A stretch of 45,941 bases of DNA from Planctomycetia bacterium (GTDB lineage Bacteria; Planctomycetota; Planctomycetia; Gemmatales; Gemmataceae): contig SYLG01000105.1 in assembly GCA_005808665.1 (NCBI GenBank), positions 1 to 45,941 of the forward strand. Direction: 5' to 3'. This document shows positions 1 through 45,941 of the stretch, in pieces; the stretch's first letter is position 1, and every line of letters starts with the position of its first letter. The notes under the pieces were generated by a model, which was not told the DNA's origin, made no database searches, and saw only the letters and a program-made list of their open reading frames with translations. The translations under genes were made by a program, and so were the position numbers.

Positions 1-379
1 CATCAAAGACCTGGATGTGGGGACCGCCCCCGGCACCTGCTGCGGTGATGATGTCGGGTTGGTTGTCCCCATTGAGATCCGAAAGGACCACCTTTACTCC
101 GCCAGTGAAATCGGAGGAAAAAGGTTGAAATTGGTCAATGGTTTGCCCTGTGCTACTGTCAAGCAGTTTGACCAGGGGTGGAACGCCAGGTGGGGAACCA
201 ATGGCAAAAAGGTTGGATGCGAAAAGGCAGCGATCTTCGAGCGGATCCAAACGGGGAGTAAAGAGAGCGGAAACAGGATTTAGCTGCTTGAACCAAGAAG
301 AAATAAAAGGAGTTACCAGCGATTGGAGCCAGCAAATTAAGGCATGAAACCATGCGAAACGGGATCTGAGTAGGAGCAT
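1..379 (-). CDS. FG-GAP/VCBS repeat protein, N-terminal part (runs off the left edge)
   Basis: Reading the minus strand from an ATG at 379 gives 126 open codons to the window edge. The first ~25 residues are basic then hydrophobic (MLLLRSRFAWFHALICWL), compatible with an export signal or anchor. Near the edge there is a clear FG-GAP/VCBS calcium-binding loop, LSDLNGDNQPDIITAAGAGG, followed by GGPHIQVFD. Such repeats build beta-propellers in secreted or surface proteins and are very common in planctomycetes. A GAGG lies 8 nt before the ATG, supporting this start, although the frame stays open upstream past position 440. The repeat assignment is firm. The function, ligand and full length cannot be seen. 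Confidence 0.8.
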   Translation of the reverse strand, partial: MLLLRSRFAWFHALICWLQSLVTPFISSWFKQLNPVSALFTPRLDPLEDRCLFASNLFAIGSPPGVPPLVKLLDSSTGQTIDQFQPFSSDFTGGVKVVLSDLNGDNQPDIITAAGAGGGPHIQVFD

Positions 380-824
380 GGGAGCAACCTCGATCCGGCG
401 GGAAACGGAAAGCAAGACAAACAAGAGGGAAAGATAGACTGATTGCTTTGTACCACGGTTGAAACAAACCGACAAGGGGAAAAACAAGAAAAGGGAGAAA
501 AATTTTAGCCCAATTTACCCAGGTCAGACCACGAACCCCCATCATTTTCCCAAGAGATATTCAAATTCGCCTTTGAAAACTGGGACTACAAATCCTCTTT
601 TTTTCGGGACCTGGTTCAACTATTCGCCTCCTTTTTTCCAAAATAATTTCAACCGTTCAAACCAATGCAGATGGAATGGAACAATTGCAGGCAATACATT
701 TAACCGGGTCGGGACTACGGGCCATTTTGAACTCGACATACTCCCAATTTCCGGGAAAAACCTCAATCCGGATCCCAATATTGGCCAAAAAATCGTATAC
801 ACCACTCCTACTGGGTTACATGGG
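380..824. other. 445-bp stretch without a convincing gene
   Basis: This lies between the start of the FG-GAP gene and the 3' end of the next minus-strand gene. ORFs here (for example plus-strand 459-938) have no recognisable domain, and the longest overlaps the neighbouring gene antisense. I see no tRNA-like fold or terminator with a U tract. The promoter and leader of the FG-GAP gene presumably lie in the left part. Confidence 0.5.
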
Positions 825-1523
825 TTAAGGTTTTTTTGGACCAGGGGATTCGGGACCGGATTCCAATGCCATCCATTTGGAATCGAGTTTTCCGACCAAT
901 TTCAATGGACCTATTTGGACTTCACCCTTCTCCGCTAAAAACTCGACCTGTCGGGGTTGATTCATGACTTTGGGAAAAACGCTGCCAAATTGGAGTGAAC
1001 CGAATTTGACAGAGCTTTTTTGATCGTCCATTTGCCAATCAACAGCAATAGGCCTCTTTCCCAAATCCTTTAGTTTGAAGGCTTGTTGGCTTAGGTTTTT
1101 TCCTGAAACCTGAAGGATTACCTTGTTGGAGGTAGTCGTTGGTTTACCCAATACCAGCTCGATTTTATCCGTCGTTTGAACCATGGTCCCGTGGGGATTG
1201 GTGGGGAGGATCGAAGTGATAATCCGAACCTCATTCCAAACCGCCTTGTGCCGAAATATTGAGCCAACGGGCAGGGTGATTGAACCCCGTTGGAGCCTCA
1301 AGCCTTCCTGGGGAGTAAAGTCGTCAAGCTGGGATTTGCTGGCAAAGGAATAGGTCAGGTTTACCCGATTGGTTGCCTTGTCAATTTCCATTTTGCCAGC
1401 GAATCGTTTTTTTAGGGCCGCCCACTGGGGGTTATCCCCTCCGACGGGACCCTGGGCGGATCCTAATAAAGGGATCACCAGGCAAAGGGATAAAAAACAA
1501 AGGGGAAAGGCACGGCGGACCAT
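825..1523 (-). CDS. secreted hypothetical protein (232 aa)
   Basis: I do not recognise a family. The start is placed at the ATG at 1523 because GGGAGGAGG sits just upstream; an in-frame ATG at 1547 lies before that site. The N-terminus, MVRRAFPLCFLSLCLVIPLLGSA, is a standard Sec signal peptide with likely cleavage after GSA. The rest is soluble, rich in short alternating hydrophobic stretches suggestive of beta structure, and ends in a Pro/Lys-rich tail. It is the last gene of a minus-strand run behind two spermidine-synthase-like membrane proteins (41 bp after the nearer one), so it may be co-transcribed with them. A periplasmic or surface location is inferred from the signal peptide only. 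Confidence 0.75.
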   Translation of the reverse strand: MVRRAFPLCFLSLCLVIPLLGSAQGPVGGDNPQWAALKKRFAGKMEIDKATNRVNLTYSFASKSQLDDFTPQEGLRLQRGSITLPVGSIFRHKAVWNEVRIITSILPTNPHGTMVQTTDKIELVLGKPTTTSNKVILQVSGKNLSQQAFKLKDLGKRPIAVDWQMDDQKSSVKFGSLQFGSVFPKVMNQPRQVEFLAEKGEVQIGPLKLVGKLDSKWMALESGPESPGPKKP

Positions 1524-1563
1524 GACAACCTCCTCCCTGGGCCCCAAAATGGCCCAGGAAACG

Positions 1564-4500
1564 CTATCCTTCCTTGTTCAAAAAGAGAACTAACCCAACC
1601 GCAAGGAAATCCACCATTAGCCCGCAAAAGGATAAAAGGCGAGCTTTACCCGGCCGGACTCCTTGCGAGGACCCAAGCATTCCAAGTTGAACGAGAATGT
1701 CCAAACAACCAAAAACACCACCTACTAAAATCTTGTTACCAGTAATACCCAGGTTCGATTTTAGCCAATGATTGTCCAACAACATTCCACAGGGCACAGC
1801 AACCAGAATGGCAACGCCGATCAAAAGGAGGAACGAGGTGATGGATTCTCCAAGGAGAGAGATAAGGGTTTCTCCGGGGGAATATCCCGTTGAGGCAGGG
1901 TCACGAACCATCGGGAAAAGGAAGAGTGCCTTGGCAAGGGCCGCAATCAAAAGGCCCACCAAAAGCCAGATCAGGAGTGGGGAGATCTTGAAATTGCTAA
2001 AAACGCCAAGGATGTTGGAATAGTCATCCGTCCAAAGGGCCAAGTTGGGGTTGGGGGTTGGTTCCAACCAACTGGGCTCCCAAAGTTGGGCTACCCCGGC
2101 CAAAGTGGTACCCAGATTGGAAACCGGGGCAAAGGGCATTATGGCCAAGGGCTGGGCAATCCCCAAAGTGGTTCCCGTTTGAATTGCCGTATTCAAGGGC
2201 CCCATCAATCGGGACATGTCGCCTGGTTTTCGTGCCAAGGCTACCCAAGTGGAAGCACTTTTCCCAATATGATCTTCCGTGGAATCGCTATTTACCAGGA
2301 TCGCCATATTGCGTTTCTCGGCCAGGTTGGCCAGGACCGGTTCCAGTCGGAGGTACCTGTTGCTTACATGGAACACAATGATCCCATCGTCCGTCAAACG
2401 ATCGAGGTAAACGGACATGGCCTCATTGGTAAGCAGGTGAACCGGGATGGCATCCGAACTAAAGGCGTCCACTGCGATGATGGAATATTTGGTAGTCCCG
2501 GAAAATTTGGGCTTTTGCAAGGTTACCCTGGCGTCCCCCAGAATGAGATTGAGCTTGGCGCCCCTTTCGGAAGCCAATTGGGTGTAATGGAAAAATGCCT
2601 TCTTTTCATCGAAGGAAATGTCCTTCACGAGGGGATCAATATCGTAAAAGTCAAATTGTTGCCCTTCATGGGCATAGGTAGCCAAGGTGCCCGTCCCCAA
2701 GCCGATGACGGCCACCGCTGGGTAAACACCTTTGGCGTTTTTGTTGCCGTAGTTTCCAAGGACCTGACCAATTGGGCCCGTTCGATGGTAGTAGGTTAAT
2801 GGAATGTCCCTGAGGTTTTCATTTACGGGTTGCATTCCATGAAGGGTCGTTCCATGCAATAAACGGGTAAATTCCACACCCGATTCGATCTGTTTTTCAA
2901 TTTTCAAAGCACCGAAAAAACCACGGGATTGCCAAACGGCTGACTTGTCAAACATCCCGGCAAAAGTTGACCCGGCAATCACCGAGGCCACTCCAAGAGC
3001 AAATCGGATGGGCCTATCGACAAGGGTGTAACAAAGAATACAGGGCACACCATACATCAGGATGTAAAGGGCTCCCCGGAACATATCCGGCGATTGGAAC
3101 ATTTTCAGAAAGGGAATGGAACTTGGATCCGCTCCAGAGAACCAATTTTGAATGGGATAGTAAATGGTATTGGAATATACGCCAAGGTTGAGCCCTATTG
3201 TCAAAACTCCAAACGCTGCCGGCAAAGCGAGGTCAAAAACTTCGGCACCCCCCAATTTGCCACGAAACCATAGGTTTGTTGCCCAAACCACTCCAAATCC
3301 GGTGAGTAGGGCGAAAAGCCAAGCTCCCGAAATCACTTGGCTTGATCCATCCCTATCCACACTTCGGATGGTAATGAACACCATGGTAAAAAACACGGCC
3401 CCTACAGCTAATAACAGATCGGCAAACCGGGTGAATGAAGTATCCGCCGCCACTCCTAGCGGGGGAACCAGCATACAGGCAACCACCAGGGCAACCTGAT
3501 ATTCCGCAATGGTGGGGAAAAGCATCGGGGCAAGCAACCCGTTAAATAGCCCACCCACAACACCACCAAGCGACATATACAGGTAAAAGGAAGTCAGGTT
3601 TTCCGGAGCTGGCCTACTTCGGGCCAGCTCGCCATGACAAACCATGGAGACTAAAAACAAGACAGCAAGGTGGACCCCGATCAGGTTCATGATGTCCTGA
3701 CCCGGTTTGATGCCTAAAAGCATGAGAAAGAGCAAAAGAAGCACCCCAAGAGGCATCAACAAAATCATCGTGAAATGGACCCCGGAGGGGATCCGGGCAA
3801 AAACCAGGATGAATGACAAAAGGTAGATGGCCAAAGGGGCAACCCAAAGGAGGGGGATTGCGGCAATGTCTGTGGTCATGTAGGTGGTGGCACCAAGCAT
3901 CAAACTGGACGGTACGGCCCCCAAAAATATCCATCGAAGTATGATGGACCGAGGTACCGATGCAACCGGGTAAAGCGATGCTTGTGGAGATACTTCACGA
4001 ACCGATTCAGGGGCGGTTCTCAATAGCCAGGCGCAAATCCCTGTAAAGAGTACCAAAACACCATATCCCAATCCCCAACCCCAACGCTGTTGTTCCAGGG
4101 TAAGGTAGGGTTCGACAAAAGCAGGATAACCAATGAGGGCAATCATGCTACCCAGGTTGCTTGCCGCATAAAGAAAATAGGGATCTGAGGCGGCTGGGTG
4201 TCCAGTCCGGCTAAACCACCGTTGCAAAAGGGGTGCGCTTGCGGAAACAATGAAAAAAGGAATACCCGCCGAAAGAAACAAAACACCCAGAAGCTTCGGG
4301 ATGAGATAGCTCTCGGTGTCGGCAAGCAAGTCTTCGTGAATCGTGATTGGAAAAACAAAAAGAAAGGGAATCAACATGAGGCCAAGGTGAATCAAACTCT
4401 GGCGTCTCACCCCCAGGAACCTTGTGGAAAAGTGGGCGTAGGAATACCCTCCCAAAAGAAGGGCCTGGAAAAACACCATGCAGGTGTTCCATACGGCTGG

Positions 4501-4620
4501 AGTCCCACCAAGGAGGGGCAGGATCAATTTGCCCACCATCGGTTGCACCATAAACAGCAAAAGGGCGCTGGTGAACAGGGTCAAAGTAAATGCAAAGAGT
4601 GTTAAAAAAGCCGATTTCAC
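1564..4620 (-). CDS. membrane-fused spermidine-synthase-like protein, long paralogue (1018 aa)
   Basis: The N-terminal half (about 1-560) is a multi-pass membrane region opening with SALLLFMVQPMVGKLILPLL, the hallmark of fused MFS/spermidine-synthase-like proteins. The second half is a Rossmann methyltransferase-like domain. It has the nucleotide-binding loop VIGLGTGTLA at 638-647, an acidic strand end (DFYDID), GDAR at 695-698, and VDAFSSDAIPVHLL with Asp718 at the position of the spermidine synthase catalytic Asp. WTDDYSN near 863 is typical of the family. Unlike the neighbour it adds about 140 residues with several further membrane helices at the C-terminus. The start is GTG at 4620. It lies 36 bp downstream of its 815-aa paralogue, suggesting duplication and co-transcription. 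True polyamine synthesis is unproven, and the substrate may differ. Confidence 0.85.
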   Translation of the reverse strand: MKSAFLTLFAFTLTLFTSALLLFMVQPMVGKLILPLLGGTPAVWNTCMVFFQALLLGGYSYAHFSTRFLGVRRQSLIHLGLMLIPFLFVFPITIHEDLLADTESYLIPKLLGVLFLSAGIPFFIVSASAPLLQRWFSRTGHPAASDPYFLYAASNLGSMIALIGYPAFVEPYLTLEQQRWGWGLGYGVLVLFTGICAWLLRTAPESVREVSPQASLYPVASVPRSIILRWIFLGAVPSSLMLGATTYMTTDIAAIPLLWVAPLAIYLLSFILVFARIPSGVHFTMILLMPLGVLLLLFLMLLGIKPGQDIMNLIGVHLAVLFLVSMVCHGELARSRPAPENLTSFYLYMSLGGVVGGLFNGLLAPMLFPTIAEYQVALVVACMLVPPLGVAADTSFTRFADLLLAVGAVFFTMVFITIRSVDRDGSSQVISGAWLFALLTGFGVVWATNLWFRGKLGGAEVFDLALPAAFGVLTIGLNLGVYSNTIYYPIQNWFSGADPSSIPFLKMFQSPDMFRGALYILMYGVPCILCYTLVDRPIRFALGVASVIAGSTFAGMFDKSAVWQSRGFFGALKIEKQIESGVEFTRLLHGTTLHGMQPVNENLRDIPLTYYHRTGPIGQVLGNYGNKNAKGVYPAVAVIGLGTGTLATYAHEGQQFDFYDIDPLVKDISFDEKKAFFHYTQLASERGAKLNLILGDARVTLQKPKFSGTTKYSIIAVDAFSSDAIPVHLLTNEAMSVYLDRLTDDGIIVFHVSNRYLRLEPVLANLAEKRNMAILVNSDSTEDHIGKSASTWVALARKPGDMSRLMGPLNTAIQTGTTLGIAQPLAIMPFAPVSNLGTTLAGVAQLWEPSWLEPTPNPNLALWTDDYSNILGVFSNFKISPLLIWLLVGLLIAALAKALFLFPMVRDPASTGYSPGETLISLLGESITSFLLLIGVAILVAVPCGMLLDNHWLKSNLGITGNKILVGGVFGCLDILVQLGMLGSSQGVRPGKARLLSFCGLMVDFLAVGLVLFLNKEG

Positions 4621-4656
4621 GGGAGTTTTCCAGTTGTCAAGTGTGAAAAAAGGGGC

Positions 4657-7104
4657 CTATTTCAGAATCCCCGGGAGATTGGAATAATCATCCGTCCACA
4701 CCCCAAAATCCCTATCAGGATTCAGGGGTGACCACTTTTCGGTCCAATTTTCGCCGTTGCGTTCAAAGGTGGATTCCATTTTGGCCAAAGAGGCAAAGGC
4801 GGAGGGAGAAGGTGTCATAACCACCCAATTGGTTCCATATTTGACCTCCTCGGCATGTTCAAATCCCCCTTGAATCATAGCCTTCATGCCCACTGCCACA
4901 GCCATGTTTCCCAGGACAGGTTCAAAATTCAAATACCGGTTGGCAATGTTTATGACCACAATTCCCTCCGGGGTGAGCTTGGATTTGTAGATTTCAAAGG
5001 CCTCTTTGGTGAGAAGGTGAACCGGTACGGCATCCGAGGTAAAAGCATCCATGAATATCAAGTCATATTTGCCATCCTGGGCCTGGTTCAGTTTGCGCCG
5101 GCCATCACCTAGCTGAATGTTGATTTTCACACCTCGACGGATCGCATCCGGAATAAAAGTGAAAAGGTCCTCCCTCCTGGTTGCAACCTCTACCACCGCA
5201 GGATCAATCTCAAAAAGATCAAGTGACCAATTGGTTTCCATGTAGGCCGCCAAGGTCCCCGTACCCACACCCAAAACACCAACATTAAGGGGGCGTTTCA
5301 GGGTGTTTGCTTTTTCCCGCATGGTTTCGAAAAGCTGGCCAATGGCACCCTTGTTGTGGAAGTAGGTTACTGTATCCCTTCGCCTTGCAATAGGTTCAAA
5401 GGCCTGCATGCCATGATTGGTCGTTCCATGAAGGAGTTTGTGATAAAGGGTACCATCTTTTTCTTTTTCGGCAATGATTTGAAAGGTACCAAAAAAGTTG
5501 CGTTCCTCATGGAGAATATCCAAATTTTTCGGAAGTTGTTCAAGAATGTGATCGCGTAAAAAGGCGGTCGGGATCCATTTGGTAATCCACTCGCGACCTG
5601 TTTCGAGGGGAAGGTAGTTAATGGCCAAAAGAAGTCCCCCAGATGCCAAACCAAATACAAATGTCAACCAGGTGAAGCCCTGTTGAAGACGCCGGGAAAG
5701 GACACTTTGGCCAGCTACCTGAATGACCGGGAGCATAAGGCAAGCCATTACGGCCATGAGTGGATATTCCACCACTTTGTGAAAAAGGACAGGAGCAATG
5801 ACTGTGTTGAATATTCCACCCAAAACGCCACCAAAAGACATCGCCAAATAGAAAAGGGTCAGATGGTCCACCGAGGGCCTCGTGCGGGCCAACTCGCCAT
5901 GGCAAACCATGGAGACCAGGAAAAGCAGAAGCAGGTGAACGGTTATGATTTCCACCTCACCAAGGCCGAGGGAATCCCGTAAAGCTGGGGCAAAAATGGT
6001 TCCCAAAATGCCAAAGGGAAGGAGGATAATCATCAGGTTGTGTTGACTTACAAAAGACCTGGAGGCAATTCCGGCTCCCAATAGGGAAAAACCAACAAAA
6101 AAGAACTCAACCAAACGCAAAGTGCCTCCTGTTCGAAGGAAGTCACCTAACCAACTGGGAAAGCCGTCTTCCTGAAGGGTAAATGCAGAAGCGGGGCCTT
6201 TAAACAGGAAAAGGAAATAGGTTGTGAGACCAAGGATTACCGGGCCGGTAAGCCAAAGGGGAATGCGGGAAAAAACCAAAATGAAACTAAGAAGGTAAAG
6301 GGCCAGGGGGAGGATCCAAAGCAAAGGAATGGCGGCAATGTCGGTGGTGATGTAGGTGGTGACTCCCAACATGACACTGGAAGGAACCATGCCTAAAACG
6401 GTCCAACATAGTATTTTTGACAGGGCCATTTTTTCAGAAGGGGCGGTTTCGGTATCCGGTCCCTTCTCATTCTCTGGCCTTAAGGAACCCATGGCAAATT
6501 TGCCCGTCCAAAGGATGAGGCCTGACAAAACCACAAATCCCATGAGCCAGGCAATACCCTGTCCAAAAACGCCAATCTTTGGTTCCACCCAAAAAGGGTA
6601 GGCAAGCAAAGCTACCATACTGCCAAGATTGCTGGCCCCATAAAGAAAGTAAGGATCGGTTGCATCCGGGTGATTTGTTTTGGAAAACCACCTTTGCAGC
6701 AAGGGGGCAGTGGCGGCAACCGCAAAAAAAGGAAAACCAGCCGAAAAGAACAGCACCAAAAGTAACCAGGGGACAGGGCTGGTCGCTTCCGGGGGCGGAT
6801 AGATTTGGGCTAGTGGGGCTATATCAAAACGAAGGAGAGCCAACGGGATCAGGGCCAGCGCCAAAACGATTCCATGAATCCGCCATTGTTTGGGAAGGTC
6901 AAACGATTTTCCAAGATAATGGGCATATCCATAGCCCGCAAGCAAAAGGGCCTGAAAAAACATCATGCAGGTATTCCATACCGCAGGCGTGCCTCCCAAC
7001 CAGGGAAGCAGGATCTTGCCCACCATGGGCTGTACAGCAAACAAAAGGAGGGCACTTGCCAAAAGTGTGAGGGCGAATGACCCGAGGAGCATAAACGGTC
7101 GCAA
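4657..7104 (-). CDS. membrane-fused spermidine-synthase-like protein, short paralogue (815 aa)
   Basis: It has the same architecture as the gene that follows. A multi-pass region (about 1-500) begins with SALLLFAVQPMVGKILLPWL and carries PYFLYGASNLGSM and FLVSMVCHGELARTRP, both shared almost word for word with the 1018-aa paralogue. A Rossmann domain follows, with VLGVGTGTLA at 610-619, FEIDP, GDGRR, and MDAFTSDAVPVHLL with Asp686. It ends shortly after WTDDYSN, so it lacks the extra C-terminal helices of its neighbour. The start is TTG at 7104, which matches the paralogue's N-terminal length; an ATG at 7092 is possible, and neither has a strong Shine-Dalgarno site. The probable role is transfer chemistry at the membrane using an S-adenosylmethionine-like donor. 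The substrate is unknown. Confidence 0.85.
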   Translation of the reverse strand: MRPFMLLGSFALTLLASALLLFAVQPMVGKILLPWLGGTPAVWNTCMMFFQALLLAGYGYAHYLGKSFDLPKQWRIHGIVLALALIPLALLRFDIAPLAQIYPPPEATSPVPWLLLVLFFSAGFPFFAVAATAPLLQRWFSKTNHPDATDPYFLYGASNLGSMVALLAYPFWVEPKIGVFGQGIAWLMGFVVLSGLILWTGKFAMGSLRPENEKGPDTETAPSEKMALSKILCWTVLGMVPSSVMLGVTTYITTDIAAIPLLWILPLALYLLSFILVFSRIPLWLTGPVILGLTTYFLFLFKGPASAFTLQEDGFPSWLGDFLRTGGTLRLVEFFFVGFSLLGAGIASRSFVSQHNLMIILLPFGILGTIFAPALRDSLGLGEVEIITVHLLLLFLVSMVCHGELARTRPSVDHLTLFYLAMSFGGVLGGIFNTVIAPVLFHKVVEYPLMAVMACLMLPVIQVAGQSVLSRRLQQGFTWLTFVFGLASGGLLLAINYLPLETGREWITKWIPTAFLRDHILEQLPKNLDILHEERNFFGTFQIIAEKEKDGTLYHKLLHGTTNHGMQAFEPIARRRDTVTYFHNKGAIGQLFETMREKANTLKRPLNVGVLGVGTGTLAAYMETNWSLDLFEIDPAVVEVATRREDLFTFIPDAIRRGVKINIQLGDGRRKLNQAQDGKYDLIFMDAFTSDAVPVHLLTKEAFEIYKSKLTPEGIVVINIANRYLNFEPVLGNMAVAVGMKAMIQGGFEHAEEVKYGTNWVVMTPSPSAFASLAKMESTFERNGENWTEKWSPLNPDRDFGVWTDDYSNLPGILK

Positions 7105-7188
7105 GGGTCGGTCCCCAAATCACAAGGAGAGGGAATTACAAAGTCGTATTATGGGGAGTCTTGTCAAAAAGGGTAGGCTATTAATGGT

Positions 7189-10100
7189 TTATTTCATTTT
7201 CCTAATGGGTTGGTCCCAAAATTGAACCCATGATGTCCATTCCGGTGTTTTTTTCCTGGCGTCCATTTCATCCAAATCTATCAGATAGTTCGTTGGTCCA
7301 GCATCATTTAGTACCCTCAATGGTTGATCACGGGTATCAAGCTCAAAAGTAGGAATATGGTTTTGGCCCGGAACCAAAAGCAGATGACCATCGGTCTGCC
7401 AAGGTTTTCCACCTGTTTTTGGGAGGTCGCTTTGACGGATTTGCAGACCCAGGGCAGCATCGAGGCCTTCCAGGTTTTTTTCAACCAGGTCGCTTTGGAT
7501 TTCTTCCTCACGGAATAACCAACAACGGTGATCAATGATTTCATAGGCCATGCAGTATGCCGGCTTTTGCTCGGTTGACAAATGAAGACAAACTCCCCGA
7601 ATTCCCAATCGGTGGAAGGAGATTCGGGGAACACCCTTCCCGGAAGTATTTCCGGTCAATTGGGAAAGTTCATCGCCGTGACGATGAAAAATCAAGGCAA
7701 GCTTTTCCTTGTGGTGGGCAATTTCCGAAAGGATACGCAACCTTTTAATGCCCGTGGCATGTCTAAGTCGCCGGTAGGCTTTTGCCAAAGTCCCCGAATG
7801 AAATCCAGGTGAAAAAAGGGAAAGGAACGATTCTCCGTGAGAGCCAATCCGTAGGCGTCCCAGTCGATTGGGACGGTTGGCATCATAGATACGCCAATTT
7901 TCCTTGAGTTCCCAAACCATGAATCCAAAAAACCCGGGGACTCCAAAAACAAACAAAAGGGAGGTGGTGTAGGCCACTGCTTTGTCCAAGCCCAATTGTT
8001 CCAGTTGGCCGGCAATGGGAACAACCAAAACCAACATGAATTTGTGGCCAATGGTTACGGTCGGAAAATGTTTGATGGGGTTGATTTGAGGTTCGATCAA
8101 AACGGTGACGGCAAAGCGGAGGAACCACAATACAGGTTGAAAAATGGCCCCGAGGATTCCCTTGAATACAAGAGAAGCCCCTTTTGTTTCGGCCTTGGGC
8201 CTGAGCCATTCATTGATTCCCAAAAGGACGATGGAAACCCAATCCATCACCTGCCTGGCCAACCAGGCAAACCAGGCGGCTACCCGATAAAGCGATTGAA
8301 TGCCAAATTCGTGCATCCATTCCCCAAACAGGTCCCATAACCAGGCATTTGCCCGAATAAAAGGTCGGCTTGCAAAAATGGCCATCAAAATGCCAAATAC
8401 CAAAAACTTGAGGATTGGGCCAAAGCCCAGGGAAGCTAGCCGACCTGCCACCAGCCAGTAAACCAGGGCAGCAATCAGTAAGGGTTTAAACCCCAAGGTC
8501 CATAACCACCGAATCGGAGGGAGACCCAAAACCGTTTGGACTATGGGTGTGCGGAAAATAGTTCCCGGGATCGTCCAGAAAATGAATCGAAACCCTTTGG
8601 CAAAGTGGGAGAAAAAGGATATTGTAAGGCGTTTTACAAGACCGACATGCAGGAGGAATAGGAAATAAAGAAAGGTAATCGCCAGCAGGGGGGGGCTTCC
8701 CAGGACAATTCGTTTCTCCACCTCCCCTTTGTGGTTGGCATGATCCTCCACCGAAGCCAAAACCGGGGTCGTCCAGGAGGTGGTTTCAAAGGTTGGAAGG
8801 TGGGCCGCCTCGGATTCCAGGCAGGCATCATAAAGTTCAGGATTACGGCTGACAAAACCGGCGAACTTGAGGAGTTCTTCGTGCATGTATTGGGGAAATT
8901 TCCAGAGGACAATTGTCATCAATAAGGGCAGGATGGCCCAAAGCAGGACGAAACGCCCCGTGGCGGTTGCATAAAAAAGCGAACTTAAAGCCTCAAGACC
9001 CGTTGTATAAAGCTCTCCGGGCCGGTACGCCCCGGGTACATGCCGTGCCATGGCTTTATCCAAATTGCGCAAGGGATCCCCCCGCCACCAACCGGAAACA
9101 CCCGTCAAATCAGGCAACTTCAACTCATTTCGGGCCAAAATGTCGCGAAGGTCTCCGAACGAAAGCTGCCTGGATTGCAGTAGGCGCTCCACCATCTCTT
9201 CAATAATCGCATTTCTTGCCGCCTTCTCGACCACGAGGGTTGGGTTAAAGGAAGCGTCTTCCATGGCCTTTTGAAACAGGGGTGAAAAAGTATTTCGTAT
9301 CTGAATTTCCAAACGATGAATGGAGGCATCAAGTTGGGCAAGGATTGCCCCGATGACGGGCTCGCCCAGGTCGGACCGGAGAATGAAAAGCTTTGCCTTT
9401 TGAAGGCAACCCCTGGCGGATAGCAATTCCACCCCGGGCAATTCTTTTCGGAGTGGGCCTTTGCACATGGAAAGGAGCCAACTCCAGGGACGAAGTTCAC
9501 TTGGTTTTTGGGAAAGCATCACCCGAGCATCAAAGACGGCATGGAGTGCCTGGAACTCGGGCCCTCCCGAGGCCTTTTGATTTGCTGCAAGGTCAAGCCA
9601 ATGAAGGGCCCAATCGGGAACCACCCCACCAACTTCAAATAACCCTTCACCCCCAAGTGTTTGGGCCAGTTGTTTCCAGGCAGCCTTATGCATGCGGCCC
9701 CGGGACCTGGTCGGTTCAACCAGCGAGGCGTCCAAATAGGTTAAAGCCGCTTCAAAATATCGTCCTTCGGTTTCATGGCGTTTGGCAGACCGAATACAAT
9801 TGTCGTATTCCCGACCATCAAATTCCCGATCGGCAGGAACAAATGTTTTTTCAGGTGAAAGGGTACGAAGGGTTGCCGGGTGAATCGCCCCATCTGGCCT
9901 GCTAGCGGAAAGGTGTTCCCGGGGGCTTCCCACGAGGGACACCAAATCCTGGATCCGACCTGGTTCAAGAAGGGGAAACCACTCCCTGACCCGATCCGTT
10001 TCAAAAACCAAAAGTTCCAATACCACGGACAAAAACTCTTCCAACACCTGACCTGTTTCGGCATCGGACCCAATGAGATTTTCTTCCAACAGAACCGTTC

Positions 10101-10530
10101 GTATCTCCCGGTATTCCATCCAACCCAAACGGTCTACCCAGTCCAACGCCTGGGTTTCATCCCAAACACCGGCAATTTTGGCACGATGAACCGCAGCATG
10201 AATGCGCCCATGAAACAAATTGCGCCAAAGCCAGGTGAGGGCCTGATTCCGATCCCAGGACCGCGTTTGGGCCACTGTTGGTTGGGCAATTAGCAAAACG
10301 GTTTGATCAGGACCACTCGGGGGTGGGAGTTCTTCCGGGGCAAAAACGCCCATATTCGAAAGACTCGAATAAGGAATTAGGGAGAGGTCCGAATGGGGAA
10401 GGTTCCAAGCCAATCCCGGATAACCCAAATGGGCTTGGAGGATATTTCGTAAAAGTTGCCTGGAGACGATTCTGGCCGAGGGTACCGTCTTTGTTGCTAG
10501 TGTTCCAAGTTCTTCCACCGACCAGGTCAT
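7189..10530 (-). CDS. large multi-pass membrane protein of unknown function (1113 aa)
   Basis: I do not recognise a family. The first ~530 residues are soluble-looking and helical. One segment (around YFEAALTYLDASLVEPTRSR) resembles a TPR-type helical repeat. The middle (about 540-870) holds many hydrophobic stretches (FVLLWAILPLLMTIVLW, LLAITFLYFLFLLHVGLV, FLVFGILMAIFA, FMLVLVVPIAG), so it is polytopic. The last ~200 residues are again soluble, with DHRCWLFREEEI and FELDTRDQPL. Its start is 66 bp behind yacG and it is followed by the two spermidine-synthase-like genes, so it may sit at the tail of the chaperone cluster or head the next run. Its length and lack of motifs point to a lineage-specific planctomycete protein. 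Confidence 0.8.
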   Translation of the reverse strand: MTWSVEELGTLATKTVPSARIVSRQLLRNILQAHLGYPGLAWNLPHSDLSLIPYSSLSNMGVFAPEELPPPSGPDQTVLLIAQPTVAQTRSWDRNQALTWLWRNLFHGRIHAAVHRAKIAGVWDETQALDWVDRLGWMEYREIRTVLLEENLIGSDAETGQVLEEFLSVVLELLVFETDRVREWFPLLEPGRIQDLVSLVGSPREHLSASRPDGAIHPATLRTLSPEKTFVPADREFDGREYDNCIRSAKRHETEGRYFEAALTYLDASLVEPTRSRGRMHKAAWKQLAQTLGGEGLFEVGGVVPDWALHWLDLAANQKASGGPEFQALHAVFDARVMLSQKPSELRPWSWLLSMCKGPLRKELPGVELLSARGCLQKAKLFILRSDLGEPVIGAILAQLDASIHRLEIQIRNTFSPLFQKAMEDASFNPTLVVEKAARNAIIEEMVERLLQSRQLSFGDLRDILARNELKLPDLTGVSGWWRGDPLRNLDKAMARHVPGAYRPGELYTTGLEALSSLFYATATGRFVLLWAILPLLMTIVLWKFPQYMHEELLKFAGFVSRNPELYDACLESEAAHLPTFETTSWTTPVLASVEDHANHKGEVEKRIVLGSPPLLAITFLYFLFLLHVGLVKRLTISFFSHFAKGFRFIFWTIPGTIFRTPIVQTVLGLPPIRWLWTLGFKPLLIAALVYWLVAGRLASLGFGPILKFLVFGILMAIFASRPFIRANAWLWDLFGEWMHEFGIQSLYRVAAWFAWLARQVMDWVSIVLLGINEWLRPKAETKGASLVFKGILGAIFQPVLWFLRFAVTVLIEPQINPIKHFPTVTIGHKFMLVLVVPIAGQLEQLGLDKAVAYTTSLLFVFGVPGFFGFMVWELKENWRIYDANRPNRLGRLRIGSHGESFLSLFSPGFHSGTLAKAYRRLRHATGIKRLRILSEIAHHKEKLALIFHRHGDELSQLTGNTSGKGVPRISFHRLGIRGVCLHLSTEQKPAYCMAYEIIDHRCWLFREEEIQSDLVEKNLEGLDAALGLQIRQSDLPKTGGKPWQTDGHLLLVPGQNHIPTFELDTRDQPLRVLNDAGPTNYLIDLDEMDARKKTPEWTSWVQFWDQPIRKMK

Positions 10531-10596
10531 CCTGAATACCCCAACGCCTGATCAATGATTGCCACAGTTATGATAGGATTATCCTTAACATCTGCC

Positions 10597-10803
10597 CTAT
10601 TCCTCATCCTTTTGAACCGGGTTTGGCACATCACCACTCATTGCCGCATGGAGCTTTTCGGCGTGACTGCCGTTCATCCAACGGCCCAAATCCACAAGTT
10701 GGCATTTTTTCGAACAAAAGGGAAAGGAAGGCCACTCCGCCCCAAAGGTGGATGACCCTGGCATGGGTTTATCACAGATTGGACAGATTATTTTTGGGGG
10801 CAT
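10597..10803 (-). CDS. yacG: DNA gyrase inhibitor YacG (zinc-finger)
   Basis: This 68-residue protein has the YacG layout. CPIC at residues 7-10 and FPFCSKKCQ at 28-35 give the four zinc ligands Cys7, Cys10, Cys30 and Cys34, followed by VDLGRWM, the family signature. YacG in Escherichia coli binds GyrB and inhibits gyrase. The acidic C-terminus (VQKDEE) fits. It is placed at the end of the dnaJ-grpE-fmdB run, 32 bp behind the FmdB-type gene, so co-transcription is likely. The ribosome binding site is weak. Confidence in the family is high; regulation with the chaperones is inference. Confidence 0.92.
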
Positions 10804-10835
10804 GGTTACAATTCCAAAGGTTCAGGCCAAGGGAA

Positions 10836-11186
10836 TTAATCTTTGGATTTCTTGGAGGGAGTTGATTTTGGAGCCGGGGTTGGCTCCTTGGCAGGTGCGG
10901 TTGCGGACCCTTCCTTGCCTGTTTCGGGGGCCTTGGATGTTTCCTTATTGGAGGATTCGGTATGGGAAGGATTGTCGGCCTTGGCCGCCTTGTTATAGGA
11001 ATCGGGACGGTAGTCCGTTTCGTAAAATCCGCTGCCCTTGAATAGGATGGCTGCCCCGGTACCAATGAGCCTTGCCAGTTTGTTCTTTTTGCATTTGGGG
11101 CACTTTTTAAGGGTCGCTTCGCTGAATGACTGGAATTCATCGAAGCGGTGAGCACAGGAGGAACACTGATATTCATAGGTTGGCAT
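10836..11186 (-). CDS. FmdB-family zinc ribbon protein
   Basis: The start is placed at the ATG at 11186, giving MPTYEYQC, the invariant beginning of FmdB-type zinc ribbons; AAGGA lies 9 nt upstream. Zinc ligands are Cys8, Cys11, Cys29 and Cys32 (CSSC and CPKC), followed by GTGAAILFKGSGFYETDYR, also typical of the family. The last ~50 residues are a Lys/Pro/Ala/Ser-rich low-complexity tail (PTPAPKSTPSKKSKD), longer than usual. The family is described as putative regulatory proteins, but its function is not settled. It sits 48 bp behind grpE and before yacG, suggesting a shared transcript and a link to protein quality control. Confidence 0.9.
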   Translation of the reverse strand: MPTYEYQCSSCAHRFDEFQSFSEATLKKCPKCKKNKLARLIGTGAAILFKGSGFYETDYRPDSYNKAAKADNPSHTESSNKETSKAPETGKEGSATAPAKEPTPAPKSTPSKKSKD

Positions 11187-11234
11187 TGTAACCATTCCTT
11201 TATAAACGAAGCTTGATTTCTATTCCCTGCGGGA

Positions 11235-11756
11235 TTAACTGCTGATGATGACTTTTGCAGGACGCAATACCCTGTCGTGGAGTAACCAACCCTGTTCGAA
11301 AGCCTGTAACACCGTTTGTGAGGGGTGATCCGGGCTTGCAAGTTGGGTCACTGCTTCATGATGGTTTGGATCAAAGGGATTGCCTACGCATTCCATCCGG
11401 TTGATGCCATGGCGTTTTAAAAGCTCGATGCATTGGCCCATAACCAAACGGACCCCTTGGGTCAGGGCACTGTTGTCACCCGCTTGGGCGGCAGCTTCAA
11501 GTGCGCGATCCAGGTTATCGAGGACAGGAAGCAGGTCGGATGCCAAAGGCAATTGGGCATATCGGCGTTCCTGTTGCAGGTCCCGCTGTTGCCGTTTTTG
11601 ATAATTTTCAAATTCGGCACGGACACCTTTGGCCAAAGCCAGGTATTCGTCACGGGTTTTTTCCGTTTCTGCCAATTTGTGTTTGAGTCCTTCGACCTCA
11701 ATGGCATCCGTAAATACGATATCGGCAGGTTGATTTTGTGGTTCCGCTTCACTCAT
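11235..11756 (-). CDS. grpE: GrpE, nucleotide exchange factor for DnaK
   Basis: At 173 aa this is a normal-length GrpE. The N-terminal acidic segment leads into a long coiled coil (ETEKTRDEYLALAKGVRAEF) with the family signature ENYQKR near residue 51. LLPVLDNLDRAL marks the four-helix dimer region, and the C-terminal beta-wing has GNPFDPNHHEAV and GWLLHDRVLRPAKVIIS. It releases ADP from DnaK in the cytoplasm. It follows dnaJ by 27 bp with an AGGAGGG site, so both are probably translated from one mRNA. No dnaK is in the window, so the partner is encoded elsewhere. Confidence 0.97.
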   Translation of the reverse strand: MSEAEPQNQPADIVFTDAIEVEGLKHKLAETEKTRDEYLALAKGVRAEFENYQKRQQRDLQQERRYAQLPLASDLLPVLDNLDRALEAAAQAGDNSALTQGVRLVMGQCIELLKRHGINRMECVGNPFDPNHHEAVTQLASPDHPSQTVLQAFEQGWLLHDRVLRPAKVIISS

Positions 11757-11783
11757 GGCACAATGGCCCTCCTAATTGTGCTT

Positions 11784-12905
11784 TTATTCTGGTTTGGGAG
11801 TATCCGGGGATCCGGCAAAGAAATTCTTGATTTTTTCAAAGAATCCCTTGGTTTGGGACTGGGGATGTTTGTCTTCAAGGACTTTCAACTCCTTGAAAAG
11901 CTCGAGCTGTTTTGTGGTCAACTTGCGGGGTGTTTCCAACCGCATCTGGACCAACAGGTCACCAGGACGCCCACCCCGCAAATTGGGCATTCCCCGGCCG
12001 GGAACCCGGAGGACCTCCATGGATTGTAATCCGGCTGGTATCTCCAGTTTAACCGGGTCACCAAGGATGCAGGGTAACTCAAGGCTGTCTCCCAATGCGG
12101 CTTGGGCAAAGGAAAAGGGAACCTCACAAATCAGATCGGTACCGTCTCTTTGATAAAACGGATGTTTCCGAACCCGGATGAGAACATACAAGTCCCCAGG
12201 TGTCCCTCTGGCAGGAGCCGCTTCTCCATAACCCGTTAACCGCAGGGAGACCCCATCATCCACTCCGGGCGGGATCTTGACCTCGACTTCCTGCTGAACG
12301 GGTCGGGTTCCCTTGCCACCGCAATTCCTGCAAGGATCCGCAATGGTTTGGCCCGCTCCACCACATGATGGGCAGGCCCGCTGGATACGGAAAAAGCCTT
12401 GGCCCTGAAGCACGGCCCCTTGACCATCACACTTTCGGCATTTGGTTTTTTTGGTGCCCGGTTTACAACCTGATCCCGAGCAATCCCCACACGATTCGCT
12501 TCGGGGAACCTTGATCTTTCGGGTGATTCCCTTGGCAGCTTCGGCCAAATCAATCAGGGTTTCGATCTGGATGTCTTCGCCAGAATTCCGTTGTGGGCGC
12601 CCGCCCGATCCACCAAAGAGGTCGTTGAAAATGTCGAAAATGCTACCCTGACCACCCGAGTTTGCTCCCTCGGTGGCTTCGATCCCGGGAAAGCCATAGC
12701 GGTCATACCGTTTTCTTTTGTCCTGGTCCCTTAGGACCTCGTAAGCCTCGGTTACCTCACGAAAACGAGGTTCAGCATCGGGATTTCCCGCATTGCGATC
12801 GGGGTGCCATTGCATGGCCAACTTGCGATAGGACAATTTGATTTTTTCATCATCGGCCCCTTTTTCCAGTTCGAGGACTTCATAAAGGCAGCGTCTTTTG
12901 GACAT
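11784..12905 (-). CDS. dnaJ: DnaJ co-chaperone (Hsp40)
   Basis: A full-length type I DnaJ (373 aa). The J domain has YRKLAMQWHPDRN with the catalytic HPD. A short Gly/Phe region (IFDIFNDLFGGSGG) follows. Four CxxCxGxG zinc repeats are visible: CGDCSGSG, CRKCDGQG, CPSCGGAG and CRNCGGKG. The two-lobed client-binding C-terminus ends with FFEKIKNFFAG. The N-terminus (SKRRCLYEVLELEKGADDEK) is slightly divergent from the usual DYYEVLGV. Upstream, an intrinsic terminator-like hairpin ends only 34 nt before the ATG, so the promoter must overlap it or lie in groEL1, unless read-through occurs. The ATG has no good Shine-Dalgarno sequence. Confidence 0.97.
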   Translation of the reverse strand: MSKRRCLYEVLELEKGADDEKIKLSYRKLAMQWHPDRNAGNPDAEPRFREVTEAYEVLRDQDKRKRYDRYGFPGIEATEGANSGGQGSIFDIFNDLFGGSGGRPQRNSGEDIQIETLIDLAEAAKGITRKIKVPRSESCGDCSGSGCKPGTKKTKCRKCDGQGAVLQGQGFFRIQRACPSCGGAGQTIADPCRNCGGKGTRPVQQEVEVKIPPGVDDGVSLRLTGYGEAAPARGTPGDLYVLIRVRKHPFYQRDGTDLICEVPFSFAQAALGDSLELPCILGDPVKLEIPAGLQSMEVLRVPGRGMPNLRGGRPGDLLVQMRLETPRKLTTKQLELFKELKVLEDKHPQSQTKGFFEKIKNFFAGSPDTPKPE

Positions 12906-12938
12906 CTCAGGAGATCCGTATTTTCAAATGGTCAAAAC

Positions 12939-12985
12939 GAAAAAGGACGAACGGAAGGGTTGTTTGGCCCGACCCGTCCGTCCTT
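12939..12985 (-). terminator. intrinsic terminator-like hairpin between groEL1 and dnaJ
   Basis: On the minus strand the transcript can form a 12-bp stem, AAGGACGGACGG pairing with CCGTTCGTCCTT (one G-U wobble), with a ~19-nt loop and then TTTTT. It lies 21 bp after the groEL1 stop and 34 nt before the dnaJ ATG. Confidence 0.8.
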
Positions 12986-13005
12986 AGGTAGTCCCCCGAC
13001 GATTT

Positions 13006-14640
13006 TTAACGAACCGCCCCGACAACTTTGGTGGCGTGTTCGTCCTCATCGATCTTGGTGATCATCACTTCCGTGGTGAGCATCAGGCCTGCAATGCTGG
13101 CGGCATTGGAAAGGGCCTGTTTGGTAACCCGGGTTGGGTCAATGACCCCCGCCTTGAAAAGGTCTTCATACTTTTTCGAAACGGCATTGAAACCAAATTG
13201 GGGGCCCTTTTCGCCAACCGAGCGAATCTCCTCAATCACAACGGCACCATCAAGGCCGGAGTTTTCGGCGATGGTACGAGCGGGTTTTTCCAAAGCACGG
13301 TTGACGATTTCCGCACCGACTTTTTCGTCTTCGTGCAGTTTCTTTACCAGGTCCGCAACCACCTTTTGGCAGCGAAGCAAGGCAACGCCACCGCCGGGCA
13401 GGATGCCATCGGCAATCGCCGCACGGGAGGCATGCAGGGCGTCTTCAACACGGCCCTTGGTTTGTTTCATTTCGGCTTCGGTGGTTCCACCGACGCGAAT
13501 GATGGCGACCCCACCGGTCAGTTTGGCAAGGCGTTCGGTAAATTTTTCCTTGTCATAGTCCGATTCGGTCTGGTCCATTTGCTTTCGGATCTGGGAAATC
13601 CTCTTTTGGATGCCGTCCTTCCGAGCCGCATCCATTTTGCTCACCACAATGGTGCTGGCTTCCCTTTCGACGGTGACCTTTTCGGCGGTACCCAAATGTT
13701 CAAGCGTTACATTCTCGATTTTGATGCCGAGGTCTTCGCTAATGAAGGTTCCACCGGTCAGAATCGCAATGTCACCCAGAATCGCCCGTCGGCGATCCCC
13801 AAACCCGGGCGCCTTGACCGCAACCACCTTGAAAACACCGCGCATTTTGTTGATAACCAGGGCCGCAAGTGCCTCGCTTTCAACATCTTCCGCAATGATG
13901 ACCAGTTCGCGACCCGCTTGGGCAACCTGCTCAAGCATGGGGACCATTTCACGGACATTGTTGAGCTTCTTCTCATAAATCAATATGAGAGGATTGTCCA
14001 TCTTGGCCGACATGTCTTCCGGATCGTTAATGAAGTAGGGCGAAATGTAGCCCTTGTCGAACTGCATTCCCTCGACAAGTTCAAGCGTGGTTTCAGAAGT
14101 TTTACCCTCCTCCACCGTAATGACGCCGTCTTTACCCACCTTTTGAAAAGCCTCTGCCATCATGTCGCCGATTTTGCGGTCATTATTGGCACTGATTGAA
14201 GCAACCTGGGCCACTTCTTCGGTGGAGGACATGGGCTTGGAAAGCTTGGTGAGTTCCTCAACCACTTTCTCTACGGCTTTGTCGATACCTTTTTTCACGG
14301 CCATCGGGTTGGCACCCGAGGTAATGTTGCGAAGGCCTTCCTGATACACGGCCAATCCGAGGATCGTTGCCGTGGTGGTACCATCACCCGCCTTGTCGGA
14401 GGTCTTCTGGGCCACGGCGTTGATCAGTTTGGCACCCATGTTCTCAAAGGGATCGGCCAGGTCGATTTCCTTGGAAACCGTTACGCCGTCCTTGGTGACC
14501 GTAGGTCCGCCAAAGCTCTTGTCGATGATCACATTGCGCCCGGTGGGCCCAAGGGTAATCCCAACCGCATGAGCCAACTTCTCGGCACCTGCCAAGAGCT
14601 TTTTCCGGGCATCATCCGTGTAAAGCAACTGTTTCGCCAT
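13006..14640 (-). CDS. groL: GroEL chaperonin, paralogue next to groES (no GGM tail)
   Basis: A complete 60-kDa chaperonin subunit (544 aa). ATP-site signatures are [17 protein letters not shown] and DGTTTATIL. The apical and intermediate domains are complete, and the C-terminal equatorial signature is [10 protein letters not shown]. It ends at [10 protein letters not shown] with no Gly-Gly-Met tail, the tail that normally projects into the folding chamber. AAGGAG lies 8 nt before the ATG. It directly follows groES (39 bp), so groES-groEL1 form an operon ended by the hairpin at 12939-12985. A second, divergent GroEL with a long GGM tail is encoded just upstream, pointing to specialised chaperonins. 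Confidence 0.97.
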
Positions 14641-14679
14641 CTGGAATCTCCTTCAAATGAATTTGGGTTTGCCTGGGTG

Positions 14680-14994
14680 TTACTTGCCTGATACCAAGCG
14701 GGCCAAAATATCGGACTCGCGGAGTATCTTGTATTCCTTGCCATTGATCTGGACATCGCTGCCGGCATAGCGGCCGTATACCACTTCATCTCCCGCTTTG
14801 ACGGAAAGAGCGGTAACGGTGCCATCGTCATGCCGCTTGCCTTGTCCCACGGCAACTACCGAGCCCCTTTGGGGTTTTTGCTTGGCGTTATCGGGAAGCA
14901 AAATGCCGCCAGAGGTTTTTTCCTCGGCTTCAAGTTGCTCCACAACCACACGGTCATCGAGGGGACGAATCGAAACTGCCTTGTCTTTTGCCAT
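14680..14994 (-). CDS. groS: GroES co-chaperonin
   Basis: The start is set at the ATG at 14994 (MAKDKAVSIRPLDDRVVVEQ), with GGAG nine nt upstream; an earlier in-frame ATG at 15009 overlaps that site. The 104-residue protein has RPLDDRVVVE, the mobile loop EEKTSGGILLPDNAKQKPQRG that contacts GroEL, and VVYGRYAGSDV with KILRESDILA at the end. It caps the GroEL ring in the cytoplasm. A terminator-like hairpin after groEL2 ends about 41 nt upstream of this ATG, leaving little space for a separate promoter. Confidence 0.97.
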   Translation of the reverse strand: MAKDKAVSIRPLDDRVVVEQLEAEEKTSGGILLPDNAKQKPQRGSVVAVGQGKRHDDGTVTALSVKAGDEVVYGRYAGSDVQINGKEYKILRESDILARLVSGK

Positions 14995-15035
14995 GATCTT
15001 TATCTCCAAAACAAATTGAGAACCAGAAGAAATTG

Positions 15036-15069
15036 AAAAAGGGGGAGCCCAACGCCTTGCCGGGCTCCC
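15036..15069 (-). terminator. intrinsic terminator-like hairpin between groEL2 and groES
   Basis: Minus-strand stem GGGAGCCC / GGGCTCCC (8 bp, perfect) with an 11-nt loop, followed by CCTTTTTC. It lies 8 bp after the groEL2 stop codon, so it would make groEL2 monocistronic. Confidence 0.8.
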
Positions 15070-15077
15070 AAGGGACC

Positions 15078-16826
15078 TTACATTCCCATTCCGCCCATTC
15101 CTGGCATACCGCCCATGCCACCCATTCCGCCCATGCCTGGCATGCCGCCCATGCCACCCATTCCGCCCATGCCTTCGTCGCCATGGTGGTGGTGACCTTC
15201 CCCTTCAGGTTTCTTCTTTTCGGGAATGTCCGCAATCATGGATTCGGTGGTCAAAAGCAGGCAGGCAACGGAGGCACCATTTTCCAAGGCACTCCGGGTT
15301 ACCTTAACCGGGTCGATGATGCCGGCTTTCCGCAGGTCCCGGTATTCACCAAGGTCTGCATCGAAACCAAAGGATTTGTCTTTTTCCTTGTAGATCCGGT
15401 TGACCACAACGGCACCATCATGGCCGGCGTTTTCCGCAATCATCCGGCATGGGTATTCCAATACCTTTTTGAGGAGGTTAACCCCGGCCATTTCATCGCC
15501 ATTGAGTTCGTTTTTGGAAAGGAACAGGTCTGGTTTATCAAGGACCCTTCGGCCATTGAGCATCGCCACGCCGCCCCCAGGAACGATTCCCTCGGCAAGG
15601 GCCGCCCGGGTTGCATGGAGGGCATCGTCGTAAAGGGCTTTGCGCTCTTTCATCTCGGTTTCGGTTGCTGCTCCCACTTTAACCTGGGCCACACCACCGG
15701 CCAACTTTGCCAGCCGCTCCTGAAGCTTTTCCTTGTCATAGTCGCTGTCGGTCTTTTCCATTTCGCGACGGATCAATTCGCATCGCCCGGCGACGGCTTT
15801 CTTATCGCCTGCACCTTCGGTGATGGTGGTGTTTTCCGAGTCGATCCGAACCTTTTTGGCACGCCCAAGGTCCGTCAGCTTGATGCTTTCGAGGGTGACG
15901 CCAAGGTCTTTGAAAATGGCCTTTCCACCGGTAAGCGTGGCAATGTCTTCAAGCATGGCTTTGCGACGATCGCCATAGCCTGGGGCCTTGACGGCGGCCA
16001 CATTCAGGACTCCCCGAATCTTGTTCAATACCAGGACGGCAAGGGCTTCGCCTTCGATGTCTTCGGCAATGATAAGGAGCGGTGCATTCTTTTTGGCAAT
16101 CATTTCCAGAAGGGGAATCAGGGTCTTTGCGGAGCTGATTTTCTCTTCGTGGATGAGGATGAAAGGGTTTTCGAAAATGACGCTGACATCTTCCTGATTG
16201 TTGACAAAGTTGGGGCTCAGGTAGCCACGATCAAACTGCATCCCCTGAACCACGGCTACTTCCGTATCGGCGGTTTTGCCTTCCTCGATGGTGATTACAC
16301 CGTTGGTTGCACCAACCTTGTCCATGGCTTCGGATAACTTTTTGCCAATTTCCGAATTGCCGTTGGAGGCAATGGTGGCCACTTCGGTGATCGACTTCCT
16401 GTCTTTCGGGTCGATCTTTTCGGCGTTCTTGTGCAGTTCGGCAACCACCGCGGTTACGCCTTTTTGCACGCCACGGGTCAGGGCCATCGGATCATGACCT
16501 GCGGCAATCATCTTGAGGCCTTCGCGGAAAACCGCTTCGGCAATGACTGTGGCGGTGGTGGTGCCATCGCCGGCCACATCGCTTGTTTTGCTGGCGGCCT
16601 CCTTGACGAGTTGAGCCCCCATGTTTTCAAAAGGGTCCTTCAATTCAATTTCTTCCGCAACCGTCACACCGTCTTTGGTAACGGTGGGGCTCCCCCAGCC
16701 TTTGTCAAGAACCGCATTGCGACCACGGGGCCCCAGGGTGCAGCGAACCGCCCGAGCCAACTTGCTGGCGCCTGCCAAAAGTTTCTGCCTCGCATCGTCG
16801 CTGTAAAGCATTTGCTTTGCGCCCAT
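15078..16826 (-). CDS. groL: GroEL chaperonin, second paralogue with His cluster and GGM tail
   Basis: A complete chaperonin (582 aa), clearly diverged from the neighbour. It has [43 protein letters not shown] and [11 protein letters not shown]. Relative to the groES-linked copy it carries a short insertion near [18 protein letters not shown]. The C-terminus is distinctive: [16 protein letters not shown], then about 30 residues of GGM/GGMPGM repeats. GGM tails occur in classical GroEL, but here the tail is longer and preceded by four histidines. AAGGAG stands before the ATG, and a terminator follows directly. It appears to be separately expressed and must share GroES or another co-chaperonin. 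Confidence 0.96.
15100..15171 (-). repeat. 36-bp tandem repeat encoding the GroEL2 GGM tail
   Basis: Two 36-bp units (15100-15135 and 15136-15171) differ at a single base and encode the [12 protein letters not shown]-type repeat. Further partial units follow toward the stop codon. Such repeats can change length by slippage. Confidence 0.85.
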
Positions 16827-16932
16827 TCGAATCTCCTTGAGTTATCCAAACCTTGCGAAAAATCCGTGAACCATGGGGCGGGTCTTTTTTTCCCATAACG
16901 CCAGCGGCGAACCCCTTGTTATTCCTTGACTT

Positions 16933-16950
16933 AAGCAACCTCTGTGCCGA
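16933..16950 (-). promoter_or_regulatory. possible sigma-54 promoter upstream of groEL2
   Basis: On the minus strand the sequence TCGGCAC-AGAGG-TTGCTT matches the -24/-12 consensus TGGCAC-N5-TTGCW except for one base, with exact spacing. It lies about 105 nt upstream of the groEL2 ATG. A single match may be chance. Confidence 0.25.
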
Positions 16951-17072
16951 CCTATGCAAAAGCCGCAAACTATTGTTACCAAAAAACTTATAAAACCCTT
17001 TCCCTTCCTCAATTCATGCCAAGGCCATGTCAAACTGGCAGAAAACCCATGTCGGCGAACCCTTTTGACAAA

Positions 17073-17102
17073 CAAAAAGGCCCCGGTTTCACCCAGGGCC
17101 TG
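17073..17102 (-). terminator. intrinsic terminator after the Bax-inhibitor-1 gene
   Basis: Minus-strand stem AGGCCCTGG / CCGGGGCCT with a 6-nt loop GTGAAA, then TTTTTG, starting about 29 bp after the stop codon at 17131. This is a canonical rho-independent layout separating this gene from groEL2. Confidence 0.88.
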
Positions 17103-17130
17103 GACCATGATTCATCCTGTCAGGGACACA

Positions 17131-17859
17131 TTAATCCCGGCTTTGAAAACTCATCAAAATCCGGAAAATGTAAAAGAAAAGGGTAACGGCCGAGCTAAAC
17201 AACATCAATGCTGCCGCAACATACATATCCGAGGGAAACCGGTTCATTACCTCGGAGGTTTGGTAAAGGATGCAGGCAGACAACAGGCCCACCATGGCAA
17301 AGCTGAACCAAACCCCAAGGGAAAGGTTAAACAGGATGGAACAAAGGATCAGGCCCAGAGCCAGAAAGGAACCCATGGTGATGGCCGTCCGGAGGAAACT
17401 GTAATCCGTTCCCGTGGTGATGACCGCCGCACTTAGGCCTCCAAACACACATAGGGACAAAATCCCGGCAGACTGGGTTAGTCCCAGCATCCTTTCCCTG
17501 CCCAAAGTCATTTCCGCATAAAAGAACAGGGGTAAAAGTAACAGGGCCTCCATGGATATGAACAAGCCTAAACCCAAATATTGAAGCGATTGACTGACCC
17601 GTTGGGAGGCAATGGATTGAGCTACCCAGCTGATGGCCATAAATCCCAGGAAGATGCCAAGCATTCCAAAGGGACTTCTACCCAAAAAACCGAATACCTG
17701 ATTTGGGGTCAGGGTTTGGAGCAAAAAGGTTTCCATTGCCACCAAAGCAAGCAGCGACCCTGCCAATAAGGCGTAGGTTCGCCGCATAAAGGTGGCTCGT
17801 TCGGCGGTAGCCGCTTGGGCAGCAACTTCAAATCCTTCACTCTCATAACCATAAGACAT
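17131..17859 (-). CDS. Bax inhibitor-1/YccA-family membrane protein
   Basis: The 242-aa protein has seven probable membrane helices in the arrangement of the BI-1/YccA family. It starts with a short soluble N-terminus ending in FMRRTYALLAGSLLALVAM. Family-type segments are FLGFMAISWVAQSIA, SLCVFGGLSAAVITTGTDYS and SFAMVGLLSACILYQTSEVM. The last helix is YVAAALMLFSSAVTLFFYIF, typical of the family's C-terminus. Bacterial members include YccA, a modulator of the FtsH protease, and pH-sensitive calcium-leak channels; which applies here is unknown. AAGGAGG stands 6 nt before the ATG. It lies 41 bp behind an AsmA-like gene and ends in its own terminator. Confidence 0.9.
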   Translation of the reverse strand: MSYGYESEGFEVAAQAATAERATFMRRTYALLAGSLLALVAMETFLLQTLTPNQVFGFLGRSPFGMLGIFLGFMAISWVAQSIASQRVSQSLQYLGLGLFISMEALLLLPLFFYAEMTLGRERMLGLTQSAGILSLCVFGGLSAAVITTGTDYSFLRTAITMGSFLALGLILCSILFNLSLGVWFSFAMVGLLSACILYQTSEVMNRFPSDMYVAAALMLFSSAVTLFFYIFRILMSFQSRD

Positions 17860-17900
17860 GGGACACCTCCTTTTTGAATACCATCACGATCTATCATTTA

Positions 17901-19151
17901 CTATTTTACGGGTTTCGGCAAGGGCAAAGGGGCCGACAACCCGGATAAATTGGGAATCACCAAAAACCGGTTACCCTGTGATTCCAGGCGAAGTCCCCAC
18001 TCCGCCTTTGTGAATCCAAACAAAGTCGCATAAAGCTTGCCCTTCCCACCGCCGCCTACCCGTAGTGGTTGCCGATTGGTCCAGGAAGCCCCCAGTACCG
18101 CCTCGCCGCTGATTTTTGCATCCACGGGAATCAGTTTCCAAATGGTGGAATCGCCCCAACTTTGAGGCAGGGATTTCAGGGAAAATGCCTCCGCACCCAC
18201 CGAAAGGTCCAGGGTCTGGACTCCTTTTTCAAAATGAAATGATCCTTTCGGCAGCTTGATTTTTCCGCCCAAAGCGTTCCCCTCCAACCCATCAAAGGTG
18301 ACCTTTCCCTTCTCCACCTGGACATGCCCCTTGGCTTCCTGGACCTCAAGTTGAATGGCTGGAATGGAGACGGAAACCTTGGTCGGTAGGACATCCACCC
18401 GAAAATCGATGCCTTTCTGGCCAATGGCAAGGTCCAAAACCAGGGGTGTTTGACCTGAAAGTTGGACATTCTCCCAAACCGATTTTCCCACAAAAGGAAT
18501 GGAATGGAGTTTTTCCAGGGAAACCGGAATCGTCCCGGCTTCCAGATGAATGTTCAACGAAAACTCTGGAATAAGGGTTAAATAGCCTTTGAGTTTGGGA
18601 CTTCCCCATTCCGGATCACTGGAACAAAGCTCTATTTGGTATCCCGTCATATCCGGCAAAAGCTGACCTTTGATTTGGCGAATCTCAAGGGGCGGATGTC
18701 CCTCGTGAATCAGGCGAAATACGGAATCCTCGACCCGAACCAGGGGTAAATGGCCCATTGCTCCTTCCGGTCCGGTAGCAGGAAACTGGGTCAAAAGGTT
18801 CCCAACCTGATCAAACGCAACCGAAAAATCAACTCCGGAAGCATCCAGGCAGAGGTTTTCCGTTCCCGCCGAAATGGCCTGCCATAACCCAAGGTCCGCA
18901 CGGACTCGTTGCAATTTGACCCATGGTTTTGCATCTTCCAAAACTTTTAATTCGACCCCCTCCACCACGCTTGGCCCCAACCAGGAAAGCGTGGTTGATT
19001 GGGCCAAAAACACCTGTTTTGTAGCTTTGGAAATCTGTTGGCAAAGGAAAAACAAAGGTAGGATTACAGGCAAAAAAAACAGGGAAAGCCCCAGGAACCC
19101 CCCAGGGACCAAGGTATAAATAAACCGTTTCACAGTCCGTTTTCTGCTCAT
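17901..19151 (-). CDS. AsmA-like membrane-anchored protein (416 aa), tentative
   Basis: The first ~45 residues are basic then strongly hydrophobic (FIYTLVPGGFLGLSLFFLPVILPLFFL), giving one N-terminal anchor with the rest outside the cytoplasm. The remainder is predicted to be mostly beta strands with AsmA/TamB-like phrasing, for example WLGPSVVEGVELKVLEDAKP near the start and IQLEVQEAKGHVQVEKGKVTFDGL, ALGGKIKLPKGSF and KISGEAVLGASW later. AsmA-like proteins act in lipid or outer-membrane transport across the periplasm. No single motif proves membership, so this is a fold-level suggestion. Its 5' end is near that of the plus-strand hydrolase, so the two are divergently transcribed. Confidence 0.55.
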   Translation of the reverse strand: MSRKRTVKRFIYTLVPGGFLGLSLFFLPVILPLFFLCQQISKATKQVFLAQSTTLSWLGPSVVEGVELKVLEDAKPWVKLQRVRADLGLWQAISAGTENLCLDASGVDFSVAFDQVGNLLTQFPATGPEGAMGHLPLVRVEDSVFRLIHEGHPPLEIRQIKGQLLPDMTGYQIELCSSDPEWGSPKLKGYLTLIPEFSLNIHLEAGTIPVSLEKLHSIPFVGKSVWENVQLSGQTPLVLDLAIGQKGIDFRVDVLPTKVSVSIPAIQLEVQEAKGHVQVEKGKVTFDGLEGNALGGKIKLPKGSFHFEKGVQTLDLSVGAEAFSLKSLPQSWGDSTIWKLIPVDAKISGEAVLGASWTNRQPLRVGGGGKGKLYATLFGFTKAEWGLRLESQGNRFLVIPNLSGLSAPLPLPKPVK

Positions 19152-19234
19152 TTCCCAGTCCGTGGCCCTTTCCCAATCTTATCCCACCTGCATAAACCAT
19201 GGATAGGACAAAACCCCGTCTGGGAAAACGAAAC

Positions 19235-19915
19235 ATGATTACGGTGCGTTGGTTAGGTCACAGTTCCTTTCACATAAAGACCCCCGAAGCCTCCCTCCTT
19301 ATTGACCCCTTTTTTTCCGGAAATCCCTTGGCCCCGAAAGATGCCATGGACATTCGGGCAGATTACATCCTGGTTTCCCATGGTCATGGCGATCATGTGG
19401 GAAATGCCTTGGACCTTGCAAAAAGGGACAACGCCATCCTGATCAGTAACTATGAAATCGCCGGTTGGTTGGAAGCCAAGGGTCTAAAAACCCATGGAAT
19501 GCAGCCTGGAGGGGGCCATGCCTTCCCTTTTGGCCGATGCAAACTCACCCTGGCGTTTCATGGTTCGGCCTTGCCTGATGGCTCCAATGGAGGAAATCCC
19601 GCCGGGTTTCTCCTCACTTTCAATAACAGAAAAACCTTTTACGATGCGGCCGACACGGGCCTTTTTGGGGACATGAGGCTCATTGGCGACGAGGGTATCG
19701 ACCTTGCCGCCATTCCAATCGGCGACAACTACACCATGGGCCCCAAAGACGCTCTTAGGGCAGTGGAGTTTTTACGGCCGAAGCAGGTCATACCCATTCA
19801 CTACAACACCTTTCCAATCATTGAGCAAGATGCCCATGAATGGGCCCGGAATGTTCGGTCCCAGACGACAACCCAGGCGGTTGTTTTGGAACCAGGGGCC
19901 GTTCTCGAACTTTAA
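19235..19915 (+). CDS. MBL-fold metal-dependent hydrolase (UPF0173 family)
   Basis: The start is taken at the ATG at 19235 (MITVRWLGHSSFHI), with GGGAAAA ten nt upstream; the in-frame ATG at 19199 has no ribosome site. The 226-aa product is a compact metallo-beta-lactamase fold. HGHGDH at residues 49-54 gives the metal ligands, Asp24 lies in LLIDPFFSGNP, AFHGSALPDG carries a further His, DAADTG supplies the bridging Asp, and IPIHYNTFP supplies the last His. This pattern is that of UPF0173 proteins, predicted hydrolases whose substrate is unknown. It converges on purK with only six bases between the stop codons and no terminator in between. Confidence 0.9.
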   Translation: MITVRWLGHSSFHIKTPEASLLIDPFFSGNPLAPKDAMDIRADYILVSHGHGDHVGNALDLAKRDNAILISNYEIAGWLEAKGLKTHGMQPGGGHAFPFGRCKLTLAFHGSALPDGSNGGNPAGFLLTFNNRKTFYDAADTGLFGDMRLIGDEGIDLAAIPIGDNYTMGPKDALRAVEFLRPKQVIPIHYNTFPIIEQDAHEWARNVRSQTTTQAVVLEPGAVLEL

Positions 19916-19921
19916 CCAGGG

Positions 19922-21025
19922 CTATTCGGACAACCAATCCAGCAGGGTTTCTGATCGGGAAAGGGCTTCCATGGCGGTGTTTCCAAGCACATTGACATGA
20001 CCCAGTTTTCGTCCCTGACGGGGGCTTTTCCCATACAGGTGGAGCCTTACACCCGGGATGGCCAGCCAATCTTCCGGGGGTCGGTGGGAACCAATCAGGT
20101 TGAGCATAACCGTGTGATGATTTGCTTCCGTTGACCCCAGGGGCCAGCCCAAAATCGCCCGGATATGGTTTTCAAACTGGCTTGTTTTTGCCCCATCCAT
20201 TGTCCAATGCCCTGTATTGTGAACCCTTGGAGCCATTTCGTTTGCCACCAGGGATGCTCCCACCTGAAACCATTCGATGGCCAGGACACCTACATAATCC
20301 AAAGCTTCCATGACCTTTTCCATGGCTTGTCTGGATTGGTGTTCCAAGGGATCGTTGGGTGCTATTCCCGGGGCGGGGGCAATGGTTTTATGCAAAATAC
20401 CTTTGCGGTGAAAATTTTCCACCAAGGGATAGTGGCGTATTTCCCCTTTGGTGGATCGGACGGAAACCTGCGAAAGCTCCCGGTCAAAGGGCACCAACCC
20501 TTCCAGAATCAGAGGTTGACTTCCCAAAGCGTCCCATCCCTGGCTCACATCGGAAGGCATGTTGAGCCGCACCTGCCCCTTGCCATCGTAACCGAATCGC
20601 CTGGTTTTGAGGATTGCAGGCAGACCGATTTCAAGCGTTGCTTGTTGAAGTCCTTCATGGGTTGTCACCGGGGCAAAGGGTGCCGTGGGAATCAAAAGCG
20701 ATCGGAAAAATTCCTTTTCCACCCATCGGTCCTGGCTCTTTTCAAGGGCCAAACACCCAGGGTGGACGGGCAAATGGTTCGAGAGGTGTTCGATGGCCTT
20801 CAGGGGCACATTTTCAAACTCAAAGGTCGCACATTCGAGCCCATCGGCAAAACGGTCCAGTGTTTCCAATTGGTCCAAAGGGCCTGAAACCAGGGGTGAA
20901 ACATGACCTGCCGGGGCCTCTGGCGAACCGTCCAGGATGCGAAACTTTAACCCTAGTGGATAACCCGAAAGGGCAAGCATTCTGCCCAGTTGCCCGCCCC
21001 CGATGATGCCTATGCATTTTGTCAA
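19922..21025 (-). CDS. purK: N5-carboxyaminoimidazole ribonucleotide synthase (PurK)
   Basis: It catalyses ATP-dependent carboxylation of aminoimidazole ribonucleotide in purine synthesis. The N-terminal Rossmann-like pre-ATP-grasp domain has IGIIGGGQLGRMLA. The ATP-grasp region shows FEFENVPLKAI, ALEKSQDRW and ILKTRRFGYDGKGQ, with EMAPRVHNTGHWT at the active site, all PurK signatures. The start is placed at TTG 21025 because GGAGG lies nine nt upstream; an earlier in-frame TTG at 21046 precedes that site. Usual length (about 367 aa). No purE is next to it. It is divergent from the methyltransferase gene. Confidence 0.95.
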   Translation of the reverse strand: MTKCIGIIGGGQLGRMLALSGYPLGLKFRILDGSPEAPAGHVSPLVSGPLDQLETLDRFADGLECATFEFENVPLKAIEHLSNHLPVHPGCLALEKSQDRWVEKEFFRSLLIPTAPFAPVTTHEGLQQATLEIGLPAILKTRRFGYDGKGQVRLNMPSDVSQGWDALGSQPLILEGLVPFDRELSQVSVRSTKGEIRHYPLVENFHRKGILHKTIAPAPGIAPNDPLEHQSRQAMEKVMEALDYVGVLAIEWFQVGASLVANEMAPRVHNTGHWTMDGAKTSQFENHIRAILGWPLGSTEANHHTVMLNLIGSHRPPEDWLAIPGVRLHLYGKSPRQGRKLGHVNVLGNTAMEALSRSETLLDWLSE

Positions 21026-21209
21026 AAGGACCGTCCTCCATGGCAAGCCAAGTGAGCTTCATTCTAGGGTTTTTCCTAATCCTGGTCAGGCCTGGGAATA
21101 AGGTTCTGGTGGGTCGATTCACCCCCTCATGAAACCCCTGTTTCACGCTTTGCCCGGCCTATTCCCCTAGAATGAAAGGAGATTCCAAAAGCAACAAAGC
21201 ACGATCGAC

Positions 21210-22457
21210 ATGGCTGATTCCTTTCCCAGACGCCGTTCCCTTTCCCATGTGGGGGGTGCCATTGAAACCGCAGGAGACGCTTCTGTTGCCAAGGCGTTGG
21301 CCTTTGCCATGGAAGTAAATCCCTCCATGGGGAGTGGGGCCGTTTCCAATGACAATCCAACCCGTAATCATGTTCACGGTTTTCACACCTATCCTGCCCG
21401 GATGCACCCGGTAACCGCAGCCCGGTTGGTGGATGCTTTTTGCCCGGCGGGGGGCCGAATTCTCGATCCTTTTTGCGGTTCGGGAACCGTTCTGGTCGAG
21501 GCCCTGATTCAGGGGCGGACCGCCTTGGGAGTAGACCTCAACCCTTTGGCGGTGCTTTTGTCTTCGTGCAAAACAAAGGCTCGCAACCAAAGCCAATTGT
21601 CGGAAATGGTCGCTGAGGCTGCCCAATGTGCCTCACTTGCGGATGAACGCCGGATTGCCCGGACCAAACCTACCCGGCGTTATCCCCGCCTCGATGCTGT
21701 CCTTTTCGAACCCCATCTCCTCATGGAGCTTGATTCGCTTCGGCTTGCCATTCATGAACGACGAAAAAGTCCTGTCGGGCCCGATTTGGCTCTGGTATTG
21801 TCCTCCATCCTGATCAAATGTTCCAACCGGGTAGGGGACACCTCAAACAACACCACTCCCCGCAAATTGGCTCCCGGATTTCCTGCGAAACACTTTGTCC
21901 ATAAGGCCGAAGAATGGGCTCTCCGGTTAGCCGATTTTGCCTCCCTGTTGCCATCCGGCTCCAAGGCAGAAGCTACCATTCTCCAGGGAGATGCCACCCA
22001 TCTTGGGCTCCTCTCCATGGACCCGGTGGAGGCAATCGTAACCTCGCCTCCGTATGCGGCCACCTATGACTATTATGAACATCATGATGTCCGGCTCAGG
22101 TGGTTGGGAATGGACCCGATTCCCTTTCAAAGGGGCGAATTGGGATCCCGTAGCGCCTATCAAAAACTGTATCCCAATTCCGCCAAACGCCTTTGGTCGG
22201 AGGAGCTTGGCCGATTCCTTGTTTCCGCGCATGGTTTGTTGAAAAAAGGCGGGAATCTGGTGATGGTGATTGCCGATTCCTCGGTGGGAGACATTGCCCT
22301 TCGTGCGGATGAAATCGTGGCGGAAATAGCCCGGGACTGCGGTTATCTCCCCACCGCCAAGGCGTCCCAGGCAAGACCCCATTTTCATGGCCCCGGCCAG
22401 GAAGCTTTTTCCCGGCGGCCCCGGGCGGAACATGCGATCGCATTAAAAAAGAGATAA
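21210..22457 (+). CDS. DNA methyltransferase-like protein (N4-cytosine/N6-adenine type), solitary
   Basis: The 415-aa protein has the S-adenosylmethionine motif LDPFCGSGTVLVEAL (DPFCGSGT at 86-93), preceded by HTYPARMHPVTAARLV, and a catalytic TSPPYAATYDYYEHHD (TSPPY at 278-282). TSPPY is the amino-methyltransferase motif typical of N4-cytosine enzymes. About 190 residues separate the two, so the order is SAM site, insert, catalytic motif. The C-terminus has GNLVMVIADSSVGD. No restriction enzyme lies nearby. A Trm11-like RNA guanine methyltransferase is the main alternative, since those share FCGSGT but usually have a different catalytic motif. The ATG has no obvious Shine-Dalgarno site; an AAAGGAG lies about 30 nt upstream. 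Confidence 0.78.
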   Translation: MADSFPRRRSLSHVGGAIETAGDASVAKALAFAMEVNPSMGSGAVSNDNPTRNHVHGFHTYPARMHPVTAARLVDAFCPAGGRILDPFCGSGTVLVEALIQGRTALGVDLNPLAVLLSSCKTKARNQSQLSEMVAEAAQCASLADERRIARTKPTRRYPRLDAVLFEPHLLMELDSLRLAIHERRKSPVGPDLALVLSSILIKCSNRVGDTSNNTTPRKLAPGFPAKHFVHKAEEWALRLADFASLLPSGSKAEATILQGDATHLGLLSMDPVEAIVTSPPYAATYDYYEHHDVRLRWLGMDPIPFQRGELGSRSAYQKLYPNSAKRLWSEELGRFLVSAHGLLKKGGNLVMVIADSSVGDIALRADEIVAEIARDCGYLPTAKASQARPHFHGPGQEAFSRRPRAEHAIALKKR

Positions 22458-22513
22458 ATTGTCGCGTACCTGGGCTGGGAGCCCTTCCTTTGGCCCTAAA
22501 CCCAAAAGGGCAC

Positions 22514-22550
22514 AAAAAAGCCTGCCCGAAGATCGGGCAGGCCAGTTTTT
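22514..22550. terminator. bidirectional intrinsic terminator between convergent genes
   Basis: A perfect 9-bp stem, GCCTGCCCG / CGGGCAGGC (22520-22528 and 22534-22542), has a 5-nt loop, with CAGTTTTT on the plus side and TTTTTTG on the minus side. It serves the methyltransferase gene on plus and the pilus/DUF1559 transcript on minus. Confidence 0.93.
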
Positions 22551-22577
22551 GATTTCGAAAGGATTCCTGGAAAGGGA

Positions 22578-23549
22578 TCAATCCCAGTCTGCGAAGTTGC
22601 TTCCGGGAGTGTCAAATCGGGTTACAGTATTGAAGGTGGTCGCACTGATGTTGGGGGAGATATTCCTGACGCTGCCATCGCCCATGAGGCTGTTGAACCC
22701 ACCGGAAGTAAAAGCCTGGATGTACAAATCCTGGGAAAGGTTTTTTCCTGGTCTAAGCTGGACCGGAAAAAGGGATCCAGGGTGAACACCCACTTTGGCC
22801 ACGGTGCCCCCCGCAGTGGCTTCCCCGAACCAAACCCTCTTGTTGGTGGTCGTGTTGCCCGATTTCTCCACCGCAACCATGGTGTTGGAACCACCGTTCA
22901 CCATGTCGGTTGGATAGCGGATGGCGGGTAAACCACCCAGGGAGTTGACCCCGGAGGCAACCCCGGTTGTTCCATCATTGGGAGATCCTCCCGGAAAAAG
23001 GACACCGTTTAACGCATAGCTTGAAACCGGTTCCAAGCCATTGGTGGAAATATCCGAAGGGGAATTCAGGACCTTCAAAACCTTGGTGCCAAAAAGGGCT
23101 GCCAAAGCCCCGGTAGCGGTTGTGGAAGCCAGTGGTCCGTTGGAAGCAATGGCAAGGGGATAGTAGGAAGTGTCAAAGAGGAGGCCTACACTCGGATTGC
23201 CCGGATCCACCAATCCTGCCGCCACATAGGCTTGGCTGATTGCGACCATACCTTGACGATATTGGACATCATTGTCCAGATACGGAAGGAGATTGAAGAA
23301 AGCCGAGACCGGGGGACCACCTCGAAAACTGCCAAAACCAGGGGGCAGCCTTTCTTTGTTTTGGGTGGTGCAATTGGTAAGGGCAAGGCCAATGTTTCGC
23401 ATGTTGTTTACGGAACTAATGTTGTTGGCAGCTTCCCGCACTTTTTGCACGGCCCCCATCATGAGGCCAACCAAAACCCCAATGATGGCGATCACCACCA
23501 ATAGCTCAATCAGGGTGAAACCCTTTCGGGATGATTTGATTCTGGACAT
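22578..23549 (-). CDS. DUF1559 prepilin-like protein, last gene of the pilus operon
   Basis: The start is at the ATG at 23549 ([11 protein letters not shown]), with GAGGAGG close upstream. The N-terminus is a class III signal, RKG^[16 protein letters not shown], with Gly(-1) and Glu(+5). The next part, [13 protein letters not shown] and LPPGFGSF, is the DUF1559 head. Near the C-terminus is [14 protein letters not shown], the position of the H-X9-DG motif, but Thr replaces the His. DUF1559 proteins are abundant in planctomycetes and resemble pseudopilins. Its place at the end of an assembly operon, behind a perfect inverted repeat, makes it a candidate major pilin or substrate of this machine. 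That role is inferred. Confidence 0.9.
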
Positions 23550-23579
23550 GACATTCCTCCTCAATCAGGGAGAGTATTA

Positions 23580-23608
23580 TGATAGGATAAGACCTCCTTA
23601 TCCTATCA
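23580..23608. repeat. perfect 12-bp inverted repeat in the leader of the DUF1559 gene
   Basis: The arms TGATAGGATAAG (23580-23591) and CTTATCCTATCA (23597-23608) flank the 5-nt loop ACCTC. Outside them AGAGT/ACTCT (23571-23575 and 23610-23614) can pair as well. It lies about 30 nt upstream of the ATG at 23549, with no U tract, so it is more likely an operator or an mRNA-stabilising or processing hairpin than a terminator. Confidence 0.8.
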
Positions 23609-23644
23609 AGACTCTGCTCACAATTCCAAGTTCAAAAACACCTA

Positions 23645-26600
23645 TTACTCCAGGATGGTCCAATAAAAGACCACATCGGGATCATCATTGACTTTGTAAT
23701 CTTTCATAGGCCCAGGGTTGCCCCGACTGATGATTTTCGCACCAAGGGCATGGGGCCTTCGGAAAACGGCCCACAACTGTCCACCTGCAAACTGGGCCTC
23801 CACCGTTTCCTCGTCCACGGTATCCGGATCAATAGTTAGCACCAGGGCTTGGGCCTGGGCCAAGGCCAGGAGATTGACCGCATTGCCTGTCCGTGGTTCG
23901 ATGTTGGTGGGATTGTTGGTAAGTATTTCCTTGAAAGGTTGGTTTGTGTTTATGGGAACGGGCAGGTTTCCAAAATCCCCGGTGGAGGGATCGATTGCCC
24001 CGTCAATGTTCGCCTGGGTAATCGCTCCGGTCGCCGAGGTTTCATAGGCCTTGATCCGGGTACGATCGACTGCGGCGAACAATTTGTACCGGGTTTGGCG
24101 ACCTGCTGCCGCTCCGATTTCGCCCCCCAGTTTCACGGGCAAGGTAGTGGAATCAGTGACTTCAAAGAAACCCACGGTAAGCCATATGCCAAAGACATTG
24201 CTTCGAATGGTTGTCTGATTGAGAATCTTGTCCAACATCTCCAGCCGAACCAACGGGTGTACCGATCCGGATTGGGTTAGGTCAGGCGCGCCATTGATTC
24301 CCTGGTTGGTCCCTACGAACGGGTCCCATTGCAGTCTGTACTGTTGGTCCCATGGGTCCAGGTTGGGCAAGGGGGTTTTGCTCCCTTGGGAATAGAGGCT
24401 ACCCATCCGGGACCAAGGGTTCAGGGTGGTAATGTAGTTTCCGGCGGACCTCGCACTGGCCAGGGATCGAGCCACGGAACGGACCGAATCAGGGGAAAAA
24501 TGCGAAGCGGTGTTCGCATCGAGCAAGGCATCAAGGACAGGGCTCAAGTTTCCTGTTTCATCCAATGGCATGGTATTGAGGTTGACTCTTCCCATCATCC
24601 GGCCACCGGAGGGTAACAAGGCAACCGCTTTGCCGGAAGAGTTGGAAAGGAAATATTCCCCGTGGCATTGGACCATATCAAGAAAACGGTGCAGGCCGGT
24701 TGTCTCATCCATCCAGGCGGAGGCATGTTGGTGGGCAATCGATCGTTTGGTGGTGGAGTCCACCTCGACAAATTTCTGGGTGAGTTCATGAGGCCTAAAG
24801 GTGCTGACCAAAAGGAGGCCAGCGGGGCTGACAAGTTGGCGGTCATAGTGCACCAGCCAATCGGGGGTTTCGGCATTGGTTCCGTTGGAGGGGGCAAAGG
24901 CAATGGGCTGAGAGGTAAAATTGAGCTGGCCAAAGGTATGAAGTGGGGCAGCGACATTGGTTTTGGCGGATTCGATGTAAGCACCCAAATCTTTGGTTGC
25001 CCCGGTGGAAGCATCCTTGACCTCTTTTCCCGCATAAGGTTGGCGGCGCCCATAGCTTTTGCGTTCTGCAACTGGTTTTAAAACCGCATTGACCCCGGAA
25101 TTGGTTCGCTTGCGGGCATCCTGGACCATTTCCGGTTTCAGGGTGGCAAAATCGACCAGGACATAAGGATTGGTTGTTGCTTCGGGTGCAAGGCCCGGGT
25201 TGGCCAAGCGCCTCAGCAGGATGGTCGCTTCGGGAGCGGTTGCCTGGTTTTTGGGCCAGGTGTAGCGAAGGGTGGATTGTTCCAAAGGAGTAACCGAAGG
25301 ACCAAAGGCCTCGCAGATATTGTCTGCCAATTTGGGGCCTATCAGGAGAATCCCTTTGTCTCCCGTTTGGGCATTTCCGGAAAATTGATCCCAAGAGGGG
25401 GGAAGGATCAGGGGGTTGGTATCGGAATCAGAGGCATCTTTCCAGGTGGTGATGCTTGAGGGTGTCCCGCCAAAAGAATGGGGAGTCGTCGAGAAATTGA
25501 CCTCTCCGCTTCGGTCCGAAGCAAAAGGGTCGTTCAGTGCCAGGGGCCGGGAGGCGGCCAGTTCCAACTGGTAAACCGATTGAAGGGTCATCCCGTTTTT
25601 TATCTGAATGTAGGCATCATTGGTCCGGTTGACATTGTTGGCCACGGGTGGGAGGGAAGAGGGAGTGGGGTTGAGCAGTTCCATAAAAACGCTGACCGTG
25701 TAATCATCGGTGGCGTTTCCGGAGGTTTTGGCGAAATCGGCCTGGGTGTTATCCGCTTGGGCATAGAGTTCATTAAGGACGACTTTGGGCAATTCGGTTC
25801 CATAAAGTTTGCGACCCGTTCCCGGAGCATTGGTGGGAGACAAATCCAAAACAGTCATGACATCATCGGGATCGATAAAATCGACAATGTTGACGGCCAA
25901 CTGGGCCAGCCAGACCCAAGCCTTGTATTGGGGGTTGGCGAGGTCAGCCGTGGGCCGCATGTCAGGCGTTCCCGTAGCCGAACAGAGGCCATCCAGCACT
26001 TTGGTAGCCAGGAGCAACCGGGACTTGGTGGCTAGGGAGACTTGAGCTTGTGATCCAGCATCGGTCGGATAAAGCCCGGTGGCCGGGTCAATGGCCGGAT
26101 AATCCGCCCCGATTTGAGCCAGGTTGATGCGGGCGAAGCGGGTAAGGTCTTTGATGGCCAAACCCACCGTATTGAATTCCGAAAGGGGGCTTCCCCCCGG
26201 GCCTGCAAAGGGAACCGGGTGCCTTGGGTAAAAAGGAGCGATGGAGGCATCGGCCCAAAGGAGTCCTTGCGATTTGCGGTCCGAAAAATAGCCGGAAATT
26301 CCCGGTTTGTCAAAATCGGCACTATGGAGGGTAATCGTATCCAAAAAGGGGCGTTTGGAGTTGCGATCACCATAATAATCCAGGTGGGGAAACAGGGCAC
26401 TCTTGATTGGATAGGTGTTGGTAGCAGGCGACTTGTAGAAATCCTGATCTTTTTTGGAATTCCAAAGAAGCAGTGGGCCAAGGTCTCTCAGTTTGAAAGC
26501 CATATTGCTGCCGCCTGGAAAGCTTGGGTTGTACCCGACAGGATGGATGTAATTACCTCCCATCCCGTTGGCACTGGTTTCAATGTGGGACCAGTTGCCA

Positions 26601-27751
26601 AAAACAGCAGAGGTAAAATAGGGAAAGGAATGGAAATAGAATCCACCGCCCGCACCGGGTAGCATGGCGGGTACCCCTGACCCCCCGTTCTGGTTGACAT
26701 CCACTCCACCGTTGAAATCGACCTGAAAATGGGCTCGGGGGGAATAGCCGCCGGAACTACTTCCAGACCCCCCCCCGGCAAAGAAATACCCGTCGGGGAG
26801 GGCGTTTTGGCCACCGTACTTGGTGTCCAAAACATTGGACTGTTGGGGATTCTCCCCCATGGCGGCCATGAGCTTGTCGAGGTTGGCTTCCCAGGGACCA
26901 TACCCTTCGTGACTTCCGTGAACGAAATTGACAGGGTCACGGGCCATCCGGTTACCCGCCCAATTCAGGTTTAGCCTTCCGTCCAGGTCGATGATGAGGG
27001 GGGCCACCATCATTTTGTATTTTTTGCCGTTGGCAAGGGTCTGGATGGGCGAGTTGATGTCGATCCAGATGGAGTCTTCCACCGTTCCCCCGGGGAGGTT
27101 GATCACATCATATTTTCCGGTTTGGGGAGGGTAGGCGGGGAATCCGGGAGCCATTTCCGCACCGGGTCGGTAGCGAAATGTTTTTTGATCGAAAATGGAG
27201 GTTGAACCGGAGGAAACGGCATTGCGCCAAAAGGAGGGCTCTTCAATTACCATGGCCTTGGTGTTGGGATCCATTCTGGTTTTGGCGAGGAACCAGTGGC
27301 GGGTGTCCGGGGCCGTGTAGCCTACATTGGGTTGGCCGGAAACGGTGGTTTGGCCGAAAAAATTGACCTTGTTGAGTTCCGGGAGAAGGGTGTTGGGATC
27401 GCTGAAACCGGATCCCCCAAAAGGCCTGTCCAGGGGGAAGGTTTGGTTGGTGTAGCCGTAGAGGCCTCTGGCCAAACTGTGTCCGCGAACCACCGAGGCT
27501 TTGCCAAAAGTGTCATCCTTTACATCGTAAACCAACTGTCCAAGGATCAGGTTGAGGGCGGTTTCGGGATCCATGCGGGGTTTGTAATCTGCTTTTTGCT
27601 CGTCCAGAACGGCTTCACTGACCTGTTCCAAAGACGAGGCGTACATGACAAAGGTGATGCCGATAATGGCCAAAAGGGTAAGCATGGCCAGTACGACAAG
27701 GAGAATGACCCCTTGGCGATTGTTGTCCGGTTCCTGGATTGGGATCTTCAT
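23645..27751 (-). CDS. giant GspK-like minor pseudopilin (1368 aa)
   Basis: The N-terminus, NRQG^VILLVVLAMLTLLAIIGITFV, is a prepilin-type signal without Glu(+5), as in GspK/PilX tip pseudopilins that start pilus assembly. It is followed by SSLEQVSEAVLDEQKADY. GspK is usually about 330 residues; this one is four times longer. It has Gly/Ser-rich loops (FFAGGGSGSSSGGYSPRAHF), DLDGRLNLNWAGNRM near residue 250, which resembles the DxxGRxNLN motif seen in GspK proteins, and a second VNLNTMP near residue 1050. LLALAQAQALVLTID lies near the end. AGGAGG stands before the ATG. It sits behind three GspH/I/J-like genes in the usual H-I-J-K order. Confidence 0.82.
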   Translation of the reverse strand: MKIPIQEPDNNRQGVILLVVLAMLTLLAIIGITFVMYASSLEQVSEAVLDEQKADYKPRMDPETALNLILGQLVYDVKDDTFGKASVVRGHSLARGLYGYTNQTFPLDRPFGGSGFSDPNTLLPELNKVNFFGQTTVSGQPNVGYTAPDTRHWFLAKTRMDPNTKAMVIEEPSFWRNAVSSGSTSIFDQKTFRYRPGAEMAPGFPAYPPQTGKYDVINLPGGTVEDSIWIDINSPIQTLANGKKYKMMVAPLIIDLDGRLNLNWAGNRMARDPVNFVHGSHEGYGPWEANLDKLMAAMGENPQQSNVLDTKYGGQNALPDGYFFAGGGSGSSSGGYSPRAHFQVDFNGGVDVNQNGGSGVPAMLPGAGGGFYFHSFPYFTSAVFGNWSHIETSANGMGGNYIHPVGYNPSFPGGSNMAFKLRDLGPLLLWNSKKDQDFYKSPATNTYPIKSALFPHLDYYGDRNSKRPFLDTITLHSADFDKPGISGYFSDRKSQGLLWADASIAPFYPRHPVPFAGPGGSPLSEFNTVGLAIKDLTRFARINLAQIGADYPAIDPATGLYPTDAGSQAQVSLATKSRLLLATKVLDGLCSATGTPDMRPTADLANPQYKAWVWLAQLAVNIVDFIDPDDVMTVLDLSPTNAPGTGRKLYGTELPKVVLNELYAQADNTQADFAKTSGNATDDYTVSVFMELLNPTPSSLPPVANNVNRTNDAYIQIKNGMTLQSVYQLELAASRPLALNDPFASDRSGEVNFSTTPHSFGGTPSSITTWKDASDSDTNPLILPPSWDQFSGNAQTGDKGILLIGPKLADNICEAFGPSVTPLEQSTLRYTWPKNQATAPEATILLRRLANPGLAPEATTNPYVLVDFATLKPEMVQDARKRTNSGVNAVLKPVAERKSYGRRQPYAGKEVKDASTGATKDLGAYIESAKTNVAAPLHTFGQLNFTSQPIAFAPSNGTNAETPDWLVHYDRQLVSPAGLLLVSTFRPHELTQKFVEVDSTTKRSIAHQHASAWMDETTGLHRFLDMVQCHGEYFLSNSSGKAVALLPSGGRMMGRVNLNTMPLDETGNLSPVLDALLDANTASHFSPDSVRSVARSLASARSAGNYITTLNPWSRMGSLYSQGSKTPLPNLDPWDQQYRLQWDPFVGTNQGINGAPDLTQSGSVHPLVRLEMLDKILNQTTIRSNVFGIWLTVGFFEVTDSTTLPVKLGGEIGAAAGRQTRYKLFAAVDRTRIKAYETSATGAITQANIDGAIDPSTGDFGNLPVPINTNQPFKEILTNNPTNIEPRTGNAVNLLALAQAQALVLTIDPDTVDEETVEAQFAGGQLWAVFRRPHALGAKIISRGNPGPMKDYKVNDDPDVVFYWTILE

Positions 27752-27765
27752 GGTTCACCTCCTGC

Positions 27766-27779
27766 CGGGGTACCCCGGA
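27766..27779. repeat. 14-bp perfect palindrome between GspJ-like and GspK-like genes
   Basis: CCGGGGTACCCCGG lies just upstream of the AGGAGG site of the GspK-like gene. CCT/AGG can extend it with one bulged base. A small hairpin here could set spacing or mRNA stability. It has no U tract. Confidence 0.6.
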
Positions 27780-27788
27780 GGCCTTTCC

Positions 27789-29012
27789 TTAGAGCGGTTC
27801 GATGATGGTCATCTGCCGGGTGATTTCATTATCCGGGTCATAAACGCGAAGGATGATTTTGATGGCAAAAATTTTGGGAGGAGAACGCGAAGTAAGGATG
27901 CCGTCCGGGTTTGTGGTCCATTGCCATTGGTTGGCCACCCATGATCCGGTTTTGTTGGAATAGGTGGGAGGATTCACCATCGCGTTTTTCGCCCAATTGG
28001 CCTCCGCCGAGGTGTCAAAAAAACCATTCACTCCAAGGGAAATGGGATCACCCACCTTGTCCAGTAACTGCACTTCAAACGAAACCACATTTCTCAGGAT
28101 CAGGGTACTGGTGTTGAACCGGTTATTGAGTGGGGCCTGAATCGGTTGCACGGAGGCCCGATTGGCCGGATTGGTCATTTCTGTCAAACCATTCCAACTC
28201 GGGGCAGGGGAGAAACTGAGTTGGGAATCGGGGACGGTTCCGGCATCGGTGGATTCTTTCAGGAGCCACGATTTCATATGCAGCGAATAAAGGGGCAAAT
28301 TGGTAGGGTCCCCTGAAATCAGCCCGGTTTTGGCGGCGTCCAAAACATCGGGAGGGCCAAGATAAAAAGCCACCTCACCTTTGGGCCGACGGACCAGTTG
28401 GGCACTTTCGAAAAACTTGTGGTCAATGGTGGTCAAAAATGCTGGCCGGGTGGCATTGGAAGGATCGTAATAGGCCGAAAAAAGGTCCGATGGGGATAAT
28501 CCATTTTGCAAAACCGTCATGGAAAGCCTATGATCCGAAATCGCATTGCCGGTTTTGACCCCAATGGAATCAAAATCCAAACTTCCCCCAGGTACGGGAT
28601 CCTCAGGTTGGGCTAGTTGGTCCAGCCTAAGGTATCCCTCCCGACCAAAGGTATTGGTGGGATCTTTTAACTGCTCCTCCAGGTAACCAGGTGGGTTCCC
28701 GCATTTGGAAAAAAAGGCCCCGGTACCGCTGGAATCCCATGCTTGCCAAAAGGTATCATCAGAGGGTTGGACATTTTGGGTGAAGTGGGTTGCCTTGGCC
28801 ATGCTCCGGATCAATTGGCCCGCCGACCTTAATTGTTCGGAAAGGTCCCCGGCGGCCTTCATATCCCGAAAGGATTTGGTGGCAAGGACAAATATGGTAC
28901 TGACCAAGCTCATGATAAAAATGACAAGGCCAAGGGAAACAAGCAATTCCACAATCGTGAAGGCTTGGGATCGTTTTCCCTTTTGTGGCCCAAGGGCCGT
29001 CTTAAAAGTCAT
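27789..29012 (-). CDS. GspJ/PilW-like minor prepilin (407 aa)
   Basis: The N-terminus SQA^FTIVELLVSLGLVIFIM is a class III prepilin signal with Glu(+5), but Ala instead of Gly at -1. The next segment, FVLATKSFRDMKAAGDLSEQLRSAGQLIRSM, fits the long N-terminal helix of GspJ/PilW-type proteins, and the position between GspI-like and GspK-like genes agrees. The rest (about 350 aa) is a large globular head with no recognised domain, larger than usual for GspJ (about 200 aa). AGGAGGG lies before the ATG, and the gene starts 9 bp behind its upstream neighbour, so it is in the same transcript. Confidence 0.78.
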   Translation of the reverse strand: MTFKTALGPQKGKRSQAFTIVELLVSLGLVIFIMSLVSTIFVLATKSFRDMKAAGDLSEQLRSAGQLIRSMAKATHFTQNVQPSDDTFWQAWDSSGTGAFFSKCGNPPGYLEEQLKDPTNTFGREGYLRLDQLAQPEDPVPGGSLDFDSIGVKTGNAISDHRLSMTVLQNGLSPSDLFSAYYDPSNATRPAFLTTIDHKFFESAQLVRRPKGEVAFYLGPPDVLDAAKTGLISGDPTNLPLYSLHMKSWLLKESTDAGTVPDSQLSFSPAPSWNGLTEMTNPANRASVQPIQAPLNNRFNTSTLILRNVVSFEVQLLDKVGDPISLGVNGFFDTSAEANWAKNAMVNPPTYSNKTGSWVANQWQWTTNPDGILTSRSPPKIFAIKIILRVYDPDNEITRQMTIIEPL

Positions 29013-29021
29013 GACGCCCTC

Positions 29022-29954
29022 CTAATTGAATTGCAATTGACCTTTGGGGAAAACGCCACCCAGATAATCCACCCAAAAAAATTCAGGCGTGGCCGCCGTA
29101 TTGTATTTGCGCACCAGGGGACGATCCAATTCCAACCTGTAACAGGTGGCCCCCGCACTATCCTTACCTTCGGTAACCGATTGGAGTTGGTAATACTCAA
29201 ATTCCCGATTGGTGGTCTCCACGATCCAGGAGCCTTTGTCCAAAGTACGGGCACCCTCTTTGGTGGGAAGGACGGAAAGAGCCAATGCGGTATTTCCTGC
29301 GGCCCCGGCATCGGCCATAGTAGCCAGGGTAAGTTCCTGGTCATTTCCCGAATCATAAAGATTGGGACTGCGCCCGTTGTACACCAAAAGGGTTACATCA
29401 TAGAGTCCCCCATTGGACTCTTTGCGAATCAGATAAGCCAGGGAAAACGCCTGACCTCGGCCAACCACCGGGCCAACCGAACCAGAAGCATCCCACTCAA
29501 TATCATCCTGAAGCGAAAACCACTTTTTCCGAAATTGAAGGATGGTCCCTGAAACACCGTTAGGAAGGACGCTTAAAAAATTGACAGGAGTATAGGTGAG
29601 GGGTTTTTGGGTTGAGGTTCCCGGGTATTCAATCGTTAAGGCTCCGGTGATTTGGGCAGTTTGATCGAAAAGGCAAATCCGCATGTTGTCTTGTAAAGGA
29701 TTCGAAAAAGTCAGATTGTTAATGTTCAACATGCCTGTTTTCACCAGCACCGACAAGTTGGAAAGCCCATTGTTTGCCACAAGGGCAATACGAGCGTTGT
29801 TGAGGGCGGTTTTGACCTTCATCGCCCCGACCGGAAAAAGCACCAGAATGGAAAGGGAACCGACAGCGAGAATGAAAATCGTGGCCAGGACTTCGACAAG
29901 GGTAAGGCCTTGACGATGGGAGGGCCTTTCCGAAGTAGGGGAGTAACCAATCAT
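29022..29954 (-). CDS. GspI/PilV-like minor prepilin (310 aa)
   Basis: HRQG^LTLVEVLATIFILAVGSLSIL is a canonical prepilin signal with Gly(-1) and Glu(+5). The EVL...ILAVG pattern is characteristic of PilV/GspI. The C-terminal ~260 residues are a soluble head of unknown fold, larger than typical GspI. The ATG overlaps the stop codon of the preceding gene (TAATG), a sign of translational coupling. Products of this class form the tip complex of the pseudopilus with GspH, GspJ and GspK-like partners, all encoded next to it. Confidence 0.8.
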   Translation of the reverse strand: MIGYSPTSERPSHRQGLTLVEVLATIFILAVGSLSILVLFPVGAMKVKTALNNARIALVANNGLSNLSVLVKTGMLNINNLTFSNPLQDNMRICLFDQTAQITGALTIEYPGTSTQKPLTYTPVNFLSVLPNGVSGTILQFRKKWFSLQDDIEWDASGSVGPVVGRGQAFSLAYLIRKESNGGLYDVTLLVYNGRSPNLYDSGNDQELTLATMADAGAAGNTALALSVLPTKEGARTLDKGSWIVETTNREFEYYQLQSVTEGKDSAGATCYRLELDRPLVRKYNTAATPEFFWVDYLGGVFPKGQLQFN

Positions 29955-30856
29955 TAGTTGGCCCCCGCCTTGCCCAACACCCTTGTTACCCCGGTTGCGG
30001 CTTCCAGGTTGATGTAGGTTTCATTGATGGCCAGGTTGGCCAGGGCCTGAGATTCCCCAGTGGTCAGGACGATATTACTATTGCCCGAATCGGGTGCGGG
30101 TTTGATGTAGGGCGTTCCCGGATCGGTCTGGACAACCTTGACCGTCAGGTTGCCACTGTTTTTGGGTATGCCTTGGCCGTTGGCGTTGAAAAGGATGGTC
30201 TTTGAACCCCCCGTTGCCGCCAGGGACAGGTCCACGACAATGCCCGGGCTTCGATCCCATTTCAGGACCGGTTCGTTGGGAATGGCCGTTGGTTTTCGAA
30301 GGATTTTGAAGGATTGACCGTTCAAAAGGATCGCACCGGAAAGAGGTAAACGGAGTTTTGAACTTTCTTGAAATGGCTCGATGGGTGCAGCCATATTGGT
30401 ACCACCGATGTAAGCGGCTTTGTCCGAGATGATATAATCGCCGGAGGCAACCGCCGGGGTGAAAGTGGGGGCGATCCAGTTTCCGGTTCCCTGATCATAT
30501 TTGGTCAGGTAGAGGTCAGGGGTATTGTTTGGGGTGGTACAAGCCTCGATTTTAAGGTTGGTAACCGAGCCATAAATCAGGGGGGGGGATTGAACGAAAG
30601 TAAGCGAAACTCCCAGATTTCCGGGAAGGGTGTTGAATTCGATCCCGGTAATGGCTTTGTCCCGGATAGCCCATTGCCTGGCCCGCATCAGGGAATTGCG
30701 GAGGATGTCGGCGGATTTGTACATTTCCTCGCGTTGGTTGTAGCTTGGGTAAATGGCCATCACCATTCCCATTACGCCAAGGATGATGCCAATGACCACC
30801 AAAAGCTCTACCAAAGAGTAAGCAGGTCGGTATTTCGAATTTTTCTGGTGAATCAC
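29954..30856 (-). CDS. GspH/FimT-like minor prepilin (300 aa)
   Basis: Translation begins at GTG 30856, with AAGGAGG seven nt upstream. YRPA^YSLVELLVVIGIILGVMGMV is a prepilin signal with Glu(+5) but Ala(-1). The helix continues as SADILRNSLMRARQWAIRDKAITGIEF, the L..SL..AR..AI pattern of GspH/FimT. The C-terminal head has no recognised domain. It overlaps the GspI-like gene by one base. Gene order (H-I-J-K) supports the assignment more strongly than sequence alone. Confidence 0.8.
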   Translation of the reverse strand: MIHQKNSKYRPAYSLVELLVVIGIILGVMGMVMAIYPSYNQREEMYKSADILRNSLMRARQWAIRDKAITGIEFNTLPGNLGVSLTFVQSPPLIYGSVTNLKIEACTTPNNTPDLYLTKYDQGTGNWIAPTFTPAVASGDYIISDKAAYIGGTNMAAPIEPFQESSKLRLPLSGAILLNGQSFKILRKPTAIPNEPVLKWDRSPGIVVDLSLAATGGSKTILFNANGQGIPKNSGNLTVKVVQTDPGTPYIKPAPDSGNSNIVLTTGESQALANLAINETYINLEAATGVTRVLGKAGAN

Positions 30857-30872
30857 GGCCCGACCTCCTTCC

Positions 30873-31664
30873 CTAAAGGTTGCTGCTCAATGCTTTGGGT
30901 GGGTTGCTTGGAGTGGCCGGGCTTCCCTGAAGGAAGGGATTGCCCGGGAACAGGTAGATAGGGTCCCCCCACTGATCGGCCAGGAATGGAATTTTTCGTG
31001 AGCCATCAGACCCAAATTGGATGGTGTTTCCCCCAAGGGTTTCGGGATCCAGGGAACTGAACCGGCCCACCTTCAAAACCATGTAAAGGCAAAAAGCCTT
31101 TTCAAAAACCAGATTAGTAGGATCATTTTTGCCCCCGCCGTTTACCACCGATCCGTTAGGGAGGGCCAACCCGTTGAAGGAGGCAGTATTGCTGGCCCCA
31201 TTCAATCCATGGTTTAGCATGGTTGCCTTGTAGGCGGGGTGGTTGATGGCTTGGTTGTTGATGCCGGGGGAGGGCAGGGGAGCATTATTGATATTGTCCA
31301 CAAATACCAGGTTCCATTGATTTAAAACCTGGTTAAGAACCTCGATGTCTGCATCCCCTGCAGTGGTCGCATCCACACTCTTTCTGGTCTGATCGACCAA
31401 TTTGCTGGCTTGGGTCGTTAGGGCATTATTGAGGGTATCCACCAACAGTTGGGTGGCGGCCCGTCTTTGGGAGGCAATCACCTTTACCGCCACACCAGTA
31501 GTGGCGGCGGCAAGGATACCAATGATGACGATCACCACCAGCAACTCAATTAGGGTGAAAGCCAATCGCAAGGGGAAAAGGGTTTTTCCCGCCCCCAAAA
31601 GGGCTTTCGGATGGGAACGACCCGGCGCAGGGTGAGGGAGGAGTTTCTCAAGGGAGGCAATCAT
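30873..31664 (-). CDS. prepilin-like protein, GspG-type N-terminus (263 aa)
   Basis: A long leader (about 34 residues, rich in Pro, His and basic residues) precedes LRLA^[21 protein letters not shown], a class III signal with Glu(+5) and Ala(-1). The signal and following helix resemble GspG or type IV pilins, but the head is larger than a GspG (about 150 aa). GAGGTG stands before the ATG, which is next to the stop codon of the preceding prepilin gene. It could be the major or a minor subunit; sequence alone does not decide. Confidence 0.75.
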   Translation of the reverse strand: MIASLEKLLPHPAPGRSHPKALLGAGKTLFPLRLAFTLIELLVVIVIIGILAAATTGVAVKVIASQRRAATQLLVDTLNNALTTQASKLVDQTRKSVDATTAGDADIEVLNQVLNQWNLVFVDNINNAPLPSPGINNQAINHPAYKATMLNHGLNGASNTASFNGLALPNGSVVNGGGKNDPTNLVFEKAFCLYMVLKVGRFSSLDPETLGGNTIQFGSDGSRKIPFLADQWGDPIYLFPGNPFLQGSPATPSNPPKALSSNL

Positions 31665-31672
31665 GAGTCACC

Positions 31673-32569
31673 TCAATCCACAGGTTTCGAAAGCACAGAT
31701 TCGGCAAAGTTGGCCTGGTCATCGGCCCCACCTGTTACATCCGCATCCGTATACCCTTTGAAAAGGACGGGCCGGGTCTGATTGACGCCGAACAATCCAT
31801 CCTTTCCCGCACTCAGGATTTGGTAGCCCTTGGGGTTGTAGAGTTTGTTGGCCGCTTGGAGGTAGCGACCGGGGAACAAAACGGAGGGACGGTCCAGGTC
31901 AGCGGCGGTAGGGTCCCTGGAAATGTTGTTGTAAACGATCATGCCAATCCCGGAATTGGCTTTCCAACTATCGCGGTAGGTGAAAAATCCGTTGGCTTGC
32001 AAGATCAACCGATCGGGTTTGAAATCATAAAAGGGGCCTTTCCGTTTTCCTCCGGCAACTGTCGGATTGGTCCCGCGATTGAACCCATCACCTCCGGAGA
32101 GGGAAGGGATCCCCCCGAGGAAAAAGACCCAAGCCTGGTCCGCATTCAAGGTAGCCACATCCGTGGTGGAGGCATTGCCATTCCAGTTTACTGTGCCAGA
32201 CAACCCCGGAAACATCATCTGCAAAAGGCGCTGGGAGGCGGCCTGAATGGGGTCGGTTGTATCGTAGGTCAGGTCATCACGGAGGATGATTTGGCTGGGA
32301 ATGTAGGGGACACTGCCCAGTTCCCGGGCGGCATTGGCCAAAGCCAGTTCGATTTGGGACATTTCGGTTTTGACGCTGACTTGCCGGCTGAATTGGATGG
32401 CCCGTTGGACCCCGACCGTAAGCAAGGATGCCAGGACCGCAATGATGGCAATCACGATCAGGAGTTCGACAAGGGTGAAAGCCCCCCGGGCGGGGGTTAC
32501 CGCCCGAGGTGGATGAACCGGGTACAAAGATACCCGGTGGTTGGTGGAAACGGGGATGATCGTTTTCAT
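31673..32569 (-). CDS. prepilin-like protein, GspG-type N-terminus (298 aa)
   Basis: A ~30-residue leader (MKTIIPVSTNHRVSLY...) precedes ARGA^FTLVELLIVIAIIAVLASL, with Glu(+5) and Ala(-1); Gly is at -2, so the cleavage site could be shifted by one residue. The helix continues QRAIQFSRQVSVKTEMSQIELALANAAREL, as in pilin and GspG stems. AGAGGAAA lies before the ATG. It is the first prepilin gene after the gspF-like gene, the place usually held by the major pseudopilin gspG. Confidence 0.78.
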   Translation of the reverse strand: MKTIIPVSTNHRVSLYPVHPPRAVTPARGAFTLVELLIVIAIIAVLASLLTVGVQRAIQFSRQVSVKTEMSQIELALANAARELGSVPYIPSQIILRDDLTYDTTDPIQAASQRLLQMMFPGLSGTVNWNGNASTTDVATLNADQAWVFFLGGIPSLSGGDGFNRGTNPTVAGGKRKGPFYDFKPDRLILQANGFFTYRDSWKANSGIGMIVYNNISRDPTAADLDRPSVLFPGRYLQAANKLYNPKGYQILSAGKDGLFGVNQTRPVLFKGYTDADVTGGADDQANFAESVLSKPVD

Positions 32570-32595
32570 GGGATTTCCTCTTTAGTTTCCTCGCA

Positions 32596-33837
32596 TTATT
32601 TGGACAAGGTTTCCAAAAGGTTGATCAGCGGATAAAAGAGGGCGATGACGATGGTTCCCACAATCAGGCCCAGGATGACGATCATGATCGGTTCGAGCAA
32701 ACTGAGCAGTGCCTCCACCATCACATCGACTTCCTCATCGTAGACATCCGCCACTTTATAAAGCATGGAGTCGAGGTCACCGGTTTCCTCACCCACATCC
32801 ACCATGTTGACAACCATGTCATCGACAAGGCGGCTTTCACGAAGGGGGGCGCAAATCGTGTCACCCTCACGGATCGACTCGTAAATGCGCTGATACATGC
32901 GTTCGAATACCGCATTGGTGCAGGTTTCCCTCACAATGGACAGCGATTCCAGAATCGGCACACCCGAGGCAATCAGGGTTCCCAATGTTCGCATCGTCCG
33001 GGCCACGGAAATCTTTTCGATCAAAGGACCAATGATCGGAATGTAAAGATAGAGCCGGTCGATGATGTAATTTCCTGTCCTGTTGAGTCGGATGAGCTTG
33101 ATCAAAAGCCAATACGACATGGGAAACAGGGGCAAGACATACCAATAAGTGGCAAACCACTTGGAGGTATCCATGAGGAACTGGGTAATATCGGGAAGTC
33201 TCATGCCGAAGTCTTTGAAGATCTTCTCAAATTTCGGGATGATGTAAATCATGATGAAGGCCAAAATGGCAATCGCCACCATGATCACCACCAGGGGATA
33301 CACCATTGCCCCGGTGATTCTGCCTTTTAGGCGTTGACTCTTTTCCTTGAATTCTGCAAGGCGCCTGAGGATGACTTCGAGGGCACCACCCGCTTCGCCA
33401 GCCTTGACCATGTTGACATACAGTCGATCAAAGCATTTGGGGTGTTTGCCAAAAGACTCGGAAAGGGTTGTCCCGGATTCGACATCCTCCACCACATCCA
33501 TGAGGGCATTTTTGAGGATGCCCCCTTTCATCTGACCTTCGAGGATTTTGAGGGACCGAAGGACGGGAAGGCCAGCGTCCTGAAGGGTCGAGAATTGGCG
33601 GGTAAAGGTACAAAGCGACTTCATCGACACGCCGCCGATGGAGAAGGATTTGCCTTTTTTCTTGCCTTTGGTCTTTTTCTTGCCTTTGGTCTTTTTGCCG
33701 GCGACTTCGGTGAGCTGGGTCACGAAATAGCCCATGTTTTTGATTTTCTGCTGGGCATCTTCTTCGGAGGCAGCGTCAACCTGGTCTTTGACTTCCTTAC
33801 CCAAATTGTCCATCGCCTGATATTTGTAGGTCGGCAT
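32596..33837 (-). CDS. gspF: GspF/PilC inner-membrane platform protein
   Basis: At 413 aa this is a typical platform protein. MPTYKYQAMDNLGKEVKDQVDA with QKIKNMGYFVTQL is the family's N-terminus. Two GspF repeats follow: FTRQFSTLQDAGLPVLRSLKIL in the first and ARTMRTLGTLIASGVPILESL in the second. Three membrane segments are seen (MVYPLVVIMVAIAILAFIMI, YWYVLPLFPMSYWLLI and the C-terminal LEPIMIVILGLIVGTIVIAL). Unusual is a Lys-rich run, KKTKGKKKTKGKKKGK, around residues 48-63 in the cytosolic N-terminus, possibly for contact with acidic partners such as the PilT tail (inference). AAGGAGG stands before the ATG. Confidence 0.95.
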   Translation of the reverse strand: MPTYKYQAMDNLGKEVKDQVDAASEEDAQQKIKNMGYFVTQLTEVAGKKTKGKKKTKGKKKGKSFSIGGVSMKSLCTFTRQFSTLQDAGLPVLRSLKILEGQMKGGILKNALMDVVEDVESGTTLSESFGKHPKCFDRLYVNMVKAGEAGGALEVILRRLAEFKEKSQRLKGRITGAMVYPLVVIMVAIAILAFIMIYIIPKFEKIFKDFGMRLPDITQFLMDTSKWFATYWYVLPLFPMSYWLLIKLIRLNRTGNYIIDRLYLYIPIIGPLIEKISVARTMRTLGTLIASGVPILESLSIVRETCTNAVFERMYQRIYESIREGDTICAPLRESRLVDDMVVNMVDVGEETGDLDSMLYKVADVYDEEVDVMVEALLSLLEPIMIVILGLIVGTIVIALFYPLINLLETLSK

Positions 33838-33898
33838 GGCAAATCCTCCTTGGCAAAAAACCGGTAACCCGGCGTCGTAATTCTATGGTTTGGTTGGC

Positions 33899-36079
33899 TT
33901 AGTTGTCCGTGATCGTTTCGCGGACGATTTCCTCAATGGTGGTAAGGCCAGCGTGAATCGCTCTTAGGCCGCAATCCCTGAGTGTTTCCATATGGCCCAC
34001 CTTGATGGCACAAATGCGAAGATCATCCGTGGAGGCGTTGTTGGAGATCATGTCCCTGATGGGGTCAGACATGATCATCAATTCATGGATGGCCATCCGG
34101 CCTTTATAACCGGAATTGTTGCATTTTTCGCATCCTCTGCCATAGTAGAACGGTTTCCCGGCGGCCATTTCCGGAGTGAGTTGCAACTCCATTAAAAGGT
34201 CAGGGGATGGGTTGAACAGTTCCTTGCAGTTGGAGCAAACCTTCCGGACTAGGCGTTGGGCCAGGATGGCTTCCACGGTCGCCGTGATGAGAAAGGGATC
34301 AAGTCCCATGTCCCGCATGCGGGTAATCGTGGAGGGGGCATCGTTGGTATGGAGGGTGGAAAAAACAATGTGTCCAGTCAGAGAGGCCTGGACGGCGATC
34401 TGTGCGGTTTCAAGATCCCGGATTTCGCCTACAAGGATTTTATCGGGATCCTGCCTCAATATAGCCCGGAGTGCCGAGGCGAAATCCAAGCCAATTTCGT
34501 GGTTGATTTGGCATTGGATGAGACCCTCGATCTCGTATTCGACCGGGTCCTCGGTTGTAATAATCTTGTCTTCAATGATATTAAGCTCGGAAAGACACGC
34601 ATAAAGGGTGGTGGTCTTCCCTGATCCGGTGGGCCCTGTCACGAGAATGATGCCGTTTGGCTTGGTGATAACCTCGCGAAATTGGTCAATCAGATGTTGG
34701 GGCATCCCGGTACTGCCAAGGCTCAGGTTCACATTGGATTTGTCCAGGATCCGGATGACGATGCTTTCGCCAAACATGGTGGGCAATATGGAAACCCGCA
34801 TATCGATACGGGCACCACCGACCGTGAGTTCAATGCGGCCGTCCTGGGGTAGACGCCTTTCGGTGATGTCGAGGTTTGACATGACCTTGATACGCGAGGA
34901 GATGGCGTTGGCAAGTTGGCGGGGAGGGGGGACGAGTTCATAAAGCACGCCATCACATTTCATTCGGAGTTTGTACTCATCCTCAAACGGTTCAAAGTGA
35001 ATATCCGAAGCACGGTCTTTGATCCCCATCAAAAAGACCATGTTTATAAGTTTCCGCACGGGGGCCGATTCGGCAAGCTCCATCATGGATTCAAGGTCAA
35101 TGGAGCTTTGCCCGCCTCCCCTGCCTCCGGCAATATCTGTGTTGGATTCGAGTTGCTTGATGAGGTCGACCAGGGATTCTTCCTTGCCCAGATAGCATTT
35201 TTTTAGGACTTCCTCCATTGCTTCGGGGTGGGCCAACCAAACCACAACTTCATTCAGACTGAGGAGGTTCCTCAGGTCGTCGGCGGCACCCATATGGGCC
35301 GGATCTGAAACCGCTATCGTTAATACCTTGTCTTTGTAATTGAGAGGAAGGACCTTGTAAACGACCGCCATGGTTTCGGGAACCAGGGTAAGGGCTTCCG
35401 AGGTGGGCTTTACCTCGATGAGATTGACAAGTTTGATCCCTTGTTGTTCGGCCAGCGCCTGGTAAAGTTGGTCCTGGTTCAAAAGGCCGCGGGTGATGGC
35501 AACCTGTCCGACCTGATTTCCTGAGTTTCTGGCTTCTTCGAGGAGATCCCAAAGTTGATCATCATCCAGAAAACCAAGGTCCACCAGGACCTGACCCAAT
35601 TTGCGCCGCCCCCCAGCCTCTGTATCATCCTTGCGTTTGACGGGTTTGGCGGCTGGAGTTGGCTTGGGAGCAGCGGGTGCGGGAGGTTTGGAGGGAGTTG
35701 CCGGGCGCGATCCTTGGGTGGCGGGATTAGCTGCCGGGGGCTTTGGGGTGGTTGCAGGTTGGCCCGGAGCACCCGCAGCCTTTACGGCCGGGTTGGGTTG
35801 ACCGGCAACGGGAGCGGCGGGCTTGGGGGATGTGGTGGGTTGGCCTGGGGCACCCGCAGGCTTTACGGTAGGGTTGGGTTGACCAGCAACGGGACCGGCG
35901 GGCTTGGGGGATGGTGCGGGTTGGCCCGGGGCACTTGCGGGCTTTACGGCCGGGTTGGGTTGACCAGCAACGGGAGCGGCGGGCTTGGGGGCTGGTGCAG
36001 GTTGGCCTGGGGCACCGGCGTTCGCCCTGGGAGTGCCTGGGTTTGAGCCGGGAGATGGGTTGGGTGGGTTGGTTGACAT
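33899..36079 (-). CDS. gspE: GspE/PilB-type assembly ATPase with Pro/Ala repeat N-terminus (726 aa)
   Basis: The first ~150 residues are Pro/Ala/Gly repeats (27-aa units such as APGQPAPSPKPAGPVAGQ). A MshEN-type domain follows (GQVLVDLGFLDDDQLWDLL, about 160-295), then the ATPase core: Walker A GPTGSGKTT near 482-490, Asp box TTEDPVEY, Walker B-type DKILVGEIRD, His box STLHTND, and a zinc site CSNC/CEKCNNSG. The enzyme drives pseudopilus or pilus assembly from the cytoplasmic face with the GspF-type platform. It is encoded between pilT and gspF. The disordered extension is not part of the family and may act as a tether. No clear ribosome site precedes the ATG. Confidence 0.93.
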   Translation of the reverse strand: MSTNPPNPSPGSNPGTPRANAGAPGQPAPAPKPAAPVAGQPNPAVKPASAPGQPAPSPKPAGPVAGQPNPTVKPAGAPGQPTTSPKPAAPVAGQPNPAVKAAGAPGQPATTPKPPAANPATQGSRPATPSKPPAPAAPKPTPAAKPVKRKDDTEAGGRRKLGQVLVDLGFLDDDQLWDLLEEARNSGNQVGQVAITRGLLNQDQLYQALAEQQGIKLVNLIEVKPTSEALTLVPETMAVVYKVLPLNYKDKVLTIAVSDPAHMGAADDLRNLLSLNEVVVWLAHPEAMEEVLKKCYLGKEESLVDLIKQLESNTDIAGGRGGGQSSIDLESMMELAESAPVRKLINMVFLMGIKDRASDIHFEPFEDEYKLRMKCDGVLYELVPPPRQLANAISSRIKVMSNLDITERRLPQDGRIELTVGGARIDMRVSILPTMFGESIVIRILDKSNVNLSLGSTGMPQHLIDQFREVITKPNGIILVTGPTGSGKTTTLYACLSELNIIEDKIITTEDPVEYEIEGLIQCQINHEIGLDFASALRAILRQDPDKILVGEIRDLETAQIAVQASLTGHIVFSTLHTNDAPSTITRMRDMGLDPFLITATVEAILAQRLVRKVCSNCKELFNPSPDLLMELQLTPEMAAGKPFYYGRGCEKCNNSGYKGRMAIHELMIMSDPIRDMISNNASTDDLRICAIKVGHMETLRDCGLRAIHAGLTTIEEIVRETITDN
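35771..36013 (-). repeat. three 81-bp tandem repeats encoding the Pro/Ala extension of the GspE-like ATPase
   Basis: Three in-frame 27-aa units (residues 23-49, 50-76 and 77-103) share APGQP..PKPA.PVAGQPNP.VK.A, and a degenerate fourth begins at residue 104. The units differ by scattered substitutions. Confidence 0.88.
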
Positions 36080-36117
36080 AGTTGTTTGGGCCCGGTTTTA
36101 GGGAAAATGGGGGGGGA

Positions 36118-37320
36118 CTAGCGACGCCTCATGCCTTGACCACGACGGTCGCCATCATCCTCATCCTCATCATCATCTTCCTCTTCTTCGTCTTCTTCCT
36201 CGTCCTCCTCCTCTTCGGCCTCATCGCCTTCCTCTTCCATCATGCCGGCCTCAGCCCGGGCAATGCGGGCGGCGAGTTCTGCGGGTTTGGAGGAACGCAT
36301 GAGGCACTCTTCTTTGGCAACGATCCCCTTTTGCCATAATTTGAAAAGGCTTTCGTCAAGAAGGAACATCCCCTCCTTTCGCCCTGTTTGAATGGCGGAA
36401 TCAATGCGGTAGGTTTTGTTTTCACGGATGAGGTTGGCGATGGCGGGGGTGATGACCATCATTTCGTAGGCGGCGATGACCCCATCCGGTTTTTTGGGCA
36501 TTAAGGCTTGGGAAAGGACCCCGATCAAAGCGGTGGAAAGCTGGGTCCGAATTTGGTCCTGTTGTTCCTGGGGGAAAACATCGATGATTCGATTGATGGT
36601 AGAGGCGGCTCCGTTGGTATGGAGGGTGCCAAAGACGATGTGACCGGTTTCTGCGGCTTCGATGGCGGCATGAATGGTTTCAAGGTCACGCAGTTCACCC
36701 ACGAGAATGATGTCGGGATCCATACGGAGGGCCCGCCGGATACCTTCCTTGAAGGTTCCCACATCGACCCCGATTTCCCGTTGGTTGATTGTGCATTTTT
36801 GGTGGGTATGGAAATATTCGATGGGATCTTCCAAAGTGATTACATGCTTGTCGTAATTTTGATTGATGAAATTGAGCATGGAGGCAAGAGAAGTCGTTTT
36901 GCCTGAACCTGTTGGACCGGTTACAAGGAGGAGTCCACGAGGGCGGGTAATGAGCCTCTTGATGGCTTCCGGCATTCCGATTTGTTCAAAAGTGAGGAAG
37001 CCCGAGGGGATTTTGCGCATCACCATGCCAATGTTGCCGCGTTGCTTGAAAACGGCAACACGAAAACGAACACCGCCGGTGTACTCAATGGCAAAGTCGG
37101 CCCCACCCTTTTCCTGTAGCTCTTGCTGGCACCGGTCAGGGGTTATCGATTTCATCAGGGCGGTGGTATCATCGCTTTCAAGAACTTTGGTATCCAGTTT
37201 GCGCATTCTGCCATGCTGGCGGATAACCGGGGGTTGCCCAACGGTAATGTGGAGATCATTCGCTTTAAGCTGGATAACGGTGGTCAATAGTTTGTCAATA
37301 AGAACCGAAGATAATGCCAC
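36118..37320 (-). CDS. pilT: PilT-type retraction ATPase with acidic C-terminal tail
   Basis: The start is set at GTG 37320, with GGGGAG eight nt upstream; an earlier in-frame TTG at 37347 precedes that site. The 400-aa protein has the PAS-like N-domain (KANDLHITVGQPPVIR), Walker A GPTGSGKTT near 135-143, an Asp box LEDPIEY, Walker B-type DIILVGELRD, GTLHTNGAAST, and the PilT-specific AIANLIRENK (AIRNLIRE motif). This identifies a retraction ATPase, found in type IV pili but not in classical type II secretion. The last ~40 residues are an unusual run of Glu and Asp ending in RRGQGMRRR. It lies between pilB and the gspE-like gene. Confidence 0.94.
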   Translation of the reverse strand: MALSSVLIDKLLTTVIQLKANDLHITVGQPPVIRQHGRMRKLDTKVLESDDTTALMKSITPDRCQQELQEKGGADFAIEYTGGVRFRVAVFKQRGNIGMVMRKIPSGFLTFEQIGMPEAIKRLITRPRGLLLVTGPTGSGKTTSLASMLNFINQNYDKHVITLEDPIEYFHTHQKCTINQREIGVDVGTFKEGIRRALRMDPDIILVGELRDLETIHAAIEAAETGHIVFGTLHTNGAASTINRIIDVFPQEQQDQIRTQLSTALIGVLSQALMPKKPDGVIAAYEMMVITPAIANLIRENKTYRIDSAIQTGRKEGMFLLDESLFKLWQKGIVAKEECLMRSSKPAELAARIARAEAGMMEEEGDEAEEEEDEEEDEEEEDDDEDEDDGDRRGQGMRRR

Positions 37321-37530
37321 GGCAATCACTCCCCTTGGGAAACACAAGGACGGGTGGGCAAAGAGCCCTCAAGCGCATGCAGTGGTCTGCAACAAAAGAA
37401 AAGGGGCAAAAGCCAATGGCCTATACCTTTTTCCTTATCTCTTAGGGTATCGACTCAACCGCATAGGCGTCCAAACCTCATTAAAAAAAACTTTCAAAAT
37501 GGAATGGAATTCAGGTTAGGCGCACCGAAT

Positions 37531-39360
37531 TTAGTGCTTGGCGGATACCTTTGATGTTGCCGTGACACCCTGTTTGGAAGGCAAACCAGGTTTTCCCGTC
37601 TCGTCCTTGCCCCCCTCTTTGGGGTCTTCCTTTTTCTTGATCAGGTCCTCCTCGGGGTCGGCATGGTGGCAAATGCTCAAAACCTCCTCGAGGGTGGTGA
37701 TTCCCTTGAGGGCCTTGATTACCCCATCCTCGAGCAGGGTTTTCATGCCGGTGGCACGGGCCGCCCGCCGCAATTCCTGGGTGGGCGATCCCTTGAAAGT
37801 CATCTCCCGAATCTTGCCATTCATTTTGAGCAATTCATAAATTCCCTTTCGGCCCCGGAACCCCGTGTTATTGCAGTTGGCACAACCCCGCCCGCGCATA
37901 AAGGTGGCCGTTTTGAGCTGTTCTGGCTTGATTCCCGCAGCCGTGATCTCTTTTTGGGGAGGCACATAAGGGAACTTGCACTTGGCACAAACCACCCGGA
38001 CCAGGCGTTGGGCCATGATGGCAATCACCGAACTTGCCACCAAAAAGGGTTGCACACCCACATCCACCAAGCGGGTAATTGCCGAGGGAGAATCGTTGGT
38101 ATGAAGCGTGGAAAAGACCAAGTGCCCGGTTAGGGATGCCTGAATGGCAATATCAGCCGTTTCCCGATCCCGAATTTCACCCACCAGAATGATGTTGGGG
38201 GCTTGCCGAAGCATGGAGCGGATGATTCGGGCAAAGTCCAACCCGATTTTATGCTTGACTTCGCACTGATTGATCCCGGGAAGGTAGTATTCCACCGGGT
38301 CCTCGGCAGTGATGATTTTTTTGTCCGGCCGGTTTTGTTCATTGAGAGCGGCGTATAGGGTTGTAGTTTTGCCTGATCCGGTTGGCCCGGTTACCAAAAA
38401 GATCCCGTTAGGTCTCTTGATGATCGCCTGAAAGCGTTGGTAATCGTCTTCGGCAAAACCCAAATCCCGAATGTTAACCGAGATATTTCCCCGGTCGAGG
38501 ATGCGCATGACACAGGATTGTCCCTGAACCGTAGGGAGGACGGAAACCCGCATATCGTACGGCTTGCCGTTCACAATGGTTTTGATGCGACCGTCCTGGC
38601 AACGCCGCTTTTCGGCAATATCAATGTTGCCCATGATTTTGAGACGGGAAAGGATTGGGGCAAGCATTCGGCGTGGGGGATTGTCCCGTTCAATGAGAAC
38701 GCCATCCACCCGATAGCGAATGCGAATGCGATCAGCAAACGGTTCGATATGGATATCAGATGCCCGCAAACCAATTGCTTCTGAAATAATAAGATTTACA
38801 AGCTTGATAATAGGGGAGTCGGAATTCTCCTCCTGACCAGCTGCAGAACCCAACGCTTCGGTTTCGGTAAAGTCAATGGCCGTATCAGTAAACTCCGCCA
38901 GCATCGAGTCGACCGATTCCGTTTCGGTTTGGCCATAGTGGCGGTTAATGGCTTCGATGATCTGTTCTTTGGAGGCAAGGGTAGGGTGGACATCCTTGTT
39001 GAGGATGAATTGAAGCTTGGTAAGGGTGTCAAAATCGGTCGGGTCGGACATGGAGATTTTGAGGGTATTGCCCTCGAGAGCAAGCGGAAACACCAGGTTT
39101 TCCCGTGCCACAGATTCGGGGACCAATTCCACAACGGAGGCGGGAATGGTTTTGTCGGAAAGGTCGAAAAACTCGAAATTGGAATGTTCGGCGACCGCCT
39201 TCATGGCCTGTTCGGTGGAGCAATAGCCAAGCTTTACCACCATTTCGTGGAGCTTTGCCCCCGTTTGGGCTTGCATGGACCGAGCTTCTTCGAGCTGATC
39301 GACACTTATCAAGCCTTCTCGAAGCAGGATATCTGTGAAATCGCCGCGGTTCTTGGCCAT
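37531..39360 (-). CDS. pilB: PilB/GspE-type assembly ATPase (609 aa)
   Basis: A full-length assembly ATPase: MshEN domain at the N-terminus (FTDILLREGLISVDQLEEAR and SDPTDFDTLTKLQFIL, about 7-143), Walker A GPTGSGKTTTLY at 325-336, Asp box TAEDPVEYY, Walker B-type NIILVGEIRD, His box STLHTNDSPSA, and four zinc cysteines (CAKC at 458-461, CANC at 493-496). It ends in a Lys/Glu-rich tail. It appears to be the first gene of the minus-strand assembly operon, with about 200 bp between it and the divergent dxr. Two assembly ATPases plus a PilT in one operon suggest a type IV pilus-like rather than a plain type II secretion machine. Confidence 0.95.
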   Translation of the reverse strand: MAKNRGDFTDILLREGLISVDQLEEARSMQAQTGAKLHEMVVKLGYCSTEQAMKAVAEHSNFEFFDLSDKTIPASVVELVPESVARENLVFPLALEGNTLKISMSDPTDFDTLTKLQFILNKDVHPTLASKEQIIEAINRHYGQTETESVDSMLAEFTDTAIDFTETEALGSAAGQEENSDSPIIKLVNLIISEAIGLRASDIHIEPFADRIRIRYRVDGVLIERDNPPRRMLAPILSRLKIMGNIDIAEKRRCQDGRIKTIVNGKPYDMRVSVLPTVQGQSCVMRILDRGNISVNIRDLGFAEDDYQRFQAIIKRPNGIFLVTGPTGSGKTTTLYAALNEQNRPDKKIITAEDPVEYYLPGINQCEVKHKIGLDFARIIRSMLRQAPNIILVGEIRDRETADIAIQASLTGHLVFSTLHTNDSPSAITRLVDVGVQPFLVASSVIAIMAQRLVRVVCAKCKFPYVPPQKEITAAGIKPEQLKTATFMRGRGCANCNNTGFRGRKGIYELLKMNGKIREMTFKGSPTQELRRAARATGMKTLLEDGVIKALKGITTLEEVLSICHHADPEEDLIKKKEDPKEGGKDETGKPGLPSKQGVTATSKVSAKH

Positions 39361-39564
39361 GGTGAACGGTTTCCAAATGGGCCAAAGGGAGTCGTAACGC
39401 CTGGAACCTTACCCATGAAGTGGGAAGAAAGTCCTTTTGGCAGTATGGCAGATAGAAAGAGCAAGACAAGGCCGGGTTTGCGGATCCTTGCAATCTTGGG
39501 CGATTCAAGGTTAGAATCCTCCGAACAGGATGGTCCTACCGGTTACCTTTTAGGCACATTTTTT

Positions 39565-40764
39565 ATGGATGATAGAGATTCATTGGGGCCAGCGACCACC
39601 TTTACCCAGCAGGGAAGGGTAAGGCGAGTGGCTTTGTTGGGTTCAACGGGGTCCATAGGGAAAAGCACTCTGGAGGTGGTATCCCATTTTCCTGAAAGGC
39701 TTGCCATTGCCGGGCTTTCCGCCCATTCCAATGGTACCGATTTAATAGCCCAGGCAAAGCAATTTCGCCCGGGATGGGTCGCCCTGACGGATGCGGACGC
39801 AGCCCAAAAGTTTGATAAATCCGAGCTTCCAGGCGGGGTTGAATGGGTGGTTGGGGCCGAGGCCCTGGCACGGAAAGTGGCTGGGGATGATGTGGATGTG
39901 GTGGTTACAGCCGTGGTTGGGTCAGCAGGATTATTAGGTACTTGGGCCGCTTTGGAGGCAGGGAAAGACATTGCGGTGGCAAACAAGGAAACGCTTGTAA
40001 TGGCGGGACCTTTGGTAATGGACCTGGCCAAGAAACGGGGAGCGAGGATTATGCCCGTGGATAGCGAACATAGTGCCCTGTTTCAGGCACTATGTTCGGG
40101 AAAACAATCCGATGTGAGAAAACTCATTCTCACCGGAAGTGGAGGGCCTTTTCGAGGCAAAACCCTTGCAGAGCTATCCCAAGTCACTCCAGACCAAGCC
40201 CTTAACCATCCCACCTGGAAAATGGGACCTAAAATTACCGTGGATTCCGCAACACTTATGAACAAAGCTCTGGAAGTAATTGAAACGCGATGGCTATTTG
40301 GGGTTCAGGCAGAAAAAATTGATGTGGTGATTCACCCCGAAAGCATCGTCCACTCGCTGGTTGAGTTCAACGATGGTTCGATTCTTGCCCAGGCATCACC
40401 CCCTGATATGAAGCTACCCATTCAGCTGGCATTGCTTTGGCCCGATCGCCCCAGTGGCCCCAACAAAAGGCTCACTTGGGCCAGACCATTTGCCTGGCAT
40501 TTTGAACCGCCTGATACAGAAAATTTTCCGGCCCTAAGATTAGGATTTGAGGTAGCCAGGCTAGGTGGTACGGCGGGGGCGGTGCTTAATGCGGCCAACG
40601 AAGTAGCTGTCGGTCGGTTCCTTCGGGGGGATTTGCCCTTTCTGACCATTGCCAAGGCAACCGGTCAGGTATTGGCAAATCATGAGTTTTCAGCGAATCC
40701 AGGGCTTGGGGAATTGACCCGCCTGGATGGTTGGGCAAGGCGGGAGGTGGCTCGGTGGAAGTGA
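39565..40764 (+). CDS. dxr: 1-deoxy-D-xylulose 5-phosphate reductoisomerase (DXR)
   Basis: It catalyses the NADPH-dependent second step of the MEP isoprenoid pathway. The NADPH loop VALLGSTGSIGKSTLEV is followed by AVANKETLVMAG, MPVDSEHSALFQAL (metal-binding Asp and Glu), GSGGPFR, HPTWKMGPKITVDSATLMNKALEVIE and HPESIVHSLVEF, all DXR signatures. Length (399 aa) is normal. The start is taken at ATG 39565, with a weak ribosome site; GTG 39628, directly before ALLGSTG and behind AAGGGTAAGG, is a good alternative. The frame is open far upstream, but that part is antisense to pilB. The stop overlaps the rseP start, so the pair is an operon. Confidence 0.96.
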   Translation: MDDRDSLGPATTFTQQGRVRRVALLGSTGSIGKSTLEVVSHFPERLAIAGLSAHSNGTDLIAQAKQFRPGWVALTDADAAQKFDKSELPGGVEWVVGAEALARKVAGDDVDVVVTAVVGSAGLLGTWAALEAGKDIAVANKETLVMAGPLVMDLAKKRGARIMPVDSEHSALFQALCSGKQSDVRKLILTGSGGPFRGKTLAELSQVTPDQALNHPTWKMGPKITVDSATLMNKALEVIETRWLFGVQAEKIDVVIHPESIVHSLVEFNDGSILAQASPPDMKLPIQLALLWPDRPSGPNKRLTWARPFAWHFEPPDTENFPALRLGFEVARLGGTAGAVLNAANEVAVGRFLRGDLPFLTIAKATGQVLANHEFSANPGLGELTRLDGWARREVARWK

Positions 40765-43226
40765 ATAAGGGCGGTTCTGGTTTGCCAAATCAGGCAGAGT
40801 TTCTAGAGGTTGAGGCAGGCCCGCAGGCACCCGAAGCTCCGGGGCCTGGCCCGATCGAATGGTTCCGTGCCAACCTCGTCTATTTTTTGATTTTAGGTGC
40901 CATGGTGGTGATGATATACACCAACTTTGGCATCCCTGGACTGGTCAAAGCCTGCATGGTGGGGCTTGGCCTTGGACTCGTTATCTTTATCCACGAATTG
41001 GGTCACTTCCTTGCCGCCAAATGGTGCGGAGTTCAAGTCCGCGTTTTTAGTATCGGCTTTGGGCCTGCGTTGCCGGGCTGTTCGGTTACCTTTGGGGAAA
41101 CCCGTTACCTGATTGGGGCCCTGCCGCTTGGTGGCTTTGTCCAAATGTTGGGGGAGGGGAGCGAAAACGGCGAAACCGAAGACGGTGAAGACTCTCCCAG
41201 ATCGTTCAAAAAGAAAACGGTCGGCCAACGCATGATGATCATGTCCGCCGGCGTAATCATGAACATTCTCCTGGGAATGTTGTGCTTTATCATCGTGTTT
41301 CGGGCCCACGGGGTGCACAGGGTAGTGGGTTCCATTTGGCGAACCGATGCAGGTTCCCCCGCTTGGGAGGCGGACATTCCTACTGGTAGTCGGATTAAAC
41401 AGATCGGTTCCCTGGCAAATCCCTCCTTTGAGGATGTCAAGATCGAAACGATTTTGACGAAGGGTGGTAGCAGTATCCCGTTCCTTATTGAGTCCCCTGA
41501 TGGTGCCACTCCGAAAGAAATTTCCCTGGAGCCAAGGCTTGGCCCGGGGGATTCCTTGCGGTCCCTGGGATTCAGCCCACCCCTTTCGCTCAAATTCCGT
41601 CCCAAGCCGCCTGAAAATATCCGGGTGAAACTTTGGCGTGAGGGTAGCCCGGCCCAATTTGCCCGTGAAATCCCTTTTGTTCAAGGGGATGTTTTGATTG
41701 CGTGGAAAACCGGTGAAAACGAGTGGAAAAAGGTTGCCCCTGGAAGAGCCGGGTGGAGAGAACTAACCAATGCCTTTGCTTCCTGGCCCGATCAGAACAT
41801 TGCCTGCAAGGTCAAGGATGCCAAGGACAAGGAAAGGGACGAAGTCCTGGCACCCATCGGTGTAAATTGGGGCGAGAGAATCGTTGCTACGACTCAAAGT
41901 GCCCCGGGAGAACCGAGCGATGACATCCTGAAAATGGCACCTGTACAATCCAACGCCAATGAGGATGGTTTTTATACCTTTCGTGAAAGGTGCCAGATTC
42001 AGGCAAAGGAGGCAATGGTCCTTGAAGTCATCAATGACGAAGGAATCGCCCGGAAGTTATTGGTGGGTCCTGCCTTGCCATGGGATGCGGGAATGACAAT
42101 GCGCATGGGGCCTGTAACGGCCCTTCGGCCCGGTAGCCCTGCGGCAAAAGCCGATTTGCGCAAAGGGGACATTATTGCCCGGGTGCGCATCTTGCAAGGG
42201 ACAAAGACGGTTGAAGACAACAATCCCCCAGACCCCATGCGATTGCCTGAGCAAATCCGGAATCGGGCAGGGACGGATATGGCCATAGAACTTACCATTT
42301 TAAGACAGGATAAAACCGCCAGGGAACCTGCCCGGGTGGTGATTGGGCCCATACCCCTGCCAACCCCTGGCCTGTTTACCGAGGAAACTTCCTTTCGACC
42401 CTATTCCCCCTTGCCTGTTTTGGGTTTGGGATTTGGCTATCAGGTCCTTGGCACGGTGGGAACCGTTTCCCCGGGGGGACCGGCGGATAAAGCGGGAATC
42501 AAACCCGGGGATGTGATCGAGGCGGTCCGCCTGGCTTTGCGGAAAAACGATCAGGGCGAAGTCGAGTATGGGAAAAACTGGTTGGTATTAAGCACTTTGC
42601 GCCAGGATGGTCGCAAAGAATTTGACCAATGGGCCTATGTGGGAACCGCAATGGATGAACTCGAAATCCCCAAGGTGCAAGTTCGCCTGCGTCGTGGTGA
42701 AACCCAGATTCCGGACGAGGCTACCGAAAAAGCAAACGGTCCCATTACCCTAAGTCTGGTAGCGGATCCCTCCCGTTCTTTCATGGAAAGGGGCTTTTTG
42801 TTTCCAAGCGATAGCCGCCTCATGAAAGCGGATTCCCTGGTTGGGGCCCTTCATATGGGGTGGAGGGAAACCTACTCCATGGTGGTGCTGATTTACCGCA
42901 ATTTGGCGCGAATGGTCAGTCGTGACCTGCCCATGGATGGACTGGGAGGTCCCATCGAGATTGCGGCCCAAACCTTTGCCGCCGCCGAGGACATTTATAC
43001 TTTTCTGCTCATGATTGGCATGATCAGTATCAATCTTGCCGTGGTGAATTTTCTGCCGATTCCGCCCCTGGACGGGGGGCATATGGTGTTTTTGGCCTAT
43101 GAGGGAGCCCGCGGGAAACCAGCTCCAAGGCTGTTGGTGGATATTGTAACCGGAACCGGCTTTGGCATGATTCTGTTGCTCTTCGCTTTTGTAATCATCA
43201 ACGATCTCAAAAGGAGGTTCATGTGA
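40755..43226 (+). CDS. rseP: RseP-type site-2 membrane metalloprotease, enlarged (about 823 aa)
   Basis: The start is placed at GTG 40755, with GGAGG seven nt upstream; it overlaps the dxr stop by ten bases. After a short Pro-rich N-terminus and a hydrophobic helix comes GLVIFIHELGHFLAAKWCG, with the zinc motif HELGH at residues 80-84. The partner motif NFLPIPPLDGGHMVF is near the C-terminus (zinc Asp at about 773). In between are three PDZ-like stretches (around 190-270, 455-540 and 565-690), with GSPAAKADLRKGDIIA and GGPADKAGIKPGDVIEA the clearest. Escherichia coli RseP has two PDZ domains in about 450 residues, so this protein has a long periplasmic insert. It cleaves membrane-bound substrates such as anti-sigma factors. 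Confidence 0.93.
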   Translation: MEVNKGGSGLPNQAEFLEVEAGPQAPEAPGPGPIEWFRANLVYFLILGAMVVMIYTNFGIPGLVKACMVGLGLGLVIFIHELGHFLAAKWCGVQVRVFSIGFGPALPGCSVTFGETRYLIGALPLGGFVQMLGEGSENGETEDGEDSPRSFKKKTVGQRMMIMSAGVIMNILLGMLCFIIVFRAHGVHRVVGSIWRTDAGSPAWEADIPTGSRIKQIGSLANPSFEDVKIETILTKGGSSIPFLIESPDGATPKEISLEPRLGPGDSLRSLGFSPPLSLKFRPKPPENIRVKLWREGSPAQFAREIPFVQGDVLIAWKTGENEWKKVAPGRAGWRELTNAFASWPDQNIACKVKDAKDKERDEVLAPIGVNWGERIVATTQSAPGEPSDDILKMAPVQSNANEDGFYTFRERCQIQAKEAMVLEVINDEGIARKLLVGPALPWDAGMTMRMGPVTALRPGSPAAKADLRKGDIIARVRILQGTKTVEDNNPPDPMRLPEQIRNRAGTDMAIELTILRQDKTAREPARVVIGPIPLPTPGLFTEETSFRPYSPLPVLGLGFGYQVLGTVGTVSPGGPADKAGIKPGDVIEAVRLALRKNDQGEVEYGKNWLVLSTLRQDGRKEFDQWAYVGTAMDELEIPKVQVRLRRGETQIPDEATEKANGPITLSLVADPSRSFMERGFLFPSDSRLMKADSLVGALHMGWRETYSMVVLIYRNLARMVSRDLPMDGLGGPIEIAAQTFAAAEDIYTFLLMIGMISINLAVVNFLPIPPLDGGHMVFLAYEGARGKPAPRLLVDIVTGTGFGMILLLFAFVIINDLKRRFM

Positions 43227-43363
43227 CCCAAACGGAACCGGATGAAAGGATCAAAGCCCCAAAGTTGGGTTTGTGGGCCTGGGTCCTGGTACTCATGGGG
43301 GGTACCGTTGCCCTTATGTTTTTCTGGGACCTGATCGATATTGTCAGGAAAGCTTTTTCCTGA
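43223..43363 (+). CDS. small single-helix membrane protein (46 aa) behind rseP
   Basis: A GTG at 43223 overlaps the rseP stop codon (GTGA), and a perfect AGGAGG (43212-43217) lies inside the rseP 3' end, five nt before the GTG. The product begins with a charged segment (TQTEPDERIKAPK), continues as one strong membrane helix (LGLWAWVLVLMGGTVALMFF) and ends in WDLIDIVRKAFS. It is too short to be judged by length, but coupling, ribosome site and hydrophobic helix all support it. It matches no family I know. A subunit or regulator of the protease is a guess from position only. Confidence 0.7.
   Translation: MTQTEPDERIKAPKLGLWAWVLVLMGGTVALMFFWDLIDIVRKAFS
43344..43363. terminator. possible hairpin at the end of the dxr-rseP operon
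   Basis: TCAGGAAA / TTTCCTGA with loop GCTT forms a perfect 8-bp stem overlapping the stop codon of the small ORF. No U tract follows on either strand, so termination is uncertain. Confidence 0.3.
43350..43363 (+). repeat. 14-bp direct repeat, left copy
   Basis: AAGCTTTTTCCTGA occurs here, at the 3' end of the small ORF, and again at 45900-45913. The two copies bracket the AT-rich segment. They may be an insertion footprint or chance. Confidence 0.35.
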
Positions 43364-43386
43364 GACCAGTTTGGTTCTACCGGAAG

Positions 43387-44325
43387 TCAATCCAATGTTA
43401 ATATTTCACCACCTGAAATGGTAGCCATAATAGGGATAATTCTTTTGTTGGAATAGTTGATAAATCGGACAGATCCGTCAACCGCGGCAAAATTGGCCCC
43501 GCCTTCATGAAGACTCCAGAAATGAAAACGGTCACAAGGGTTTTCCAGAATCCCGGGCCCCAGAGATTGGTTGGAATTTGCACCCGAACACGGATCCCCT
43601 TTGACAAACGGAGGTTGGGGAATATGTAAAGTGGTGTTTGGCCCACCAAATCGTTCTTCAATCAGCATTGAATACCATTGACCCGCTTGAAAGGATGCCG
43701 GAGGAGGGCGTTCGCCAAAAAGTAAAGTGTTGCTGGCACCATCGGTCATATCTGAAATTTTGGAACCAAAATCAGACCCAAATACTGAAGCCTGATAATA
43801 AGATCCAAAACCGTTTGAGGCGTCAGAGCGAACTCCATCAAACCCAACATAAGAACAAAATGAAGATTTGATATTAGAGTTTGTGATAATAGGAAATTTA
43901 AGCCTTGAATCAGCTGGGCAAATAAATCCATTGACCACTGAACTTTTAACTATATGCGGGGGATCCTGGGGAACCGAAAATGGGTTGTTAAGCGGCTGAA
44001 TCTGATTGGCTTGAATGGTATGAAACCAAAGTTCCTCCTGCCCGCAATAAGGCAAAATCAATACAAGCCATGAAATTCCCTTGATGTTCCCAGGATGCCC
44101 GGAGCCGGTACTGGAGGGGAAGCAATTGTAGGTAGCGTGGAAATTGTGGAGAGCCAAAGCAAGTTCCTTGGCCGCATTTTTGCATGATAACAGATCAGAT
44201 CCACGCCTTGCTAATTGAACAGCAGGCAATGTAATGCTTATTAATAAGCCAATTATACCAATGGAAATAACAAGTTCAATAAATGTAAAACCAGATTTTA
44301 TATTTTTTTGATATAAATTAATCAC
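43387..44325 (-). CDS. DUF1559 prepilin-like protein with canonical H-X9-DG motif
   Basis: The N-terminal signal KSG^FTFIELVISIGIIGLLISI has Gly(-1) and Glu(+5). The DUF1559 head follows: CKNAAKELALALHNFHATYNCFPS, then LILPYCGQEELW, with YVGFDGVRSDASNGFGSYY, MTDGASNTLLFGERPPP and the C-terminal LHEGGANFAAVDGSVRF, the full H-X9-DG motif. Length (312 aa) is usual. The start is GTG 44325, without a visible ribosome site. The gene is AT-richer than those to its left, increasingly so toward its 5' end, and converges on the rseP operon. Its relation to the pilus operon, which has its own DUF1559 gene, is unknown. Confidence 0.92.
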   Translation of the reverse strand: MINLYQKNIKSGFTFIELVISIGIIGLLISITLPAVQLARRGSDLLSCKNAAKELALALHNFHATYNCFPSSTGSGHPGNIKGISWLVLILPYCGQEELWFHTIQANQIQPLNNPFSVPQDPPHIVKSSVVNGFICPADSRLKFPIITNSNIKSSFCSYVGFDGVRSDASNGFGSYYQASVFGSDFGSKISDMTDGASNTLLFGERPPPASFQAGQWYSMLIEERFGGPNTTLHIPQPPFVKGDPCSGANSNQSLGPGILENPCDRFHFWSLHEGGANFAAVDGSVRFINYSNKRIIPIMATISGGEILTLD

Positions 44326-44474
44326 AATAATAAATCCGTTCTTTTAGAACTCGAATGGAATTCCTGTTTTTGTTCCAAGAGGTGATCGCTTTTGTAAATA
44401 AATATAACGCCAGCAAATGTAAAAAAAAACAAGCTGAAACAGAAAATTGTAAAAAGGTTCATTCAAAAATTGTC

Positions 44475-45032
44475 CTATTTTTTGAAATAATACCAAAGTC
44501 CGAATAATATTACAAGCAAAGAAAAGCCAGCAGAGTACCAATATATGTTTGAATAAGGTTCCTCGATTGACGGACCAGTGTATTGAATATTGCTTGTATT
44601 GCCATGAATAAGATTTGGTGGTTTATTTTGTTTAAGTTCTCCAAAATCTTCCATTTTTCCACTTTCCAAAGTTTTAAATACACGACCTTTTATAGTATCA
44701 CTTACCTGTATGTTTGGTGGAAAATTTAAAATTAAGTTCCTTGAAAAATCAACTTCATTTATATTCAAGTCAGTTAATACCAGTGTTTCAATTTTTTCAA
44801 TTTTATTGTTAACCATAAATATTTGTTTGCTTTTTCGAGGAAAAAAAAGGCCAGGTTTCATTTCTGTGAAATCCGAAACCTCGGTAATTTTGCCTAACGG
44901 TGTTTCATTAGATAAAAAGTACGGTGAAATTTCATATCTTGTAGTAAGGAAATTTATCTTTGGGTCTAATGTAATCTCATGTTTGTATTTTCCTTTAACA
45001 TGAAATTCAATTCTTATTAAATTATTTTTCAA
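44475..45032 (-). CDS. C-terminal part of an amber-interrupted gene (185 aa)
   Basis: The predicted start, TTG 45032, has no ribosome binding site. The frame is open upstream for another 29 codons up to the TAG at 45120-45122, which ends the preceding ORF in the same frame. This portion therefore looks like the second half of one gene (44475-45596, 374 codons including the amber). It contains NNLIRIEFHVKGKYKHEITLDPKINFL, a pattern reminiscent of LolA-like planctomycete proteins, then a soluble region and a C-terminal helix (IYWYSAGFSLLVILFGLWYYFKK). Composition is strongly AT-rich. If read-through does not occur, this half is probably untranslated. Confidence 0.6.
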   Translation of the reverse strand: MKNNLIRIEFHVKGKYKHEITLDPKINFLTTRYEISPYFLSNETPLGKITEVSDFTEMKPGLFFPRKSKQIFMVNNKIEKIETLVLTDLNINEVDFSRNLILNFPPNIQVSDTIKGRVFKTLESGKMEDFGELKQNKPPNLIHGNTSNIQYTGPSIEEPYSNIYWYSAGFSLLVILFGLWYYFKK

Positions 45033-45119
45033 TACTTCGCAATGTTTAAAAGTTCTGTAATTTTCCGCAAATAGATCATCTAGGTATATTGTTTTAAAAA
45101 GTTCAGATTGGTCATTGCT

Positions 45120-45596
45120 CTAGGGTGGTTTTATATTGTCTAACTTGAAAAGAATCCTTGCCTCTATATCTGTTCCATAGGCCAAAATGTTTGGGCTCTT
45201 TTGAATTAATCCATTGTAAATCATCTCTCCATAAGGTATCTTTTCTCCGAGATAATTTATATTTCTTGACAAATTTTTAATATAGCTTAACCCAATCATA
45301 ATCCCATTCTTGCAAAGTCCATCATGCCAGGAATCGTCCTCTTTTTCGTACCTGAAACGAAAACCTTCTTTATTTTTCCAGTACATTCCTGAACGAAATA
45401 GCTTCTGCTCCGGATGCCCCTCCCCGTTTTCCTTCGTTACAATAATTTTACTTTCACACGAAAATGATGTTATCAAATCGACGGAAGTTTTGTTCTTTTT
45501 TGCGATTTCCTTGGCGTACTCAATATCTTTGGCTTTCAAATTGGCAGTGGATGGTAAAACATAGATCGAAAACATAAACCAATTTAATAGTTTCAT
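45120..45596 (-). CDS. N-terminal part of an amber-interrupted secreted protein (158 aa)
   Basis: Starts at ATG 45596, with AAGGA ten nt upstream. The N-terminus MKLLNWFMFSIYVLPSTANL is a signal peptide. It is followed by KDIEYAKEIAKKNKTSVDLI and a beta-rich part (FRSGMYWKNKEGFRFRYEKE) resembling LolA-like lipid-carrier folds seen in many planctomycete paralogues. The ORF stops at TAG 45120-45122 (DNIKPP*), and the same frame continues without another stop to 44475. I judge the pair to be one gene with a nonsense mutation or a programmed read-through. The LolA-like assignment is tentative. Confidence 0.6.
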   Translation of the reverse strand: MKLLNWFMFSIYVLPSTANLKAKDIEYAKEIAKKNKTSVDLITSFSCESKIIVTKENGEGHPEQKLFRSGMYWKNKEGFRFRYEKEDDSWHDGLCKNGIMIGLSYIKNLSRNINYLGEKIPYGEMIYNGLIQKSPNILAYGTDIEARILFKLDNIKPP

Positions 45597-45941
45597 ATCA
45601 CCATCCTTGTTTTTATCTATTTATTTTTATAGTTATCCTAAAATTGTAATTTTAAAGATACTTGGATGGTTGTTTTAATATTATTGGTTGCAATTTGACC
45701 ATTTTAATGTCATTGCCATTTCTCCATTTCGGTCCTTTTACAATTGGTAAATGGACTTTACGATTGATTTATTGAAACATCAGTTAAATCTGGTTGCATT
45801 TTTGTATGCGTTCACGGGTTTTAGTGCTAAACGGGTATAGGAATAGTAGCCAGGGTCCCGATTTTCTCAACCCTGTAGTGGGATGAGTCGAGGTGAGGGA
45901 AGCTTTTTCCTGAAGGATTCGATGCATGATCTGATGTATTC
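45597..45941. other. 345-bp right-end stretch without a clear gene
   Basis: AT-rich for the first ~200 bp, where the promoter and leader of the minus-strand gene at 45596 must lie (a TATAAA-like element is near 45630). GC rises after about 45810. A plus-strand frame opens at ATG 45883 (MSRGEGSFFLKDSMHD) and runs off the edge, but it lacks a ribosome site and is too short to judge. Confidence 0.5.
45900..45913 (+). repeat. 14-bp direct repeat, right copy
   Basis: A second exact copy of AAGCTTTTTCCTGA (see 43350-43363), at the right end of the AT-rich segment where composition returns to normal. Confidence 0.35.

Follow-up and report, generated by a model that had tools for sequence, protein, structure and literature searches.

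Systems related to the interrupted gene

The closest described proteins to the gene product analyzed here are those of the LolA/LolB/RseB superfamily (models PF17131, LolA_like, and TIGR00547, lolA). The likeness lies in a predicted half-barrel fold, and some relatives of the protein match PF17131 or lolA weakly; neither the protein itself nor either of its halves has a significant Pfam or NCBIfam match. It differs from the superfamily by its linkage to DUF1559 genes and by a C-terminal membrane helix whose end is basic. The same helix distinguishes it from soluble LolA, and a role in lipoprotein transport is putative for this protein.

The gene carries an in-frame TAG, for which two kinds of known system can serve as a comparison. 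Ordinary bacterial nonsense pseudogenes likewise have a single in-frame stop in an otherwise conserved frame and belong to accessory families with paralogues; this gene differs in showing no other decay yet and in having its critical base known from the assembly. Pyrrolysine and other types of amber recoding also show an in-frame TAG within a conserved frame. However, neither PylS nor a CUA tRNA was found in this genome, and the stop is not common to the homologues.

Architecture of the locus

The window, meaning the whole stretch of 45,941 nucleotides that was analyzed, contains the following features, all on the minus strand.

45120..45596 (minus strand): 5′ part of the gene, with a hydrophobic, signal-peptide-like N terminus plus the first LolA-fold barrel half, up to the TAG (profile positions 12–95)
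45120..45122 (minus strand): in-frame TAG (amber), codon 159, at alignment column 212, in the loop between strands 151–154 and 168–171
44478..45119 (minus strand): 3′ part of the same gene, with the second barrel half, a linker and the C-terminal membrane helix with basic end (profile positions 145–345, from residue 170)
44475..44477 (minus strand): the gene's own terminal stop, TAG too
43387..44325 (minus strand): next gene downstream, a DUF1559 (PF07596) prepilin-like protein (PF07596 E 2e-31, N_methyl 8e-5, H-X9-DG-CTERM 5e-6)

The first ORF (45596–45120) runs from an ATG to the TAG and encodes 158 amino acids; the second (45032–44475) starts with a TTG, encodes 185 amino acids and lies in the identical frame. 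The 29 codons between them (45119–45033) are open and contain no ATG, GTG or TTG ahead of TTG 45032. Joined, the frame 45596–44475 encodes 373 amino acids with TAG 45122–45120 as its sole interruption, and a TGA follows four codons past the terminal TAG at 44477–44475. The original prediction of two ORFs in one frame, separated by 29 open codons and broken only at 45120–45122, is thus exact in its coordinates. Downstream of the TAG, 214 codons follow without a stop, where dinucleotide-preserving shuffles average 15.5 (0 of 2000 shuffles were stop-free), and each of the other five frames over this region contains 6–23. Over the whole joined frame, one stop is present (none other in 372 codons at 32% GC) versus 26 expected in shuffles. 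A Shine–Dalgarno-like AAGGA lies 7 bases upstream of ATG 45596 (AAGGATGGTGATATG). No such site was found at the proper distance upstream of TTG 45032, which agrees with the earlier claim that the second ORF has no ribosome site.

The GC content of the gene (44475–45596) is 32%, as opposed to about 43 to 44% in two paralogues and about 52% across the window. A relative from the same genus, on contig G001:C63, is also at 32%.

Homology to single-ORF relatives

Fifteen relatives were aligned with the window protein (alignment A1), and the profile was then rebuilt minus the window protein. It matches the first half over residues 10–98 (profile 12–95; 23.9 bits; E 8.5e-7 at Z=1000) and the second half over residues 170–369 (profile 145–345; 106.7 bits; E 5.6e-32 at Z=1000), with shuffled controls below 0 bits. 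The second match sets in at residue 170, ahead of residue 189, where the earliest restart (TTG 45032) lies; the stretch from the TAG to the TTG is therefore part of the protein. Residues 99–169 are the least conserved part and lie outside the strict profile match; in the alignment, a D-I-E..L-F-K-L motif upstream of the TAG and Y-L-D-D-L-F downstream are still traceable.

Relatives were surveyed in 95 genomes of the same taxonomic family, 36 of which gave matches. Stop-free full-length or near-full-length matches occur in about 20 of the 95 and as two paralogues in the genome under study (4.48 Mb, 186 contigs, listed as 100% complete). These paralogues (contigs C74 and C85) are single ORFs of about 355 to 360 amino acids, each followed by a DUF1559 gene like the window locus. 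Among the strong near-full-length matches in the 95 genomes, the window copy is the only one with an internal stop and therefore not a single uninterrupted ORF. No separate homologues that end at the TAG or start near 45032 were seen among the relatives, which would have been the pattern contradicting the original prediction of one gene split by a single amber codon; instead, the relatives are single ORFs that span the TAG position. The alignments thus support one gene cut in two by one stop codon. With similarity over both halves, the window copy is, as judged from its sequence, a broken member of the DUF1559-linked LolA-fold family and not a non-member.

The window copy lacks a close orthologue in a gene tree of 16 tips, the two genomes of the same genus included. 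With a length of 1.81, its tip exceeds the other 15, and its root distance is inside the range of the intact members. A degenerate scan of the genome_contigs collection returned one match, from Splendidivirga, with 42 residues matched; its own translation looks like an unrelated methyltransferase, and it was discarded.

Predicted fold of the joined protein

The model predicted for the joined protein (pLDDT 79.9, pTM 0.74) opens with a hydrophobic N-terminal helix, continues as a curved sheet over residues 45 to about 300 and, after a linker modeled with low confidence, closes with a C-terminal helix (350–372). Among solved structures, residues 26–306 superimpose best on LolB of Porphyromonas gingivalis (9tpm) with Z 16.1 and rmsd 4.6 Å over 217 aligned residues (VIA). 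The model also matches a DUF1329 protein (4z48; Z 15.4, 3.3 Å, 206 aligned) and LolA3 (9tp6; Z 14.7, 3.1 Å, 199 aligned), and Foldseek relates it to LolA of Pseudomonas aeruginosa at 1.6e-7. The joined protein is hence predicted to form one LolA-superfamily half-barrel with a C-terminal helix. Of the layout proposed earlier, the LolA-like body and the C-terminal membrane helix are borne out by the model, and the signal peptide is suggested by the look of the sequence and by the aligned hydrophobic N termini of the relatives.

The TAG (residue 159) falls into a mid-barrel loop between strands 151–154 and 168–171, and a single barrel is thereby divided between the two fragments. The window copy has about 10 residues more in this loop than most of the aligned relatives, which fits a place where the sequence is free to change.

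Several relatives (L002–L008) share a tail of T-x-E-P-x-S ... W, a hydrophobic helix and a basic end, resembling a C-terminal sorting signal. NCBIfam CTERM models match the tails of the relatives weakly.

Nature of the in-frame TAG

The two parts share one frame, one family and one predicted fold, and no UAG-reading machinery was found. The locus is probably an exported, membrane-anchored LolA-superfamily gene, upstream of a DUF1559 pseudopilin-like gene, that was inactivated by a recent TAG nonsense mutation at codon 159. Translation would start at ATG 45596 and stop at the TAG, giving a 158-residue fragment that would contain neither the second barrel half nor the membrane helix and should not fold properly. 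The remainder after the TAG would probably be left untranslated in useful amounts, and any product from TTG 45032 would come without the signal peptide and the first barrel half. The window copy keeps 8 of 10 well-conserved positions upstream of the TAG and 22 of 31 downstream, much as the intact relatives do. Since conserved residues are kept on both sides and no stop has arisen in the 214 downstream codons, the break appears to be recent. Unlike a long-dead gene, the copy has not drifted. A nonsense mutation of recent date, an error in the sequence and, with the lowest likelihood of the three, read-through would all fit this. We infer a real TAG base, known from one assembled sequence, a recent break and the loss of the product.

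A wrong base in the draft contig, with the gene of the organism intact, is a possible but clearly less probable explanation. It is favored by a draft assembly of 186 contigs, by the position of the gene close to a contig end (its start is 345 bases from position 45941) and by the otherwise perfect preservation of the gene. However, the frame is kept, hence the error would have to be a substitution, and no long homopolymer lies beside TAG 45120–45122. Furthermore, among the larger same-frame pairs of the window, no second case was recognized in which homology flanks a single stop on either side. Substitutions are rarer than indels as consensus errors, and a mutation is therefore favored over a sequence error. 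The least probable of all readings is that of two separate genes, or of a split protein with assembling halves. The shared frame and the intact downstream ORF with its possible TTG start would suit it, but this TTG has no ribosome-binding site, the family homology already starts upstream of it at residue 170, no relative was seen split likewise, and the second half would be without a signal peptide.

Amber read-through, in which the ribosome inserts an amino acid at the TAG and the full protein is made, perhaps in small amounts, is very unlikely. Both sides of the TAG still appear constrained as coding sequence, the TAG lies in a loop that would tolerate a variable residue, and a working read-through gene would account for the absence of further decay just as well as a recent mutation. 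The following observations speak against it. The tRNA survey combined RF00005 loci and ARAGORN, with 150 of 215 loose candidates scored (65 unscored), and a pattern search. The suppressor tRNA that the original prediction proposed to look for did not emerge: ARAGORN, run on all 45 tRNA matches listed, gave none with the anticodon CUA, and of the three places that match a pattern of CUA anticodon loop plus T-arm, one belongs to tRNA-Arg(TCT) and the other two do not represent tRNAs. This survey is incomplete, as tRNA-Trp(CCA) and tRNA-Ser(TGA), which the cell should need, are missing from the tRNA list. Release factor 1 is present and uninterrupted in this genome, PylS (TIGR02367) was not found there at E ≤ 0.001, and 8 of the 26 window frames of at least 200 codons end in TAG (a mechanical count that may include non-gene frames). 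No Rfam family and no stable RNA structure were found at the TAG site or after it (structure z 0.49). In-frame TAG in related genes, likewise proposed earlier as a check, was not found at this position in the strong matches of the 95 family genomes; the only other TAG among the family matches is in a weak, doubly interrupted one (G113:C295). The ten results listed by a literature search include no report of amber decoding in this phylum. From the tRNA, release factor 1, PylS, frame-end and RNA evidence, the TAG is most likely a stop here. A low-level switch, in which a short form would be exported unanchored and read-through would give the anchored full-length LolA-fold protein, is less likely still. 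Of the three causes originally put forward, the nonsense mutation and the sequence error thus remain, with the former favored, and read-through is disfavored.

Codon usage was also scanned for other read-through genes. The same-frame neighbors at 4659 and 29024 are ordinary adjacent genes, each with a start codon shortly past the stop; others are antisense to long genes. The scan is insensitive: the codon score is weak for AT-rich genes, and the target itself has no positive score. Ribosome hopping, with take-off at CCC and landing at the nearest CCA or CCT, was inspected by eye and rejected, with both landing frames running into TGA within two codons.

Two unusual tRNA loci were noted in this genome. 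The one at G000:C43:29487-29559 (L093) is called as tRNA-Cys with the anticodon ACA, alongside a normal tRNA-Cys(GCA). The other, at G000:C68:42191-42256 (L096), is a marginal match of 29.2 bits, called Arg(CCT) by ARAGORN with an odd anticodon position, and is perhaps a degraded tRNA.

Apparent interruptions elsewhere in the two linked families lend support to a nonsense mutation at this locus. A weaker relative in another genus (G036:C232:2297-3314) appears to be in two pieces, with TAA and TGA as the interrupting codons; copies of the DUF1559-linked LolA-fold family thus seem to break now and then. Two DUF1559 copies of this genome (G000:C134:23977-24219 and G000:C20:210-737) have one in-frame TGA each; hence, breaks or errors are found in that family as well.

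DUF1559 linkage and implications

A DUF1559 gene is present at 12 of the 15 loci of the relatives; at the other three, none lies within the short flanks covered. The window locus shares this arrangement, with 43387–44325 matching PF07596. This genome has 53 PF07596 matches; as the family is expanded in planctomycetes, the organism is probably one of them. The intact family probably comprises an exported LolA-fold body tethered by the C-terminal helix. At the membrane, such a body could bind lipid or a substrate that is lipidated or hydrophobic, and it perhaps assists the DUF1559 pseudopilin-like partner.

As it stands, the finding matters little, since it concerns a single broken copy, in one draft genome, of a fast-evolving accessory family with paralogues. 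If read-through were shown, the case would be unusual in having no dedicated suppressor system. For annotation, both ORFs should be merged into one interrupted gene. The membrane-anchored LolA-fold family itself, recurrent beside DUF1559 pseudopilin-like genes and without a good Pfam or NCBIfam model, could be named.
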